Virus record (IMG/VR): IMGVR_UViG_3300034068_000495
Location: 1-52,678 of that record
Length of the DNA stretch: 52,678 nt
Reading direction: 5' to 3' (one strand)
DNA from: a virus
Shown here: positions 1 to 52,678 of the stretch, piece after piece
How positions within the stretch are numbered: position 1 is the stretch's first letter
Layout: every line of letters begins with the position of its first letter
Position numbers and translations under genes: made by a program
Notes under the pieces: generated by a model
Databases searched by the model: none
Seen by the model: only the letters and a program-made list of their open reading frames with translations
Told to the model about the DNA's origin: nothing

Positions 1-2
1 AC

Positions 3-695
3 GACGACGACATCTCTCAGGTGATCGCGGAGATCCGAAACCTCGGCTCGGTCGACATGATCGTGATCGACACGCTGGCGCAGGTGACCCCCGGCGCCAA
101 CGAAAACACCAGCGAGGATATGGGCCGCGCACTGCGCAACATTAACCTGCTGCACGAGGCCATTGGCGCCATGAACCTCGTCGTCCACCACGCGGGCAAG
201 GACTTGTCGAAGGGGTCGCGCGGCTGGTCCGGCCTGAAGGCTGCGGCCGACGTGCAGATTGAGGTGCTGCGCCACGAGAACGGCGACCGCGAGATCATCA
301 TCGAGAAGATGAAGGACGGCGAGGACGGCGTTCGATACCCGTTCAAGCTGGAGGTGATCGACGTAGGCATTGACTACGACGGCGACGTCATCACGAGCTG
401 CGTCGCGGTCGAGACCGAGCTGTCGACACCGGCCGGGAACCCGGCGGATCGCAAGGAGGTCAAGCGGCGCGGACGTGTAGAAAATCACCTATTGGAAATT
501 ATGACCGTGTTTGGCAGCGACAGTATCGTCAGTGCCGTAGACCTGATCGACCGCGCCGTGGCCGATTTGCCTGCGCCAGAGGCCGGCAAGCGCGACACCC
601 GCAGACAGTCAGTTGTCCGGGCAATTCAGACACTTAGCAAAGAGAAGGACGGCCCGCTGCGCATGGAAGGCGGAAAGATTATCTTCTACGAGTAA
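3..695 (+). CDS. RepA-like hexameric replicative helicase ATPase (AAA_25), C-terminal part
   Basis: The reading frame is open from the first base and enters from outside the window, so the Walker A region is missing. The visible part starts with a Walker B strand (MIVIDTLAQ), then a sensor-like strand ending in HHAGKD, then GSRGWSGLKAAADVQIEV, the arginine-containing segment typical of RSF1010 RepA/AAA_25 ATPases. The last 70 or so residues look like a winged helix. By family knowledge such proteins unwind DNA at phage or plasmid origins. Its place beside polymerase, ssDNA-binding and nuclease genes fits a replication role. The 3' end runs into the first copy of the repeated leader element. 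A KaiC/RadA-like ATPase is the alternative. Confidence 0.8.
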   Translation, partial: DDDISQVIAEIRNLGSVDMIVIDTLAQVTPGANENTSEDMGRALRNINLLHEAIGAMNLVVHHAGKDLSKGSRGWSGLKAAADVQIEVLRHENGDREIIIEKMKDGEDGVRYPFKLEVIDVGIDYDGDVITSCVAVETELSTPAGNPADRKEVKRRGRVENHLLEIMTVFGSDSIVSAVDLIDRAVADLPAPEAGKRDTRRQSVVRAIQTLSKEKDGPLRMEGGKIIFYE

Positions 696-713
696 AAAAC
701 TGCAAATGGGGTG

Positions 714-756
714 TTGCAATGCTGAATTGCATATGCGAGAGAGGGTCATCAGCAAC
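714..756 (+). promoter_or_regulatory. Repeated 43-base leader element, copy 1
   Basis: One of four ungapped, equal-length copies (others at 6844, 48648 and 50433). It begins TTGCAA, has 7 variable bases, a second TTGCA, then TATGCGAGA and ends GTCATCAGCAAC. It lies 16 bases upstream of the ATG at 773. The sequence before it, GTAAAAAACTGCA, is shared with copy 3. A promoter, operator or structured 5' leader is possible; GTTGC at the start can pair with GCAAC at the end. Confidence 0.75.
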
Positions 757-772
757 GCAGGAGACACCCGAA

Positions 773-940
773 ATGACGAAAGCCGCAAACTATTACACGC
801 TCGGCAAGGGCCGCGCGGTCGTCTGCATCGAGATCATCGACGCAGGTCGCCGCGTCCAGCTCGCCGAGCATCAGGTCGACGGGAAGCGCGCCGCGCGTGC
901 CGTGGCTGCACAGTACGACGCAACCCCGTGGAACTTTTGA
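773..940 (+). CDS. Small unknown protein (55 aa) behind leader copy 1
   Basis: The ATG at 773 is chosen because GGAGACACCCGAA stands directly before it; a longer frame from 719 would read through the conserved leader. The product starts MTKAANYYTLGKGRAVVCIE and ends in ATPWNF. It looks like a small alpha/beta protein with a basic helix (VDGKRAARAVAAQYD). No family is recognised. Being placed behind one of the four leader copies suggests control shared with the genes at 6906, 48706 and 50491. Confidence 0.6.
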   Translation: MTKAANYYTLGKGRAVVCIEIIDAGRRVQLAEHQVDGKRAARAVAAQYDATPWNF

Positions 941-941
941 C

Positions 942-1154
942 ATGACTGACATCTGGGAACTGTTCCGCGAGGAAGAAGAGCGCCGCGTTCAGGAAGAGCG
1001 CGAGCTGATTGCCGCCGAAGACGCCGCATGGGTCGCACTGCCACAGGCCGAACGCGACCGCATCATTGCCGAGCGCGAGGCCAAGTGGGAGGCCCTGCCT
1101 GACGAGCCAGAAACGGACGATGAAGATGAAGAGGAGGACGACGATGATGAATGA
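942..1154 (+). CDS. Small acidic coiled-coil protein (70 aa)
   Basis: The ATG is one base after the previous stop. The product is helical and highly charged: an N-terminal Glu/Arg-rich stretch (FREEEERRVQEERELIA), a central segment with AEREAKWEALPDEP, and a C-terminal run of Asp/Glu of about 15 residues. The next gene starts inside its last codons. Function is unknown; the acidic tail could bind a basic partner or mimic DNA, which is only a guess. Confidence 0.6.
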   Translation: MTDIWELFREEEERRVQEERELIAAEDAAWVALPQAERDRIIAEREAKWEALPDEPETDDEDEEEDDDDE

Positions 1155-1290
1155 CCGCAGTTACCTGCGCACACTGAGCGACCGCGAGTTGATGGAACTC
1201 GCGACAGCCGATAGTGAGCTGGCACTTGTGCTGGCCGAGCGCCTCGAAGAGGCACGCAACAACAGCCCCGTGTATGGAGACGACGCATGA
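1144..1290 (+). CDS. Small unknown protein (48 aa)
   Basis: Two adjacent ATG codons (1144, 1147) overlap the 3' end of the acidic gene upstream, and its stop overlaps the ATG of the next gene (ATGA), so it sits in a translationally coupled run. The product is mostly helix (SDRELMELATADSELALVL). No family recognised. Confidence 0.5.
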   Translation: MMNDRSYLRTLSDRELMELATADSELALVLAERLEEARNNSPVYGDDA

Positions 1291-1490
1291 GCGCCCGCCG
1301 CTTTGCACTGGTCGCACTGGCCGCGATAGCTCCGTATGTCGTGGTTTACGCCGCTACAGCGTTTTCGCTTTGGCAGGCAAACCCCGAACATTGGGACGCC
1401 TCAGCTCGCGGCCTAGCTGTCTGGGTCGCGGTATCAGCTAGTATGTTTTTTGCACCAATGACGGCCATTTTTCCGGGAGACGACGCATGA
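1287..1490 (+). CDS. Small membrane protein, two predicted spans (67 aa)
   Basis: It starts with an ATGA overlap on the previous gene. A short basic N-terminus (MSARR) precedes a hydrophobic segment at about residues 5-27, and a second one lies at about 42-62, separated by a polar stretch with NPEHWD. This is a two-span membrane protein of unknown role. It lies in the early region rather than the lysis cassette, so a holin role is unlikely. Confidence 0.55.
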   Translation: MSARRFALVALAAIAPYVVVYAATAFSLWQANPEHWDASARGLAVWVAVSASMFFAPMTAIFPGDDA

Positions 1491-1894
1491 CCTACCGCAT
1501 CGAAATCACAGCAGACAGCCTCACCGAACTTGCCGGCCGCGTACTGGCGCTGTCCGCGCAGTTGCAGACGACCGTACCCGTGTTCGTGCATCACGCCAGC
1601 GCGGCGCCCGCCAAAGACCCGACACCAGCCAAGACCGCCGCGAACGAGATTGTGGCGCTGATGGCTGCAGCCGCCGAGCCTGTTGCGGAAGATGCCGCAC
1701 CTGAAGTTCGCGAAAATCCTGTCGCCGCACTCGACTTCGACACCGAAGTGGCACCGCACGTGCTGGAACTCGTCAAGGCCAAGGGCAAGCCGGCAGCGCA
1801 GGAGATCCTGAGCCAGTTTGGCGTCGAGAAGGCGTCGCTGCTCGACCCGGTTCGCTGGCCTGAGCTGGTCGCCACGCTGAAGGGGGCACTCTGA
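1487..1894 (+). CDS. Unknown phage protein (135 aa) upstream of DUF2800 gene
   Basis: It starts with an ATGA overlap on the gene before and ends with a TGATG overlap on the DUF2800 gene. An N-terminal beta-like segment (MTYRIEITADSLTELAGRVL) is followed by an Ala/Pro-rich linker (about residues 40-90) and a C-terminal helical domain with LVKAKGKPAAQEILSQFGV. The latter resembles short helical domains found in phage proteins next to recombination genes. Coupling suggests it works with the DUF2800/DUF2815 pair. Confidence 0.6.
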   Translation: MTYRIEITADSLTELAGRVLALSAQLQTTVPVFVHHASAAPAKDPTPAKTAANEIVALMAAAAEPVAEDAAPEVRENPVAALDFDTEVAPHVLELVKAKGKPAAQEILSQFGVEKASLLDPVRWPELVATLKGAL

Positions 1895-3120
1895 TGGCGC
1901 ACGCCAAGCTGAGCCCGTCGGGGGCGCACCGCTGGCTGCGCTGCCCCGGCAGCGTCGTCCTTGAGGCTCCGTACCCGGACACGAGCAGCATTTACGCCCG
2001 TGAAGGCACCGCCGCGCACGAGCTGTCCGCCATGGTCCTCGAGAACGAGGATGCAGACGCGCAGGGCTACGTCGGCTACAAGATCGAGTTCGACGACAAC
2101 GACGAAGTCGTGCAGTGGCTCGTCACGAAAGACATGGCCGACTACGTCGACGACTACGTCAAGCTCGTGCGCGACATGGCCGAGGGCAAGACGCTCTTGG
2201 TCGAGCGTCGGTTGCCCATCGACCACCTGACCGGCGAGGACGGGGCCACTGGCACCAGCGACGCCGTGATCGTGGACACGACGGGGAACAACCTGACCAT
2301 CATCGACCTGAAGTACGGCATGGGCCGCGTCGTTGCGCAGGATAACCCGCAGCTCATGATGTACGCCCTCGGTGCCTTGGAGGAGTATTCCATTCTGGGC
2401 GACTTCGCTACCATCAGCATGTACATCCACATGCCGCGCCTGAACTTCGTCAGCGAGTGGCACGTGCCGACCGAGGAGCTGCTGGCCGACGGTGAAGACA
2501 TCCGCAAGGGGGCGCAGATGTGCCGCGCGGCCGAGGACGAGGATCCGACGACCCTGAGCGAGTTCCTTGAGCCGGGCGAGGCGCAGTGCCGGTTCTGCAA
2601 GGCCAAGTCGACGTGCCCGGCGCTGCGCGCCGAGATGACGGACGTGGTGGGTGGCGACGCGGCGTGCACGCTTGACGAGTTTGCGGAGTTCTTGCCTGAG
2701 ACGGTCGACACCGCCACCGGCGACAACTACCTGCCGATGGCCATGGCCAAGGTCGATCTGGTCGAGGCGTGGTGCAAGTCGGTCCGCGCCGAGGTCGAGC
2801 GTCGCCTGCTTGCCGGGCAGAAGGTCGACGGCTACAAGCTGGTCGAGGGCAAGCGCGGCAACCGCAAGTGGGGCAGCGAGGCCGAAGTCGAGGGCCTGCT
2901 GAAATCGTTCCGCATGCGGCAGGATGAGATGTATGACTTCAGCCTGATCTCGCCGACGACTGCCGAGAAGGTATTAAAGCAAAACCCCACGCGCTGGGCC
3001 AAGGTCAAAGAGCTGATCACCCAGAGCACGGGCAAACCATCTGTGGCACCCGCCACGGATAAGCGGCCAGAACTGGTCGTTCCATCGGTCGCTGCAGATT
3101 TCAGCGACCTCATCAACTGA
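1894..3120 (+). CDS. DUF2800 protein, PD-(D/E)XK nuclease-like with Cys cluster
   Basis: The 408-residue product begins with SPSGAHRWLRCPGS, the usual opening of DUF2800 proteins. It carries the RecB-like nuclease pattern: His42 in EGTAAHELS, Asp123 in GTSDAV, Asp138 and Lys140 in IIDLKYG, and a Gln153-Tyr157 motif. Cys17 together with Cys232, Cys235 and Cys241 (QCRFCKAKSTC) matches the iron-sulfur arrangement of AddB/Cas4-type nucleases. The likely role is phage DNA recombination or end processing together with the DUF2815 protein that follows. Family assignment is firm; the activity is inferred. Confidence 0.88.
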   Translation: MAHAKLSPSGAHRWLRCPGSVVLEAPYPDTSSIYAREGTAAHELSAMVLENEDADAQGYVGYKIEFDDNDEVVQWLVTKDMADYVDDYVKLVRDMAEGKTLLVERRLPIDHLTGEDGATGTSDAVIVDTTGNNLTIIDLKYGMGRVVAQDNPQLMMYALGALEEYSILGDFATISMYIHMPRLNFVSEWHVPTEELLADGEDIRKGAQMCRAAEDEDPTTLSEFLEPGEAQCRFCKAKSTCPALRAEMTDVVGGDAACTLDEFAEFLPETVDTATGDNYLPMAMAKVDLVEAWCKSVRAEVERRLLAGQKVDGYKLVEGKRGNRKWGSEAEVEGLLKSFRMRQDEMYDFSLISPTTAEKVLKQNPTRWAKVKELITQSTGKPSVAPATDKRPELVVPSVAADFSDLIN

Positions 3121-3136
3121 CAACTGGAGATTTGAT

Positions 3137-3727
3137 ATGACTGCCAAGACACAAATCATGCTGAAGAACGTCGTCCTCGCGTTCCCGTCGATTGCCGAGC
3201 CGCAGGCCTTCGGTGAAGGCGAACCGGCCTATGGGGCAAAGTTCCCCATCAAGCCGAACTCCGAACACCACAAGGCCATCGAAGCCGCCATTCTCTTGGT
3301 CGCCAAGGAGGAGTGGAAGGACAAGGCGGACAGCGTACTTGAGATGCTGGTCGACGACGGCAAAGTTGCCTTCACCAAGAAGGTCTACAAGTCGAAGAAG
3401 ACCGGCGACGCATACGCGGGTTTCGAGGGCATGCACTACCTGTCCAGCCGCAACGCCAAGACCCAGCCTACCGTGTTCGACAAGTACGGTGAGCCTGTCG
3501 TCGGCAAGGCTGCCATCGAGCAGCAGGCGCACAGTGGCGCCGTGGCCAACGCCTCGCTCGAAATCTGGGCGCAGGACAACAAGTGGGGTCGCCGCATCAA
3601 CTGCTCGCTGCGCGGCGTCATGCTGACCGGCGAGGGCGAGAGCTTCGGTGGCGGATCGGCTCCGGCCGGCGCTGACGAGTTCGCGGCGTTCGCCAAGGCC
3701 AAGGCCGACGCGGCAGACATCCTGTGA
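3137..3727 (+). CDS. DUF2815-type single-stranded DNA-binding protein
   Basis: A good Shine-Dalgarno (GGAGATTTGAT) precedes the ATG. The 196-residue protein opens [20 protein letters not shown] and continues with YGAKFPIKP, the pattern of the DUF2815/Enc34-like ssDNA-binding proteins with an OB fold, and ends in a short acidic tail (ADAADIL), as is common in SSBs. It follows the DUF2800 gene as in many phages. The likely role is to coat ssDNA for replication and recombination. Confidence 0.85.
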
Positions 3728-3978
3728 TCGAAGCCGGTCACAACGCGGCCGACGACCGGCTGCGGCTCCTGATCGAGCGTGTTGAGACGCTCGAAGAGGA
3801 GAAGAAGGGTGTCATGGACGACATTAAGGACGTCTACGGCGAGGCGAAGGCCGTCGGCTATGACGTCAAGATCCTGAAGCAGATCGTCCGTCTGCGGAAG
3901 ATGGAGGCCGACGACAGGCGCGAGATGGAGACCATTCTCGACCTGTACAAGGCGGCCCTTGGCATGGATCTGCTGTAG
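3724..3978 (+). CDS. gapR: GapR-like nucleoid-associated protein (DUF2312)
   Basis: The GTG start overlaps the upstream stop by four bases. The product, 84 residues, has the family core: [16 protein letters not shown], then [18 protein letters not shown], then [12 protein letters not shown] and [10 protein letters not shown], at the usual length. GapR of Caulobacter clamps overtwisted AT-rich DNA ahead of replication and transcription. A phage copy placed between the ssDNA-binding protein and the polymerase fits a role in its own replication. It is the best host clue in the window. Confidence 0.9.
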
Positions 3979-3989
3979 GGCTATAGGGC

Positions 3990-4017
3990 GGGCGCGGGCG
4001 GTGAGCCGTCCGTGCCC
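3990..4017 (+). terminator. Strong 12-bp hairpin after gapR-like gene
   Basis: GGGCGCGGGCGG pairs with CCGTCCGTGCCC (two G-U pairs) around a TGAG loop; TCCTTTC follows. The T tract is weak, so this may be an attenuator or RNA-processing site rather than a full terminator. Confidence 0.5.
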
Positions 4018-4028
4018 TCCTTTCAGGC

Positions 4029-4088
4029 GGGCCGTGCTGCGCGTGGGGTGTCCCTCCCTTCGTTGCTGATAACTTCGCGGCACGGCCC
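4029..4088 (+). repeat. Inverted repeat upstream of the 97-aa gene
   Basis: GGGCCGTGC (4029-4037) is the exact complement of GCACGGCCC (4080-4088), and CGCG on each side of the loop extends the stem after a 2-base bulge. The 32-base loop is pyrimidine-rich. The right arm ends about 20 bases before the ATG at 4109, so it could shape the 5' leader of that gene and of the polymerase. Confidence 0.5.
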
Positions 4089-4108
4089 ACCTGAACGGAG
4101 GGACCAAC

Positions 4109-4402
4109 ATGAAACGCACAATTCCAGAAATCCGCGAACTGATCGCCGCCTTGACCGAGGAGAGCAAGGTGCTCGCCCGGCGGCAGCTCTACATCGCGCA
4201 GAAGATCAACAAGCTGGCGCAGGAGACGCGCCGCCGGAGCTACGACCGCGCGCCGGTGACCAGTCGCCGCGTGACGGCGGCGGTGCGGGCGTCTGTGCGC
4301 CAGATGGCCGCCGACTTCCCCGACATGTCCTACCAGTCGCTGGCGGAGGCGCACGACATCAACATCGGCCGTGTCAGCGAGACACTGCACGGGAAGCGTT
4401 GA
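4109..4402 (+). CDS. Small basic helical protein with HTH-like C-terminus (97 aa)
   Basis: GGAGGGACCAAC precedes the ATG. The N-terminal half is a charged helix (IRELIAALTEESKVLARRQ). The C-terminal half, from about residue 60, reads ASVRQMAADFPDMSYQSLAE and then HDINIGRVSETLHGKR, which has the spacing of a helix-turn-helix resembling those that recognise DNA in small phage regulators. Its stop overlaps the polymerase start by one base (TGATG), so it is translationally coupled to it. Confidence 0.6.
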   Translation: MKRTIPEIRELIAALTEESKVLARRQLYIAQKINKLAQETRRRSYDRAPVTSRRVTAAVRASVRQMAADFPDMSYQSLAEAHDINIGRVSETLHGKR

Positions 4403-6366
4403 TGTCGACGCTGTGGCTGGACCTCGAAACCTACAGCACGACCCCCATCAAGCAGGGCGCGCACAGGTACGCCGAGGCAGCCGAGGTGTTGCTGGTGGCC
4501 GTCGCACTGGACGACGAGCCGGTAGCGGTCTGGGACACGCAGGACCGGCCAGACTGGCGCTTCGACCTGCAGCGCCTCATCAACGACGCCGACACCATCG
4601 TCATCCACAACAGCGCGTTCGACCGGACGGTGCTGCGCCACAACGGCGTGCACGTACCCGTGGAGAAGATCGAGGACACGATGGTCATCGCGCTCGCGCA
4701 CAGCCTGCCGGCGTCGCTGGGCAGCCTCTGCGACGTGCTGGGCGTACCGCAAGATAAGGCTAAAGACAAAGCCGGTCGACGGTTTATACAGCTATTCACG
4801 AAGCCGTGTCCCAAGAACTGGAAAACCCGGCGCGCAACACGGGAGACACACCCAGATGAGTGGACAGCCTTCATCGAATACGCCCGTCTCGATGTGGACG
4901 CGATGCGAAACATACATGGACGCATGCCGGCTTGGAACAATTCACACGGTGAGCGGCACCTTTGGGGACTTGACCAAAGAATTAACGACCGTGGTGTCGC
5001 CATCGATCTTCAGTTCGCAGGCGCCGCAATTCGAGCTTTTCAACGAGCTACACGATCTCTGGCCGCTCGTGCGTCCCATCTGACCGGGGGCGACGTGTCG
5101 TCGACGACGCAGCGCCAGCGCTTCCTCGACTACATGCGCGACGCCCGGGGCTTCGAGACGGAGGACCTGACCAAGGGCACCGTGGAGACGCTGCTCAAGG
5201 GCACGCTGGACCCGCACGTCCGCGAGCTGCTGGAGATCCGCCAGCAGGCCTCAGCCACGTCACCGGCGAAGTTCGGCGTCCTGATCGGCTCGACGTCCAC
5301 CGACGGCCGCCTGCGCGGCACCGTGCAGTTCTGCGGCGCCGGGCGCACCGGCCGCGACGCGGGGCGGATATTCCAGCCCCAGAACCTGCCGCGTTCGCCC
5401 GACTGGTTCGACGGGGACGTGCAGGAGGCCACGATTGCGGCGTTCAAGTACGACTGCGAGGACATCATATACGACAATGTCAGCGAGCGCTGCGCCTTCG
5501 CCGTGCGCGGCGCGCTGGTGGCCGAGCCCGGCAACAAGCTCGTCATTGCCGACCTGTCGAACATCGAGGGCCGCGTACTGGCGTGGCTGGCGGACGAGCG
5601 GTGGAAGATCGAGGCGTTCAAGCTGTATGATCGCGGCGAGGGGCCCGACCTGTACAAGGTCACCGCAGGCGTCATCCTCGGCAAAGATCCGCAGGAGGTC
5701 ACCAAGGCCGAGCGCCAGACGCAGGGCAAGGTGCCCGAGTTGGCTGGGGGCTACGGTGGCGGGCTGGGCGCGTACCGCAAGATGGGCGGCGACGTGTTCA
5801 ACGCCATGGACGACGACGAGATCATGACAATCGTGCGCGGCTGGCGCAAGGCACACCCGGCGACGAAGAAGCTGTGGTACGACGTCGAGGGCGCCGTCCG
5901 TTCGGCGGTGCTCACGCCCGGCGACAGCTTCGACGTGCGCGGCCTGCTGCGGGTAGACACGGCGAGCGGCCCCGACACCGTCGGCTACGTCCGCATCCGC
6001 CTGCCGAGCGGCCGCTATCTCTGCTACCGCAACCTGCACAAGGATGACGCGGGCAAGCTGCTGTATGAGGGCGTCGACCAGTACACACGCCAGTGGAAGC
6101 TGCTGGAGACGTACTACGGCAAGCTGGTGGAGAATGTCGTGCAGGCAATCGCCCGCGACGTCTTCATGACCGGCCTGCGCAAGGCCGAGGAGGCTGGCTA
6201 CCCGGTCGTCCTGCGCGTGCATGATGAACTGGTTTGCGAGGTGCCGGACGACCCGTCGTTTACCGACGCGGCGTTGTCGGCTATGATGTCCACCAACCCA
6301 AGCTGGGCAATCGGCCTGCCACTGGCGGCGGCGGGGTTTGAGGCGCGGCGCTATAGGAAGGGTTGA
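4402..6366 (+). CDS. Family A DNA polymerase with 3'-5' exonuclease
   Basis: The ATG at 4402 overlaps the previous stop and immediately gives exonuclease motif I (LDLETY, Asp7 and Glu9); the frame is open further upstream but only as shadow. Exo II is HNSAFDRTVL (Asp74) and Exo III is YARLDVDAM (Tyr160, Asp164). Polymerase motif A is ADLSNIEGRVLAW (Asp384), motif B has Arg438, Lys443 and Tyr451 in RQTQGKVPELAGGYG, and motif C is VHDE (607-609). At 654 residues it matches phage-type PolA enzymes without the 5' nuclease domain. It is the replicative polymerase of the phage. Confidence 0.96.
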   Translation: MSTLWLDLETYSTTPIKQGAHRYAEAAEVLLVAVALDDEPVAVWDTQDRPDWRFDLQRLINDADTIVIHNSAFDRTVLRHNGVHVPVEKIEDTMVIALAHSLPASLGSLCDVLGVPQDKAKDKAGRRFIQLFTKPCPKNWKTRRATRETHPDEWTAFIEYARLDVDAMRNIHGRMPAWNNSHGERHLWGLDQRINDRGVAIDLQFAGAAIRAFQRATRSLAARASHLTGGDVSSTTQRQRFLDYMRDARGFETEDLTKGTVETLLKGTLDPHVRELLEIRQQASATSPAKFGVLIGSTSTDGRLRGTVQFCGAGRTGRDAGRIFQPQNLPRSPDWFDGDVQEATIAAFKYDCEDIIYDNVSERCAFAVRGALVAEPGNKLVIADLSNIEGRVLAWLADERWKIEAFKLYDRGEGPDLYKVTAGVILGKDPQEVTKAERQTQGKVPELAGGYGGGLGAYRKMGGDVFNAMDDDEIMTIVRGWRKAHPATKKLWYDVEGAVRSAVLTPGDSFDVRGLLRVDTASGPDTVGYVRIRLPSGRYLCYRNLHKDDAGKLLYEGVDQYTRQWKLLETYYGKLVENVVQAIARDVFMTGLRKAEEAGYPVVLRVHDELVCEVPDDPSFTDAALSAMMSTNPSWAIGLPLAAAGFEARRYRKG

Positions 6367-6563
6367 TGTTCACGCAGCTCGACCCCTCGATCCCGATGGA
6401 CACCCCGAAGGGGCGCGGGCTGGCGTTGGCCGTTATCGATTACGGCCTCGAACACAACCTGCTTTGGGTCGTCGCGGTCGACGAGACGCGCGAGATATGG
6501 TGCGTGCCCAATGCCGACGTGCGCGTGCAGCCGAACTGGTCGGCGGGAAGGCCGCCACCATGA
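6366..6563 (+). CDS. Small unknown protein (65 aa) between polymerase and nuclease
   Basis: The ATG overlaps the last base of the polymerase stop, and the 3' end overlaps the next ATG (6560). It reads MFTQLDPSIPMDTPKGRGLA and carries a WVVAVDETREIWCVPNADVR segment that looks like two beta strands. Similar short proteins with the IPxxTPKGxGxA opening occur next to phage polymerases; no function is known to me. Confidence 0.65.
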   Translation: MFTQLDPSIPMDTPKGRGLALAVIDYGLEHNLLWVVAVDETREIWCVPNADVRVQPNWSAGRPPP

Positions 6564-6856
6564 CCCCCGCCAGCAAGCTGCAGGACCACCTGAAGAAGCT
6601 CGTGCAGGGCAGCGGGGGCCAGTACCGCAAGGTGCGCTGGGAGAACCGCAACGGGTGCCCTGACTGCTACATCTGGTGGACGTGGCCGCGCGCCGCCTTC
6701 GTGGAGGTCAAGGCCGACGGCGACCGTCTCAGCGGCCACCAGCAGCGCGAGATCGAGCGCATGCGGGCCGACGGCGTCCCGGTGTTCATCGCCCGGTCGA
6801 TGGAGGACATCGACGATATCGTGAAAATAGTTAGGGAGGGGGGTTGCAACCTCTGA
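6560..6856 (+). CDS. VRR-NUC domain nuclease (98 aa)
   Basis: The ATG overlaps the end of the previous gene. The single domain carries the VRR-NUC signature: GCPD (Asp35), VEVK (Glu49, Lys51) and the following Gln61 in SGHQQREIERM, then VPVFIARS. By family knowledge these small PD-(D/E)XK enzymes act as structure-selective, often Holliday-junction, nucleases and are commonly linked to SNF2 helicases in phages. An SNF2 gene lies 700 bases downstream. Confidence 0.92.
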   Translation: MTPASKLQDHLKKLVQGSGGQYRKVRWENRNGCPDCYIWWTWPRAAFVEVKADGDRLSGHQQREIERMRADGVPVFIARSMEDIDDIVKIVREGGCNL

Positions 6857-6886
6857 TTGCATGTGCGAGAAGGGTTCATCAGCAAC
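6844..6886 (+). promoter_or_regulatory. Repeated 43-base leader element, copy 2
   Basis: It has the same layout as copy 1: TTGCAA, 7 bases, TTGCATGTGCGAGAAGGG, then TTCATCAGCAAC. It begins inside the last codons of the nuclease gene and lies 19 bases before the ATG at 6906. CTGAT and ATCAG inside the element can pair within the outer GTTGC/GCAAC stem. Confidence 0.75.
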
Positions 6887-6905
6887 GCAAACAGGGACTA
6901 AGCAA

Positions 6906-7337
6906 ATGGCACTTTCACTCTCTTATCGCGACGATCTGGTCGATCTGGGTCGTGACGAAGACGGTTCAGTTATCGTGGGTCGTTCGTTTTACGTAGTAGC
7001 AGAAGACGAAGCCGGTCATCGTTGGGCGCACGCTCATTCGTTTCTGGATCATGCCGAGCGTTACGATGCCGAGGAAGGCCTTCATTATTGGGCGCGTCGT
7101 TGGGACAACGAAGCTGAAGACGCAGTCGCCGCTCTTCTGGCTCGTATCGAAGCCGCTGTGGCCGCCGGTCGTCGTCTGGACGCCGCTCATTGGGTCGAGG
7201 TCGATCCGGCGTATGGCTCGGCTGCTTATCAGGATTTGGCCGCCGTCGGTTACTTCGCCGCTCGTGAGCGTCACGAGGCTCGCGAAGCAGGCGAAGCGGT
7301 CCCCTTCGATCAGCTTTGCGATTATCATTTTGCGTGA
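6906..7337 (+). CDS. Unknown protein (143 aa) with distinctive codon use, behind leader copy 2
   Basis: AGGGACTAAGCAA precedes the ATG at 6906; starting earlier (6861) would translate the leader. The product is acidic, rich in Trp, His and Tyr (RWAHAHSFLDHAERY, LHYWARRWDNEAED) and looks alpha/beta. Of 13 Arg codons 11 are CGT, and CAT and GAA are common, whereas neighbouring genes use CGC, CAC and GAG. This suggests selection for high expression or recent acquisition. No family is recognised. A strong hairpin follows the stop. Confidence 0.7.
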   Translation: MALSLSYRDDLVDLGRDEDGSVIVGRSFYVVAEDEAGHRWAHAHSFLDHAERYDAEEGLHYWARRWDNEAEDAVAALLARIEAAVAAGRRLDAAHWVEVDPAYGSAAYQDLAAVGYFAARERHEAREAGEAVPFDQLCDYHFA

Positions 7338-7342
7338 GGCGC

Positions 7343-7362
7343 GTGGGGGCTTCGGCCCCCAC
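7343..7362 (+). terminator. GC hairpin with TTCG tetraloop
   Basis: GTGGGGGC, TTCG, GCCCCCAC form a perfect 8-bp stem with a very stable tetraloop six bases after the stop of the 143-aa gene. No T tract follows, and the next Shine-Dalgarno begins 8 bases later, so mRNA protection or partial attenuation is as likely as termination. Confidence 0.55.
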
Positions 7363-7380
7363 CAACTTGGAGACACCGAC

Positions 7381-7560
7381 ATGACCATCAACAAAAACTA
7401 CAAAGACCGGACGATCAGTTTCGAGTGCGATACCTGTGGAGACGAGTATGAGGCCGACGGCCTCAACTTCTACGACGCCTACGATGACTACAAGCAAAAC
7501 GGCGGCATCGCGCGCCTTGTCGGCGGGGATTGGGAGCACACCTGCGAGAACTGTAAGTGA
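7381..7560 (+). CDS. Small zinc-ribbon-like protein (59 aa)
   Basis: GGAGACACCGAC stands directly before the ATG, the same initiation context as at 48706, 50008 and 50491. Two Cys pairs, CDTCGDEYEA (about residues 16-25) and HTCENC near the C-terminus, look like the two halves of a zinc knuckle or ribbon. The stop overlaps the GTG of the helicase gene, so the two are coupled. The partner or target is unknown. Confidence 0.7.
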   Translation: MTINKNYKDRTISFECDTCGDEYEADGLNFYDAYDDYKQNGGIARLVGGDWEHTCENCK

Positions 7561-8915
7561 CCTTCACCCCTCACGACTACCAGCAGGAGGCAATGGCGCA
7601 CCTGTACAACGTGCGCCGGAGCGCCCTGTGGATGCCCATGGGCGGCGGGAAGACCGTCAGCACCCTGACGGCGCTGGACAACCTGTCCCTCGTCGAGGAC
7701 GTGTTCCCCGCGCTGGTGCTGGCCCCTCTGCGCGTCGCCCGGTCGACGTGGCCGGACGAGGTCGCCAAGTGGCCGCACCTGTCCCACCTGCGCGTGTCCG
7801 TCGTCACCGGCACGCCGAAGCAGCGGCAGGCGGCGCTCGACGTCCCGGCCGACATCTACACAACGAACTACGACAACCTTGTGTGGCTCCGGGAGGCGCT
7901 GGGCGACGCATGGCCGTTCCGAACGGTCGTCGCCGACGAGTTCACGCGGCTGAAGTCTTTCCGCATCAGGCAGGGCGGCTCACGCGCCCGGGCGCTGGGG
8001 CAGGTGGCACACACGCACGTCGGCCGCTTCATCGGCCTGACGGGCACGCCGGCACCGAACGGCGTCAAGGATCTGTGGGGCCAGATCTGGTTCCTCGACA
8101 AGGGCGAGCGGCTGGGCCGCACGTTCAGTGCCTTCGTGTCTCGCTGGTTCTTCAAGGGCCGCGACGGGTTCAGCCTCATCCCCTACGAACACGCGCAGAG
8201 AGAGGTCGAGGAGCGGCTGCGCGACATCTGCCTGACCGTGCGCGGCCTGCCGGTCGACAAGCCCATCACCAGCCCGATCTACATCGACCTGCCGCCGGCA
8301 GCGCGCCGCGCGTATGACGAGATGGAGGAGGAGATGTACACGATCCTCAACAGAGAGGGCGTCGAGGCGGCCAACGCCGCCGTGCGGACGCAGAAGTGCC
8401 TGCAGCTCGCCAACGGTGCGATGTACACCGATGAGTACGGCAACTGGCAGGCCGTGCACGACGCGAAGCTGGACGCGCTTGAGAGCGTCATTGAGGAGGC
8501 GAATGGCGCCCCCGTCTTGGTGGCCTATAACTTCAAGCACGATCTGGAGCGCCTGCGGGGCCGGTTCCGTCAGGGCCGAATGTTGGACGCCGACCCGCAG
8601 ACGATCAGGGACTGGAACGCCGGCCGGATCTCGATCCTCTTCGCACACCCGGCGTCGGCAGGACACGGGCTGAACCTCGCCGACGGCGGCAACATCCTCG
8701 CCTTCTACGGGGTCAACTGGAACCTTGAGGAGCACATGCAGATCATCGAGCGGATCGGCCCGATGCGTCAGAAGCAGGCCGGGTACGACAGGCCGGTGTT
8801 CATCTACCCGATCCTCGCCCGCCACACGGTCGATGATCTCGTCATGGACCGCCTGTCGTCGAAGAAGAGCATTCAAGAAATCTTATTGGAAGCGATGAAG
8901 AGGAAAGCGAAATGA
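7557..8915 (+). CDS. SNF2-type DEAD-like helicase/ATPase
   Basis: The GTG start overlaps the upstream stop by four bases. The 452-residue protein shows HDYQQEAM (Q-like motif), Walker A MGGGKT (Lys32), motif II VVADEFTRLK (Asp127, Glu128), motif III TGTPAPN, then ASAGHGLNL (366-374) and QIIERIGPMRQ (395-405), in place of the usual IHRIGQ. Such phage SNF2 proteins are thought to remodel DNA or protein-DNA complexes during replication or recombination, often with VRR-NUC. The ATGA overlap couples it to the next gene. Confidence 0.92.
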   Translation: MTFTPHDYQQEAMAHLYNVRRSALWMPMGGGKTVSTLTALDNLSLVEDVFPALVLAPLRVARSTWPDEVAKWPHLSHLRVSVVTGTPKQRQAALDVPADIYTTNYDNLVWLREALGDAWPFRTVVADEFTRLKSFRIRQGGSRARALGQVAHTHVGRFIGLTGTPAPNGVKDLWGQIWFLDKGERLGRTFSAFVSRWFFKGRDGFSLIPYEHAQREVEERLRDICLTVRGLPVDKPITSPIYIDLPPAARRAYDEMEEEMYTILNREGVEAANAAVRTQKCLQLANGAMYTDEYGNWQAVHDAKLDALESVIEEANGAPVLVAYNFKHDLERLRGRFRQGRMLDADPQTIRDWNAGRISILFAHPASAGHGLNLADGGNILAFYGVNWNLEEHMQIIERIGPMRQKQAGYDRPVFIYPILARHTVDDLVMDRLSSKKSIQEILLEAMKRKAK

Positions 8916-9250
8916 ATTACCAGTGTGGCATATGCGACGCGTTTTACTGGGATCTGGCCGGCGCCGAGGCCGATGCGGCGCTCGCCAAGCTGACCGGTGG
9001 CAGCTCTGACTATTACAAGGTGCGCGTCGAGAGGCCGACGTCCGGCGGCGAGCCGTACATGGCAGAGTGCAACGACATCATCGAGGCGTTGTGCATGGAG
9101 TACGACGTGGCGAATGCGTTCAAGGCGGCGTGGCGCGTGGCCGCGCTACGTCAAGGTCACGGCAAGCCGGGGCAGGACAGCGCGCGGTACGACGGCGAGA
9201 AGATCGTGTTTTTTGGGCAGCGAATTGTGGAACGGGAGAACGGGAAGTGA
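8912..9250 (+). CDS. Unknown phage protein (112 aa), possibly DUF3310-like C-terminus
   Basis: It starts with an ATGA overlap on the helicase gene. A CGICDAFYWD segment at the N-terminus is followed by a helical region: CNDIIEALCMEYDVANAFKA, then WRVAALRQGHGKPGQDSARYD and a final EKIVFFGQRIVE. The C-terminal part faintly recalls the DUF3310 pattern of small phage proteins. The assignment is weak; position suggests DNA metabolism. Confidence 0.6.
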   Translation: MNYQCGICDAFYWDLAGAEADAALAKLTGGSSDYYKVRVERPTSGGEPYMAECNDIIEALCMEYDVANAFKAAWRVAALRQGHGKPGQDSARYDGEKIVFFGQRIVERENGK

Positions 9251-9402
9251 GTGAATACGAATGCTACGAGCGCGTGCTGCGCGAGTTGGGGCTTCCGCGA
9301 ACACGGGAAAACTATCTCTACGTGCTGTACGACGGCAACCTACCCGAGGACTGGGACGAAGAAGCCGAGGAGCAGTTGCCCCCCGACCTCCGCATCATTT
9401 GA
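9247..9402 (+). CDS. Small acidic protein (51 aa), last gene of the early operon
   Basis: The GTG start overlaps the previous stop (GTGA). The product reads MSEYECYERVLRELGLPRTR and ends in acidic residues and PPDLRII. Its stop lies inside the 3' end of the convergent late gene, an 8-base tail-to-tail overlap, and no terminator hairpin is visible there. Confidence 0.55.
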   Translation: MSEYECYERVLRELGLPRTRENYLYVLYDGNLPEDWDEEAEEQLPPDLRII

Positions 9403-10822
9403 CCTGAAACATCCTGCGCACAGGCTTGCCGAGTAACTCCGCGATCTTGTACCGAGCGTCATCTGGCGAGCTAGAAGTGCGCCAGATGTCCGAGACGGCT
9501 TGTTTCAATTCTGCTGTTTTCTTGTTTTGACCCCACAAATCTCTAACACCTTCCCACGTTGCTGATTGCACTTCGCGGGGTGCGCTGAAGCCCATCTCCC
9601 TCGCGGCCAGAGTGTGCATGTCGGACAAGGGGCCATAAAGCCCTTTTGAGCCGGTGACTGCGCTGTCGGCAGCGCCGGGTGCGCCACCAGCACCGGGGCC
9701 AAGACCCATACCTCGGTACACAATGGGGTCGTCACCACCGCCGGGAAACAGGCTGGCGGCCCCCGCGCTGTGCGTGTCAATCGTTGAGATTGGCGCTTCG
9801 CTATAGGGATTGGCGATGTTGTTGTAGAATGACGGAACTTTGCCGCCACCCAAAAGTTGCGAGTTGATGCTCTCGATGGATGGGTTATCCATGATGCTCA
9901 ACGCTTTGGAAATGACATCGCCGCTACCCCATGTGATGTTGCTGTACGGGTCGCCATACTCGCCGGACAGGTTGATGCGGTTTACCATCGGGTCGTTTCG
10001 CGTCGCGTCGGCGAGGGAAACGCGCGCAAACTTGGCAAACTTGTCGGGCAGTTCTTCGTAAGGCATCGCCGCAATTCTTGCGGCGTAGTCCGGCCCGAGT
10101 TTCGCAATGGCGCCCGGGGTTTTCATGTTTGCAATTCGGTTTTCGATGTACCGGCGCGCTTCTTGCGGATCGACAGAAAAGCGATCTTTGTACATGTCCA
10201 TGAGGCGATCAAGTCTGCCGACATTGATGTCCCACGGGGTTTGCGGCGATGTTACCGCAGCCACGCCGTACCCGGCTTCTGGCGGAAGCCCCGCGCGTGC
10301 TGCCGCTCTTTCAGAGACAAGTTTTGCCGTGGGGTACCAGCCGCGAGCTGCTTCAACTTTTTCAGCCGGCATCAAGTCGTTCATGATGAACTTGAGATTG
10401 TCCGCGCCTCGGCGAAGGCTTTCCGCGTAAATGGTTTCGGGGTCCAGCCCTTCAGTTCCGCGCATGAACGGTTCTTCGGAGAGCATCCGCATGTTGGTGC
10501 CAAATGCCTTTGGCGCAGCCCGCAACGCTTCCCCGCTTTGAATAAGGAGCTGCTCGTCAGGGTTTCCTGAGACACCGTAGTTGGGCGGAGTGGGGCGCCG
10601 CGTGCTTACCATGTGCGGGCTTTCGGCTCCGGCGAGTTGTGCTCGGGTCCGAACAGCCAGAGGTGCCTTGGCGCGTGCGGCTGCCTTGGCCACCGGCGCA
10701 GCCGCCTTAGCAGCGCGTGCCGCTGGCTTGGCAACCTTCGCGGCAGCCTCCACCAACTTAGCGGCCTCCTCGGCCTTCTTTGCCGCTTTGGCGGCCTTTA
10801 CGGCGAAGCTCATGATACCCAT
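9395..10822 (-). CDS. Large unknown virion-associated protein (475 aa), last late gene
   Basis: The start is set at 10822 because ATG there overlaps the TAA of the upstream gene (TAATG); a longer frame exists but reads through that gene. Residues 1-70 are an Ala/Lys-rich helix (AVKAAKAAKKAEEAAKLVE) suitable for membrane or coiled-coil contact. The rest is a folded domain with ISTIDTHSAGAASLF and YRGMGLGP; the D-T-H core recalls uncharacterised phage domains such as DUF7178, at low certainty. Its place at the end of the ejection-protein cluster suggests an injected or minor virion protein. Confidence 0.7.
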   Translation of the reverse strand: MGIMSFAVKAAKAAKKAEEAAKLVEAAAKVAKPAARAAKAAAPVAKAAARAKAPLAVRTRAQLAGAESPHMVSTRRPTPPNYGVSGNPDEQLLIQSGEALRAAPKAFGTNMRMLSEEPFMRGTEGLDPETIYAESLRRGADNLKFIMNDLMPAEKVEAARGWYPTAKLVSERAAARAGLPPEAGYGVAAVTSPQTPWDINVGRLDRLMDMYKDRFSVDPQEARRYIENRIANMKTPGAIAKLGPDYAARIAAMPYEELPDKFAKFARVSLADATRNDPMVNRINLSGEYGDPYSNITWGSGDVISKALSIMDNPSIESINSQLLGGGKVPSFYNNIANPYSEAPISTIDTHSAGAASLFPGGGDDPIVYRGMGLGPGAGGAPGAADSAVTGSKGLYGPLSDMHTLAAREMGFSAPREVQSATWEGVRDLWGQNKKTAELKQAVSDIWRTSSSPDDARYKIAELLGKPVRRMFQVK

Positions 10823-13002
10823 TACCGGACACTCATTGGATGGCGGGAGAAACAGCGATCCGCAGACACGCGGCCGCCGACGGCGTAGCCCTCGAAATGG
10901 CGCTGGAACTGTTGCCAAGCATCGTCGTCTAACCCCTGCGCGCCCGGAAATCCGTGCGCGTTAAAATCGTATGATTTGTAAGCCTCGTCCAACCTGTTGT
11001 CGTCGATGACCTGCTGGTAATTCTCGCGCGTGATGTAGCGCCCGTCGGGCAGCTTCACCAAGCCGGTGTTGCGCAGATCGCCGACGTTGCCCCACTTCTG
11101 GCCCTTCACGAAGTCCTGCACAAACGGCAGGTAGTCGTCCTTCGGCGCGCGGTTCTGCTTGCCCTTGATCTGGACGATGTCTTGGCTGGAGTACTCAACA
11201 GGGGGCAAGCCCCTTTCGCGCAACCACGCATCACTGAGCGCGAGTGTGTCTACGCCCCTTGTGTTGACGCGTTTGATGTAATTCTGCCACTCCGGCAGAA
11301 CGCCGAGCTGCCGAAGATGTTCAACTGCAGCCGTGGGTTTATGCACGGGAGACGTCTCAATCGTCACGTGCGGCTCGCCCTTGGCGTCGCGCAGCGAGAA
11401 GATGCGCGACTTGCCGGACGCGACCTCGTCGCAGTAGCCGCCGACGCAGTGACCCATGGTGTCACCCTCGTACTTGAGCGCGTCCTGCAAGCTGGGGTGA
11501 AAACTCTGGGTGTCACCAGTGTTATCGTTATAAAAGCCCTTGCCGTCCGGCAACCAGCCTTCTGGGAGAGGCGCATCCTCTCCCGGTGTCTTCAGCTCCG
11601 TCCAGCGCAGCCCCATCGGATTGTTCTCGGTGTACTCCTTGAACGTCTGCACGGCCGGGTTGCTGGCGCTGCTCAACGCGGCGCGCTCCATCTCCTTGGC
11701 GCGGTACTGGTTGATCTTGCCGACCTGCTCCACGGCCTGCGGGAACGTCATGCGGCCGAGGCTCTCCGGTCGTACGGCGAGGTCGAGCGGGATGCCAGAG
11801 GCTTCGGGGTTCAAGGCGTTAAGGAACTCGTCTGTGAAGTGCGTGAGATCCAGACCGCCACCACCGATGCCGTAAATCTTGTCCGTCACCGGCAGCTTTG
11901 CGAGCCACGGCATCGACAGCATAGCGTTGGCGCGCAAGTCGTCTCCCGCGCCGGGCATGCCACCCTTCGGGTTGCGGGGCAGTAAGACACTGCCGATGGT
12001 ATCTTCCTGCAAAATGTCGTTGACTGTCTGCTGCCAGCGTTCCGGCGTCATCTCAGGATCGTAGTGCATCCCGCGCTCGGCGAGTGCACGCAGCGGGTCG
12101 TCCGGCGATCCAAACTCGTTCTTGTAGTATTTGGTCATCGCCCTTTCGAGCCACGCCGCCGCCGGGCTGTTGTTAGCGACGCGCCCACCCACAACACCTT
12201 GCTCCTCGGGAACCCAACCCGACAGTTCAAAGTCCAAAGCGTGAGTGCGAGCGGCGGCTTCCGGTGAGTAGTTCGCCCCGTCAAAATCTTTGATGGCCCA
12301 CCACTGACCGCCGCGCGGCTTGGCGGCACCCGGCGGGAGACCGGGGCCGGGCGCCGGCAGCGCCAGCATCCTCTCCGGCGCGGGCAGTGCGAGCATGCCC
12401 TGCGGCATAGGTGCCACGTCCTCAACGGCGGCAGCGAGGGGAGCCGCCCGCCGACCGCGCACGGCCCTGCCGGCCAGCGCACCGGCACCCTCCAGCGCCC
12501 TTACGGCCATCTTGCCGGGCACGGGTGCCACCATCATGGCAGCCTCGTAGGCACTGCTGAGCGGGTTGTCGTACAGTTGCCCCGGCAACGCCTGCACGCC
12601 GCTGACGATGGCGTCCTGCGCGCCTCTCGACATGCGGGTCGCGCCCGGGTCGTAGCCGGCACCGCGCGGTGCGCCCATCGCGTCGAGACCGCGCTGCGAC
12701 GTGCCAGTCACGAGCTGGTTGCCAGTCCTGCCGAGGAGCTGGGCGATGTCCGCACCGGCGTCGAACGTGGGGCGGTAGTCGCCGCGCAGCGCAGGCCCAC
12801 GCAGCTCTTGCGGCAGCATGTCTCCCAGCCGCTGGGCAGCGCCGAGGGCGAAGCGGCTGCCCGTGTCAGCCATCTCCGGCAGCGAGCGCACGCCCTCCAC
12901 AATGCGGCGGCCCACCACGGGCGCGTCGCTGGCGATGTTGCGGCCGTACTGCGCAAGCAGCTCCGCGAGGGTCGGCTCCTTCTTGCGCGGCTTGACGGCC
13001 AT
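10822..13002 (-). CDS. PcfJ-domain virion/ejection-type protein (726 aa)
   Basis: The ATG overlaps the upstream stop (ATGA). An N-terminal helical part with Ala/Gly-rich segments (about 1-220) precedes a folded region. Around residues 510-560 lies YEGDTMGHCVGGYCDEVASG followed by KSRIFSLRDAKGEPHVTIE, the PcfJ-like signature (HCVG then short beta strands), and then QIKGKQNRAP. PcfJ domains occur in conjugation and phage accessory proteins; the biochemical role is unknown. The C-terminus YAVGGRVSADRC shares a Gly-Gly motif with the neighbouring 869-aa and 795-aa proteins. Confidence 0.75.
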   Translation of the reverse strand: MAVKPRKKEPTLAELLAQYGRNIASDAPVVGRRIVEGVRSLPEMADTGSRFALGAAQRLGDMLPQELRGPALRGDYRPTFDAGADIAQLLGRTGNQLVTGTSQRGLDAMGAPRGAGYDPGATRMSRGAQDAIVSGVQALPGQLYDNPLSSAYEAAMMVAPVPGKMAVRALEGAGALAGRAVRGRRAAPLAAAVEDVAPMPQGMLALPAPERMLALPAPGPGLPPGAAKPRGGQWWAIKDFDGANYSPEAAARTHALDFELSGWVPEEQGVVGGRVANNSPAAAWLERAMTKYYKNEFGSPDDPLRALAERGMHYDPEMTPERWQQTVNDILQEDTIGSVLLPRNPKGGMPGAGDDLRANAMLSMPWLAKLPVTDKIYGIGGGGLDLTHFTDEFLNALNPEASGIPLDLAVRPESLGRMTFPQAVEQVGKINQYRAKEMERAALSSASNPAVQTFKEYTENNPMGLRWTELKTPGEDAPLPEGWLPDGKGFYNDNTGDTQSFHPSLQDALKYEGDTMGHCVGGYCDEVASGKSRIFSLRDAKGEPHVTIETSPVHKPTAAVEHLRQLGVLPEWQNYIKRVNTRGVDTLALSDAWLRERGLPPVEYSSQDIVQIKGKQNRAPKDDYLPFVQDFVKGQKWGNVGDLRNTGLVKLPDGRYITRENYQQVIDDNRLDEAYKSYDFNAHGFPGAQGLDDDAWQQFQRHFEGYAVGGRVSADRCFSRHPMSVR

Positions 13003-15611
13003 CAGCGGTACTTGCTCGCAAGGTTCATCAGACCGCCACGATACATGCCCACCGGCGCATCGACAGGCGTGCCGTCGCGGCGAACACGAACGCCGTCGGG
13101 CCGGAGGTACGTATCGGTGGCGAGGTCGTAAGTGGCCCCCTTCGGCTGCTCTATGGTCGTCGTGGCGTAGTCCTCGGGGGTCTGTTCCATCGGATTGAAC
13201 TGCTGCCCAATCGCGGAACCAAGGTGGCTCACCGGCACCGCATACTTCTCCATCAGCGAGCCTAGCGCCTCGATTGGTTTGGGACGTTGCCCCGCGAACA
13301 GCTTCGGCAGTACGTCACGCACGCCGGGGGCGTTGATCAAGCCCATCGCCGCGTTCGGTATGAGGGTCGTGGGCGAAAGAAACGCGCCGCCACCCGTTAC
13401 GGTCAAACCGGCGGCGAGACGCTCCGACGAACCGGAGCTGGGAAAGGCATTGCCGAGGATGTTTTGTCCGGCCTCGGCGAGGCGCTGGCCCTCAACGTCG
13501 CCCTCAACGAAGCCGCGAGACCGAGCGCGCGTGTCGCCGGCCCGCTGGCGGTTCAAAATCTGCGCTGGGGAAAACTCGCCCGGCTTGGTGCCAGCCATGC
13601 GCGCGGCTTCTTGTGCCTGCGCGAGTATCGCGAAGCCCCGGTCGGTCTGGTTCATCATGTCAACCACCTCGGGCGGCGAATGCCGACGAGCTGCGGCGTC
13701 AAGGACATCTTGCATGTCGGCCACGCCGTCTGCCAGCTCTTGGTCGCCCCTCTTGGCAAACGAGCTCCTGCGCGTCTTCAGGAGGCTGGACAGTGATTTA
13801 TAGTCGTCGCCGCCAATCGGGTTGGCGGTACGCCGCGCCAGTTGATCGTCGAGGAGCTTGTTCAAACGGCTTGCGTTGTCAGGCGAAAACGTGACGCCGT
13901 CGTTGATTTTCGCCTTCAGGTTGGCGATATCATCCAGCAGTTCTTGATCCGGGACAACCGCCATCTGTGCGCGAAGAGTGTCGTACTGCTTGTCAAAAGC
14001 GGCTCCCGCAGCCTTCATCCGCTCGTGCGGTTTCATGCCGTCTGGCAGCTTGAAGTTGATGTATTCGCCGGCCTTATTTAAGTAAGCCGTGCCAAAGTCG
14101 TTGAACGCACGCCTGCGGGCAGCGATACTAACATCGCCGCCGCCGATAAGCAGGCGAGATGCGGCTTCCTCCACCTGATCCGCACGACCGCCAAGCGTCT
14201 GCATTGGAGATAGGCGCACGCCGGCCTCACGCAGGATCTTGATGTCCTCGTCCGTATTTGGCTTGAGAACTCGTTTCACGACGGACGGGGCCGCAGACCC
14301 CATACCGGAAAAGATAGCGTTGGTGGCGGCCCCGGAAAGGCGCTCGCCTTCCGGTGCACCCGTAGCACCAGTGACGGCGCTGTAAATAAGATCAGCCAGC
14401 GGCTCGGCCTTGGCGGCGGACATGCCCACGGCCCGGAGGCCCAAGCCGCCCAAGCCGGCCATGGCTGCGCTGCCGAGGACGTCACCCGTGCCCGTCGCCC
14501 ATGGCGACGCCTCACGGACGCCCTCGACGGTCCTGCCGATGTCCTCGTCGAGCATGGCGGGGATGCCCAGCGTCGTCGCGTTGACGACGCCGGTGGCCAC
14601 GCCGCCGGGCGTCGAGAGCAGGCTCTCGTTGACGCCGCGCTCCACGGGCGTCAACGGACGCTCTAGCGGAGCCGCGCCGCCGAAACGGGCGCCGCTCTTT
14701 ACGGCGTCGACTACCCTTTTGGCTTCTTCAGCAGATGCCCGACCGGGCATGTTGTACGTCTTCGCGGTGCTGTTGAAGAACGTCTGAAACTCCGTCGGGT
14801 CGAGGTCTTTCCCCTTGGTGTTGACGAAATCAATCAACGCCGCCTGAAACTCTTTCGGCACGGCAACAGTCGTGGTCTCGGCTCCGGCACCTGCGGTGCG
14901 TTCCGTTTTTTGCGGGGGTGTTTCGCTTTTTACCGGGGCAACCATGCCGATGGGCGTGAACCCCTGCTCAAGCAAAACCTTGTCCGCGTTAGGGCCGGCG
15001 GGTCCGGCTTCATTCCGCATGTTTGCGATGGCCAGAATGCGCTGCTGCCGTTTTTCCGCAATCTCTTCCGGGCTTGCATCGGCACTCGGGTAATAGATGC
15101 TATATTGATTTGAGAGTTCGAACGGCGCGATGACGGCGCCGCTCTCCTTGCGGAGCGACGCCATGAGAAAGTTTTTGATGAAATCACGGTTTCTCGTGCG
15201 CTCGCTCGTTGCCGCTTTCGCCGTCAAGCCCGGAGCAATTTCATACGCCGTTCTGCCAATGAGACTGTCTGGATCTTGCTTCAGCTTGTCCATGGATTGT
15301 TCGGACGAAAGCATGCGGGAGTAAAAGGAGGATGCCCTGCCCTGCCCTTCGCTTAGGGTGACGCCGGAGTTTTTGAGGGCTTCAAGCTCAATGCGCGCTT
15401 TCTCAAGGTCAAGCGCCGCCTTTTCTGCCTTGGACCGAGCCTCACGGATTTGATCCGCCGACGTGGCTGTTGCAACAGCGGCGTCAGCGCCCTTTTTTGC
15501 GGCATCAGCAGTGCGCGTAGCGACAGCGACGCCCGCCTCCGCGTCCTCGATCACCTTCTTTGAAACGGGAACTGGTTTGTCGGGGTAGCCCGCAAGAAAC
15601 GATTGAACCAT
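13002..15611 (-). CDS. Large ejection/DNA-transfer-like protein (869 aa)
   Basis: GGAGACAAAAC precedes the ATG. The N-terminal third is helical with a coiled-coil (residues about 20-85, rich in Ala, Lys, Glu). The segment RDFIKNFLMASLRKESGAVI then APFELSNQYSIYYPS recurs in phage structural proteins of the DNA-transfer/ejection type. The middle contains Gly/Ala-rich stretches (GSAAMAGLGGLGLRAVG), and the C-terminus ends in MYRGGLMNLASKYR. It is probably an internal virion protein injected with the DNA. No enzymatic motif was seen. Confidence 0.72.
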   Translation of the reverse strand: MVQSFLAGYPDKPVPVSKKVIEDAEAGVAVATRTADAAKKGADAAVATATSADQIREARSKAEKAALDLEKARIELEALKNSGVTLSEGQGRASSFYSRMLSSEQSMDKLKQDPDSLIGRTAYEIAPGLTAKAATSERTRNRDFIKNFLMASLRKESGAVIAPFELSNQYSIYYPSADASPEEIAEKRQQRILAIANMRNEAGPAGPNADKVLLEQGFTPIGMVAPVKSETPPQKTERTAGAGAETTTVAVPKEFQAALIDFVNTKGKDLDPTEFQTFFNSTAKTYNMPGRASAEEAKRVVDAVKSGARFGGAAPLERPLTPVERGVNESLLSTPGGVATGVVNATTLGIPAMLDEDIGRTVEGVREASPWATGTGDVLGSAAMAGLGGLGLRAVGMSAAKAEPLADLIYSAVTGATGAPEGERLSGAATNAIFSGMGSAAPSVVKRVLKPNTDEDIKILREAGVRLSPMQTLGGRADQVEEAASRLLIGGGDVSIAARRRAFNDFGTAYLNKAGEYINFKLPDGMKPHERMKAAGAAFDKQYDTLRAQMAVVPDQELLDDIANLKAKINDGVTFSPDNASRLNKLLDDQLARRTANPIGGDDYKSLSSLLKTRRSSFAKRGDQELADGVADMQDVLDAAARRHSPPEVVDMMNQTDRGFAILAQAQEAARMAGTKPGEFSPAQILNRQRAGDTRARSRGFVEGDVEGQRLAEAGQNILGNAFPSSGSSERLAAGLTVTGGGAFLSPTTLIPNAAMGLINAPGVRDVLPKLFAGQRPKPIEALGSLMEKYAVPVSHLGSAIGQQFNPMEQTPEDYATTTIEQPKGATYDLATDTYLRPDGVRVRRDGTPVDAPVGMYRGGLMNLASKYR

Positions 15612-15625
15612 GTTTTGTCTCCGCC

Positions 15626-16288
15626 TTACGATGCAGGCTTGTATTTAGGCTTGGTCGGATCGCCACCAGCCACAATCATGCGCGAATTTATAGGCAAGAA
15701 ATTAACCTGCCGGGGGTCCGTGAGGACGTAGTTTCCAAATTCATCCTGCTGCGGAAACTCCGGCGCGCCCCCCGTTCCGGGCCGCTGCTGGTAGCCGGGG
15801 CCGCCGGGGATAGGGTCATACTTCGGCGCGTTGCTCTTGCCTGCGGCGGCCATCAACCGCGCAACCGACAGTCGCGTGGTCACGTCCTGATTGGCGAGGC
15901 CCTGCGCACCCCTCAATTGCGCCAACTGCATCGCGTTCAGCGCCTCCGTGCGGCCCTCTTCACCAACACGTGTCGCCTTGGCCTGCTGTTGCAGGACGGG
16001 CATGACGTTGTTCAAGACGCCGCTGAAGCCGCGCACGGTGGTCGGCCGGGCCAGCGCCGCGCTGAGTTCGAACAACTGCTCGCTGGTCGAGGGGCCGACG
16101 CGGCGCTTCCGGGTCTCCTCCGCCACGCGGTCATAGAACGCACGTTGCTCGCGTGCCAGCCGCTGGCTCTCGGACATCGAGGCCCGCAGACCTGCAAGTT
16201 CGCTCGCGGGCAACGAGCCTTCAAGGCCGGCAAACATGCCAAGGGCGCCAGTCTCGGCGTCGTCGGTGCCCGTGAAATCTTCGTCCAC
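15626..16288 (-). CDS. Unknown virion-associated protein (220 aa)
   Basis: A GTG at 16288 is preferred because GGAG lies 6 bases before it; a GTG four codons upstream (16300) has no clear ribosome site. The product starts with an acidic segment (DEDFTGTDDAETGALGMF), is helical and Gln/Arg-rich in the centre (AREQRAFYDRVAEETRKRR) and ends with a Pro/Gly linker and DPRQVNFLPINSRMIVAGG. It lies between two ejection-type genes and is likely a small partner of them. Confidence 0.65.
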   Translation of the reverse strand: MDEDFTGTDDAETGALGMFAGLEGSLPASELAGLRASMSESQRLAREQRAFYDRVAEETRKRRVGPSTSEQLFELSAALARPTTVRGFSGVLNNVMPVLQQQAKATRVGEEGRTEALNAMQLAQLRGAQGLANQDVTTRLSVARLMAAAGKSNAPKYDPIPGGPGYQQRPGTGGAPEFPQQDEFGNYVLTDPRQVNFLPINSRMIVAGGDPTKPKYKPAS

Positions 16289-16352
16289 TGTATTCTCCAC
16301 TCACGTCGGAGGCGTACTCCGTAATAGCATTTTCCGCCGGGGTGCGGAAGGG

Positions 16353-17420
16353 TTACGGCCCGATGAGCTTTGACAGCACGCCACCCTTTTCCAGCGCGCC
16401 GCCGAGGCCCGCCAGCACGCTGCCGATCTGCGCGGCCGTGCTGGCCGGATACTGCTGCTGCACACCGGACGGCGAGATGCCCTGCTCCTGCGTGGCCGAC
16501 GGGATGCCCGTCGCGACGCCCTTGAACGTGGCGAGCATCTTGTCGATCTGCTCCTGCGGGTAGCCTTCTTGGCGCAGGAAGTCCTGATACGCCACGTCGA
16601 GGCTCTTCTGGCCCTGCTGCTGCTGCTGTGCGCCCACGGAACCCAGCGCGCCTGCGCCGGTGAGGCCGAGGCCCTGCGCCTGCCCGGCGAGGCCCGACAG
16701 CGCGCCAGAGGCGGCCAGTTGCTGCCCCTGCTGCACGTTCGCGAGGTTGCCGGCCGTGCCGGCCAACTGACCCATGCGCGACAGGTCGGTGCCGGCCAGT
16801 CCTGCGGCCTGCGTGTAGCCGCTCTGGAGGGCCTCCGTCTGCCGTCCGAGGATGTCGGCGCTGGTGTCGCGCACGGCGCGTGCCGTGTCCGTCATCATGC
16901 CCGAGGGCGTGCTTGCGCCGCCACGGCCGCCGTAGCCGAGCTGACCGGCTTGGATGTAGCGGCCCTCGATCTGGGGCATGATGTTCTCGGTCAGGTTGCG
17001 CGTGCCGAGTTCGCCGATGCGGCTGACGACGGCGTCCGTGTACGGGTTCATGTACTGGCCGATGTTCGACACGGAGGACTGCCCCGCAGCGCCGAGGAAG
17101 GGCTGCGCGACTTCCAGTGCACCCGGCGCGGCTGCCGCGCCCTGCGCGGCCGTCGTGGCCTGCCCGAGGAGGGGCTGGTAGGCGTCGGCGGCGGTGCCGG
17201 TCTTCTGGAACGCCTCAAGCTGCGCCGGGGTGAAGCCGGCCACGCGCGGCATTGGCGCAGTCGTGAACGGCCGATTGGAGAGGGCCTTCTGCCCAGCCAA
17301 GATATCCTGCGCGTAGTTCGTGTAGAAGTCCGGCAGGACCGTCTGCTTCGTCATGTCCGTGAGGGCAGAACCCTGCGGAATGGCTGCGCCCTCGGTGAGG
17401 AAAGAGCTTACACTGGCCAC
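16353..17420 (-). CDS. Ala/Gly/Gln-rich internal virion protein (355 aa)
   Basis: The GTG start overlaps the upstream TAG (TAGTG) and has GGAGG nine bases before it. The protein is rich in Ala, Gly and Gln, with helices such as YTNYAQDILAGQKALS and a polyglutamine run in the centre, followed by LDVAYQDFLRQEGYPQEQID, a segment frequent in phage internal virion proteins. It probably belongs to the ejection apparatus with its neighbours. Confidence 0.7.
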   Translation of the reverse strand: MASVSSFLTEGAAIPQGSALTDMTKQTVLPDFYTNYAQDILAGQKALSNRPFTTAPMPRVAGFTPAQLEAFQKTGTAADAYQPLLGQATTAAQGAAAAPGALEVAQPFLGAAGQSSVSNIGQYMNPYTDAVVSRIGELGTRNLTENIMPQIEGRYIQAGQLGYGGRGGASTPSGMMTDTARAVRDTSADILGRQTEALQSGYTQAAGLAGTDLSRMGQLAGTAGNLANVQQGQQLAASGALSGLAGQAQGLGLTGAGALGSVGAQQQQQGQKSLDVAYQDFLRQEGYPQEQIDKMLATFKGVATGIPSATQEQGISPSGVQQQYPASTAAQIGSVLAGLGGALEKGGVLSKLIGP

Positions 17421-19807
17421 TAGATACGTCCTCCGGTGAGATATGCTTCGGGCTTCTTGGCGTCGGAGCTGAAGCGCCCCTGTGACAGACGCTGCCCCTT
17501 GTGTTTGCGGATCTTGACGCGCAGGTCGTCGAGCTTCTGCGCGCCGGCCTTGCTCGACCCGTCGCCCAGCAGGGCCACGGTCTCGGCGTCGATGACGTAC
17601 TCGCCGTCCGACAGCACGGCCGGGATGTCGTCACTGCGGCCCGTGCCGGGGCCGTTGACGGCGAAGGACGAGCGCGACGGACGGCCACCGCGCTTCGCCT
17701 CGAGCGAGCCGCCGTGGGCCATGCCAGTTGGCGGCTGGGGCACGTAGTTGAAGAAACTCTTCTCCGGGCGCTGGCCGTACGTCAGCCAGTCCTCGTCAGT
17801 TACCGGACGCGCGGCGAGGTTCGACGCGGTGCCGACGCCGCCGGGGATGTTCACGTCTGCGCCAGTAGGCAGCTTCGCCGAGAAGATCGGGTTGAGGCGA
17901 CCCAGCCCGCCGGGCACGATGCCGGCCGCCGTGCCTTCGGGGCCACCACCGCCGCCGAGCAAGCCGATGGCGGACGAGGCGAGGCCCGCGAGACGCAGGT
18001 AGTCGGAGACGCCAAGTTTTTTTGGCGTATCTGCGGCAGTGCCGGGAGCGTTCAGCGCCTCTTGGCCCGTAAGGCCACCAAGCGCCGTCAGCGGAAGCGC
18101 CTCAAGCCCGGTGAGCGGTTTTTTGTTAGCCGTGACGACAATTTCGTTGGGATCGACGGCGGGCGTCTCGAGCGGCGCAAACGGCGTGATCGGGATAGGC
18201 GGCGCGATAGCAAAATCCGAAAACTTGCTGGCCGTAGGATTAAGCTCGGGCTGCTCTCTTGCGCCCGGATCAGTAGCCTGTTGGGCAACCGCAGGCTCGA
18301 CGGTGAGGGGCGGCGGGTTAAACGCGGACAGCGTTGGCTCCACCAGTGAGCTGCCCGCGTTGATCAGGCCGCTGCCGATAGAAGACGCGGGATCAGTAAG
18401 CACGTTTGCACGAACTGTAATCGGCTGCTCATCACCTGCCCGCTGCTTGGCAGCCTCTTCGGCAGCAATCTGATCTGCCGCCAACTTCAACCCCAAGTTG
18501 CCGACGCCGCTCAACCCTGCCGCGAGCGACGGAAACGCATTCGAAGACGGTACACTGCCGGGAACCGTGATCAGCGGCGAGTCACCGGGCAAAGCGGCAA
18601 ACGACGGTGGCGGCTCTTGAGCGGCAAGCGGTGTCTGCGTAGTCGCCGGCTGCGAGGGCAGCAGCGACTGGCCGAGGTTGGACAGTCCAGCCTGCACCAC
18701 GGACGGGGCAACTTGCGAGAGAAGGCTGGGCGCGGCGTTCTTCAACGCGCTGACCAAGATTTCACCGGGTATCGCTTGGCTAAGGGCGCCACCAGCCCCT
18801 TGGGCAATGGCACCGCCAACACCTTGGGCAGCAGCTTCAGCGGCGGCGTTTTTTGCCGCTGTTCCGAATGGCTCAAGGCCCAGCGGGTTACTCGGGCCGG
18901 TGAAGCCTTTAAGCGCGCCAGCAGTCGCCCCCGAGATAGCCGCCGCGATGAGCGCATCTTTTGGGGTGTAACCCGATGTCAACTTAGTGACCCCGGTGGT
19001 CCCCGCAGCGGCAGCCGCAGCCGCAAGCGGGCCGGCGATAGGCGCAGCAAGAAGCCCCAGCGCGAGGGGGATGCCGTAATTGGCTATCGCCCCGGCCAAC
19101 CCAGTGGGGCGCGGGTCATCCTTGCCAAAAAGCTCTTGGCCGGGGGTGAAACCGCCCTGCTCGTTGGCCGGAAACAACTGAAAGCCATACGGCAGCTTGC
19201 CGGACAGATCGACAAGGCCAGCCATCTCTTCGGGAGTGGTGGCGCTGCCGAGAACCTTTTCGCCGCGTCCGTCCGTCATGATGTACTTCTGGCCCGGCTG
19301 GAACACCACCGGAGCGGCATTCCGGTATTCCATTTCCCCCAATGCGTTTGGCGCGCCGACTTGGCCCGTGTCAAAACGGAACACCTGCCCGGTGCTGGCT
19401 GCTGGGTTCGTCGGATCGAAGCGGGCGCTGAAATCAGGCAGACCAAAGACGCCGGAGCTGCCCATTGGGCCGCCGCCCTGCGACGTGTCTGTCGAGGCTA
19501 CCTCTACGCCTTTCGCTGCCTGCTGGGCGATGTAGCTGTTGAGGGCATCACTGTTTTGTGTGGAGAGAGCGTTTGCCTTTTGCTGCTGTTCCGTAAAAGC
19601 CTGCGCCGCGCGCTGGATCTCTTCTAGGTTGTACGCCGGCGGCGCTGTGTACGGGTCGACGGCAAAGGGCGGCGCTTCGTACGCAGGCGGCGGCGCAACG
19701 GCAAAAGACGGCAAACCTGCGCCGCCGTAACCGCCGCTGTACTCGTCAGCGTCAAACATGTCGCCGCCGTACATGTCGCCGCCGTACATGAAGTCGTCGA
19801 AGCGCAT
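17420..19807 (-). CDS. Large low-complexity virion protein with LSDGEYVID C-terminal domain (795 aa)
   Basis: The ATG at 19807 overlaps the previous stop (ATGA). The N-terminus repeats MYGGDMYGGDMF; most of the protein is Ala/Pro/Gly-rich, with a hydrophobic Gly/Ala region (about 240-330) able to cross a membrane. The last 100 residues carry PGTGRSDDIPAVLSDGEYVI followed by AETVALLGDGSSKAGAQ and IRKHKG, a conserved domain of phage structural proteins. It ends YLTGGRI. An ejection or tail-associated role is inferred. Confidence 0.72.
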   Translation of the reverse strand: MRFDDFMYGGDMYGGDMFDADEYSGGYGGAGLPSFAVAPPPAYEAPPFAVDPYTAPPAYNLEEIQRAAQAFTEQQQKANALSTQNSDALNSYIAQQAAKGVEVASTDTSQGGGPMGSSGVFGLPDFSARFDPTNPAASTGQVFRFDTGQVGAPNALGEMEYRNAAPVVFQPGQKYIMTDGRGEKVLGSATTPEEMAGLVDLSGKLPYGFQLFPANEQGGFTPGQELFGKDDPRPTGLAGAIANYGIPLALGLLAAPIAGPLAAAAAAAGTTGVTKLTSGYTPKDALIAAAISGATAGALKGFTGPSNPLGLEPFGTAAKNAAAEAAAQGVGGAIAQGAGGALSQAIPGEILVSALKNAAPSLLSQVAPSVVQAGLSNLGQSLLPSQPATTQTPLAAQEPPPSFAALPGDSPLITVPGSVPSSNAFPSLAAGLSGVGNLGLKLAADQIAAEEAAKQRAGDEQPITVRANVLTDPASSIGSGLINAGSSLVEPTLSAFNPPPLTVEPAVAQQATDPGAREQPELNPTASKFSDFAIAPPIPITPFAPLETPAVDPNEIVVTANKKPLTGLEALPLTALGGLTGQEALNAPGTAADTPKKLGVSDYLRLAGLASSAIGLLGGGGGPEGTAAGIVPGGLGRLNPIFSAKLPTGADVNIPGGVGTASNLAARPVTDEDWLTYGQRPEKSFFNYVPQPPTGMAHGGSLEAKRGGRPSRSSFAVNGPGTGRSDDIPAVLSDGEYVIDAETVALLGDGSSKAGAQKLDDLRVKIRKHKGQRLSQGRFSSDAKKPEAYLTGGRI

Positions 19808-20040
19808 CAGCCCTGTCCCTGCAACATCGGGTATACGCGCATAGCCCACTCCCGCCAGTCAGTGAAACCAAAGGGGTCCGGCACGGTGCGCTGCGTAAAC
19901 GGTGACGCGCGTACAAACCCTGCAGCCCACGACTGCCACTCGTTCTCGTCGGTGAGTTTACCGAAAGACCAAGCGTCGCCGACCGACAGCACTACACTAT
20001 CCGCGTAGTCCAGTAAAGTCATGCCGCGCGGGTCTATCAT
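19807..20040 (-). CDS. Small unknown protein (77 aa)
   Basis: It is coupled on both sides by ATGA overlaps. The product reads MIDPRGMTLLDYADSVVLSV, then WSFGKLTDENEWQSWAAGF and ends PMLQGQG. It is aromatic-rich with no recognised family. Its place between the stabilisation-like and ejection genes suggests a minor virion or assembly protein. Confidence 0.65.
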   Translation of the reverse strand: MIDPRGMTLLDYADSVVLSVGDAWSFGKLTDENEWQSWAAGFVRASPFTQRTVPDPFGFTDWREWAMRVYPMLQGQG

Positions 20041-21809
20041 CCGATTGTCGTCCCATCGCCCGGCTGGAGGTGCGCGAGGACGAGGCCCATCTGATAATCG
20101 CCGCCGACGCAGTTGCTTGTAAAGCGGAAGCGCAGCTCGCGCCGCTGCTCCTTGAAGTAGACGACCTGCTCCTGCGGCGTCTGCGGCGTCTCGACGAAGG
20201 TCTTCGCCGGGCCGTTGACCTCCGGCGCGCGGGCGTTGGCGCGCCCCCGCACCTCGACCGTCATGTCGCCGGACTGCACGAAGTCAGGCTCGAGCATCAG
20301 CACCTGTAGCGCCCTGCTCGTCTGGCTCATGACGGGCATCGAGATGTCGGCCGTCTCGAAGTACGACGGGATCGGGTTGACGAACAGGCCGTCGATCTCG
20401 TCCGTGCCGACCTCATGCACCCAGAACTTGTACGGGTTGTTGTATGTGACCGTGAACGTCGCAGCAGAGCCGGCACCGCCGGTGACGGCTGCCGGGTTCG
20501 CGGGGGTCGACGAGTACGAGCCTGCATTCGATATGCTGGCCGTCAGGATGGCGCCGGGTCCGCTGACGGTGTTGACGGTGATCTCCACCGGGATCAGGTA
20601 CTGACCACCGACCAGCGTCAGCACGTTCCCGGCAACGTAACCCGTCCCGCCGGCGGTGATCGCAATCGCGGTGGCCTGCGCGTCCTGCGGCGCGACGCCA
20701 GTCATAAGCGGCTTGGGGAAGACAGCCGGGAACAGGCCTGCACCGCGCCCGAAGTTCGGCAGCGGCGTGTCGTACCACGTGTTCTCGCGGATGTTGTAGA
20801 TGATGGCGTGGTCCGGCTCGATGCTGTCGCCCTTCGGGAAGCACCACCAGATTTCGCCGTAGCGGGGAACCTTCATCGCGAACACCTTCTGGCGCATCGC
20901 GTAGTTCAGATTGTCGAAGAAGAAGTTGAGGTTCAACGTGTTCGGTATCTCGCGCACGACGCCGTTGAACGACAGGAAGCGGTCGGTGCCGAGCCAGTAG
21001 AAGATGCCGTCGTACTCGATGACGGACTGCGCCGAGAGGATCGACGACTGCGCACTCAACGTGTCGAACTGAAACGTGGCGGTGCCACCGATGTAGGACA
21101 TGCGGATCAGGCTGTCTGCCGACCACAGCAGGCCCGAGGGTGAGTTGCCCGGGCCACCGCGCAGCGGCATGCCGCGCACAATCTTCTGCCCCGTGACGTA
21201 GGCGTTGCCTGCGCCGGAGCCGACGTAGTCCGTGGGGTCTCCCGGCACGGACCACATGACGAAGCCGTCATTGCCGAAGGCGACGGTATATGGGTGCAGG
21301 GAGACGATACCGCCGGTGGCGCTGTACACCGCAGGCAGGCTCGTCACCTCGACGAGGGGCGCCGTACCGAACTCGTCGCCGGTGAAGAGCTGGCCGCCCG
21401 TGCTGTTGCAGATGCAGTCGAGGTTCGGCGCCACCTGCGCCACCAGTTGCAGGCCACCGCCGAGGGCCGTGTCCACGTCGAACTGCCACATGTTGCCGGC
21501 GTTCGCGACGAGCGTCGTCGGCGTCCGGTCGGAGATGACGCTCGTGTTGAAGCTGGCGTCGAGGTAGAAACGCTCCAGCAGGTTCGCCGATCCGCCGTGG
21601 ATGTACGTCAGGCTGTCCTGCGTGTACTCGTGCAGCGTCCGCACCAGTCCGCGCAGGAACTTGTTGATCGAGCGGTAGCCGCCGATCTTACGCGGCAGGG
21701 CGCGCTGGAAGCGCACCCACTGCCCGTCGACGTACTGGTCGCCCTCAAACTTCGTACCGTCCCGCTTGATGCCGGGCAGCGACTTGATCTGGATAATGTT
21801 CTCGGCCAT
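20037..21809 (-). CDS. Packaged-DNA stabilisation / tail hub beta-propeller-like protein (590 aa)
   Basis: The start MAENIIQIKSLPGIKRDGTK and repeated blades containing Gly-Trp motifs (GDQYVDGQWVRFQRALPRKI, FVMWSVPGDPTDYVG, YGEIWWCFPKGDS, IYNIRENTWYDTPLP) resemble phage stabilisation or gp10-like tail accessory proteins. Around residues 376-456 a separate beta domain is inserted: ITAGGTGYVAGNVLTLVGG up to AATFTVTYNN. The C-terminus resumes with EVRGRANARAPEV and RELRFRF. The likely role is sealing the neck and contacting tail fibres. Confidence 0.75.
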   Translation of the reverse strand: MAENIIQIKSLPGIKRDGTKFEGDQYVDGQWVRFQRALPRKIGGYRSINKFLRGLVRTLHEYTQDSLTYIHGGSANLLERFYLDASFNTSVISDRTPTTLVANAGNMWQFDVDTALGGGLQLVAQVAPNLDCICNSTGGQLFTGDEFGTAPLVEVTSLPAVYSATGGIVSLHPYTVAFGNDGFVMWSVPGDPTDYVGSGAGNAYVTGQKIVRGMPLRGGPGNSPSGLLWSADSLIRMSYIGGTATFQFDTLSAQSSILSAQSVIEYDGIFYWLGTDRFLSFNGVVREIPNTLNLNFFFDNLNYAMRQKVFAMKVPRYGEIWWCFPKGDSIEPDHAIIYNIRENTWYDTPLPNFGRGAGLFPAVFPKPLMTGVAPQDAQATAIAITAGGTGYVAGNVLTLVGGQYLIPVEITVNTVSGPGAILTASISNAGSYSSTPANPAAVTGGAGSAATFTVTYNNPYKFWVHEVGTDEIDGLFVNPIPSYFETADISMPVMSQTSRALQVLMLEPDFVQSGDMTVEVRGRANARAPEVNGPAKTFVETPQTPQEQVVYFKEQRRELRFRFTSNCVGGDYQMGLVLAHLQPGDGTTIG

Positions 21810-21818
21810 CGGATTGCC

Positions 21819-22580
21819 TTACGTGTACGAGAAACTGATTTCGCCACGGGCGCCCGTGCCGCCAGCCGCGCCGCCGTAGTCGAGACCGCCACCGCCGCCA
21901 CCGCCGCCCGGTGGCAGACCCGGATCTGAGCCTGCGCCGCCACCGGAACCGCTTGCGCCGTCACCGCCGACGTTGCCGCCAGCAGTGTTCTGACCCGCGC
22001 TGCCCGAAGTGTTGGTCGTGCCGCCAGTGGCCGTGCCGCCAGCGCCGCCAGCAGATTGGCCGCCGCCGGAACCGCCACCGGCGTTTATGCTCACACTGCC
22101 GCCAGAGACCGTGCCCGAGACAGTTGAAGCGCCGCCCGCTATGCCCGCGCCGTTGGTGGACGCGCGCCCGGCGCCGCCCACGGCCACCGTAAAGATGAAC
22201 GTGTTCCCGCCGGTAACGGCGATAGTCTGTACGGACCTTGACCCGCCCCCGCCACCGCCGCCAGCAGTGGTGCTGTTGTAGCCACCGCCCCCGCCAGCGC
22301 CGTCTACCGTGATGGCGCAGCTTGTGGCGCCGGAAGGCACCGTCTCAGTCACACCCGTACCCGTGGTGTAGGTGTTGGTGGACGGGGTGAAATTAGCGGT
22401 ACCGTAGAAGTTTTGGATGCTGATCTGACCAAACGTAGGCACAGCCCCGTAAGTCCCGGTTGTACCGGGAGGCACCAGCCCGCCACCAGCGTAATACTCG
22501 TCCAGCCCAATGGGGTTAGCGCCCCCGAACTCGCCTTGAATGTCGTTGAGCGATAGCGGCCCGCTGGTGGGTAGAGCCAT
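21819..22580 (-). CDS. Gly-rich adhesin-like tail protein (253 aa)
   Basis: The ATG overlaps the upstream TAA (TAATG). The first 60 residues form a domain known from many phages (SGPLSLNDIQGEFGGANPIG, then ISIQNFYGT). From residue 90 on the protein is glycine-rich with runs such as GGGGGGGS and repeated Gly-Gly-x spaced by Ser/Thr/Ala, resembling the polyglycine-helix adhesins exemplified by phage S16 gp38. It follows the S74 fibre gene directly, so it could be a tip adhesin for receptor binding. Confidence 0.75.
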   Translation of the reverse strand: MALPTSGPLSLNDIQGEFGGANPIGLDEYYAGGGLVPPGTTGTYGAVPTFGQISIQNFYGTANFTPSTNTYTTGTGVTETVPSGATSCAITVDGAGGGGGYNSTTAGGGGGGGSRSVQTIAVTGGNTFIFTVAVGGAGRASTNGAGIAGGASTVSGTVSGGSVSINAGGGSGGGQSAGGAGGTATGGTTNTSGSAGQNTAGGNVGGDGASGSGGGAGSDPGLPPGGGGGGGGLDYGGAAGGTGARGEISFSYT

Positions 22581-25500
22581 TACTTAGCCCCCCGCAGCTC
22601 GTCCAGTTCAGCCTTTAACTCCGCGATGGCGGCGAACGCCACGGCGACAAGTTTTTCGTAATCCACCGCCTTCGTGCCGTCCTCGCGGGTGCGAACGGCC
22701 AACGGGAACACCGCCTCTACGTCCTGCGCAATGACACCGAAGTCGCTCTTGCGGACAAAGTAACTATCCTCGCCGCCATGCTCGGCGATGTAGGCGTCCG
22801 TCCAATCAAAAGTCTTACCGCCGATGGCAGTCACCGCAGCGAGCGCGCCTTGGATGTCCGCGACATTTTCCTTCAAACGGGCATCCGACGAATAGAAAGC
22901 CGTGACATTGTTGGTCGCGCGGATTTCGCCCGCCGTACCGGACGGGCCGGTCCCAACGCCAAGGCTGTTAACTTGGTAGTTGTTGCCCGTGTTAAGCGCG
23001 TTCGCTGTAGTCGCTGTGGTGGCCGTCGTAGCCGACCCAGCCGTTGTAGCCGACCCTGCACTTGTAGCAAAGCCAGCCGTCGTAGCCGAGCCAGCCGTAG
23101 TAGCCGAGCCAGCCGTAGTAGCCGAATTGGCAGTTGCGGCGTTGCCGGAGATACTGATACCCCAAGTACCAGACGCTCCCGAGCCGCCACGTGAGGGGAC
23201 ATCAAGTGCAGTCTGCGCAGCGCCTGCCGTGGTCGCACCCGTGCCACCGTTGCCGATGGGGAGCGTGCCGCTGACCTGCGTCGTGAGCGAGACGCCCGAA
23301 AGCGCGCCGCCGAGAGTGAGCGTACCCGAGGTGGTCACGGATCCCGTCAGCGTAATGCCGTTGACGCTGCCCGCCGTGCCGACCGAGGTGACCGTGCCGG
23401 TGTTTGACGTAAAGCCGGACGGGTTGCTGGCGGCGTAGGCGCCAACGGTGCTGTAGTCGATAGTACGCACTGCGGACCCATTGAACGTCGAACCAACTGC
23501 CGCACCGCCAGCATTGCTGAAGGTCACAGCATTGGTAACAGACCCAGCCGTAGTGGCCGTAGTGGCCGAGGTGGCGGACCCGGCCGTGGTGGCCGAAGTG
23601 GCCGAGGTGGCCGTTGCGGCGTTGCCGGAGATACTGATACCCCAAGTGCCGGTGGCACCGGAGCCGCCCGTGGAAGGGACATCAAGCGAGCTGCGCGCAC
23701 CCGAAGCGGTAGTTGCTGCCGTACCGCCGTTTGCGAGGGGGAGCGTACCGCTGACCTGCGTGGTCAGGCTGACACCGGACAGCGTGCCGCCGAGCGTGAG
23801 ACTGCCGGTGGAGGTCACCGTACCCGTCAGCGTGATGCCGTTGACCGTTCCGGTGCCGCCAACACTCGTAACCGTGCCAGTACCTTTGCCGTTAAACGTC
23901 GCCCAGTCAGTGCTGGTCAGGTAGCCGTTAACGGAGGCCGTTGCCGCCGCCATGCTGATAACCGGCGTCGTCCCCCCGGTAGACGCGACCGGCGCGGTGC
24001 CGGTGACGCTGGTTACCGTGCCGCCCCCGGCTGTGGCAGTGATGGTGATCGTACCCGCGCCGTTGGCGATGCTGATACCGGAGCCGGCCGTCAACGTCGA
24101 CTTGGCGAGAGTGCCGCCCGCCGTATTGCCGATAAGCAGTTGCCCATCAGTGTACGTGGTCTGACCTGTGCCGCCGTTGGCCACCGGAAGTGTACCGGAG
24201 ACCTGCGAGCCAAGGGCAACACCAGACAGTGCGCCGCCGAGAGTGAGCGTACCCGAGGTGGTCACTGAGCCGGTGAGCGTGATGCCATTGACGCTGCCCG
24301 CCGTGGCGACAGAAGTGACGGTCCCTGTGTTCGACGTGAAACCCGACGGGTTGCTGGCAGCGTATGCACCGAGGGAGGTCAGGGCCGCGCCGGCCGTGGT
24401 CGCACCTGTACCGCCGTTGAGAATAGGCAGCGTCCCGCTGACTTGCGTGGTGAGGCTGACGCCGGAGAGCGCCCCACCGAGCGTGAGACTGCCGCTGCTG
24501 GTGACCGTGCCCGTCAACGTGATACCGTTGACCGTGCCAGTGCCACCGACGGAGGTGACAGTGCCGGTGCCGACCCCGGCGCCGATGGCCGCGCGGAACG
24601 TGGTCGCGTCCAGTGCCGACACGGTGTTGTCCGCGTTGAAACGCGGAAAGGTGACGGCGCTCGGGTCCGGGATGATGAAGACGTTCGCGCCGAGCGTCGT
24701 GCCGCCGAGGCTCGTCCGCGCGCCAGCAGCCGTCGTGGCAGCCGTGCCGCCCTGCGCCAGCGACAGGGGCGTCGTCAGCCCACTGAGCGAGGTGATGTCA
24801 CTGTTGGCGCCGGAGGCCGCCGCGCCGATGGTGGTGCGGACGGACGCGCCCGTGGTGGCCGTGACGATGGGGTCGGCAAACGTCGTGATGCCGAGGTTGA
24901 GGCGTGCGGCGGATGCCGTCGTCGCGCCCGTACCGCCGTCCGCGATGGTGACCGGCAGCGTAAACACCGTCGGATCCGAGGCGAGAATTATGCTGGTGCC
25001 GTCGCAGTAGTATATGCCCTTGGCGCCCTGATTGATCAGCGTCGGAGATCCGCCGCTCGTTCTCACGGAAAAGGTGAACGCGCCGGTTGTGGCGTTGTTG
25101 ATCCAATACTGTTGGATTGTGGCCGGCACGATGATCGTGCAGTTGCTCGTCAGTGCGCCGACAAACTTGTACGCGATGCGGTTGAGCTGCGAGCCGGAGA
25201 GCGTGACCGTGCCGCCCGTGACGGCAATAGACGTGTAATCGAACGCGAACACCGCCTCCTGCCCGAGGCCGATTGTGTACCAGTTTATGCCGTCGGTGAT
25301 GACGCTGGCGCTGTCCCCGGGTCGAAGCACCAGTGTGGCGGCGCTGTTGATCGTCTCCGTGCCGGCCGGATCAACCGTCAGATCCCCACCGCCCTCGTTG
25401 CGGACGAAGATGAAGAAGTTGTTGCCGGCGGATGCGGCCGTCAGCATGTTCAGCGTGCCAGTGCCAGTGCCGGTCCACACGAACGCTTCAGATCGATTTG

Positions 25501-25990
25501 AAGTGGCAACAGAGATGCCGCTGGTCAAGAAAGTGGTGACGGGAAGCGACTGCGACAGCGTCGAGCCGGTGGCGGTCAGGCCGAAGCCGGCCAGCGCGGA
25601 CGGCTGCACAGTTGCGGTCGAGGCGCCGTAGCGGAACACGCGCCACGTGCCGGCGGGGGTTGTGGTGGCCGCCAGATAGACCTGCCACTGCGTCCCGGCG
25701 GTGACCGTCGCCAGCGTGTTGCCGGCGAAGTCCTTCACGAAGAAGCTGAAGGTAACGTCGATGTTGTTGAACAGGATCGTCTGGCCAGCGCCGGTCAGCG
25801 TGGCATTGGGCAGGACGATGCTGAAGCCGGACGCCGTTGGGTCGACATCAATGATACGCGCGGCTGGGTCTTCGGTTCCCGAACTTTCGAGGGGCCACTC
25901 AAGCGGCGTGTCCACGCCGAGGGCAATCGACAGGTAGGACACATCCGAGGGATATATCGTGGTGCCACCGAAAACGGATGTGTAGCTCAC
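22580..25990 (-). CDS. Long repetitive tail fibre with S74 auto-cleaving chaperone domain (1136 aa)
   Basis: The GTG start directly follows the upstream stop. An N-terminal attachment part (about 1-330) is followed by repeated beta modules of the pattern [40 protein letters not shown] and NGGTGATTAGAA, interleaved with [14 protein letters not shown] modules. The last 101 residues are a peptidase S74 intramolecular chaperone: Ser1035 before DARLKENV (Lys1040), then [14 protein letters not shown] and a coiled coil. By family knowledge the domain trimerises the fibre and cuts itself off. Confidence 0.93.
23025..23132 (+). repeat. Six tandem 18-bp units in the fibre gene
   Basis: Six imperfect copies of an 18-base unit (for example GTAGTAGCCGAGCCAGCC) encode, on the minus strand, repeats of the AGSATT type just before the C-terminal chaperone. 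A second, less regular cluster with the same theme lies at about 23541-23617. Confidence 0.8.
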
Positions 25991-26644
25991 TTATGCCTCC
26001 TTGCGGACTGATGCGCGGTCGAGGATCTTCGCCAGATCTTCACCGTTGAGCATTGCAGCGGCGCGGTCGTAATACTGCTGCCACGTGCCGATGCGCTCGT
26101 CGTTCTTCAGGAACGGGGTCGCCTCGAGCAACGCGCCATACAGCAGGAGCTGGGGAGCGTATTCTGTCAGCCAGTTCGTCTGAATGCTGTCGTCGAGCAG
26201 CGGGGGCAGCTCGTAATACAGCACCTCGAAGGGGTACGCCTGATCCGGCGTGGGGGCTATCAGCCAGTGCGAATAGTCGTAATCCGAGTAGAACAGCGGC
26301 GTCGCCGTCAGACTTTCGTTCGGCCAATACGAACGCAGATACTCGTAGACGCGCGTGAAGAGGGCGGTGCGGTTGGCATTGCTGGTGCCAGTGCCGATGT
26401 TGATGCTGACCGTGTCGCGCCAACGGTCGGGCTTCGCGTACACCGACTGGCCGGGAACCAAGGTGTCAGACACCACCGCGATGAAGCCTTGGATCTTCAG
26501 CTCGCGCGCAATGCGCCGCTCCGCCAGATTGATCAGGCGCGGGATCTGTTCATAGACGACCGGGTCCGAGGCATAGGTCGCGCCGCGCTCAAGATAGCGT
26601 TGCACGTCCTGCTTCAGCGTGTCAAAGGTCATCGTGGTAGCCAT
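25991..26644 (-). CDS. Neck/head-tail adaptor-like protein (217 aa)
   Basis: The product is helical: MTFDTLKQDVQRYLERGATY, then IPRLINLAERRIARELKIQ, later PFEVLYYELPPLLDD, WLTEYAPQLLLYGALLEATP and EERIGTWQQYYDRA-like segments. This pattern recurs in phage head-tail connector or adaptor proteins. The gene sits just upstream of the fibre gene and downstream of the lysis cassette. A tail tubular A-like role is possible; the family call is moderate. Confidence 0.65.
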   Translation of the reverse strand: MATTMTFDTLKQDVQRYLERGATYASDPVVYEQIPRLINLAERRIARELKIQGFIAVVSDTLVPGQSVYAKPDRWRDTVSINIGTGTSNANRTALFTRVYEYLRSYWPNESLTATPLFYSDYDYSHWLIAPTPDQAYPFEVLYYELPPLLDDSIQTNWLTEYAPQLLLYGALLEATPFLKNDERIGTWQQYYDRAAAMLNGEDLAKILDRASVRKEA

Positions 26645-26658
26645 GGGCCGTCCTTATA

Positions 26659-26973
26659 TCACTTTTGTGGTAATTGACTAGCCTCGCGCCACGCCTCGAT
26701 AGTCAGCCGGTGCTTCTCCGCGCAGTCATTGCGCCGCTCAATCACGTCCTTTTCCCACAGCAGGCGCGCCGGGTCGAGAAATGGGTCGGGCGGGTTGTTC
26801 AGGCGCGGGCACGGGCTTGCCAAGTTTGCCGGCGGCCGCTTCAGCGTCTGGATTACCAATGCTTTCGAGGAGCACCCGAATAGCGTCAGCAGGAGGAGCG
26901 CAGCTAGGAGAAACGGCAGGCACCGTACGATAAATCTCGCGAACCGTATTGGTCCGCTCAACGGAACGTACAT
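26659..26973 (-). CDS. Rz1: Outer-membrane spanin subunit (Rz1-like lipoprotein), overlapping Rz
   Basis: It lies in a different frame, mostly inside the Rz gene, the classic overlapped Rz/Rz1 layout. A basic start (IRFARFIVR) leads to a hydrophobic stretch and the lipobox LTLFGCSS, so Cys at about residue 34 would be lipidated. The mature part is Pro-rich (KRPPANLASPCPRLNNPPD), then helical. The start is uncertain: ATG at 26973 gives a normal-length signal, while ATG 26997 and GTG 27039 (with GGCGGAAAAGCAAC upstream) are alternatives. It completes outer-membrane disruption with Rz. Confidence 0.8.
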   Translation of the reverse strand: MYVPLSGPIRFARFIVRCLPFLLAALLLLTLFGCSSKALVIQTLKRPPANLASPCPRLNNPPDPFLDPARLLWEKDVIERRNDCAEKHRLTIEAWREASQLPQK

Positions 26974-27169
26974 CGGCTTCAGCACGTCTTTCCTCATAGG
27001 CTGCGGACTTCGTGTCGAGGATGGTCTCCACTTTAGCACGTTGCTTTTCCGCCTTTTCCAAAGCCACCGCGTACGCCGCGTCGCACTGCCAATCGCGGAC
27101 CTTATACCCGCCGAGGAAGCCGATGACCAGCATGCCGCCCATGATGTAGGGGGAGGGGATGCCGAACAT
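26738..27169 (-). CDS. Rz: Inner-membrane spanin subunit (Rz-like)
   Basis: The ATG at 27169 overlaps the endolysin stop (ATGA); a TTG three codons upstream is less likely. One N-terminal transmembrane helix (about residues 5-21, IMGGMLVIGFLGGY) is followed by a periplasmic coiled coil with ALEKAEKQRAKVETILDTKS and EERRAEADVRSVERTNTVRE. At 143 residues it matches i-spanin size. It contains the Rz1-like gene in another frame and directly follows the endolysin, as in many lysis cassettes. Confidence 0.85.
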   Translation of the reverse strand: MFGIPSPYIMGGMLVIGFLGGYKVRDWQCDAAYAVALEKAEKQRAKVETILDTKSAAYEERRAEADVRSVERTNTVREIYRTVPAVSPSCAPPADAIRVLLESIGNPDAEAAAGKLGKPVPAPEQPARPISRPGAPAVGKGRD

Positions 27170-27780
27170 CAGAGCCAAGCCGCGTATTTCTTGGTCTTCG
27201 CCTTGCGGTCGTCGAGGCCGTGCGTCCCGCCGTTGATGCGCTTCGTCAGCGCGAGGATCGCGACGTCGTTGATGCCTTGGTCGCAGATCGACCAGAGCTT
27301 GTTCTTGTCAAAAAACCACAGCGCGCTCTCGAAGCAGAGTTCACCGGCCACTAAGTCCGGGTTCGTCGTTACGTCCGGGCGGCTGACATAGTCGGCGAAC
27401 GCCTGATAGTTCGACTTGCCCGTCAACTGGAGCGCGCCGCGACCACGGAACTTCCACCCGTCACCGGATGCCTCGTCGCCGTTGCCCATGCGGCTGGCAT
27501 AGACGCGGTTGGCGATCCTCTGCGGCTGGCGCTCATACGCCTTGGCCAGAGCGTCCGTGCCGAAATACTTGCGGAAGATGCCGCGCAGGCCGGCCGCGCC
27601 GTAGTTCAGGTTCTCGCTGAACGCCGTAAAGCCGCCGCTCTCGTGCGCCGTCTGAGCAAAGAAGTGCGCGGCGCGGTCCGGCGACAACTTGTAGTAGGTC
27701 GCAGCGGCCTTCATCGTGCCGGGGCCGAATGCGCCGTCAGCCGTAACGCCGATTTTCCGTTGGAGATTTGCGAGGCTCAC
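27169..27780 (-). CDS. Endolysin, glycoside hydrolase family 19 (chitinase-like)
   Basis: The GTG at 27780 has AAGGGG upstream and overlaps the preceding small membrane gene; longer versions of this frame would read through that gene. A short N-terminal part (LQRKIGVTADGAFGPGTMKA) looks like a peptidoglycan-binding repeat. The GH19 core has HESGGFTAFSENLNYGAAGL with probable catalytic Glu47 and Glu56, and FRGRGALQLTGKSNYQAF. At 203 residues it matches phage GH19 lysins that cut the glycan strand. No signal peptide is seen, so release depends on the upstream holin candidates. Confidence 0.92.
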   Translation of the reverse strand: MSLANLQRKIGVTADGAFGPGTMKAAATYYKLSPDRAAHFFAQTAHESGGFTAFSENLNYGAAGLRGIFRKYFGTDALAKAYERQPQRIANRVYASRMGNGDEASGDGWKFRGRGALQLTGKSNYQAFADYVSRPDVTTNPDLVAGELCFESALWFFDKNKLWSICDQGINDVAILALTKRINGGTHGLDDRKAKTKKYAAWL

Positions 27781-27944
27781 TTGTCGCGCCCCTTGTTCCA
27801 CAGCTCGAACAGAGCCTTGATCTTCTCCTCGACCACGGCGAGGCGCACGTCCATCTTGGCGAGGATGATCACCAACGAGATGAACGCGAGGACGAGCGGC
27901 CAAAGCTGGCCGATCAACTCAACGGTGGAGAGGTCTCCGGCCAT
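27777..27944 (-). CDS. Small single-span membrane protein (55 aa), holin candidate
   Basis: The ATG lies directly before the TAA of the upstream gene, and its stop overlaps the endolysin GTG (AAGTGA). The product starts MAGDLSTVELIGQLWPLVLA, has one hydrophobic span at about residues 14-30, then a charged helix with VRLAVVEEKIKALFELWNKG. This layout (N-terminal span, cytoplasmic amphipathic helix) suits a small holin or holin regulator just ahead of the lysin. Confidence 0.7.
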   Translation of the reverse strand: MAGDLSTVELIGQLWPLVLAFISLVIILAKMDVRLAVVEEKIKALFELWNKGRDK

Positions 27945-28364
27945 TTATGCCCCCGGGTTCCGCCAGTCGGGGAAGTCTGCCTCGTCGACCACGCCGTCGC
28001 CATTGGCGTCGTAGCGCAAGTCGTTGCGGTACTTCTCCCACGGTGCCATGCCGTCGTCATCTGCCGGCTCCGGCGCGTCGACTTCCGGCGGCGCGGGGGG
28101 CTTGGCGTCGCGAGCGTTGGCGTTGAGGCTCAGGCCGCCCAGCAGGCCGACGAACGCGCCGATGACCATGTTGAACGCCGGGCCGACGATCTCGAACACC
28201 TTGTCGCTGTCCACGATGTGGTTCGGCATGAACAGGCCGATGACTAGCGCGGCCACGACAACGAGGACGACGCAGGCCAGCGTCACCACGGCCATGCGGA
28301 TCGTGAACTCGACGGTGTCCTCGATGCCGTCCTTCTGGCTCTCCATTTTATCCCAAAAGCTCAT
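27945..28364 (-). CDS. Two-span membrane protein with EF-hand-like tail (139 aa), holin candidate
   Basis: Hydrophobic spans at about residues 24-45 (VVTLACVVLVVVAALVIGLF) and 61-80 (FNMVIGAFVGLLGGLSL) are followed by a Pro/Asp-rich linker and a single EF-hand/dockerin-like loop, DANGDGVVDEADF (residues 119-131), with acidic or polar residues at the calcium-binding positions. Located in the lysis cassette, it may be a holin or antiholin. The EF-hand could make pore formation sensitive to calcium; that is inference. Confidence 0.72.
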   Translation of the reverse strand: MSFWDKMESQKDGIEDTVEFTIRMAVVTLACVVLVVVAALVIGLFMPNHIVDSDKVFEIVGPAFNMVIGAFVGLLGGLSLNANARDAKPPAPPEVDAPEPADDDGMAPWEKYRNDLRYDANGDGVVDEADFPDWRNPGA

Positions 28365-28365
28365 G

Positions 28366-28527
28366 TCAGTTTACCTTCAAAGCAATCGCGGACAGCAGCG
28401 CAATGATGCCACCGATACCGCCAATCATGATGGCCTCAAGGCGCTTGAAGCGCGCGATGGTTTCGCGCCAACGCTCGGCGCAGACCGCCTCGTGCGTCGT
28501 CAGGCGGATGTTCACGTCTTCGCTCAT
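28366..28527 (-). CDS. XhlA-like haemolysin/holin-type small membrane protein (53 aa)
   Basis: The ATG overlaps the stop of the preceding gene (ATGA). An amphipathic charged helix (THEAVCAERWRETIARFKRL) is followed by one C-terminal span (IMIGGIGGIIALLSAIALKV), the layout of XhlA-type proteins that cooperate with holins. It is the first of three consecutive small membrane proteins upstream of the endolysin. Confidence 0.7.
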   Translation of the reverse strand: MSEDVNIRLTTHEAVCAERWRETIARFKRLEAIMIGGIGGIIALLSAIALKVN

Positions 28528-28886
28528 TTCAGGTTCCGCAGCTTGTAGATTGCCGAAAGATAGACGCCCGTCAGCGTGTCGATCAGGTTCGCCACGGCGC
28601 GGTTGCCCTGACAGATACCCTCGTGGTTCTCCTCGATCCACGCGGCGTCGGCCTCGAGCAGCTTCAGGACGTCGCCCTTCGGCGTCTCCGGTCCCGGGAT
28701 GTTGCCGATCAGCTCGAACGCGCCCTGATACGCCTCCACGAGGTCGTCGATGGCGTCGATGACGTTGTCGTAGAAGACGCCCAGCGCCTTGTGCTTGGCG
28801 AAGCTGCCCGTGCCGGTAGCGCGCCAGTGTTCGAAGTGGGCGACGTTGCGGGCGTAGAAGACCCGGCTGATCAGTTGTTCAATCAT
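28524..28886 (-). CDS. Dps/ferritin-like helical protein (120 aa; DUF5856-like)
   Basis: AAGGATGAAAG precedes the ATG. The product is all helical and contains FYARNVAHFEHWRATGTGSF, then HKALGVFYDNVIDAIDDLVE and AYQG. The His-x-x-His-Trp helix and the Phe-Tyr-Asp-x4-Asp helix recall the first two helices of Dps/ferritin-like bundles and the phage family DUF5856. The C-terminal half carries AAWIEENHEGICQGNRAVAN. Why a ferritin-like protein sits at the head of a lysis cassette is unclear; metal binding is not established. Confidence 0.65.
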   Translation of the reverse strand: MIEQLISRVFYARNVAHFEHWRATGTGSFAKHKALGVFYDNVIDAIDDLVEAYQGAFELIGNIPGPETPKGDVLKLLEADAAWIEENHEGICQGNRAVANLIDTLTGVYLSAIYKLRNLK

Positions 28887-28909
28887 CTTTCATCCTTCAG
28901 TAGAACAGC

Positions 28910-28940
28910 GCCGGCGGCGGGGGGATAAAGCACCGCCGGC
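28910..28940 (-). terminator. GC-rich inverted repeat between late genes
   Basis: GCCGGCGG (28910-28917) and CCGCCGGC (28933-28940) form a perfect 8-bp stem with a 15-base loop in the short gap between the 75-aa and 120-aa genes. On the minus strand no clear T tract follows; attenuation or mRNA stabilisation is possible. Confidence 0.4.
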
Positions 28941-28975
28941 CCTGCCACAGCCCAAGGGGAGCACTCCTCGGGTGT

Positions 28976-29203
28976 TCATGGCGCGAGGGGGGTGTCCGGT
29001 CGCGGAAACTGGAGAGCGATAACTTCCGGTTGCCGGGCCGGCAGCCGGTACGGGTCGTACTGGTCGATGTCGTCCTTGCAGACGCGCAGCCCCGGGTAGT
29101 TCGGATCCGGGTACAGATCGTCAAGGCTCATCTTGCGGCTGCACCGGCCGCAGATGCCGATGCCAAGCGTGCTGCGCCCCCGTGTGTCGAGAAAGACCGG
29201 CAT
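28976..29203 (-). CDS. Small zinc-ribbon phage protein (75 aa)
   Basis: The product reads MPVFLDTRGRSTLGIGICGR, with Cys at GICGRCSRK and a further Cys in GLRVCKDDIDQYDP, then YRLPARQPEV and FPRPDTPLAP. Cys-x-x-Cys plus the later Cys suggest a zinc ribbon. Proteins with the same LRVCxDDxDxxDPxRxP pattern occur in many phage structural clusters; the function is unknown. Confidence 0.7.
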   Translation of the reverse strand: MPVFLDTRGRSTLGIGICGRCSRKMSLDDLYPDPNYPGLRVCKDDIDQYDPYRLPARQPEVIALQFPRPDTPLAP

Positions 29204-29207
29204 GGGA

Positions 29208-30203
29208 CTACCTCGTGTACGGCGAAATGTTGGGGGCGATCATCATCGGCGAGTTGTCGCGCTCCTCGGCCTGCGCGACGGCCAGCGCCTGCGCGGCCTT
29301 GCTGTCCAGCATCGGGATGATCTGCGGGTCGACCTCGATCATCTCCATCGCCATCTTGGCGGCCAGCATGGCCACGATTGCCTCATACCAGCGTTGCGGC
29401 ACTTCCACCTCTTGCGACATGGTGCCGACATCCATGATGTGCCGCTGGATCCACGTGACGACCTGATAGACGGTGGCCTGCGCGTTCGGCACGGGCCACA
29501 GGTTCAGCACCGGCGACTGCGCCTGACGGTCGAGCCAGAACTGGAGGGGCCGGTTCGACTGGAACGTCTTGTTCGGCAGGTTGGTGTAATCGTCGCGGTT
29601 CATGCGCGCCATGGGGATCTCGGTCGGCGTGTTGCCGAGATATATCTGGCTGAAACCGAGCGTGCCGGTGATGGCCACGACGCGGAAGTATTGGGTGGCG
29701 ACGCTGCTGTTCAGGTCGAACCACGTCCACTCGCCGGCGGCGGCCGTCTGGTCTTCGTTCTGAATGATGGTCCACGTCACGCCGTCAATGCTGCGCTGCA
29801 GCGATACCGGGACCGAGGGCGCCGTCCACCGGATGCCTACATTGCTGACTGCGGTGGCGGAGGAGGCGCTGCCGAAGTTCACCGTGCGGCTGGTCGAGGT
29901 GTCGGTGTTGGTGCCGGTCACCTCCTGCAAGGAACGCAGGTTGGTGTTGAGCAGGTCGACCGTGCCCGTGTAGGTCGTGATCGTCGGCGTGCCCTCGTAC
30001 AGCGGGTAGATGCACTTCTGGATGCACCACAGCGGCACGCCCTGATTGGCGAGGTCCGACAGCAGCAGGTACAGCATGTCGTTGGCGATGCTGATCGTCT
30101 CGGCCGTGATCTGTTCTGCAGGCACACGGCAGCGACGCACGGCGTTGTCGATAACGCGCTGCGTCGTGAACACCGTCTGTGATACCGTGTTGGAATAAGC
30201 CAT
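29208..30203 (-). CDS. Neck/tail accessory factor with inserted sugar-binding-like domain (331 aa)
   Basis: The N-terminus reads FTTQRVIDNAVRRCRVPAEQ, ISIANDMLYLLLSDLANQGV and PLWCIQKCIYPLYEG, a helical pattern of phage adaptor proteins. The centre (about 90-205) is a beta domain (RTVNFGSASSATAVSNVGIR, VSLQRSIDGVTWTIIQNEDQ) resembling discoidin-type modules. The C-terminal half returns to QFWLDRQAQSPVLNLWPVPN and WYEAIVAMLAAKMAMEM. It is probably a tail adaptor attached below the portal. Confidence 0.68.
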   Translation of the reverse strand: MAYSNTVSQTVFTTQRVIDNAVRRCRVPAEQITAETISIANDMLYLLLSDLANQGVPLWCIQKCIYPLYEGTPTITTYTGTVDLLNTNLRSLQEVTGTNTDTSTSRTVNFGSASSATAVSNVGIRWTAPSVPVSLQRSIDGVTWTIIQNEDQTAAAGEWTWFDLNSSVATQYFRVVAITGTLGFSQIYLGNTPTEIPMARMNRDDYTNLPNKTFQSNRPLQFWLDRQAQSPVLNLWPVPNAQATVYQVVTWIQRHIMDVGTMSQEVEVPQRWYEAIVAMLAAKMAMEMIEVDPQIIPMLDSKAAQALAVAQAEERDNSPMMIAPNISPYTR

Positions 30204-30298
30204 GTTATTGTGCTCGCTGTATCAGGGCAGCAGCTTGCCACGGCGGGCGAACATTTCTGGCGGTCGCAACATACCAAACAACAGCCACCGTGTAAACT

Positions 30299-31270
30299 CT
30301 ACTCGAAGGGCATCGGTTGTCGCACAGACGTAGACAGAGGCATGTTTGCGCGGCCGGCGTTCGGCGGAGGTGGCATCGACGCCCGGGACGCGGAGGCGAA
30401 GGGCATGGCACCGCGCGCCGCGTTTGGCGCGGGCGGCATAGGCCCACGCGGACCCGGGGCGATGCTGTTGCCGTCGGGGCGCACGTCGTTCGGGTGGAAC
30501 GGGTACAGGTAGGCGAAGAGACCGAAAAACGTGTTTACGTTGGTGAAGAGTGCCGGATCCACGAACTGCCGGTAGGTTAGCTGCGGCGTGTAGAACGTGT
30601 TCGTGTTGGTAAAGAGCGCCGGGGCAAGCGTGTACGTGGCGCTGACCGTGGCGCTGTAGAACGTGTTCGTATTGGTGTAGAGCGCCGGGGCGAGCGTCAC
30701 CGCGCCGGGCGTGACCGTGGCGCTGTAGAACGTGTTCGTGTTGGTATAGAGCGCCGGCAACAGCGTGACCGCACCGGGTGTAACCGTCGGCGAATAGAAC
30801 GTGTTCAGGTTGCCGTAGAGCGCCGGCAACAGTGTGTACGTGGCGGCGACTGTCGCCGCGTAGAACGTGTTCGTGTTGGTGTAGAGATCTGGCAGCAGCG
30901 TGTACGTGCTGCTGACCGTGGCGGCGTAGAACGTGTTCGTGTTGGCGGAGAGGTCCGGCAACAGCACATACGTGCTGCCGACCGTTGCCGAGTAGAACGT
31001 ATTGGTGTTGGTGAAGAGATCAGGCGACAGATTGACAGCGCCCGCCGTGATCGTCGCCGTGTAGAACGTGTTCGTGTTGGTGAAGAGCGCTGGGGCGAGG
31101 TTCTGCGTTGCCGCTCCACCGGGCGCGAGGCCAACAGCGGGCTGCCCCGCCAGCGTGTAGTCGAGCGTTGCCGAAGACGGACTGAGCGCCTTGGCTTCGA
31201 TATACGCTGCCGGTTGCCCCGCACCCGTAAAGTCAAGTGTTAGAACATCAGTCCGTGTTGGGAGCGGCAT
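30299..31270 (-). CDS. Repeat-rich tail/fibre protein (323 aa)
   Basis: After a short N-terminal domain the protein contains nine tandem repeats of about 23 residues of the type LxPALYTNTNTFYSATVTPG. The strictly repeated Asn-Thr-Phe-Tyr core suggests a fibrous beta structure. The C-terminal 70 residues are Pro/Met/Arg-rich with a weaker repeat (RGPMPPAPNAARGAMPF, RASMPPPPNAGRANMPL). It probably forms a fibre or spacer in the virion. The 95 bases downstream hold no gene that I can support. Confidence 0.75.
   Translation of the reverse strand: MPLPTRTDVLTLDFTGAGQPAAYIEAKALSPSSATLDYTLAGQPAVGLAPGGAATQNLAPALFTNTNTFYTATITAGAVNLSPDLFTNTNTFYSATVGSTYVLLPDLSANTNTFYAATVSSTYTLLPDLYTNTNTFYAATVAATYTLLPALYGNLNTFYSPTVTPGAVTLLPALYTNTNTFYSATVTPGAVTLAPALYTNTNTFYSATVSATYTLAPALFTNTNTFYTPQLTYRQFVDPALFTNVNTFFGLFAYLYPFHPNDVRPDGNSIAPGPRGPMPPAPNAARGAMPFASASRASMPPPPNAGRANMPLSTSVRQPMPFE
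30590..31085 (+). repeat. DNA repeats of about 69 bp in the repeat protein gene
   Basis: The 12-15 base core TAGAACGTGTTCGTGTTGG recurs at a spacing near 69 bases, corresponding to the protein repeat Thr-Asn-Thr-Asn-Thr-Phe-Tyr on the minus strand. High DNA identity between units favours recombination and change in copy number. Confidence 0.75.
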
Positions 31271-31433
31271 CTGACTGCTCCTGCATCATCGCGTCGTAAC
31301 GCGCGGCCTCGGCCTGCACTTCCTCGTCCGTGGGGTCTGACTGAAACTTGAACGCCACGGTCTGACCGTTGATGGCCACGCGGATGCGCCACTTACCTGC
31401 GTCGTCCTGCTCACGGTCGATGATCTCGTACAT
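31248..31433 (-). CDS. Small unknown protein (61 aa)
   Basis: The ATG at 31433 sits next to the upstream stop and the 3' end overlaps the following start. The product reads MYEIIDREQDDAGKWRIRVA, INGQTVAFKFQSDPTDEEVQ and ends acidic. It looks like a small beta domain followed by a helix and is similar in style to short proteins found between phage tail genes. No function known. Confidence 0.65.
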   Translation of the reverse strand: MYEIIDREQDDAGKWRIRVAINGQTVAFKFQSDPTDEEVQAEAARYDAMMQEQSDAAPNTD

Positions 31434-31435
31434 GG

Positions 31436-33769
31436 TCAGACCTGTGTCGCTGTGAGGTTGCAGACGTAACCGGAGAACGATGAGCCTCCGAACGCGTGAG
31501 CGTAGATGTCCACCGCGCCGGCCTTCGTCGGTGTGAACGTGATGGTCACCGTCTCCCATGTGTTTGCCGCTGCCGTCATGTCACTGCTCACGCTTGTGGA
31601 GACGCCAGTGATCTGACCGCCGGGGCAGATCAGGCGCATGGTCAGGCCGGTGTTGCTGCGCTGCATACGGGCCGTGACGGTGACGGCGCTGCTGGCGGCG
31701 CAGACCACCGTACCCAGTTTGAGAAATACAGGTATAAGCGCGGAGGTGGTGCCTGAAGTCGGACGCATCCGCCACGACGTTGTCGCGGGGCTGTCCACGA
31801 CTGCGGTCTGCTGGTTGACGGTGCCGATGCCGGATTGAAACACCCAACTGTTGTTGTCGGTGTCGTCGAGGCGGTTGACGTATACGAGGCCCGTTACGCC
31901 AAAGGAGGCAACCTCCGTAGCCTCGTTAATCGTGAAGTTGTTTAGGTACAGTTCGCTAATGGTAAAGGAAAATACGCCTTGATTGTGGCCAGTAGTGCTA
32001 CCGCCATTAACAGAATTGTTGAAAGATTGTGACGCCGAAATTCCAGTCGAATTTATACCATTGGTTAGCGTTGCCGTTCCTACTGTGCAGTTATTGCAAG
32101 TACTAAAAGCTATATCGGCGTTTGAACCGCTTACGCCGTTGTTTCCTCCAACTACAGAGCCAACGGTTTGGTATTTGCCGCTGAGAAACGATAAGCCAAC
32201 AGTAGCGTTGTTGGCGGCTAATTTTAATTCGGTAATAGATGAGCCTACCCCGCTTAGTCCTACACCACCAGCTCCATTGTTATTGGCCCACACCGACCCG
32301 AAGGTTACATTAGCGTCCCCTACGCCAGAAAAAAGGCCGTCAGACGTATTCGCGGTGCAATATATGGAATTTATGTTTACGGAGAAAAAACTTCCGGGGG
32401 TTGATAAGAACCCGAAGTTGTAGCGGCAGAAGTTCAGCCGATCTATAGACACAAACTGCCTAGCCGAGGTCGTATTCAGCCCGCGACCAAGACCGTTTTG
32501 CCCGTCAAGCCACGTCTGCCCTGTCTGAGTGGACATGTCCGTGCGGTTCCAACCGCCGCTGTAGGTAATGAGGTTGCCGCTGGTGCCACTGTCGTTAAGG
32601 ATTGATATGTCGGCATTGGTGCCGTTGGCGATTGTAGTCTTGGTCGTCTCACGCTTGTAGGTCGTCACCGTCTCCGTGACGCCATTATAGCCTCGGATGC
32701 CGGTGGATTGACTAGTATTACCATTGGCGTTTGCCAGCATGATGACATCGTTGTTGATGCTCTGGATGGCGTACCACGCCTCGTCACCCGTGCCGTCGCT
32801 CTTGGATATCAGCGAATTGAGCGTCACGCTATCGGCGGATGACGCGGCTTTGCAGGCAATGATGTTGTCAAGAATAATTGTCTGCTGGCCGAGATCGGTA
32901 ACAACGTAGAACGCCACGGAGCGGATAGCGGCGTTTAAGTTGGTGCCAAGGTTAACGGTGACCGGCACCCATACAGCGGTCGCGCCAAGTGCAGGAATGT
33001 CGCACTGATGCACCACCGTGTCGCCAATGGTGTCGGTGCAGAGCGCCACATATGTTTGGCCTGCGGCACCTACAATCCCTGTTCTAAGGTATATCCAAAA
33101 CGTCACTTGTTGGTAGGCAGAAAGGTCGAGCGTTGCAGGCAGTGTGTAGTACGCCGCCTTGCCAGTTGTGAACGCAGGTTGAAGGTTAAACAGGGGCGCG
33201 CCGTTGCCCTCTTTCCAAGTTATCGCTCCCGTTATACTGACGTTAGCACTTGCCACCCAACCACCCTTCTGGCCACCCCCACCGCACAGGGCGATGTTCT
33301 GCACCAGCGGCGAGGCCGTCTTGACGACTAAATTGTTGGCTTTGGTAATGTTTCCCGTCGCACTGCCAACACTGCTGCCGGTGGTATTGCTGCCGTTGAT
33401 CTGCACAATACTAAAGTTCTGGACACTTGAGACGGCGCTGACCTTCCACACGCCGTTGGCGTTGGCGTTGGAGTTACCTGTAACTATCACATAGTCATTA
33501 ACCGCAAGACCATGATCGGAGATCGTTTGTATAGCGATTGGCGTCGCGTTGGTGGACGACTGAATGCTTACGGCATTAGGACGCCCGCCACCCGTCCACG
33601 TTGCGCTGCCGATGCTCGTTGGATCGGGCGAGGCCATGATCCTAATGGTATCACCCGGCGCGATGCGCGCAGCCGTAGCGCCTGACGTGATCGTCTTCCA
33701 CCGCAAGGCAAAAGTCGTGCCGTTGTTGGCGTCGTTGCCGCCGTCAAAGTCGAGGTAGAATGTGGCCAC
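31436..33769 (-). CDS. Beta-helix tailspike-like protein (777 aa)
   Basis: The start MATFYLDFDGGNDANNGTTF followed by TARIAPGDTIRIMASPDP is typical of proteins that enter a right-handed beta helix (pectate-lyase-like). The middle is rich in Asn, Gly, Ser and Val in short strands (NVTFGSVWANNNGAGGVGLS, NCTVGTATLTNGINSTG). The C-terminal 130 residues form a carbohydrate-binding-like beta sandwich (SWRMRPTSGTTSALIPVFLK, WETVTITFTPTKAGAVDIY). The gene is clearly richer in A/T (31900-32450) than its neighbours, suggesting exchange of the receptor-binding region. Confidence 0.78.
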   Translation of the reverse strand: MATFYLDFDGGNDANNGTTFALRWKTITSGATAARIAPGDTIRIMASPDPTSIGSATWTGGGRPNAVSIQSSTNATPIAIQTISDHGLAVNDYVIVTGNSNANANGVWKVSAVSSVQNFSIVQINGSNTTGSSVGSATGNITKANNLVVKTASPLVQNIALCGGGGQKGGWVASANVSITGAITWKEGNGAPLFNLQPAFTTGKAAYYTLPATLDLSAYQQVTFWIYLRTGIVGAAGQTYVALCTDTIGDTVVHQCDIPALGATAVWVPVTVNLGTNLNAAIRSVAFYVVTDLGQQTIILDNIIACKAASSADSVTLNSLISKSDGTGDEAWYAIQSINNDVIMLANANGNTSQSTGIRGYNGVTETVTTYKRETTKTTIANGTNADISILNDSGTSGNLITYSGGWNRTDMSTQTGQTWLDGQNGLGRGLNTTSARQFVSIDRLNFCRYNFGFLSTPGSFFSVNINSIYCTANTSDGLFSGVGDANVTFGSVWANNNGAGGVGLSGVGSSITELKLAANNATVGLSFLSGKYQTVGSVVGGNNGVSGSNADIAFSTCNNCTVGTATLTNGINSTGISASQSFNNSVNGGSTTGHNQGVFSFTISELYLNNFTINEATEVASFGVTGLVYVNRLDDTDNNSWVFQSGIGTVNQQTAVVDSPATTSWRMRPTSGTTSALIPVFLKLGTVVCAASSAVTVTARMQRSNTGLTMRLICPGGQITGVSTSVSSDMTAAANTWETVTITFTPTKAGAVDIYAHAFGGSSFSGYVCNLTATQV

Positions 33770-33788
33770 GGAATGTGCGCCCCCTCAG

Positions 33789-34193
33789 TTACAGCGCGAA
33801 AATGCCCGATGCGTTCCACGTGATCGAGATGTCGCCGCCGTTTGGTGTCACTGGCAGGCCGGTGACCGACGTGTCGATGTACGCCACCAGAGGCGAGGTG
33901 CCTGCGGTGCCGGTGTCGACGTACAGCACAAGCGCCTCAACCGACGCGCCGGTGACCGCCGTGAAGGTGACATTGCCGCCGTCGAACACGCCGTTGGTGA
34001 ACGTCTTGCTCCCGATGGTCTGCGGCGTGCCCACGACGGCCGACGAGACCGAAGTGTAGAACTGGTCCGCCGAGTTGTAGGTGTAGACACCAGTGTCCAC
34101 GAGCGCCACCTTAACGGTGCCCGCCGACAGGTTGTTGTTTGCGGTGAACTGGAGCAGTTGCTCCTTCCACTTTGGGAATAAGGCATTTGCCAT
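33789..34193 (-). CDS. Conserved small phage virion protein (134 aa)
   Basis: The product opens MANALFPKWKEQLLQ and contains VKVALVDTGVYTYNSADQFY, VTFTAVTGASVEALVLYVDT and LVAYIDTSVTGLPVTPNGGD, ending SGIFAL. This pattern, including the final beta segment, occurs in many phage and prophage proteins near tail-fibre genes. It is probably a beta-sandwich decoration or fibre-associated protein. Confidence 0.75.
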   Translation of the reverse strand: MANALFPKWKEQLLQFTANNNLSAGTVKVALVDTGVYTYNSADQFYTSVSSAVVGTPQTIGSKTFTNGVFDGGNVTFTAVTGASVEALVLYVDTGTAGTSPLVAYIDTSVTGLPVTPNGGDISITWNASGIFAL

Positions 34194-34219
34194 GTCGAGT
34201 TTCCTTTACGTGTTGCGGG

Positions 34220-34792
34220 TCAGCAGCTCTTGCCGCCCTTCGGCATAGCGGCAAGGCCACCGCCCTTCTTCGCCATCGCGCCGCCTTTGGCGCGCGGGGT
34301 CGTGCGCAGCACGGCGGCACGGTCAGCGGCGTCCATGAGCGACATGCGGTTGCCGCTGTCCACACTGGCACCGATCAGCGGCAGACGCGGGGCCACTGGC
34401 ACGCGCTTCTTCACCTGACGCATCTCGCGCTCGGACATGGCACCTGCGCCCGGGGCGCGGCGCATCATCTCGCGCATCTCTTTGGCTTCCATCTCGGACA
34501 TGCGGTTGCCGCTGGCCACGCTGTCGCCGATGGGTGGCATGCGGTTGACGCGGCCGCCGTCAGCCTTCTTCATCGGGGCGCCAGCCTTGCGGGCCTCGCT
34601 CATGGCGATGGCCGTGGCCTGCTTCGGGTTGGTCACCGTCGGGCCGCTCTTGCTGCCGCTGTGCAGCTTGCCTGCCTTGAACTCGCCCATCACTTTACCG
34701 ACCTTGGCGGCGCCCTTGACGCTGCCGCCCTTGGCGTAGCAGGAGCCGCCGTCCATGTACTTCATCTTGGTGCTGTCTTTGTAGCCGTCCAT
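34220..34792 (-). CDS. DUF6496-type basic protein with Gly-Gly repeats (190 aa)
   Basis: The ATG at 34792 follows the stop of the upstream small gene by one base. The N-terminal part has MKYMDGGSCYAKGGSVKG; residues about 30-65 carry the DUF6496 core KVGKVMGEFKAGKLHSGSKS and TNPKQATAIAMSEARKAG. The rest contains two related segments (PPIGDSVASGNRMSEMEAKE and PLIGASVDSGNRMSLMDAAD) and ends in Gly-Gly-Lys-rich sequence with a final Cys. It is probably a small structural or DNA-contacting virion protein. Confidence 0.8.
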   Translation of the reverse strand: MDGYKDSTKMKYMDGGSCYAKGGSVKGAAKVGKVMGEFKAGKLHSGSKSGPTVTNPKQATAIAMSEARKAGAPMKKADGGRVNRMPPIGDSVASGNRMSEMEAKEMREMMRRAPGAGAMSEREMRQVKKRVPVAPRLPLIGASVDSGNRMSLMDAADRAAVLRTTPRAKGGAMAKKGGGLAAMPKGGKSC

Positions 34793-34793
34793 G

Positions 34794-34970
34794 TCACTTA
34801 CCTTTCTTGCGGGCCGCAGCCAAGTTATCGACGAGATTTGGATAAGGACGGCCCGCCGCAGCCGCACGTGCCTTAGCAGATTTCTTGCGCTTCACCGATA
34901 GACTTTTCGGCTTGCCGAGATCCTCCGGTCGTTTCTTGTCCCACACGGGCTTCACGGCAAAGTCGCTCAT
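34794..34970 (-). CDS. Small very basic protein (58 aa)
   Basis: The ATG at 34970 lies just upstream of the DUF6321 gene stop and reads MSDFAVKPVWDKKRPEDLGK followed by KRKKSAKARAAAAGRPYPNL and VDNLAAARKKGK. About a third of the residues are Lys or Arg. The gene was short enough to be overlooked. The GRPYPNLVDN motif and basic charge suggest nucleic-acid contact or packaging into the virion, together with the DUF6321 and DUF6496 proteins on each side. Confidence 0.75.
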   Translation of the reverse strand: MSDFAVKPVWDKKRPEDLGKPKSLSVKRKKSAKARAAAAGRPYPNLVDNLAAARKKGK

Positions 34971-34971
34971 G

Positions 34972-35814
34972 TCAGCAGTCCCACTTGCGCAGCGCCAGCG
35001 CCTTGCGCGTCGGCCGGCCCTTCTCGTCCTTCATCGGCCCCTCCATGCCGCCCATCCGGGCGCAAAACGAGCTGCGCCGGGCGGCCGCCTTGGGCGACTT
35101 CTTGGCCTGCTTGGCGCTGACGGGCGGCTTGATGTCCTGCCCCTGCGCCTTCAGCGACGCGCGACCCTTGGCGTTGAGACCGCCCTCGGGGTTCTGACCC
35201 TCCTTGCGGGTCCACGCGCCGGCGGTGGCGAGGCCACCCTCCTTGAACTGCCGGCGGACGCCGAGGCTGACGTTGGCGCCGCGCGCCGGGTCGTAGCCGC
35301 CGGACACGGACACCGGGCCGTCCTCGTAGCGCATCTCGCCACCGAAACCTGCGCCGGGTTCATAGCCGCCCGACACGGACACCGGGCCGCGCTGGTAGCG
35401 CGCCTGAAGCATCCGCAGCTTCATCTCATTGTCGAGGGCGGCGTTCACGTCGACATTGCCGCCGGCCATGGGCATGCCCGCGCTGCCCTGCATTCCCTGA
35501 AAACCGCCGCGAGGCCCCATCTGCGCCTGCACGCCGACGTTGGCCGGACCCACCTGCGCCTGCATGCCGCCCTGCATACCCGCAAAACGTGCCGCCATCG
35601 GCTGCTGGGCACCCATGGGAGGCGCGCCGAAGGGTGCGCCGGGGTTCGGTGCCCCGGCAGGCATCTGCTGCGCCATGGGGCCAGCCTGACCGCGCACGGG
35701 AGGCTGTTGCTGGTTCGGTGGCGGCCCGAGGGGGCTGACGCGCTGCGGCAAGCCGAGGGCGTCGTCGATCTGACGCTTGGCTCGCGCTATCCGGCTGTCG
35801 TAGGTGTTGTCCAT
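34972..35814 (-). CDS. DUF6321-domain protein with Pro/Gln/Gly-rich N-terminus (280 aa)
   Basis: The ATG at 35814 overlaps the upstream TAA (TAATG); a GTG three codons earlier is less likely. Residues 1-130 are rich in Pro, Gln, Gly and Met. A pair of repeats follows (RGPVSVSGGYEPGAGFGGEM and EDGPVSVSGGYDPARGANVS). The last 80 residues are a DUF6321 domain: WTRKEGQNPEGGLNAKGRAS, PPVSAKQAKKSPKAAARR and RPTRKALALRKWDC. The family occurs widely in phage structural clusters and has no established function. Confidence 0.85.
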   Translation of the reverse strand: MDNTYDSRIARAKRQIDDALGLPQRVSPLGPPPNQQQPPVRGQAGPMAQQMPAGAPNPGAPFGAPPMGAQQPMAARFAGMQGGMQAQVGPANVGVQAQMGPRGGFQGMQGSAGMPMAGGNVDVNAALDNEMKLRMLQARYQRGPVSVSGGYEPGAGFGGEMRYEDGPVSVSGGYDPARGANVSLGVRRQFKEGGLATAGAWTRKEGQNPEGGLNAKGRASLKAQGQDIKPPVSAKQAKKSPKAAARRSSFCARMGGMEGPMKDEKGRPTRKALALRKWDC

Positions 35815-36095
35815 TATGCCCACACGCGATGGGGAACTGTTGGCTCGACGCTCAACGGTGTCAACTCGGCAAGCTGCTCGTCGTCAAAAGTGCCGCGCAG
35901 ATTGGTATGCCAGCCGGGGTAGTCCACCACGATAGGCTCGTCGGCCTTGTCGTAGCCCGTCACGCGGCTGAATGGCCCGATGTGATCCAGCGAGACGCCA
36001 GACACCGGGTTGCCTTCATCGTCAATGACACCCGCAGCCAGCAGCGCGGCAGTCATCTTGGCTTCGGTGGCTGTCATGAGATACAGGTCGATCAT
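35814..36095 (-). CDS. Small unknown protein (93 aa)
   Basis: The ATG at 36095 overlaps the stop of the fibre gene upstream (ATGA), and the stop overlaps the DUF6321 start. The product reads MIDLYLMTATEAKMTAALLA, AGVIDDEGNPVSGVSLDHIG and PGWHTNLRGTFDDEQLAELT. It resembles small phage proteins placed next to fibre genes, possibly a fibre chaperone; function unknown. Confidence 0.72.
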   Translation of the reverse strand: MIDLYLMTATEAKMTAALLAAGVIDDEGNPVSGVSLDHIGPFSRVTGYDKADEPIVVDYPGWHTNLRGTFDDEQLAELTPLSVEPTVPHRVWA

Positions 36096-38536
36096 GCGGT
36101 GAGTGCCTGTAGCTGCGCGTTGGTGAGGCGGGAGGGGTAGTAGGTAAGGGTGCGGATGTAGCCCGTGAAGACATTTGAGCCACTGACGTTCTGGCTGCCA
36201 ATACTCATCCGGTCGGGGGATGGCAGAGTGCCTGATGTGTCGGTAAGTACCGTGCCGCCGTTCGCGCATCCGGCAAAATCGTTTGTCCGGTAGGCATATG
36301 CAATCTTGCGGACGTTGGCGTTTCCAAGGGTCATTGCATCTTGGAACGACACCTGAGAGACACCGAGAACAGAAGTACCCTCGTTCCAACCGGGGCCGTA
36401 GCCCGCAGACAAAATTAGCTGGTGGTTAGAGGTAGACGCCGCCGAACTGTCGATCTCATACACGAATGGAAATGCGCTACCGCCCGTCGAACTGACGCCA
36501 TTCGTGATTGCAACAAACTGCGGGATAATCGTCCCCTCGCTCTGGTTGTACCAGCTTGAGAAGTTCGTACCCGTCATCGACGCGATGTCAGCCGCGCGTG
36601 TGACCGTGGAGGCTACGGTGGGGATGTAGCTGGTGGCGAACGCACCGGTTTCTGATTGAGCGCCCCACAACAAAATTGTGGCGCTGGACGCAAAGGCCTC
36701 AAGACGCGCCGAAGAAATGCTGGAAACAATGGCAAAGCGCAGACCAGTCGCCGCTGCGTTGGTTGTTGTCATTACGCAACGATACCAACCGTTATTAAAA
36801 GCGGTAATCGATGCAGTCGTTCCGGTCCCAAAGGCGGCGCTCGTTGCAGCACTTAGATTAAAGTTTGCGTATGGATCGGCAGTGCCACCCACAGCTATCT
36901 GAAAAAAGTTTCCTGTCCCAGCTTTGACAAATACAGATATGGTCTTAGCACCTACGGCATCAGAAGCGTTCAGCGAATGCGTGTTTACTGTGCCGTCTGC
37001 CGTAATGGTGTCTGCGTTTGCCGTGCCGTCAGGCGAGGTCGTAGTGTTGGCAGTTACAGTGACAAAGATGTTTTGCCACGACGGCGCGTTGTTAAACTGA
37101 TCGCTGTACAGCACCAAGTTGACCCGCTGCTCCTCGATCAGCAGGCCGTTGGGCGCAAGTGTGACGGGGTTGTAGTCGAAGCGCGGGCCGTAGTAGGCCG
37201 TGCTGGTCGGTGCCGCGCCGGGGTTGTAGACGTAAGGGTCGACGCTGGCAGAGTTGGAAAGCTGCGCGCCCCAGAGGAACAGGCCGGACGTACCGTTGCC
37301 CGTGTAGCTAATGGTCACGCCTGTGCTGACTAAGTTAAAGTCGACAAAGATAGACGTATTAGCGCCACCGAGTATCAATGTGTAACTGCAACGATACCAT
37401 CCGTTGCCAGCGTCTTGAATTGTTGCCGATCCTCCGGAAGCACCGCCAGAGCCGGCATTTGCGCTTACAACAGTTCCCGCTGATAAATCAAATACCGCGT
37501 TGCCTTGCCTTACGAATGTAGGCGACTCAGCCACACCAACATAAACCCTCGTCCGCTCTGCGGCCTTGGCGAAGAATGAAACCGTGTACGAGCCTGTGTT
37601 AGTCGTGCTTGCAGCAGTCCCATAAAAACGGTGTTGACCGGTGCTGCTGTCCTCTACAAGTTTGTCTGCGGTGGTTGAGCCATTGGGTGCCGCAGTGGCG
37701 TCCGGACTGATAGTCGCGCCTGCCTTTGTCCAGTAGGCGTTATTAAACTCCTCCGTGAAGCCGAACAGATTGGGTGGGCTGGTGCTGTTATACGTCGAGG
37801 GCAGCGTCTGGTAGGTGACTTGCTCAAGCTGCGCGCCCCAAGCAAGAACGCCATCGGTGCCGTTGCCTGCCCAGTTAAACTGATTGTCGGCACTTTGCGC
37901 ATAAACATCACCACCGAAGGAAGCGGTGCTGCCAGCAGCGCGCAGCGCAGAGCAGCGAAACCAACCATTGCCGACACTCTCAATAGCGGTGTTAAGCATT
38001 CCAGTGGTGGTGGCGATTGCACCCGTCAAAACATTAAAAAAAGCAACCCCGCCGCCCGCCGCGTTCCCAAAGCTCAAACGAATAAAGTTGTACCCATCTG
38101 CCTTTGCGTAAACCGAAAAAACGTAAAGGTTGCCAGCCGAGACCGTTCCAACCCCTGCGGAAGCTTGATGCCCTCCGATTGTCGTATTAGGTATCAACTT
38201 GTCGGCGGTAGCTGTGCCGTTAGGCGCAACAGATGTATTAGCACTAACGCTAAGGTTGTTTTTACCCCAACTCGCGTTATCAAACGCCTCGCTGTTCGTC
38301 ACCAGATTATTCGGCGCGTAGGTCACCCGCCCGGTGCTATCGACCAGCGTGGCGTTCGTCGTGCGGCTGAACGTAACGCGCGGGTCGAGGGTGTTGCTGG
38401 TCAGGAAGTCCAGCGACAGCGACGAGCCGTCTCCCGTGATGAGACCGGACGCGCCGCCCCACAGGCCCGGTACGCCCTTGTACAGGCCGACGCCGAGCGC
38501 GAGGCCGGATACGCCGCTGTAGAGGCCTGTGCTCAC
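36092..38536 (-). CDS. Modular tail fibre with three carbohydrate-binding-like repeats (814 aa)
   Basis: GTG start with AGGGCGTAGGG upstream. An N-terminal part (SGLALGVGLYKGVPGLWGG, DFLTSNTLDPRVTFSRTTNA) is followed by three repeats of about 190 residues, opening NLVTNSEAFDNASWGK, NLFGFTEEFNNAYWTK and LVLYSDQFNNAPSWQN. Each contains YVFSVYAKADG-like, GNGWFRCS-like and LAWGAQLEQ-like segments. A C-terminal lectin-like domain follows (ILSAGYGPGWNEGTSVLGVS). The modules look like sugar-binding beta sandwiches. The second half is less GC-rich than neighbouring genes. Confidence 0.82.
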   Translation of the reverse strand: MSTGLYSGVSGLALGVGLYKGVPGLWGGASGLITGDGSSLSLDFLTSNTLDPRVTFSRTTNATLVDSTGRVTYAPNNLVTNSEAFDNASWGKNNLSVSANTSVAPNGTATADKLIPNTTIGGHQASAGVGTVSAGNLYVFSVYAKADGYNFIRLSFGNAAGGGVAFFNVLTGAIATTTGMLNTAIESVGNGWFRCSALRAAGSTASFGGDVYAQSADNQFNWAGNGTDGVLAWGAQLEQVTYQTLPSTYNSTSPPNLFGFTEEFNNAYWTKAGATISPDATAAPNGSTTADKLVEDSSTGQHRFYGTAASTTNTGSYTVSFFAKAAERTRVYVGVAESPTFVRQGNAVFDLSAGTVVSANAGSGGASGGSATIQDAGNGWYRCSYTLILGGANTSIFVDFNLVSTGVTISYTGNGTSGLFLWGAQLSNSASVDPYVYNPGAAPTSTAYYGPRFDYNPVTLAPNGLLIEEQRVNLVLYSDQFNNAPSWQNIFVTVTANTTTSPDGTANADTITADGTVNTHSLNASDAVGAKTISVFVKAGTGNFFQIAVGGTADPYANFNLSAATSAAFGTGTTASITAFNNGWYRCVMTTTNAAATGLRFAIVSSISSARLEAFASSATILLWGAQSETGAFATSYIPTVASTVTRAADIASMTGTNFSSWYNQSEGTIIPQFVAITNGVSSTGGSAFPFVYEIDSSAASTSNHQLILSAGYGPGWNEGTSVLGVSQVSFQDAMTLGNANVRKIAYAYRTNDFAGCANGGTVLTDTSGTLPSPDRMSIGSQNVSGSNVFTGYIRTLTYYPSRLTNAQLQALTA

Positions 38537-38538
38537 CC

Positions 38539-39174
38539 CTACGCCCTGTTATCGCCGGACTGGATGACGGTGAGGGTCGCGGTGCCCGTGCCGCTGGTGA
38601 TCAACAGCCGGACGGCCGCCGGCACGTATGCGTAGTTGCCCTGCCGGTTGATAGTCTGTGCGACCATGTTCGGGTCAGGGTGGCTGAACCACGTCGGGTT
38701 CGCGATATCCCACATGCTGTCGAGGGTCTGCTGCACCGTCCACGTCACGCTGCCGCTGACGACCACCTGAAGGGACACGTCCGGCCTGCCGTGGATGTCG
38801 AGAACCAGCGGCAAGGCCACACCAGCGGTGCCGAAGCCGACGCGAATTGTGCCGACCGTGCCGCCACCGGCCACCGAGACGTCCGTGACGGTCTTGAAGT
38901 ACCGCGTGGTCGAGATCGTGGTGGTGTTGGGGCCGGTGACTGTCTCAGTCATCGCCACGCCCGAAGAGTTGGTTCCGGTAACCACGTAAGTGCGCGTGCT
39001 GTCGTTGCCCGTGGATGTCACGGTGACAAGGTACGCGGCGTTGAAGACGGCGACGCCTGCAACGACGTTCGCGCCGTTGAGGGTCAGTGCTCCGGCAGTG
39101 CCCCTCGTTTGGTCAAGGCACACGGCGTTATTCACGGCCGCGCTTAACTGGAGACTTTCGATAATCTGACGCAT
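38539..39174 (-). CDS. Small head/tail beta-rich structural protein (211 aa)
   Basis: The product opens MRQIIESLQLSAAVNNAVCL and is mostly beta (VAGVAVFNAAYLVTVTSTGN, MTETVTGPNTTTISTTRYFK, LVLDIHGRPDVSLQVVVSG), ending TSGTGTATLTVIQSGDNRA. It lies between a small head protein and the modular fibre. A neck, tail or fibre-base role is possible; no family name is offered. Confidence 0.62.
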   Translation of the reverse strand: MRQIIESLQLSAAVNNAVCLDQTRGTAGALTLNGANVVAGVAVFNAAYLVTVTSTGNDSTRTYVVTGTNSSGVAMTETVTGPNTTTISTTRYFKTVTDVSVAGGGTVGTIRVGFGTAGVALPLVLDIHGRPDVSLQVVVSGSVTWTVQQTLDSMWDIANPTWFSHPDPNMVAQTINRQGNYAYVPAAVRLLITSGTGTATLTVIQSGDNRA

Positions 39175-39246
39175 CTCATGTTCCTCGGTAATCGGGGACT
39201 GCCCGAGGACAGTCCCCTCTTATACCACCGCTCGCGCGGATAGTCA

Positions 39247-39690
39247 TCAGTCCTGTGCGGTTGTCTGCACGTACTGGATGGTGACACGCACCTGCCCAGC
39301 CGTGGGCTGACCCACAGAAGTGACGGTGCCAAACAACGTCACGTTCGTGCCGATGTTGGCCATCGCAGTGCACTGCGCGGCCGTGTGGCTGGTCGTGTTG
39401 CGACCGCCCGTCTTGGCGTTGACACTGGTGACGTACTGCGTTCCCGCAGCAGCCGTGCCGACGGTCAGCGTCGCCGAGGTGGCGCTGTTGTACGGCACGA
39501 GCGTGTCGGCGTAGATCTCCACGATCTGCGAACTTGCAGGCATGATGATCGAACCGGTCTGCACCAGCGTGGCGTCGAAGGTGACCAAGAACGTCTGCGA
39601 CAGGATAACCTGTCCGATGTTCGGGCCGCCGTCGGCGCCGGCAGGCTTGTCGCCCGACTGGAGCGGGCCGCTCCATGTAGTCTGAGACAT
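39247..39690 (-). CDS. Small beta-rich head-associated protein (147 aa)
   Basis: The product reads MSQTTWSGPLQSGDKPAGAD, then QTFLVTFDATLVQTGSIIMP and TSATLTVGTAAAGTQYVTSV, ending QVRVTIQYVQTTAQD. It follows the capsid gene and resembles small beta-sandwich decoration or fibre-like proteins coded next to capsids. AAGGAGAAAAC precedes its ATG, and a TTCG hairpin separates it from the capsid gene. Confidence 0.68.
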   Translation of the reverse strand: MSQTTWSGPLQSGDKPAGADGGPNIGQVILSQTFLVTFDATLVQTGSIIMPASSQIVEIYADTLVPYNSATSATLTVGTAAAGTQYVTSVNAKTGGRNTTSHTAAQCTAMANIGTNVTLFGTVTSVGQPTAGQVRVTIQYVQTTAQD

Positions 39691-39714
39691 CTGTTTTCTC
39701 CTTCAGAGAAGAGA

Positions 39715-39732
39715 GGGGGGCCGAAGCCCCCC
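39715..39732 (-). terminator. TTCG hairpin after the capsid gene
   Basis: On the minus strand GGGGGGC, TTCG, GCCCCCC make a perfect 7-bp stem eight bases after the capsid stop, followed by a pyrimidine-rich TCTCTTCTC. It may be a partial terminator that sets capsid mRNA above downstream genes. Confidence 0.6.
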
Positions 39733-39739
39733 GCTCAGG

Positions 39740-40654
39740 TTAGATGCCCGGCGTACCGTACACGCCGCGCGGATCGGTCCAACCGAACGCGTAACGCTCG
39801 GTGGCCTTGTAGCGCATGCTGTCGGTTTCGAAGTCGCCTTCCATTGACTTCTCAAGGCCGCGACGCATCGCGAGCTTGAGACCCTCGGGCGCATCGGTCT
39901 GTACCCACCATGCGGTGGTCGAGGTGATACGCGAGAGGTTGGCCTGACCGCCGTCCAAAAGACCCATGCTTTTCACAGGGTTAATGTCGTTGTTTGCGGT
40001 ACCGGCACGCAGAACAGACTTGAGGAGAACCTCACCCTGAAATACGTTCGAAGGGCCAAGAACCAGCTTCTTCGGCGTCAAGCGAATGCGCTTGCCGTTG
40101 TTGTCCACCGCGTTGCGGATCTGGACGAGAAGCTGCTCCAGCGAGGTCTGCGACAGGTTTGCGGCCGTCGAGAGCTTGTTGGAGAATGTGCCGTTGGCAA
40201 TCGGGTGATTGGTGGCCACCAGCTCAACGCCGTCGCCGCCAGCATAAGCTGCCGTGAACGAACGGTTGAGGATGTTGGCGCCAAGGGTTTCCTTGGTTTC
40301 AATCAGCGACTGGGCGAGGTGACGTGCATAGGTCTGACCGATGCGGATGTGATCACCATCTTCGACAAGAACCTTGGTCAGGGCGAATGCCAGACCGTAG
40401 ACCTTGTACAGGTAGCGCTGAATGAACAGGACGCCGCCCGACTGGTAGGTGACCGGCATGCCATCTGGCAGTTCCGGTGCAGCGCCGAACCCGTACAGGA
40501 CAGGCTCTTCATGGTAGTTCCGGGGGATACCCTTGAACTCCTTGAATACCTGCGCCCACTCATCGGCACGCTGGTCGTAGATACCGTTGAACTCTTCATT
40601 AAGAATAGGCTCAACGATGGAGCGGAAGTCTGTACTCCGCATTGGATTAGCCAT
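39740..40654 (-). CDS. Major capsid protein (304 aa)
   Basis: AAGGAGGGCTTGAAC precedes the ATG. The product starts MANPMRSTDFRSIVEPILNE, with long helix and arm segments (WAQVFKEFKGIPRNYHEEPV) and later YKVYGLAFALTKVLVEDGDH, ELVATNHPIANGTFSN, LVLGPSNVFQGEVLLKSVL and a final AFGWTDPRGVYGTPGI, the layout of HK97-fold capsid subunits with Mu gpT-like features. Position next to scaffold-type genes and a strong ribosome site support it as the most abundant virion protein. Confidence 0.9.
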   Translation of the reverse strand: MANPMRSTDFRSIVEPILNEEFNGIYDQRADEWAQVFKEFKGIPRNYHEEPVLYGFGAAPELPDGMPVTYQSGGVLFIQRYLYKVYGLAFALTKVLVEDGDHIRIGQTYARHLAQSLIETKETLGANILNRSFTAAYAGGDGVELVATNHPIANGTFSNKLSTAANLSQTSLEQLLVQIRNAVDNNGKRIRLTPKKLVLGPSNVFQGEVLLKSVLRAGTANNDINPVKSMGLLDGGQANLSRITSTTAWWVQTDAPEGLKLAMRRGLEKSMEGDFETDSMRYKATERYAFGWTDPRGVYGTPGI

Positions 40655-40668
40655 TGTTCAAGCCCTCC

Positions 40669-41223
40669 TTAGTAAGCGGCGATGTTGGCAGTGTTCTGGT
40701 GCTCAGAAATCTGAACCAGAGCATTGACATACGTGTCGCCGAAGTTGTTGTCCGGACCGGGGACGATACCAATCAGGCGGAGGCCTGCGTTGGTGGCGGA
40801 AGATGCGACGTTCAGCGACTGCGACGACAGACCGGTGGTCGTGTTGCCGGCAGCGGCCGAGAAGTCGTACTGCTTGCCGACATCGGCAACAGCCAGAGCA
40901 GCGTTGCTCTGGATCTGGTACGTGATCGTCTGGTCGATGGTCACATACGTGACGATCTCAGTAGCCACGGTGCCCGTGGTCCACTTGTTGGAGATGCGGC
41001 GACGCTGGTCGCTGTCGGTCCATTCGACGCCCTGAAAGGTGCCGATGAACGCATCGCCAGCGGCGGCGACGACGATGGTTCCATCCGTCGGGTCGACTTT
41101 GACCGGCTGGTTCTGGAAGATGTTCGCGGCGTATCCCGAGGTGCAAGTCATCGCGAACGGGCGAACGGTGCCCGACGGATGGTTTACTGGGATAAGGCCG
41201 TAGGGGGATGCAGTGCTTGGCAT
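40669..41223 (-). CDS. Head decoration-like protein (184 aa)
   Basis: The product starts MPSTASPYGLIPVNHPSGTV and is beta-rich (IVVAAAGDAFIGTFQGVEWT, TEIVTYVTIDQTITYQIQSN), ending ISEHQNTANIAAY. It lies immediately upstream of the capsid gene. Proteins with the GLIPVNHPSG opening are found beside capsid genes in many phages, so a capsid decoration or minor head role is likely. Confidence 0.75.
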   Translation of the reverse strand: MPSTASPYGLIPVNHPSGTVRPFAMTCTSGYAANIFQNQPVKVDPTDGTIVVAAAGDAFIGTFQGVEWTDSDQRRRISNKWTTGTVATEIVTYVTIDQTITYQIQSNAALAVADVGKQYDFSAAAGNTTTGLSSQSLNVASSATNAGLRLIGIVPGPDNNFGDTYVNALVQISEHQNTANIAAY

Positions 41224-41258
41224 GTCCTATTTCCTTAAAAAGTTTATTGCGAGGTGCC

Positions 41259-41801
41259 TTAGCTGAAAGCTGCCAGCCTCGGCGCGGCTTGACGAAAATC
41301 ATCCATACCGTCCCCTTCAATGAGCCGACTGCCGGACTGCTCGGCCTGCGCGCGGATGCTATCCGCAACTTCGGCGAGCTTATCCTCTTCACGCAACGGA
41401 GCGTCGTAGTGAGCTTCCTTCATGAACCTCTGATAGAGGCTCTCGGGCAGCTTAAACGCGAGCATCTCGTTGACCGCGATCATACCGACGTATTCGCCGG
41501 TCTTGACCGAGGCATGAGCCATCCCGGGAACTTCTTCTGCCTTAACCGGCTCGTAACCGAGCTGGATGCGGCGATGAATTGGATCGCGCGGGTTGGTCGT
41601 GGTGAGCCAGCACACATGATATCCGGGTAGATCCGGTAGATCAGGAAGTGCGTCGTTAAATAGTTGAGCCCGGAACATCTCAAGTCGTTCGTCATCGCTG
41701 ACCTCGCGGCTTTCGGTGACCTGCCGGTCATCCATTCCACGAGAGCGCCGAGCAACACCCGGTTCCTTCTTCAAGCGGTCGTCCATACGATCATCATTCA
41801 T
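41259..41801 (-). CDS. Unknown protein (180 aa) in the head cluster
   Basis: A charged N-terminus (MNDDRMDDRLKKEPGVARRS) precedes a folded region with YHVCWLTTTNPRDPIHRRIQ, VKTGEYVGMIAVNEMLAFKL and YQRFMKEAHYDAPLREEDKL. The pattern recurs in phage proteins between scaffold and capsid genes. It could be an assembly factor; no family function is known. Confidence 0.7.
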   Translation of the reverse strand: MNDDRMDDRLKKEPGVARRSRGMDDRQVTESREVSDDERLEMFRAQLFNDALPDLPDLPGYHVCWLTTTNPRDPIHRRIQLGYEPVKAEEVPGMAHASVKTGEYVGMIAVNEMLAFKLPESLYQRFMKEAHYDAPLREEDKLAEVADSIRAQAEQSGSRLIEGDGMDDFRQAAPRLAAFS

Positions 41802-41815
41802 GTTGGCATACTCCT

Positions 41816-42745
41816 TTAGTTAGCCGAACCGTTTTTGTCGTAGGCCTGATACGCCTTGAGCATTTGGTTGCGACGTGAAACGTCGTCCCATATGCCCGCC
41901 TCGATCATAGCCTGCTTACGTTCGGGTGTCACGTAGATTTCTTTGCGGGTGGAAGTCGGTGCGTGTTCGCGCGTCTGGCCCTGCGGAGGGGCCTTGCGGC
42001 GCGGCGCGCCGGCAGCCGGCGCCTCGTCCGCAGAACCACCCACGCGGGACGCCACGCGGCGCGTCAGCTCTTCCCAATAGCTCCGCGTCGTCGGGTCGTA
42101 CCCGGCCGCCGTGAGGCTGTTGTCAATCGCCTTGGTGACGGCGCTGTCCTCGTCGCGGCCCGATGGATCGTACCACGGGTTGGCCGAGAGCCACTCCTTG
42201 GCGTAGTTCACCGTGCGCGGATCTGGACCCGGGTTGGCGTGCTGCTGGCGGGCCTGCTCGACCTGCTGCTTCTGCTGCCAGAGCAGCGCCGCCTCGCGCT
42301 GCGCCTCGTCGCGCAGACGCATGGCCGTGGCCACGTCGTCACCGTTGCCGGCCTCGACGGCGCGGGCGATGATGCCCTCGGCCTGCCGCACTTCCTGCTG
42401 CACCTGCTGGAACCGCTGGTCGATGGCGCTGACGTTGCTGGCCAGCGTGTTGCCCTCGATGGCGGCCACGCGTCGCGCCAGTTCACCGTTCTGCTGGCGC
42501 AGCATCTCCAGTTCGCGCTGCGCGCTTTCCTTGGCGCGCTTCTGGATTTCGCGACGCTTGACGCGACGCTTGCGGCTCTGGCTCTCGACCTCGTCGTCAG
42601 TGTCGTCCTGACTGGCCGCGAGGCGTTCATCGTCGCCGTCATCATCATCCTCGGCGTCGTCTGCCTCGGCCTCGACGGGCACCTCAACGGGCGGCGTGCC
42701 CTCGATGATCTCGAACTCGTCTTCAGTTTCTGGTGTGTCAGCCAT
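41816..42745 (-). CDS. Scaffolding protein candidate (309 aa)
   Basis: A very acidic N-terminus (residues 1-55, with VEAEADDAEDDDDGDDERL) is followed by a basic helix (SRKRRVKRREIQKRAKESAQ) and a long coiled coil (ELEMLRQQNGELARRVAAIE, FQQVQQEVRQAEGIIARAVE). The C-terminal part contains EWLSANPWYDPSGRDEDSAV and a last helical segment. Such acidic, coiled-coil proteins upstream of the capsid gene are typical scaffolds. Confidence 0.8.
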   Translation of the reverse strand: MADTPETEDEFEIIEGTPPVEVPVEAEADDAEDDDDGDDERLAASQDDTDDEVESQSRKRRVKRREIQKRAKESAQRELEMLRQQNGELARRVAAIEGNTLASNVSAIDQRFQQVQQEVRQAEGIIARAVEAGNGDDVATAMRLRDEAQREAALLWQQKQQVEQARQQHANPGPDPRTVNYAKEWLSANPWYDPSGRDEDSAVTKAIDNSLTAAGYDPTTRSYWEELTRRVASRVGGSADEAPAAGAPRRKAPPQGQTREHAPTSTRKEIYVTPERKQAMIEAGIWDDVSRRNQMLKAYQAYDKNGSAN

Positions 42746-42789
42746 GACCGGCTCCTTTCAGCCTTATAGCGGCGGTTGCCGCTAGATCG

Positions 42790-43221
42790 TTAAACAAACG
42801 CCTTCACCGTCAGCGGATCGCCCGGCACTGCGCCGAGCAAGTCGAGATCGTTGAACAGCACGAACAGCACTTCGTCTTCGTTGTTTGGACCGTGCTTAAC
42901 TGTCCACTTGTCGCCGCCGTATTTTGGCGTGCGAACGAAGTCACCCGGCGCGGCCCACGAACCTTCGGGCCACGCTTCCTGCGTGTTGCGGTTTTTAAAC
43001 GCGAGGCTGCCCACGGCGATGACCTTGGCCACCTGCGTGTTCCACTGCTCGGTGTCCCGAGCGTCCTGCGTCAGGATGATGCCGCCGGCCGTCTTGCGCT
43101 TGGCAGAGCGGATCTGCACCAGCACGCGGCTGCCGAACGGCACAAAGTTTGGGTCGACTGAGGGAAACGCCTCGTCGATGTTACTGTACGCAAATGATAC
43201 TTGGTTGATGATGTCTGACAT
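42790..43221 (-). CDS. GroES-like co-chaperonin (143 aa)
   Basis: The ATG at 43221 has GGAG upstream; an earlier in-frame start would overlap the preceding gene. The product carries VPFGSRVLVQIRSAKRKTAG followed by GIILTQDARDTEQW, matching GroES strand 1 and the mobile loop (ETKSAGGIVLTG in E. coli), then NTQVAKVIAVGSLAFKNR and a GDFVRTPKYGGD-type turn, and ends VLFVLFNDLDLLGAV. It is longer than cellular GroES. By analogy with T4 gp31 it would adapt host GroEL to fold the capsid protein, which fits its position beside the scaffold gene. Confidence 0.85.
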   Translation of the reverse strand: MSDIINQVSFAYSNIDEAFPSVDPNFVPFGSRVLVQIRSAKRKTAGGIILTQDARDTEQWNTQVAKVIAVGSLAFKNRNTQEAWPEGSWAAPGDFVRTPKYGGDKWTVKHGPNNEDEVLFVLFNDLDLLGAVPGDPLTVKAFV

Positions 43222-43243
43222 GGGTGCTCCATCCGTGTCGTTG

Positions 43244-43438
43244 TTATAGGTCAAAGCCTTTTCGCTCGTGCTCTTTGACCAGATCTATCAGCACGATCTT
43301 GGCGCGCTCGATGCCTGCGTACAGGCCGACAGCGCGTCCGAAGTCATATGCCTCTCGGCCCGAGGGTTGTTCCAGCGTCTCTCTAGCAAGCATGGCCTGC
43401 TCTTCCACCAGCCGCTGGAGCAGCATCTCGATCCTCAT
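43244..43438 (-). CDS. Small helical protein (64 aa)
   Basis: The ATG overlaps the end of the upstream 42-aa gene. The product is helical (MRIEMLLQRLVEEQAMLARE, EAYDFGRAVGLYAGIERAKI) and recalls small proteins found between portal and scaffold in other phages. Function unknown. Confidence 0.65.
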   Translation of the reverse strand: MRIEMLLQRLVEEQAMLARETLEQPSGREAYDFGRAVGLYAGIERAKIVLIDLVKEHERKGFDL

Positions 43439-43563
43439 GCAGGCGTCTTAGGCGACGTCGGCACCTTGGGCATGGTGCCCATGGCCATCTTCTTGTGCAT
43501 GGGGATGGCGTCTGCCGACACCTTGCCGCCCGGCGTCGCGCTCTTTGCGTTGTTCGTTGCCAC
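43435..43563 (-). CDS. Small protein with GTG start (42 aa)
   Basis: GGAGAAGAAC precedes a GTG at 43563. The product reads MATNNAKSATPGGKVSADAI, PMHKKMAMGTMPKVPTSPKT. It overlaps the next gene by ATGA (its last codons GCA TGA). It is Lys/Pro/Met-rich and seems unstructured. It is easily missed because of its size. Confidence 0.65.
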   Translation of the reverse strand: MATNNAKSATPGGKVSADAIPMHKKMAMGTMPKVPTSPKTPA

Positions 43564-43573
43564 GTTCTTCTCC

Positions 43574-46105
43574 TTATGGATTGGGGTTTATCCCGGTCCC
43601 TGTGCTGACCGCGATGCGTTCACCGGACATGATCTCAGCCTGTGCAAGCTGCATCGCCGTCTGGTTGTCCTGCTGGTTCATGGTCATGCGCGCGTTGAGT
43701 TCGGCCGCCTTGCGGGCGTCCTCGCGGTCCTGACGCATCGTCTCCAACTGCTGTTCGATCTGCAGCTTCTGCGCCTGCAGTTGCTGCTCGACCTGATCCT
43801 GCGCGGCCTGTGCCTGCATCTTCTGGCCCTCAAGCTGCATCTGGCCCTGCGTTTTCTGCGCGTCGGCCTGCATCTGCGCCTGATCACGCTGCGCCTGCGC
43901 CTGCAGTTTCTGCCCCTCAATGGCCGTGCGCGGATCCTGCGGCGGCTGCGGCGCGAACTGCTGCATCATCTCCATCGCCTGCGCGATGATCGGTGGCAGC
44001 GACGCGAAGATGTTGGCCGCCTCACCGACGACGCTCTGCGACGCCTCGGCCAGCATGCGGTCGAACGCGCGCCGGGCCTCGTGGTCCTTCAGCAGCTTCA
44101 TCTCCTCGCTGATGTCGACACCGGACGTCTCCTCGGCCAGATCCAACACCGTCGAGGCGTACCACAGGGCGACGTGCTCCTTGAGGTGCTGCAGGATCAC
44201 CGGCAGATACTGCGGCGCGATAAGCTGGCTGCCGCCCAGCGCCGGGCTGGTCATGTACGCCAAGTGCGTCTTGAGGTGCGCGATGTGGTCCTGCTCCGGG
44301 AACGCCACGACGGGCTTGCCCATGGTGGCCGTGACGTTCTCGTTGACCGCGTTCTGCTGCTTCGGCTCCAGCGGTGGTACAAGCAGCTCCTTGTAGTTCG
44401 GCACGCGGAGCGTCTCAAGCAGCCGCTCCTCGACCTTGCGCGCGTTGTACAGTTGCGGCACGGCGGCGGCGCGGGTCGACACGGCCTGCACCTGCGCGAA
44501 GCGTTGCGCCTCGCTGAAGATGGTCGGGTCGCTGACCGGCACCACGTCCTTGGGGCCTTGGAAATCGGCGCGCGTCGCCAGTTCCTCGCCGACCTCACGC
44601 TCGGTGTCGTCGTCGTCTAGGTACATGCCGTTGAGGCGGTGCAGGATGTCCAGCGTCTGCGCCATGGCGTTGTGCAGGCGGCCGTGGATGGCCGAGAAAA
44701 CGGTCATGCCCTCTTGGATCAGTGCCAGCGTCGTGCCGACAGGCGCGTTGGGGTTCTGGTCGGCGAGGTTGTCCATCGACGTGCGGACGACGCCCTTGCC
44801 GGCGTCGACCACGAAGCCCAGCAACTGGAACAGCGTCGGCGACGGCGGGTTGAATGGGATCGGCATGGCGATCTTGCGCACGTCATCGATGTTGATGCCG
44901 CCCTCGATCTCCTCGACTTGCGTCGGCTGGATGTTCAGCGACTGGCCGCCGCGCGTGCCACCCTTTAGCTTGAGCATCGTCGGCACGTTCTGGATGTGCG
45001 CGCTGTCCATGAGGGCGCGCAGTGCGCCCGTCGCGGCCGCGCTCAAGCCACCGATCATGTGCGGCAGGCCGATGGGGTACGCGCCGCGCCACGGGATGAA
45101 GGGCCACTCGACGAACCAAGCCAGTGGCTCGCGGCTCTCGTCTTCTTCGTCCCAGTTGCGGTAGATCGACAACACCTTGCCGCTCGACTTGTCGACGGTC
45201 AGGATGTACGGCGCGTTGCCGTCGCCCTCGACGTCGGCCACGGCGTGGATCTCGAACACGGTGCGCAGGCCGTCCTCGTTGTAGCTGGTGTCGCTGCGCC
45301 CCTCGATCTTGTCATTGGCCACGTCGACGATTGACCGCTCCGGCTCCATGCTCGGCGGCGTCAGCTCGACGTCGCGGTACATGCCGGATTTTACACGTTG
45401 TTCGTAGTCGAGCTGCGTCAGATACTGCACGTGCGTCTTGCGCTGCGCCGAGTTGAAATTGGTCGCGGCGAACGGCAGGTACATGTCGTCGATGGCGACA
45501 AACAGGAAATCCGGGCGGTTGCGCGCCTCGTCCCACGTGATCTTGAGGTACTGCGCACCGCCCAGTGGCACCTGCGTCAGCAACTGCTCCAGCTCGGAGC
45601 GGAACGTCTTGCTCTGCACCATGAGCTGCCAGTTTAGCATGCGCGTCTTGCGCTTGGCCTTCTGGAGCTTCTTCATGGTGACCTCACCCTCGATCAGGTC
45701 TTTGACCGGACCTTGGGGCGGGAGCAGCTCGCGGATGGCGCGCGACGCGAAGTCGATGCACGCCTCGGTCATCATCGGGTGCACGACCTTCGACGCGCCT
45801 TGGAACTGCGCGCCGCCGGGCGCGTCGTCACCGAGGCCGGTGCGGCGGATGCCCTCCTCGTACTGCTCGTCGCGCTTCTTGCGGGCTTCCTTGTCTTTGC
45901 TGATCAGGTCGAGGAAGCGCGCCGACAGCGTGCTGAGTTCGCCCTCCGGCATCTCCTCGGCGAGGTTCGCATAGAACGTACCTTCGCCCGGCGCGTCTTC
46001 CTCGCCGAGACGCACGATGGCGCCGCCGTCCTCGGTGTCCTCGACGTCGGATACCTCCTCGTCGATCTCCACGATCTCGCCTTCGGGCTGTTCGTCTTCG
46101 TCCAT
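43574..46105 (-). CDS. Portal protein (843 aa)
   Basis: An acidic N-terminus (about 50 residues) precedes a portal core with RFLDLISKDKEARKKRDEQY, GAQFQGASKVVHPMMTEACI, LLTQVPLGGAQYLKITWDEA, and WFVEWPFIPWRGAYPIGLPH. Near residues 430-500 the pattern GFVVDAGKGVVRTSMDNLAD and LALIQEGMTVFSAIHGRLHN follows. The last 150 residues are a Gln-rich coiled coil (MQADAQKTQGQMQLEGQKMQ), comparable to the P22 portal barrel. It lies directly after TerL as usual. Confidence 0.92.
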   Translation of the reverse strand: MDEDEQPEGEIVEIDEEVSDVEDTEDGGAIVRLGEEDAPGEGTFYANLAEEMPEGELSTLSARFLDLISKDKEARKKRDEQYEEGIRRTGLGDDAPGGAQFQGASKVVHPMMTEACIDFASRAIRELLPPQGPVKDLIEGEVTMKKLQKAKRKTRMLNWQLMVQSKTFRSELEQLLTQVPLGGAQYLKITWDEARNRPDFLFVAIDDMYLPFAATNFNSAQRKTHVQYLTQLDYEQRVKSGMYRDVELTPPSMEPERSIVDVANDKIEGRSDTSYNEDGLRTVFEIHAVADVEGDGNAPYILTVDKSSGKVLSIYRNWDEEDESREPLAWFVEWPFIPWRGAYPIGLPHMIGGLSAAATGALRALMDSAHIQNVPTMLKLKGGTRGGQSLNIQPTQVEEIEGGINIDDVRKIAMPIPFNPPSPTLFQLLGFVVDAGKGVVRTSMDNLADQNPNAPVGTTLALIQEGMTVFSAIHGRLHNAMAQTLDILHRLNGMYLDDDDTEREVGEELATRADFQGPKDVVPVSDPTIFSEAQRFAQVQAVSTRAAAVPQLYNARKVEERLLETLRVPNYKELLVPPLEPKQQNAVNENVTATMGKPVVAFPEQDHIAHLKTHLAYMTSPALGGSQLIAPQYLPVILQHLKEHVALWYASTVLDLAEETSGVDISEEMKLLKDHEARRAFDRMLAEASQSVVGEAANIFASLPPIIAQAMEMMQQFAPQPPQDPRTAIEGQKLQAQAQRDQAQMQADAQKTQGQMQLEGQKMQAQAAQDQVEQQLQAQKLQIEQQLETMRQDREDARKAAELNARMTMNQQDNQTAMQLAQAEIMSGERIAVSTGTGINPNP

Positions 46106-46116
46106 GGCTCAGTCCT

Positions 46117-47580
46117 TCAAACGGCGTATGGGTTCTGGAGGATCTTCGGTGGCGGCCTGTCGACATCCACTTTCTTGGTTTCTTTTACCACCGACACCAG
46201 TCTCTTGTCGATGCACAGCCGCACGCACTGCGTCATGGCGTCGACGTAGTCGTCGTGCTTGATGCTGTTGGGGCCGGTGAACGCGCAGAGCTGGGCCAGC
46301 ATCGGGTCGACCCACGTGCGCGGCCGGCCGGGGAACTTGTCGCTCTCGGGCAGCCAGACGCGCTTGCGGGCGAATATGTGGCTGACCATGTGCAGGCGGG
46401 CGAGCTTGTCCGCGCGGCCGGGGTTGTAGGCGTAGGCCTCGATGCCCTCGCGCTCCAGCATCTGGCGCAGGCTGATGCCCGAGCCCTTGTCCTCGATCAG
46501 ACACAGGTCCGGCTTGCGGCCCGACGTGATCGGCTTGGCACCGCCGAACATCGGCTTGATCAGGGCCACGTCTTGATCGTCACCGTAGCTGACGTTCAGC
46601 TCCTTCTTCACGCGCCTGATCAGGTCGGGCATGCCTATCTGCTCGGACCAACAGTCAAGCAGGATGAGCTGGCTCAGGCCGTCCTTGTCGTGGAAGCTGC
46701 CGATCACGACGCACGCCGTGCTGTCCGCGTCGCCCTTCTTCTTGTCGTAGGTCGCCTCGGTGAAGGCGGTGTCGAGCGACAGGATGATGTAGTCGAGGGT
46801 GGGCAGCGGCTTCTTGGCGGGCCAGAGCCGGAAGTCCGACCGCTTGACGATACCACCCTCCTCACTGGAAATCAGCTCACCGTACAGCTCTTGACGGCCA
46901 AGGAGCGTACCCTCGTATTGCTCGATCTGCTTGAAGAAGCTGTCGGGCAGGTTCGCCTTGTTGTCGAACGTCGAGCCGCGCACGATGATGCGCCCCTCTT
47001 GCGGCCCGCTGAGCTTGCGGATCAGGTCCTTCGGCTTAGGCGTCGTCGTCCACAGCACCTGCGGTTTGGCGCCAAGCCGCAGCCCAAGCATCAGCATGTC
47101 CCACGTCTCCGCGTCGTACTGCCACGCGGCCAGCTCGTCTCCCCAAGCACGTGTGTGCTGGGGCCCCCGCAAACGCTCAGGCTTTTCCGCAGTGAAGCCA
47201 CGGATCGTGGACACGCCGCCGGCGACGTTCTTGAGCTTGATGAACATGCCCGACTTGTTGTGCTCAATGAGCAGCTCGGGCGGCAGGACGGACAAAATTC
47301 CGCTCTCGCCCTCCATGCACGTTATGACTATGTCGCCGTAGGTGGGTGCTATGACGCAACTGTCGAAGCCCGACGGATCTTCGAACGCGGCGCGCGTGAT
47401 CCACTCGGCGCCCACTCTGGTCTTGCCGAAGCCTCTGCCGGCGAGGTAGCCACATTCGGTCCAGTCGCTCTTCTGGACGATCTGGTTCGGCCGCGCGGTC
47501 TCACGCCACCGGCGCTGCCAGTCGAGGTGTACACGCTGCTCGGGACTGAGCTGCGCCAACAGGGCGGCCGTGTTGGTCAC
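46117..47580 (-). CDS. terL: Terminase large subunit
   Basis: A GTG at 47580 overlaps the upstream stop. The ATPase has Walker A AGRGFGKTR (Lys53), Walker B-like RAWGDELAAW (Asp148, Glu149) and a coupling segment VLWTTTPKPKDL. The nuclease domain has LSLDTAF (Asp270), LIEDKGSG (Glu363, Asp364) and HDDYVDAMTQ (Asp443, Asp444, Asp447). At 487 residues it is normal length for phage TerL, the motor that pumps DNA into the prohead and cuts it. Confidence 0.96.
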   Translation of the reverse strand: MTNTAALLAQLSPEQRVHLDWQRRWRETARPNQIVQKSDWTECGYLAGRGFGKTRVGAEWITRAAFEDPSGFDSCVIAPTYGDIVITCMEGESGILSVLPPELLIEHNKSGMFIKLKNVAGGVSTIRGFTAEKPERLRGPQHTRAWGDELAAWQYDAETWDMLMLGLRLGAKPQVLWTTTPKPKDLIRKLSGPQEGRIIVRGSTFDNKANLPDSFFKQIEQYEGTLLGRQELYGELISSEEGGIVKRSDFRLWPAKKPLPTLDYIILSLDTAFTEATYDKKKGDADSTACVVIGSFHDKDGLSQLILLDCWSEQIGMPDLIRRVKKELNVSYGDDQDVALIKPMFGGAKPITSGRKPDLCLIEDKGSGISLRQMLEREGIEAYAYNPGRADKLARLHMVSHIFARKRVWLPESDKFPGRPRTWVDPMLAQLCAFTGPNSIKHDDYVDAMTQCVRLCIDKRLVSVVKETKKVDVDRPPPKILQNPYAV

Positions 47581-47771
47581 AGGGTCCGATACAAGTTGAG
47601 CGCGTCGCGAAGCTGCGCGTTCATCTCACGCATCTTGTCGTACCGGTCCGCCAGCAGGTCGCAGCGATGGCTCACGCTCGCTACGGTGCGCTCGGCGATT
47701 GCAGCGTCTGCCTCAAGTTGCGCGTTGCGCTGCTCGAGCTCGGCGATGCGTCGCCACGGGTTCCAGATCAC
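47577..47771 (-). CDS. Small coiled-coil protein between terminase genes (64 aa)
   Basis: The GTG start overlaps the TerS stop (GTGA), and its own stop overlaps the TerL GTG, so it is translationally coupled to both. The product is one long helix (RRIAELEQRNAQLEADAAIA, CDLLADRYDKMREMNAQLRD). It may bridge or regulate the terminase complex; this is inferred from its position only. Confidence 0.68.
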   Translation of the reverse strand: MIWNPWRRIAELEQRNAQLEADAAIAERTVASVSHRCDLLADRYDKMREMNAQLRDALNLYRTL

Positions 47772-48223
47772 TTGCCGTCCCTCGCACGCAACGCCTCAGA
47801 CAACGCGAGGGTGAGCGCGACGTTGTCGACGTTGCTGTCGATCTTGAGCGTCTCGCCCTCCTTGTTGCCGACGTCGACAGTCTGCTTGGGGCTGTATTTC
47901 TTAGGGTTCCAGCAGGCCAGCAGCTTCAGCCGCGTCTCGACCTGCGCACGCTTCCACTGCACGTGGCCCGGGTCGATCTTCCCGTCGACGCGCGCCGGCT
48001 CTGCATCGATCAGGGCGAGGGCATGATCCGCGATGGCGTCACCGCCAACCTCGCGCGCGGTCGCGTACGCGACTGCCAGCGCTTCGTCCGCCGCTACCCA
48101 CTTGCCCCAGTTGACCGGGTGAAACCCCAACTCACGGCCGAGCGCAGCCAACGTCTCACCCAGAGCGAGGCGCTCAAGGACTTCCGCTTCAAGTTTGGGG
48201 GTGCGCTTTGTCGGCGTGGGCAT
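47768..48223 (-). CDS. terS: Terminase small subunit candidate (151 aa)
   Basis: This is the first gene of the late cluster; GGAGCACGCAGAGT precedes its ATG. An N-terminal HTH-like part (EAEVLERLALGETLAALGRE, then HPVNWGKWVAADEALAVAYA) is followed by DAEPARVDGKIDPGHVQWKR and QVETRLKLLACWNPKKYSPK, the pattern of phage TerS proteins of the terminase_5/HTH type. It would recognise the packaging site. Confidence 0.85.
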   Translation of the reverse strand: MPTPTKRTPKLEAEVLERLALGETLAALGRELGFHPVNWGKWVAADEALAVAYATAREVGGDAIADHALALIDAEPARVDGKIDPGHVQWKRAQVETRLKLLACWNPKKYSPKQTVDVGNKEGETLKIDSNVDNVALTLALSEALRARDGK

Positions 48224-48386
48224 ACTCTGCGTGCTCCGCTAAGTGGCAGGACTACCAGACCCCCTAGATACGCTCGATCACCGCGCACCGCAACCCCAGC
48301 CTTTCCACGGGTGCAACGCAACGCACCACGGGAGCCTAAAAGTTTCAGCGCCACCCCCTGCAACGCAACGCGAAATCGCTGCAACG

Positions 48387-48438
48387 TGCAACGCGAGGGG
48401 GGCATAGACTACGTCTATAGCCCTCTCCCTGCGTTGCA
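48387..48438. repeat. Extended dyad around ATAGAC-TAC-GTCTAT
   Basis: TGCAACGC (48387-48394) and GCGTTGCA (48431-48438) are perfect inverted arms. Inside them GGGC and GCCC flank the perfect dyad ATAGAC, TAC, GTCTAT (48404-48418). It may be a cruciform, an operator pair or a terminator acting in both directions. Confidence 0.65.
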
Positions 48439-48584
48439 AGTAGCATTGCACCGCGCAACATCTGCTGCAACGTTGCCTCGCGTTGCACGTTGCAAACCCT
48501 AAAAATACCCAACATTTTCATATCATTAGCGATTTTTTACTCGTGTTGCAAAGCACCTTTTGCACCGCTCAAACCCGGCCCAAA

Positions 48585-48609
48585 TGCAACGCGAGACCCT
48601 CGCGTTGCA
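48585..48609. repeat. Perfect 11-bp inverted repeat, 3-base spacer
   Basis: TGCAACGCGAG, ACC, CTCGCGTTGCA. The outer half of each arm is the TGCAAC box repeated throughout the region, so it looks like a high-affinity dimer site for a DNA-binding protein. Confidence 0.75.
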
Positions 48610-48647
48610 CGCGTTGCAGCAACACGTAAAAAACTGCATATACCCTA

Positions 48648-48690
48648 TTGCAACCCATGCTTGCATGTGCGAGAAGGGCTCATCAGCAAC
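48648..48690 (+). promoter_or_regulatory. Repeated 43-base leader element, copy 3
   Basis: TTGCAA, 7 bases, TTGCATGTGCGAGAAGGG, then CTCATCAGCAAC, 15 bases before the ATG at 48706. GTAAAAAACTGCATATACCC lies just upstream and partly matches the sequence before copy 1; TATACC there could be a -10 element, which would place the element in the transcribed leader. Confidence 0.78.
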
Positions 48691-48705
48691 ACAGGAGACA
48701 CCGAC

Positions 48706-49143
48706 ATGACGACCACCCTCACCGCCGCCCGCCCGTGGATCGCAGAGCGCACCGCCGAGATCAACGCCGCCGCCGACGCCATCACCGCCCTGAACATCGG
48801 CGACGGTGTCAGCGTCTCGGTCTGGACCGACGTGGACGCCTACACCGTCGTCAAGAAGACCGCGACGACGATCACGCTCCGCGCCGACACCGCCACGCTC
48901 CTCAACCGCGACGAGCTGCGCTTCATCCCCGGCGGCTTCGCTGCCCACTGCGACAACCAAGCCGACCAGCGTTACTCGTACGCGGCCAACCCCAACGGCC
49001 GCGAGATCAAGATCAGCCTGCGCCGCTGGGCCGACGAGGACGGCGCCGAGCGCCGCAAGTGGAAGAGCGCCGGCACCAAGACCTTCGAGCAGGGCGGCAA
49101 CGCCTACGCCGGCCGCCGCGCCTTCCACGACTTCAACTTCTGA
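48706..49143 (+). CDS. Unknown protein (145 aa) behind leader copy 3
   Basis: GGAGACACCGAC directly precedes the ATG at 48706; an in-frame extension to 48490 would cross the control region and is rejected. The product starts MTTTLTAARPWIAERTAEIN, has a beta-rich core (GDGVSVSVWTDVDAYTVVKK, TTITLRADTATLLNRDELRF) and a basic C-terminal half (EIKISLRRWADEDGAERRKW). It may be a small beta-barrel DNA- or RNA-binding protein. As the first gene of the right-hand operon under the shared leader, it is expected to be early. Confidence 0.7.
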   Translation: MTTTLTAARPWIAERTAEINAAADAITALNIGDGVSVSVWTDVDAYTVVKKTATTITLRADTATLLNRDELRFIPGGFAAHCDNQADQRYSYAANPNGREIKISLRRWADEDGAERRKWKSAGTKTFEQGGNAYAGRRAFHDFNF

Positions 49144-49201
49144 CACCGCCAACCCGGGGGCACACCACCCCCGGGCCAACCCCCACACAGGAGACACCAC
49201 C

Positions 49202-49435
49202 ATGCGCTTCGGAGACATCACCATCAACAGCGACCGCTTCGGCACCACGCTCACGCACCACGCCGAGCGCCGCAGCCTCTACTTCCAGCCGGGAGACGAG
49301 GCGGGCGACCTGCACGACGCGCTGGAGGCCACTGAGGCCGCGCTGGAGGCCAGCGGCGTCACCTACACCTACGCCGACGTCCTCGCGGCCGTGTGGGACG
49401 ACTACAGGGACGCAGGACAGGAGGTTGAGGCATGA
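49202..49435 (+). CDS. Small acidic unknown protein (77 aa)
   Basis: GGAGACACCACC precedes the ATG. The product reads MRFGDITINSDRFGTTLTHH, YFQPGDEAGDLHDALEATEA, and YADVLAAVWDDYRDAGQEVE. The stop overlaps the ATG of the XRE/sigma gene (ATGA), so the two are translationally coupled; it could be a partner or antagonist of that regulator. Confidence 0.62.
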   Translation: MRFGDITINSDRFGTTLTHHAERRSLYFQPGDEAGDLHDALEATEAALEASGVTYTYADVLAAVWDDYRDAGQEVEA

Positions 49436-49980
49436 GCGACTACCGCATCAAGATCTCGATCAGCAACGGCCGCATCCTCCGGCTGATGGACGATGCGGGC
49501 ATCGAGACGCAGACCGAGTTGGCCCGCCGCGCGGGCATGGGGGTGGTAGCCGTCAACGCCATCGTCAAGATGCGCGACCTGCCGAAGCTGCAGAACGGCG
49601 ACTGGCGTGACGCGGTGCAGCGCATCGCGGCAGTGCTAGGCGTGGCCCCCGAGGAGATGTTCACCGACACGCAGGCCAACGGCACCCTCGAAAAGAGCAC
49701 CTTCGAGACCGGCCTGACCGAGGCGCAGATGGGCAGCCTGTGTGGCCCCGACGCCGTCACGCAGCTCGAGGAACAGGACATGGTGGCCCACCTCATGATG
49801 GAACTGCCAGACCGCGAACGGCGTGTGATCACGGCGCGCATGGAGGGCGACACGCTTGCGGAGGTCGGGCTGAAGATAGGCACCCAAGCGGAGCGCGTGC
49901 GCCAGCTCGAGGCGAGGGCGATCCGCCACATGCGGAGGCAGGCGCACCGCCTCAACATCCGCGCCGATGACGCTTTCTAG
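49432..49980 (+). CDS. XRE-type HTH fused to sigma-70 region 4-like domain (182 aa)
   Basis: Residues about 8-77 form a Cro/C1-type HTH domain (GRILRLMDDAGIETQTELAR, RAGMGVVAVNAIVKMRD, then VQRIAAVLGVAPEEMF). Residues about 123-172 match sigma-70 region 4: ELPDRERRVITARMEGDTLA, EVGLKIGTQAERVRQLEARA, IRHMRR. No region 2 (-10 recognition, core binding) is present. The XRE half could bind an operator and the region 4 half could touch a -35 element or the RNA polymerase beta flap, so it may be a phage transcription activator or appropriator. The role is inferred; both domain matches are seen directly. Confidence 0.82.
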   Translation: MSDYRIKISISNGRILRLMDDAGIETQTELARRAGMGVVAVNAIVKMRDLPKLQNGDWRDAVQRIAAVLGVAPEEMFTDTQANGTLEKSTFETGLTEAQMGSLCGPDAVTQLEEQDMVAHLMMELPDRERRVITARMEGDTLAEVGLKIGTQAERVRQLEARAIRHMRRQAHRLNIRADDAF

Positions 49981-50007
49981 GCAATTACGCCAACAGGAGA
50001 CACCGAC

Positions 50008-50424
50008 ATGATCAGCAAGAAGATAACCACCCTCGTGGAGCAGGCGACCGACGACCGGGTGCTGTACCACCTGCGCCGCGCCCTCAGCGCCGCCCTCCAG
50101 TCGGAGGAGGTGAAGCCGATACCGACCAACATCGAGCTGGCAGACCGCAACTGGTCCATCTGGCGCGACCACTATGTCAACAACGTCAACAAGGCTGATC
50201 TGGCCCGGCAGCACGACATCACGAAGAGCCGCATAACTGGCATACTGGGCAAACAGATGCGCCGCGTCGTGTACGTGATAGGCTGGGATCGCGGGCACTA
50301 TGGCAGGCCGATGCGAGAGGCACTGCTGGGCGTCGAGGTCGTCTGGCGGGCGGGCGAGCCTGACTATTTGCGCATGCCAGACGGCCGCGAGGTCCTGTTC
50401 AACGGCATGCCCTACGACCGATAA
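50008..50424 (+). CDS. Mor-like HTH transcription factor candidate (138 aa)
   Basis: GGAGACACCGAC precedes the ATG. The N-terminal half is helical and the middle carries NWSIWRDHYVNNVNKADLAR, QHDITKSRITGILGKQMRRV, a helix-turn-helix like that of Mor/C-type phage activators. The C-terminal part is a short beta segment (VVWRAGEPDYLRMPDGREVL). It follows the XRE/sigma gene, so the two may act in the same regulatory circuit. Confidence 0.68.
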   Translation: MISKKITTLVEQATDDRVLYHLRRALSAALQSEEVKPIPTNIELADRNWSIWRDHYVNNVNKADLARQHDITKSRITGILGKQMRRVVYVIGWDRGHYGRPMREALLGVEVVWRAGEPDYLRMPDGREVLFNGMPYDR

Positions 50425-50432
50425 ATTAGCTG

Positions 50433-50475
50433 TTGCAACCTGTGATTGCATGTGCGAGAAAGGCTCATCAGCAAC
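50433..50475 (+). promoter_or_regulatory. Repeated 43-base leader element, copy 4
   Basis: TTGCAA, 7 bases, TTGCATGTGCGAGAAAGG, then CTCATCAGCAAC, 15 bases before the ATG at 50491. GATAAATTAG lies just upstream. It begins eight bases after the stop of the Mor-like gene, so it separates two transcription or translation units. Confidence 0.78.
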
Positions 50476-50490
50476 CAAGGAGACACCGAC

Positions 50491-50715
50491 ATGACGATCA
50501 TATCGAACCCGGCCTACCTCGCCGCCGTAGACCAAGCCATGGATGTACGCGAGGCGGCGTTTGATGCGGCCAATGAGACCTACGCCGCCGATTGGCAGAG
50601 CAATCGAAGCGCCGCCATAAAGGCTCGCGTTGCCGCCTATAAGGTAGCTGACAAAACATTCGCAGCGGCCTGCGCCGCAGCCGCCGAAGCGGTTTTCTCC
50701 GCAGCCGCGAAGTAA
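50491..50715 (+). CDS. Ala-rich small protein (74 aa) behind leader copy 4
   Basis: GGAGACACCGAC precedes the ATG. The product is almost entirely helical (AMDVREAAFDAANETYAADW, FAAACAAAAEAVFSAAAK) and Ala-rich in a heptad-like rhythm. It is related in style to the Ala-rich proteins at 51500 and 51933. Function unknown. Confidence 0.65.
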   Translation: MTIISNPAYLAAVDQAMDVREAAFDAANETYAADWQSNRSAAIKARVAAYKVADKTFAAACAAAAEAVFSAAAK

Positions 50716-50729
50716 GGGACACCAACACC

Positions 50730-50996
50730 ATGACGATCACGCCCACCCTCAACGTCAACGGCACCAGCGCCGCCGACCTCATCGACCCGCGCCGCGCCGC
50801 CTTCGACCACCTGACCAAGGCCATCGACAGCCTGCGGCAGGTCACGCCGAACGGCCGCGACTATCCCGGCAACGCCGAGCGCTGCGACGCAGACCGGCGC
50901 GAGCACTTCGACCGCATCCTGACGCTCAACGCGCTCCGCGAGCAGATTTACGCCGAGGCCGTCGCCATCAACCGCAACAAGGGAGACGCAGCATGA
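50730..50996 (+). CDS. Unknown helical protein (88 aa)
   Basis: GGGACACCAACACC precedes the ATG. The product reads MTITPTLNVNGTSAADLIDP, FDHLTKAIDSLRQVTPNGRD and AERCDADRREHFDRILTLNA. The stop overlaps the next start (ATGA). Position and composition suggest an early small protein; related short proteins with the LNVNGTSAxxLI pattern occur in phages, without known function. Confidence 0.65.
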   Translation: MTITPTLNVNGTSAADLIDPRRAAFDHLTKAIDSLRQVTPNGRDYPGNAERCDADRREHFDRILTLNALREQIYAEAVAINRNKGDAA

Positions 50997-51238
50997 CCTT
51001 CACCTACCAGAGGCCATTCGGCCCGGGCATGACCCCGGCCAAGCGCGACCGCCAGAACATCCACGACGACATCTTGCAGCTCCAGCAGAAGGTGGCTCGC
51101 GACCTTGCCGAAGTGGAAGCTGCCCCAGATCGGTGGAACACCAGCAAGCTCGTGGCGCGCCGCAAGACCCTCGCAGATGCCGAGGCCCGCTTCGCCCGCT
51201 GCGAGGCCCGCATAGCCGCCGAGGGGGTCGCGGCATGA
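50993..51238 (+). CDS. Unknown coiled-coil protein (81 aa)
   Basis: It starts with an ATGA overlap. A short N-terminal part (FGPGMTPAKRDRQNIHDDIL) leads to a helix with heptad character (QLQQKVARDLAEVEAAPDRW, KTLADAEARFARCEARIAA). It is coupled to genes on both sides. Confidence 0.6.
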   Translation: MTFTYQRPFGPGMTPAKRDRQNIHDDILQLQQKVARDLAEVEAAPDRWNTSKLVARRKTLADAEARFARCEARIAAEGVAA

Positions 51239-51375
51239 CCCACCACACCCTCACAGAGCTGCTGGTGCGCCAGCAGCGCCGGCAGCGCATAGCACAGCGG
51301 CTGGCCGGCATGATGGCCTGCGCGTGGCTCCTGCTGACCGCCACGATGATCGCTGGATGGATGCTGACATGGTAG
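51235..51375 (+). CDS. Small single-span membrane protein (46 aa)
   Basis: It starts with an ATGA overlap. A basic amphipathic N-terminus (LLVRQQRRQRIAQRLAG) is followed by one hydrophobic span (MMACAWLLLTATMIAGWMLT). It may act at the host membrane; its function is unknown. Confidence 0.6.
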   Translation: MTHHTLTELLVRQQRRQRIAQRLAGMMACAWLLLTATMIAGWMLTW

Positions 51376-51488
51376 ACCCCGAGCGCCCCGGCAAGCGCCA
51401 CCTGAGCTATCGGCAGTCCATCGTCGTTATCGTGCTGGCTATCATCGTTGCGCTGGCACCGTGGCTATCCACCATCCCGTATAGATAG
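51369..51488 (+). CDS. Small single-span membrane protein (39 aa)
   Basis: The ATG lies inside the last codons of the upstream gene. The product reads MVDPERPGKRHLSYRQ and then has a hydrophobic span (SIVVIVLAIIVALAPWLSTI). Two consecutive tiny membrane proteins in the early region could modify the host envelope, for example in superinfection exclusion; this is a guess from size and place. Confidence 0.58.
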   Translation: MVDPERPGKRHLSYRQSIVVIVLAIIVALAPWLSTIPYR

Positions 51489-51499
51489 GAGACTGACCT

Positions 51500-51730
51500 A
51501 TGACTGAGATTGAGAGACTGAAAGTTGCACGGGATGCCGCCAGCGCTGCCGCCGACGCCGCCCGAAACGCCGCCCTTGACGTTGCTTACGCCGCTTTCGA
51601 CGCCGCAGCCATCGCCGCCGACGCCGCATACGACGCCGCCCGAGACGCTTTCGACGCCGCCGTAGACGCCGCCAATGCCGACCGGGGCGCTGCCGCCTAC
51701 GCCGCCCGCGCCGCTTTGGTGACGCCATGA
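51500..51730 (+). CDS. Ala-rich heptad-repeat protein (76 aa)
   Basis: AGGAGACTGACCT precedes the ATG. The product starts MTEIERLKVARDAASAAADA and continues with repeats such as AAYDAARDAFDAAVDAANA, with Ala at most positions and Asp/Arg on one face, as in long solitary helices or coiled coils. Its start and Shine-Dalgarno resemble those of the gene at 51933, suggesting duplication. Confidence 0.65.
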   Translation: MTEIERLKVARDAASAAADAARNAALDVAYAAFDAAAIAADAAYDAARDAFDAAVDAANADRGAAAYAARAALVTP

Positions 51731-51936
51731 GCCGCGACTTGCGCGAGGAGGTGGCGTATGCCGTCCGCAGGAAAGCGAGCCTTTACATAAGCACGCTAGA
51801 AGGCGAGCAGATTGCAGACGCCATCCTCCCCATCATCGCTCGCGAGGTCGAAGCCGCCCTTGACGCCGTCGCCGCCTACAGCGCCGCCTATCGCGCCGCC
51901 GCTCTCGCAGCGCAAGAACAGGAGACTGACCAATGA
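51727..51936 (+). CDS. Unknown helical protein (69 aa)
   Basis: It starts with an ATGA overlap on the Ala-rich gene and ends with ATGA on the next. The product reads MSRDLREEVAYAVRRKASLY, ISTLEGEQIADAILPIIARE, then an Ala-rich C-terminus. The first half resembles short phage helical proteins with an EQIADAIL pattern; function unknown. Confidence 0.6.
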   Translation: MSRDLREEVAYAVRRKASLYISTLEGEQIADAILPIIAREVEAALDAVAAYSAAYRAAALAAQEQETDQ

Positions 51937-52214
51937 CTGAGGTAGAGAGGCTGCGAGCCGCCCACGACGCGGCTGTTGCGCGGGCTGAGGCGGCGCGAAC
52001 GGCGCTGCTGGCGACAGGTGATGCGTTGGCAGCGGCGACCAAGCGGGCAATGGAAGCCCGCGCAGAAGGCGAGCGCAGGGCAACGGCTGCGATTGTGGCG
52101 GACTTGCGGGCGATGAGTGCGCTTTATAGCACCGGGCTACCGAGCGCCTTAGCGGCCCGCTACGAAACTGGCGAACACCTCGCAGCGCAAGAGAAGGAAA
52201 CCCCCAATGAGTAA
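51933..52214 (+). CDS. Ala-rich coiled-coil protein, paralogue-like of 51500 gene (93 aa)
   Basis: CAGGAGACTGACCA precedes the ATG and the product opens MTEVERLRAAHDAAVARAEA, close to the opening of the protein at 51500. The second half (LRAMSALYSTGLPSALAARY) is different. It is helical and charged; function unknown. Confidence 0.62.
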   Translation: MTEVERLRAAHDAAVARAEAARTALLATGDALAAATKRAMEARAEGERRATAAIVADLRAMSALYSTGLPSALAARYETGEHLAAQEKETPNE

Positions 52215-52219
52215 TACCA

Positions 52220-52441
52220 ATGGCGAAACGGATAATCGACTACGAGATCGACCCGCTATTCAGGACGCCGGGGTTGCCTCGCATCCTGCAATTGCGACAG
52301 ATCAAAGCGCAGACGTATATGACCCCCGGCGAGCGCCGGGAATTGCAGAAGCTGGAACAGACACAACAGACGATGGAGTTCCTGTTCCACCGGGGAAAGC
52401 GCCGAGCCGCAAGGCGAAACGCTACCCCAGCCGAGACATGA
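52220..52441 (+). CDS. Small basic unknown protein (73 aa)
   Basis: The ATG lies six bases after the previous stop. The product reads MAKRIIDYEIDPLFRTPGLP, RILQLRQIKAQTYMTPGERR and FHRGKRRAARRNATPAET, mostly basic helices. It ends in an ATGA overlap with the next gene. A second frame is open across the same bases from 52207, so the choice of frame is not certain. Confidence 0.5.
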   Translation: MAKRIIDYEIDPLFRTPGLPRILQLRQIKAQTYMTPGERRELQKLEQTQQTMEFLFHRGKRRAARRNATPAET

Positions 52442-52678
52442 TCGCGCACGCGGCGCGCTTGGCAAAGGCGGACGAGCGCCGCCGCTTGGCAGTCGCCGAC
52501 TACGAGGGTGGCCAGCGACTGGGAGCGGTGGCACGCGCCTATGGGGTCAACCCCCGCACTATCATCGACTGGGCTGGCCGTTTCCGCCCGGTGGACGCGC
52601 CGCGCCGCCGCCCCGAGCGCAAGCCAATCGAGGTCGTGATCGACTACGACAGCGTCCACATCGCGGGTATAAACAGAG
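52438..52678 (+). CDS. HTH DNA-binding protein, cut by the window end
   Basis: The ATG at 52438 overlaps the previous stop (ATGA). The frame runs off the end of the window; it is also open upstream to an ATG at 52207. The visible part contains a homeodomain-like HTH: ERRRLAVADYEGGQRLGAVA, then RAYGVNPRTIIDWAGRFR, followed by Arg/Pro-rich sequence and IEVVIDYDSVHIAG. It is probably a small DNA-binding regulator or the N-terminal part of a larger protein. Confidence 0.68.
   Translation, partial: MIAHAARLAKADERRRLAVADYEGGQRLGAVARAYGVNPRTIIDWAGRFRPVDAPRRRPERKPIEVVIDYDSVHIAGINR

Follow-up and report, generated by a model that had tools for sequence, protein, structure and literature searches.

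The divergent intergenic region between the small-terminase gene terS and the first early gene of an uncultured phage carries a dense cluster of TGCAAC boxes, which raises the question of what reads these boxes and what the region does. The window that we analysed is the whole record of this phage, 52,678 bases long. An earlier reading, made from the letters alone (the sequence-only reading), saw in the cluster the layout of an iteron-type origin or of a cooperative operator array, and named a packaging site as a further option because of the neighbouring TerS. We argue here that the region from 48.3 to 48.65 kb is probably an iteron-type DNA replication origin, which would be read by the primase-helicase initiator of the phage.

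The sequence-only reading counted at least 13 TGCAAC/GTTGCA boxes, far above expectation, in both orientations and on either side of an AT-rich segment (48493-48540), and each of these statements holds. The hexamer has no overall enrichment in the record, with 34 copies versus 32.5 expected from dinucleotide shuffles. Thirteen of the 34 lie within 343 bp, seven on the plus strand and six on the minus strand, and the proposed check of hexamer density elsewhere in the genome leaves this as the only dense cluster. From the rest of the record, 0.19 boxes would be expected in the 482-bp intergenic region (Poisson P ~7e-20), and 5000 rounds of random placement produced at most 6 boxes per 343 bp, versus the 13 observed. 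The thirteenth box (48649) is part of the early operon's promoter-like leader and not of the array. The AT-rich segment has 29% GC versus 63% overall and overlaps the lowest-GC 48-mer of the record. Iteron origins are expected to have compact copies of a short repeat and an adjacent AT-rich unwinding element; the region has the compact repeats, and the 48-mer inside the array is a candidate for that element. The region also contains inverted repeats, a palindrome and a bulged hairpin, all absent from the sequence-only reading (Table 1), and single-strand folding gives z values of -9.5 (plus strand) and -7.0 (minus strand).

Table 1. Features of the array region and of the proposed initiator gene, in window coordinates
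Feature	Position	Strand	Detail
terS (Sf6-type small terminase)	47768..48223	-	left neighbour of array
Array of 13 TGCAAC boxes	48312..48654	both orientations	extended box TGCANCRYG
Box starts	48312, 48359, 48380, 48387, 48466, 48585, 48649	+	
Box starts	48433, 48482, 48489, 48545, 48604, 48613	-	
Left arm, 19-nt perfect inverted repeat	48380..48398	+	TGCAACGTGCAACGCGAGG; two boxes spaced 7 bp
Bulged hairpin	48400..48423	.	GGGCATAGACTACGTCTATAGCCC = GGGC-ATAGAC-TAC-GTCTAT-A-GCCC
Right arm, 19-nt perfect inverted repeat	48476..48494	-	
Most AT-rich 48 bp of record	48494..48541	.	48-mer from 48494 has lowest GC; inside array; candidate unwinding element
25-nt palindrome	48585..48609	.	TGCAACGCGAG-ACC-CTCGCGTTGCA; two facing boxes
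Promoter-like leader of early operon	48645..48705	+	TTGCAAC...CATCAGCAAC...AGGAG; adjoins array, outside it
First early gene (phrog_19789)	48706..49143	+	right neighbour of array
Primase-helicase, C-terminal third (proposed initiator)	21..695	+	tail KRDTRRQSVVRAIQTLSKEKDGPLRMEGGKIIFYE; N-terminus lost at contig end

The early genes run rightward from 48706 and apparently resume at 1-9.4 kb with those for an exonuclease, SSB, DNA polymerase A and a helicase, and the leftward genes include terS and terL. The gap between the two contig ends is about 2.5 kb, an estimate from a comparison of positions with a relative, L128, whose array lies at 1467 and whose complete primase-helicase occupies 6973-8997. 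At 51500-52214 of the window there are short Ala-Asp-rich early genes with GCCGAC-type DNA repeats, which vary in number and sequence among relatives. GC skew, suggested earlier in cumulative form as a check on the origin, does not change sign at the array, and the flip in AT skew at 48 kb goes with the direction of the genes.

The array is not peculiar to this phage. A TerL scan for relatives yielded 80 loci, and dense TGCANC arrays recur among them at the same place, upstream of terS and between terS and the early operon, with the core TGCAAC, TGCAGC or TGCACC. A 16-mer overlap filter reduced 61 arrays to 35 non-redundant loci; the box statistics exclude three of these (L011, L041 and L055), which we judged to be probable coding matches. 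The shared box is a nonamer, TGCANCRYG, and in most arrays its N is constant, as A, G or C. A-type arrays also have C and T at this position and nearly no G, and most G-type arrays have nearly no A; the arrays of G032, L151 and L152 are mixed and were scored as G by majority or context. Tandem boxes are often spaced by 7, 9, 10 or 11 bp, and many boxes lie 7-11 bp apart, yet both orientations and irregular gaps occur; such tandem spacing would suit cooperative binding. In some relatives the boxes differ, for example GTGACAC or ACATCTC. Two further scans of viral contigs returned almost solely contigs that were already known, and a search of bacterial genomes gave three weak matches. In the Roseobacter phage CRP-6 (L086 1-620, MK613348), TGACAT and TGCAAC boxes are interspersed upstream of the terminase genes, and the divergent region carries a second repeat, TTTTCCATCGGAGGG; this region is a possible origin in a cultured phage.

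Array, hairpin and AT-rich element are conserved together at one place per genome. The hairpin changes in sequence among relatives and keeps its pairing. In nine arrays of one architecture, all six inner pairs are kept, five of them with changes on both sides, and the covariation score is 0.80 versus 0.23 for shuffled and at most 0.16 for slid controls. That 100% of cells are paired is favoured by selection, because the nine rows were picked for showing the hairpin; the double changes are the informative part of this evidence. Eleven further hairpins form a GC-rich group that aligns less clearly.

Which protein, then, could read the boxes? The nearest candidate is TerS, and with it comes the proposal that the region is a packaging site or genome terminus, in which the hairpin marks the terminase cut and the boxes are small-terminase sites. 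The position of terS beside the array fits this proposal, and so does the closest cultured kin, Caulobacter phage RLK (TerL 60%), whose terminal repeat, annotated as 2,940 bp, ends at 2940, 6 bp from a palindrome (GAGGCTAAGAGCCTC, 2920-2934) in the equivalent divergent intergenic place. However, TerS is 100% identical in the window (AAC array), in L007-L009, L011 and L012 (ACC) and in L010 (AGC), and XRE-sigma4, the second candidate, is 95% identical among the window, G002 and G004, whose arrays are AAC, ACC and AGC; neither protein, therefore, reads the variable base. Moreover, the RLK palindrome stands without a TGCANC array, with a weak TAGYCGC cluster only, contig ends show no accumulation at the hairpin, and the part of PMC11053796 available to us does not give the basis on which the RLK ends were determined. 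A packaging site as the main function thus seems unlikely. TerS is not supported as the box reader, and of the earlier suggestion a terminus near the hairpin survived: the nearness of the RLK repeat end to the palindrome makes a combined origin and terminus possible, and a packaging end may lie close to the hairpin.

The operator half of the earlier suggestion, in which a phage regulator would bind the boxes cooperatively and control the two divergent operons, seems more improbable still. The divergent promoter region, the boxes of either orientation that extend to the leader promoter and their helical spacing would all suit an operator, but the record has one dense cluster, with no other cluster of matching sites at further promoters in the window, and an operator needs neither an AT minimum nor a hairpin that keeps its base pairing and not its sequence. 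Nor do the candidate regulators track the core. XRE-sigma4, encoded at 49432-49980 of the window, combines a Cro/C1-type HTH with a sigma-70 region 4 domain and was matched in only 3 of the 38 records searched, several of these being fragments. The YdaS-like HTH beside the initiator is nearly the same in genomes with A and with C arrays (G007, G019) and has at most two recognition-helix differences between A and G arrays.

Four similar promoter-like leaders (TTGCAAC...TTGCATGTGCGAGAAGGGCTCATCAGCAAC...AGGAG) precede early genes on the plus strand, at 704-779, 6843-6886, 48645-48705 and 50432-50500; those away from the cluster lack an array. The sequence-only reading had linked them to the array through a shared core, a link that did not survive comparison with relatives. 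Leader elements have counterparts there that are independent of the array core: among the first-gene leaders of AAC, AGC and ACC relatives TTGCAA is kept in most and replaced by TTGACC or TTTACA in some, and leaders beside GCTGCA or GGTGCA array cores still have TTGCAA or an unrelated -35-like sequence. We therefore rejected the leaders as array members; their TTGCAA is more likely a -35-like promoter element.

An unbiased search of sampled early regions gave no gene family that cleanly follows the array core, and among the gene families in these regions no separate iteron-binding protein of the RepC type was identified. The primase-helicase is the candidate whose tail covaries with the array, with one clear exception. 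In its complete copy (L128), the N-terminus matches primase structures (7ola, 6a9w and others), of PrimPol type and not Toprim, and is followed by PriCT_2 and AAA_25; this copy also matches PHROG primase/helicase families, and proteins of related phages carry the annotation "helicase RepA family". To the eye, the tail, about 75 residues long, resembles a small winged-helix domain; a profile search with it returned no solved structure.

When A and C arrays were compared with G arrays, one column in this C-terminal tail stood out. The tail reads KRD-T-RRQ with A or C arrays, KRD-I-RRQ with G arrays and, in a deeper clade, KRD-L-RRR with C arrays. Threonine at this position goes with an A or C array in 9 of 10 genomes, the exception being L165 (G array), and isoleucine with a G array in all 14, some of which form a single clade of close relatives. 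Three arrays, of L134, L150 and L165, were added once the rule was known; L134 and L150 follow it and L165 does not. For G002 (C array), whose contig ends before the residue, identical neighbouring HTH proteins in L185 and L186 suggest that it is probably isoleucine, which would go against the rule. Deeper relatives combine other tails with other boxes, L-type tails with TGCACC and a Q-type tail with GTGACAC.

With a score of 0.775 (mutual information divided by the larger entropy; 24 T/I genomes), the T/I column ranks above every other column of the initiator and above those of five control proteins. Among the controls the DUF2800 exonuclease comes nearest, with columns that are almost as strongly associated (0.745 and 0.734), and shared ancestry therefore explains part of the signal. 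The exonuclease columns do not separate G013 (I, G array) from G017 (T, A array), which are 86.6% identical and are among the independent pairs. On a tree built without the last 50 residues, supported branches provide three such pairs; most random pairings have all three in agreement, and they are never opposed, although with three pairs a sign test (p 0.25) cannot reach significance. Because it was found by searching many columns, the T/I column is a lead only. The covariation of tail and core, together with the constraint on box positions 6-9 across lineages and the excess of tandem phased over facing boxes, nonetheless makes it very improbable that the region is an inverted-repeat cluster kept uniform by local duplication and acting through hairpins or cruciforms with no sequence-specific reader, even though its single-strand folding is very strong, its facing boxes form hairpins and no reader fully explains the core.

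Reading by the initiator at a replication origin, the option of the earlier layout that we retain, thus gains support from the conserved array, the phased nonamer, the local AT minimum, the covarying hairpin and the covarying tail. On this reading, the winged-helix-like tail of the primase-helicase (PrimPol-like domain, PriCT-2, AAA_25 helicase, tail) would bind the TGCANCRYG boxes, the AT-rich stretch would then open and the helicase would load. The exposed bulged hairpin could serve as the start or assembly site of the primase, and forks would depart in the direction of the two divergent operons. This order of binding, opening, loading and priming is a model drawn from P4, RSF1010 and pRN1 (PMC4234260) and from the swapped origins of PLE satellites (PMC8263062).

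The array also changes hands, apparently in step with the initiator. Between G002 and the window, both flanks are 93-95% identical, and window positions 48297-48634 are swapped for 800 unrelated bases and an extra gene; G006 and G019 are mostly 95-99% identical and have different array blocks. In some cassettes this extra gene (MWSNADEV...) separates the array from terS, and it travels with the array (G002 2334-3134; G006, reverse complement, 2216-2827). Array swapping resembles the origin exchange of PLE satellites (PMC8263062), and a similar conflict may therefore act on free-living phages. We tentatively suggest, as a possibility that we hold with some doubt, that a few tail residues largely set the origin specificity of a one-piece primase-helicase initiator, and that otherwise near-identical phages trade the origin (iterons, AT element, bulged hairpin and perhaps the genome terminus) as a cassette, possibly as an escape from origin-exploiting satellites or rival phages. 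A large uncultured phage family would gain a defined origin of replication and a proposed initiator for it, and the matched and swapped initiator/array pairs would be a natural series for testing a DNA-recognition rule.

Several known systems share parts of this arrangement. The PLE of Vibrio cholerae differs in being a satellite with a RepA_N initiator and iterons of about 30 bp, and its origin specificity and binding have been shown experimentally. In pRN1 (ORF904) and phage BIP-1, primase-helicase-winged-helix proteins accompany a conserved stem-loop of low sequence conservation (PMC4234260), much as a winged-helix-like tail accompanies a stem-loop of varying sequence here; pRN1, however, lacks iterons, its stem-loop is 100 nt long and its helicase is SF3. 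At the RSF1010 oriV, RepC binds iterons, RepA is the helicase and RepB' primes at the ssi stem-loops (PMC4234260). Our locus likewise has iterons, a RepA-type helicase (AAA_25) and a short stem-loop, the primase site in RSF1010, but these functions would sit in one protein, with no separate RepC seen, and use of the hairpin by the primase is our proposal. Finally, the alpha protein of bacteriophage P4, according to PMC4234260 and to general knowledge, is a single polypeptide with primase, helicase and a C-terminal DNA-binding domain, the last of which reads the origin repeats. The primase of P4 alpha is Toprim, in contrast to the PrimPol-type N-terminus and AAA_25 helicase here, and our locus further differs from P4 in the bulged hairpin that accompanies its repeats and in the swapping of array types among close relatives. 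As at the P4 ori, however, one protein would combine primase, helicase and a putative C-terminal DNA-binding domain.

Follow-up and report, generated by a model that had tools for sequence, protein, structure and literature searches.

The gene at 49432–49980 (plus strand) of a virus record of 52,678 bases, the whole of which is referred to here as the window, encodes a protein of 182 amino acids that joins a Cro/C1-type (XRE) domain and a sigma-70 region 4 on one chain. Judged by profile and by fold the protein, which we call HTH-sigma4, possesses a sigma-70 region 4 without being a complete sigma-70 factor. A first-pass annotation had reported an open reading frame here and had read it as a fusion of these two domains lacking region 2; the frame, which starts with ATG, was found at this position with its translation, and the fusion proved to be right and to be conserved in a family of 21 distinct members. 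Region 4 is the promoter-reading tip of bacterial sigma factors, and we think that this family probably helps redirect the RNA polymerase of the host.

Domain content and predicted structure

Pfam gathering cut-offs were used as the criterion for domain assignment, and two matches lie above them. Sigma70_r4 (PF04545) matches residues 122–168 (49795–49935, plus strand) with 41.4 bits and an E value of 1e-10 (cut-off 24.1), and HTH_26 matches residues 14–78 (49471–49665, plus strand) with 23.7 bits and an E value of 5.6e-5 (cut-off 22). The Cro/C1-type domain expected at the N-terminus is thus recognized by HTH_26, and HTH_3 (20.8 bits) stays under its own cut-off of 23. Within residues 115–175, which the annotation had read as region 4, the only Pfam matches were Sigma70_r4 and Sigma70_r4_2, of which the latter, at 17.2 bits, missed its cut-off. 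Sigma70_r4 had no competitor there among generic HTH families, so this reading stands. Searches of NCBIfam and of solved structures placed the region 4 in the RpoD/SigA/RpoS type.

Complete sigma factors bind the polymerase core and recognise the -10 element through region 2, but Sigma70_r2 has no Pfam match in the HTH-sigma4 protein or elsewhere in the window record. The search was extended at E<=10 to 12 related records, among them that of L010, which covers ~2.5 kb absent from the window, and none was found in the 13 records in total, most of which are fragments and in which a very divergent region 2 would escape detection. The possibility that the N-terminal domain is a sigma region 3 was rejected; rpoD aligns there in BLAST, but Pfam gives XRE. 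The sole region 3 match, a weak one, falls within the C-terminal half of the L006 protein and not in the N-terminal domain.

The mean pLDDT of the AlphaFold2 models was 83 when 11 sequences were used and rose to 89 for the 21-member alignment, and the pLDDT exceeded 90 across most of residues 121–170. In the N-terminal half, a predicted strand at residues 4–9 (49441–49458, plus strand) is followed by an XRE-like set of helices at 13–76. The linker (residues 79–121; 49666–49794, plus strand), which we delimited from the model and from the conserved residues Q81, G84, F91, E97 and D116, is predicted to comprise a short helix, a strand at 90–95, a helix at 97–104 and the start of a long helix at 106–123, and the three region 4 helices are placed at 127–173. 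The region 4 fold that the annotation had anticipated was recovered by Foldseek, with matches to the sigma domain-4 structure 3hug_E (TMt 0.81, rmsd 1.9), to the region 4 structure 8jzt_C (TMt 0.84, rmsd about 2) and to 7kug_D, a chimera of sigma-A region 4 and the beta-flap tip (rmsd 1.9 over 71 columns). For the XRE domain, the first AlphaFold2 model matched the XRE protein C.AhdI (1y7y_B, TMt 0.73). Full-length matches to sigma factors gave poor TM scores of about 0.37, and therefore we do not claim an overall sigma fold; with a pTM of 0.56, the model speaks for the separate domain folds and not for their arrangement. The best structural match in BFVD was A0A0F7L6V6 (178 columns, E 1.3e-9), a protein of an uncultured marine virus named "Sigma-70 region 3 domain protein", which, likened by structure alone, is probably a deposited but uncharacterised member of the family.

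Conservation and distribution of the family

Thirty sequences were aligned, 21 of them distinct at 90% identity and all from uncultured viral contigs. Relatives of the window protein in these contigs are close (95–100% identity), intermediate (57–72%) or distant (22–34%). Sigma70_r4 is matched at E<=0.01 in 21/21 members and HTH_26 in only 4/21, the XRE assignment in the remaining members being made by alignment to the window protein. All 21 have in common the N-terminal DYR[IV]K strand and the conserved linker. The first 12 residues, which include the predicted strand, are the best conserved part of the family, and the invariant positions are D3, Y4, R5, K7, I10, N12, L16, F77, Q81 and R155. 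Because region 4 and the N-terminal domain occur together in every member, both parts seem to be selected together. For the gene itself, dN/dS was 0.18–0.61 against five of six relatives and undefined for the sixth (five nonsynonymous and no synonymous changes); the values for the five argue that the gene is real, and these substitution patterns indicate purifying selection overall.

The helix predicted to read the -35 element retains the ERVRQ residues E154, R155, R157 and Q158 in the window protein, preceded by Ala153 where the family usually has R or K. Some members have G, D or A at the position of the -35-contacting Arg (R157 in the window), and the residues of this helix are kept in most members, not all.

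No full-length member was found in 50,697 phage records, nor by tblastn in phage and plasmid records; scanning of GTDB species genomes with short peptide patterns gave no member, and further single-sequence scans of viral contigs gave no additional ones. MT839157 was considered as a full-length phage homologue and was rejected as a bacterial rpoD. Since the rpoD in this record (L025, MT839157.1), which was deposited as "Bacteriophage sp." and derives from human faeces, is bacterial and looks complete, the DNA probably comes from a bacterium. In the AT-rich member L018 the terminase shares 76% identity with that of Pelagibacter phage HTVC027P, a phage with which the L018 branch also has polymerase, exonuclease and terS in common. 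No homologue of HTH-sigma4 was present, however, in the first 19–22.5 kb, up to terL, of the cultured Pelagibacter phages HTVC027P and HTVC023P.

Genome position and a variable slot

In the window, the late genes run leftward from terS (48223) through terL and portal, and the early and replication genes run rightward from about 48.7 kb and resume at the left end. The contig L010 (about 5834–8303) links the right end of the window to its left end through the ~2.5 kb absent from the window, and the record therefore represents an almost complete genome that was opened at a point in the early region. Its large terminase shares about 60% identity with those of Caulobacter phage KcrB and relatives, from which we infer that an alphaproteobacterial host is likely. 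The HTH-sigma4 gene is the third open reading frame of the early operon and lies about 1.2 kb from terS in the opposite direction.

Its upstream neighbour is a 77-aa ORF (49202–49435, plus strand), with which it shares an ATGA overlap, and its downstream neighbour is a 138-aa ORF (50008–50424, plus strand) with a weakly Mor/KorA-like HTH that stays below cut-off (Pfam Mor, E 0.0033; PHROG late activator, E 0.0014; both weak matches). What follows the 77-aa ORF differs among contigs with these neighbouring genes in common. In the window and in L002, L010 and L011 it is the HTH-sigma4 gene and then the 138-aa ORF; in L004 and L005, orfB stands between these two; and in L012 (the same contig as L028), orfA precedes the HTH-sigma4 gene and the 138-aa ORF is absent. 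In four siblings the HTH-sigma4 gene is missing, and the 138-aa ORF is preceded by orfA (L030, L045) or by orfB (L032, L039). No Sigma70_r4 match was found elsewhere in the records of these four, which are fragments. Both orfA (68 aa) and orfB (89 aa) are short predicted ORFs that alternate with the HTH-sigma4 gene in this slot.

Since the contents of the slot vary among siblings, the HTH-sigma4 gene is an optional, accessory cassette of the early operon. For the same reason, the ATGA overlap is a property of the slot and not of a fixed pair. The translational coupling that had been noted with the 77-aa gene thus holds as far as the overlap is concerned, whereas the partnership it implied is not supported, because other, unrelated ORFs follow the 77-aa gene in siblings and the HTH-sigma4 gene can also follow another ORF. 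Every contig that spans the slot has the HTH-sigma4 gene, the 138-aa ORF or both; the cases are few, and this pattern is only suggestive.

In lambda-like maps, late-gene regulators usually lie between the replication genes and the terminase genes. Two distant members show a comparable order: in L015, a primosomal protein and small ORFs are followed by the HTH-sigma4 gene, a small ORF, terS and terL, and in L013, a replication-initiation protein and further ORFs are followed by the HTH-sigma4 gene, a short gap, terS and terL. Wherever terS is recognisable in the Pelagibacter-type contigs, it is about 1–5 kb away from the HTH-sigma4 gene, a distance that is biased and says little alone because the flanks are at most 8 kb.

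DNA elements at the control region

Among the arrays and blocks that we examined, none behaved like an operator for the HTH-sigma4 protein or tracked the gene. A dense GCGTTGCA/TGCAACGC array occupies 48224–48701 of the window, between the divergent terS and early operon, and contains eight of the ten genome copies of GCGTTGCA. As an operator for HTH-sigma4 it was rejected, since GCGTTGCA is nearly absent from relatives with a 95–96% identical protein. The array motif differs in relatives, perhaps along with the helicase gene (window 21–695), which is 99.5% identical in L010 and 57–58% identical in L004 and L012; the array possibly consists of origin repeats or of operators for another protein.

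Directly upstream of terS, on the minus strand, is a 33-bp block, CTGGTAGTCCTGCCACNNAGCGGAGCACGCAGA (48226–48258), with an imperfect dyad, TGGNAGNNCTNCCA. Identical copies of the block occur in 24 viral contigs, including some whose terS shares no more than 39–54% identity, and the block is a candidate for a late operator/promoter, a cos/pac site or a leader. As an operator for HTH-sigma4 it turned out to be unspecific, because siblings without the gene have the same block.

A repeat of ~50 bp before early genes (TTGCAAcc...TTGCATGTGCGAGAAgGG...TCATCAGCAAC; plus strand, at 708, 6838, 48645 and 50430) resembles an early promoter or leader common to these genes. There is no consensus -10 in the repeat, no consensus sigma-70 promoter was found in 48150–50600, and the z-scores for RNA structure in the leaders were near zero. 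The leader was rejected as the cognate promoter, as by eye the early-operon leader varies among relatives with identical recognition helices.

Discussion

The reading that we favour, tentatively, is that the HTH-sigma4 protein is an early regulator that retargets RNA polymerase through its region 4. The XRE domain would bind an operator located in the DNA of the phage (or of the host), and the RpoD-like region 4 at the C-terminus would dock on the beta-flap tip of the host polymerase and/or on a -35-like sequence. There it would displace the region 4 of the host sigma, which would retain its region 2 and its -10 contact, and RNA polymerase would be redirected to operator-bearing promoters, which probably belong to middle or late genes. 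We infer that the protein binds an operator, docks on the flap, activates instead of repressing and acts on genes of this class. This reading is supported by a region 4 that is clearly of the housekeeping type (RpoD/SigA) and a model that matches a region 4 structure fused to the flap tip, by an architecture kept in 21/21 members together with the ERVRQ residues kept in the window, and by the gene order in L013 and L015, with replication genes on one side and terS-terL on the other. Against retargeting stand the lack of an operator that tracks the gene, among the elements examined, and the members without the -35-contacting Arg. The four sibling contigs without the gene imply that it is dispensable for late transcription in this phage group. 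A more far-reaching and rather doubtful version is that the family consists of one-chain sigma appropriators, in which a conserved, strand-containing linker connects an operator-binding XRE domain to a captured region 4 of host type, and which would swap region 4 on the host holoenzyme and give it a new upstream promoter element; such a family would span phages with terminases of the types of Caulobacter KcrB, Pelagibacter HTVC027P and others. Of the roles put forward in the first-pass annotation, both a -35 appropriator and an anti-sigma decoy are conceivable.

Almost as likely as retargeting is that the protein is a two-headed DNA-binding protein, in which region 4 serves as a second DNA-reading HTH and promoters are repressed or tuned without contact with RNA polymerase, for example by region 4 covering a -35 element beside the XRE operator. 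This would suit two domains that are both DNA-binding folds, the mostly repressor-like nature of phage XRE proteins (PHROG matches) and an optional gene in a regulator-rich early slot; what it accounts for less well is that a whole RpoD-like region 4 is kept in 21/21 members, which would be more than DNA reading needs. Region 4 could also act as a decoy, competing with that of the host sigma for the beta flap and weakening host transcription, with the XRE domain used for autoregulation or as an anchor. In principle a housekeeping-type region 4 on its own, lacking region 2, could compete, and the early-operon location is compatible with host takeover, but we regard a decoy as unlikely, since an XRE domain, superfluous for such a role, is present in every member and most members keep a -35-reading helix that a flap decoy does not need. 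It is very improbable that HTH-sigma4 is half of a split sigma factor whose region 2 is supplied by another phage protein, as in SigO-RsoA of Bacillus subtilis. Two-subunit sigma factors are known (PMC10141391) and a region 4 without region 2 is how one half would be expected to look; against this, Sigma70_r2 was not found at E<=10 in the 13 records, although these are mostly fragments and a divergent region 2 could escape.

Returning to retargeting, if region 4 docks on RNA polymerase, a single 20-kDa protein could reprogram the promoter choice of the host and would require neither a full sigma factor nor a separate anti-sigma. The family would then be a test case for a free-standing region 4 that replaces the resident one in the holoenzyme.

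Q, ArpU and RinA are phage late-gene activators placed before the terminase. The HTH-sigma4 gene resembles them in L013 and L015, where it lies between replication genes and terS-terL, but differs in the window group, where it belongs to the early operon, is transcribed divergently from terS and is optional, and where siblings lacking it retain the same terS leader block. No Q/ArpU/RinA-type family was among the matches listed (PHROG, NCBIfam).

Other small sigma-related regulators are Xpf, which is encoded by a Bacillus subtilis prophage and has both sigma2 and sigma4, and SigO-RsoA, a sigma split over two proteins with region 2 on one subunit (PMC10141391). Both have region 2, whereas HTH-sigma4 has an XRE domain and no detectable region 2.

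In proposed outcome, HTH-sigma4 resembles AsiA/MotA of phage T4, where an upstream element chosen by the phage takes over from the -35 contact made by the host holoenzyme (PMC6755090). T4 AsiA touches the flap tip and the upstream DNA, standing in for region 4 (PMC6755090), a precedent that makes retargeting physically reasonable; because AsiA takes over region 4 contacts, a swap by a free-standing region 4 should be possible in principle. The means are different, as AsiA has no homology to region 4 and instead remodels that of the host sigma (PMC6755090), and no match to the AsiA or MotA families was found in the HTH-sigma4 protein. To our reading, this family is previously undescribed and known from uncultured viruses; no description of the XRE plus sigma region 4 architecture was found in the open-access literature. 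We class it with the phage transcription regulators that act at the position of sigma region 4, not as a separate category, and it is set apart from T4 in that AsiA and MotA are two proteins whereas HTH-sigma4 carries a putative operator-binding domain and a true region 4 on one chain.
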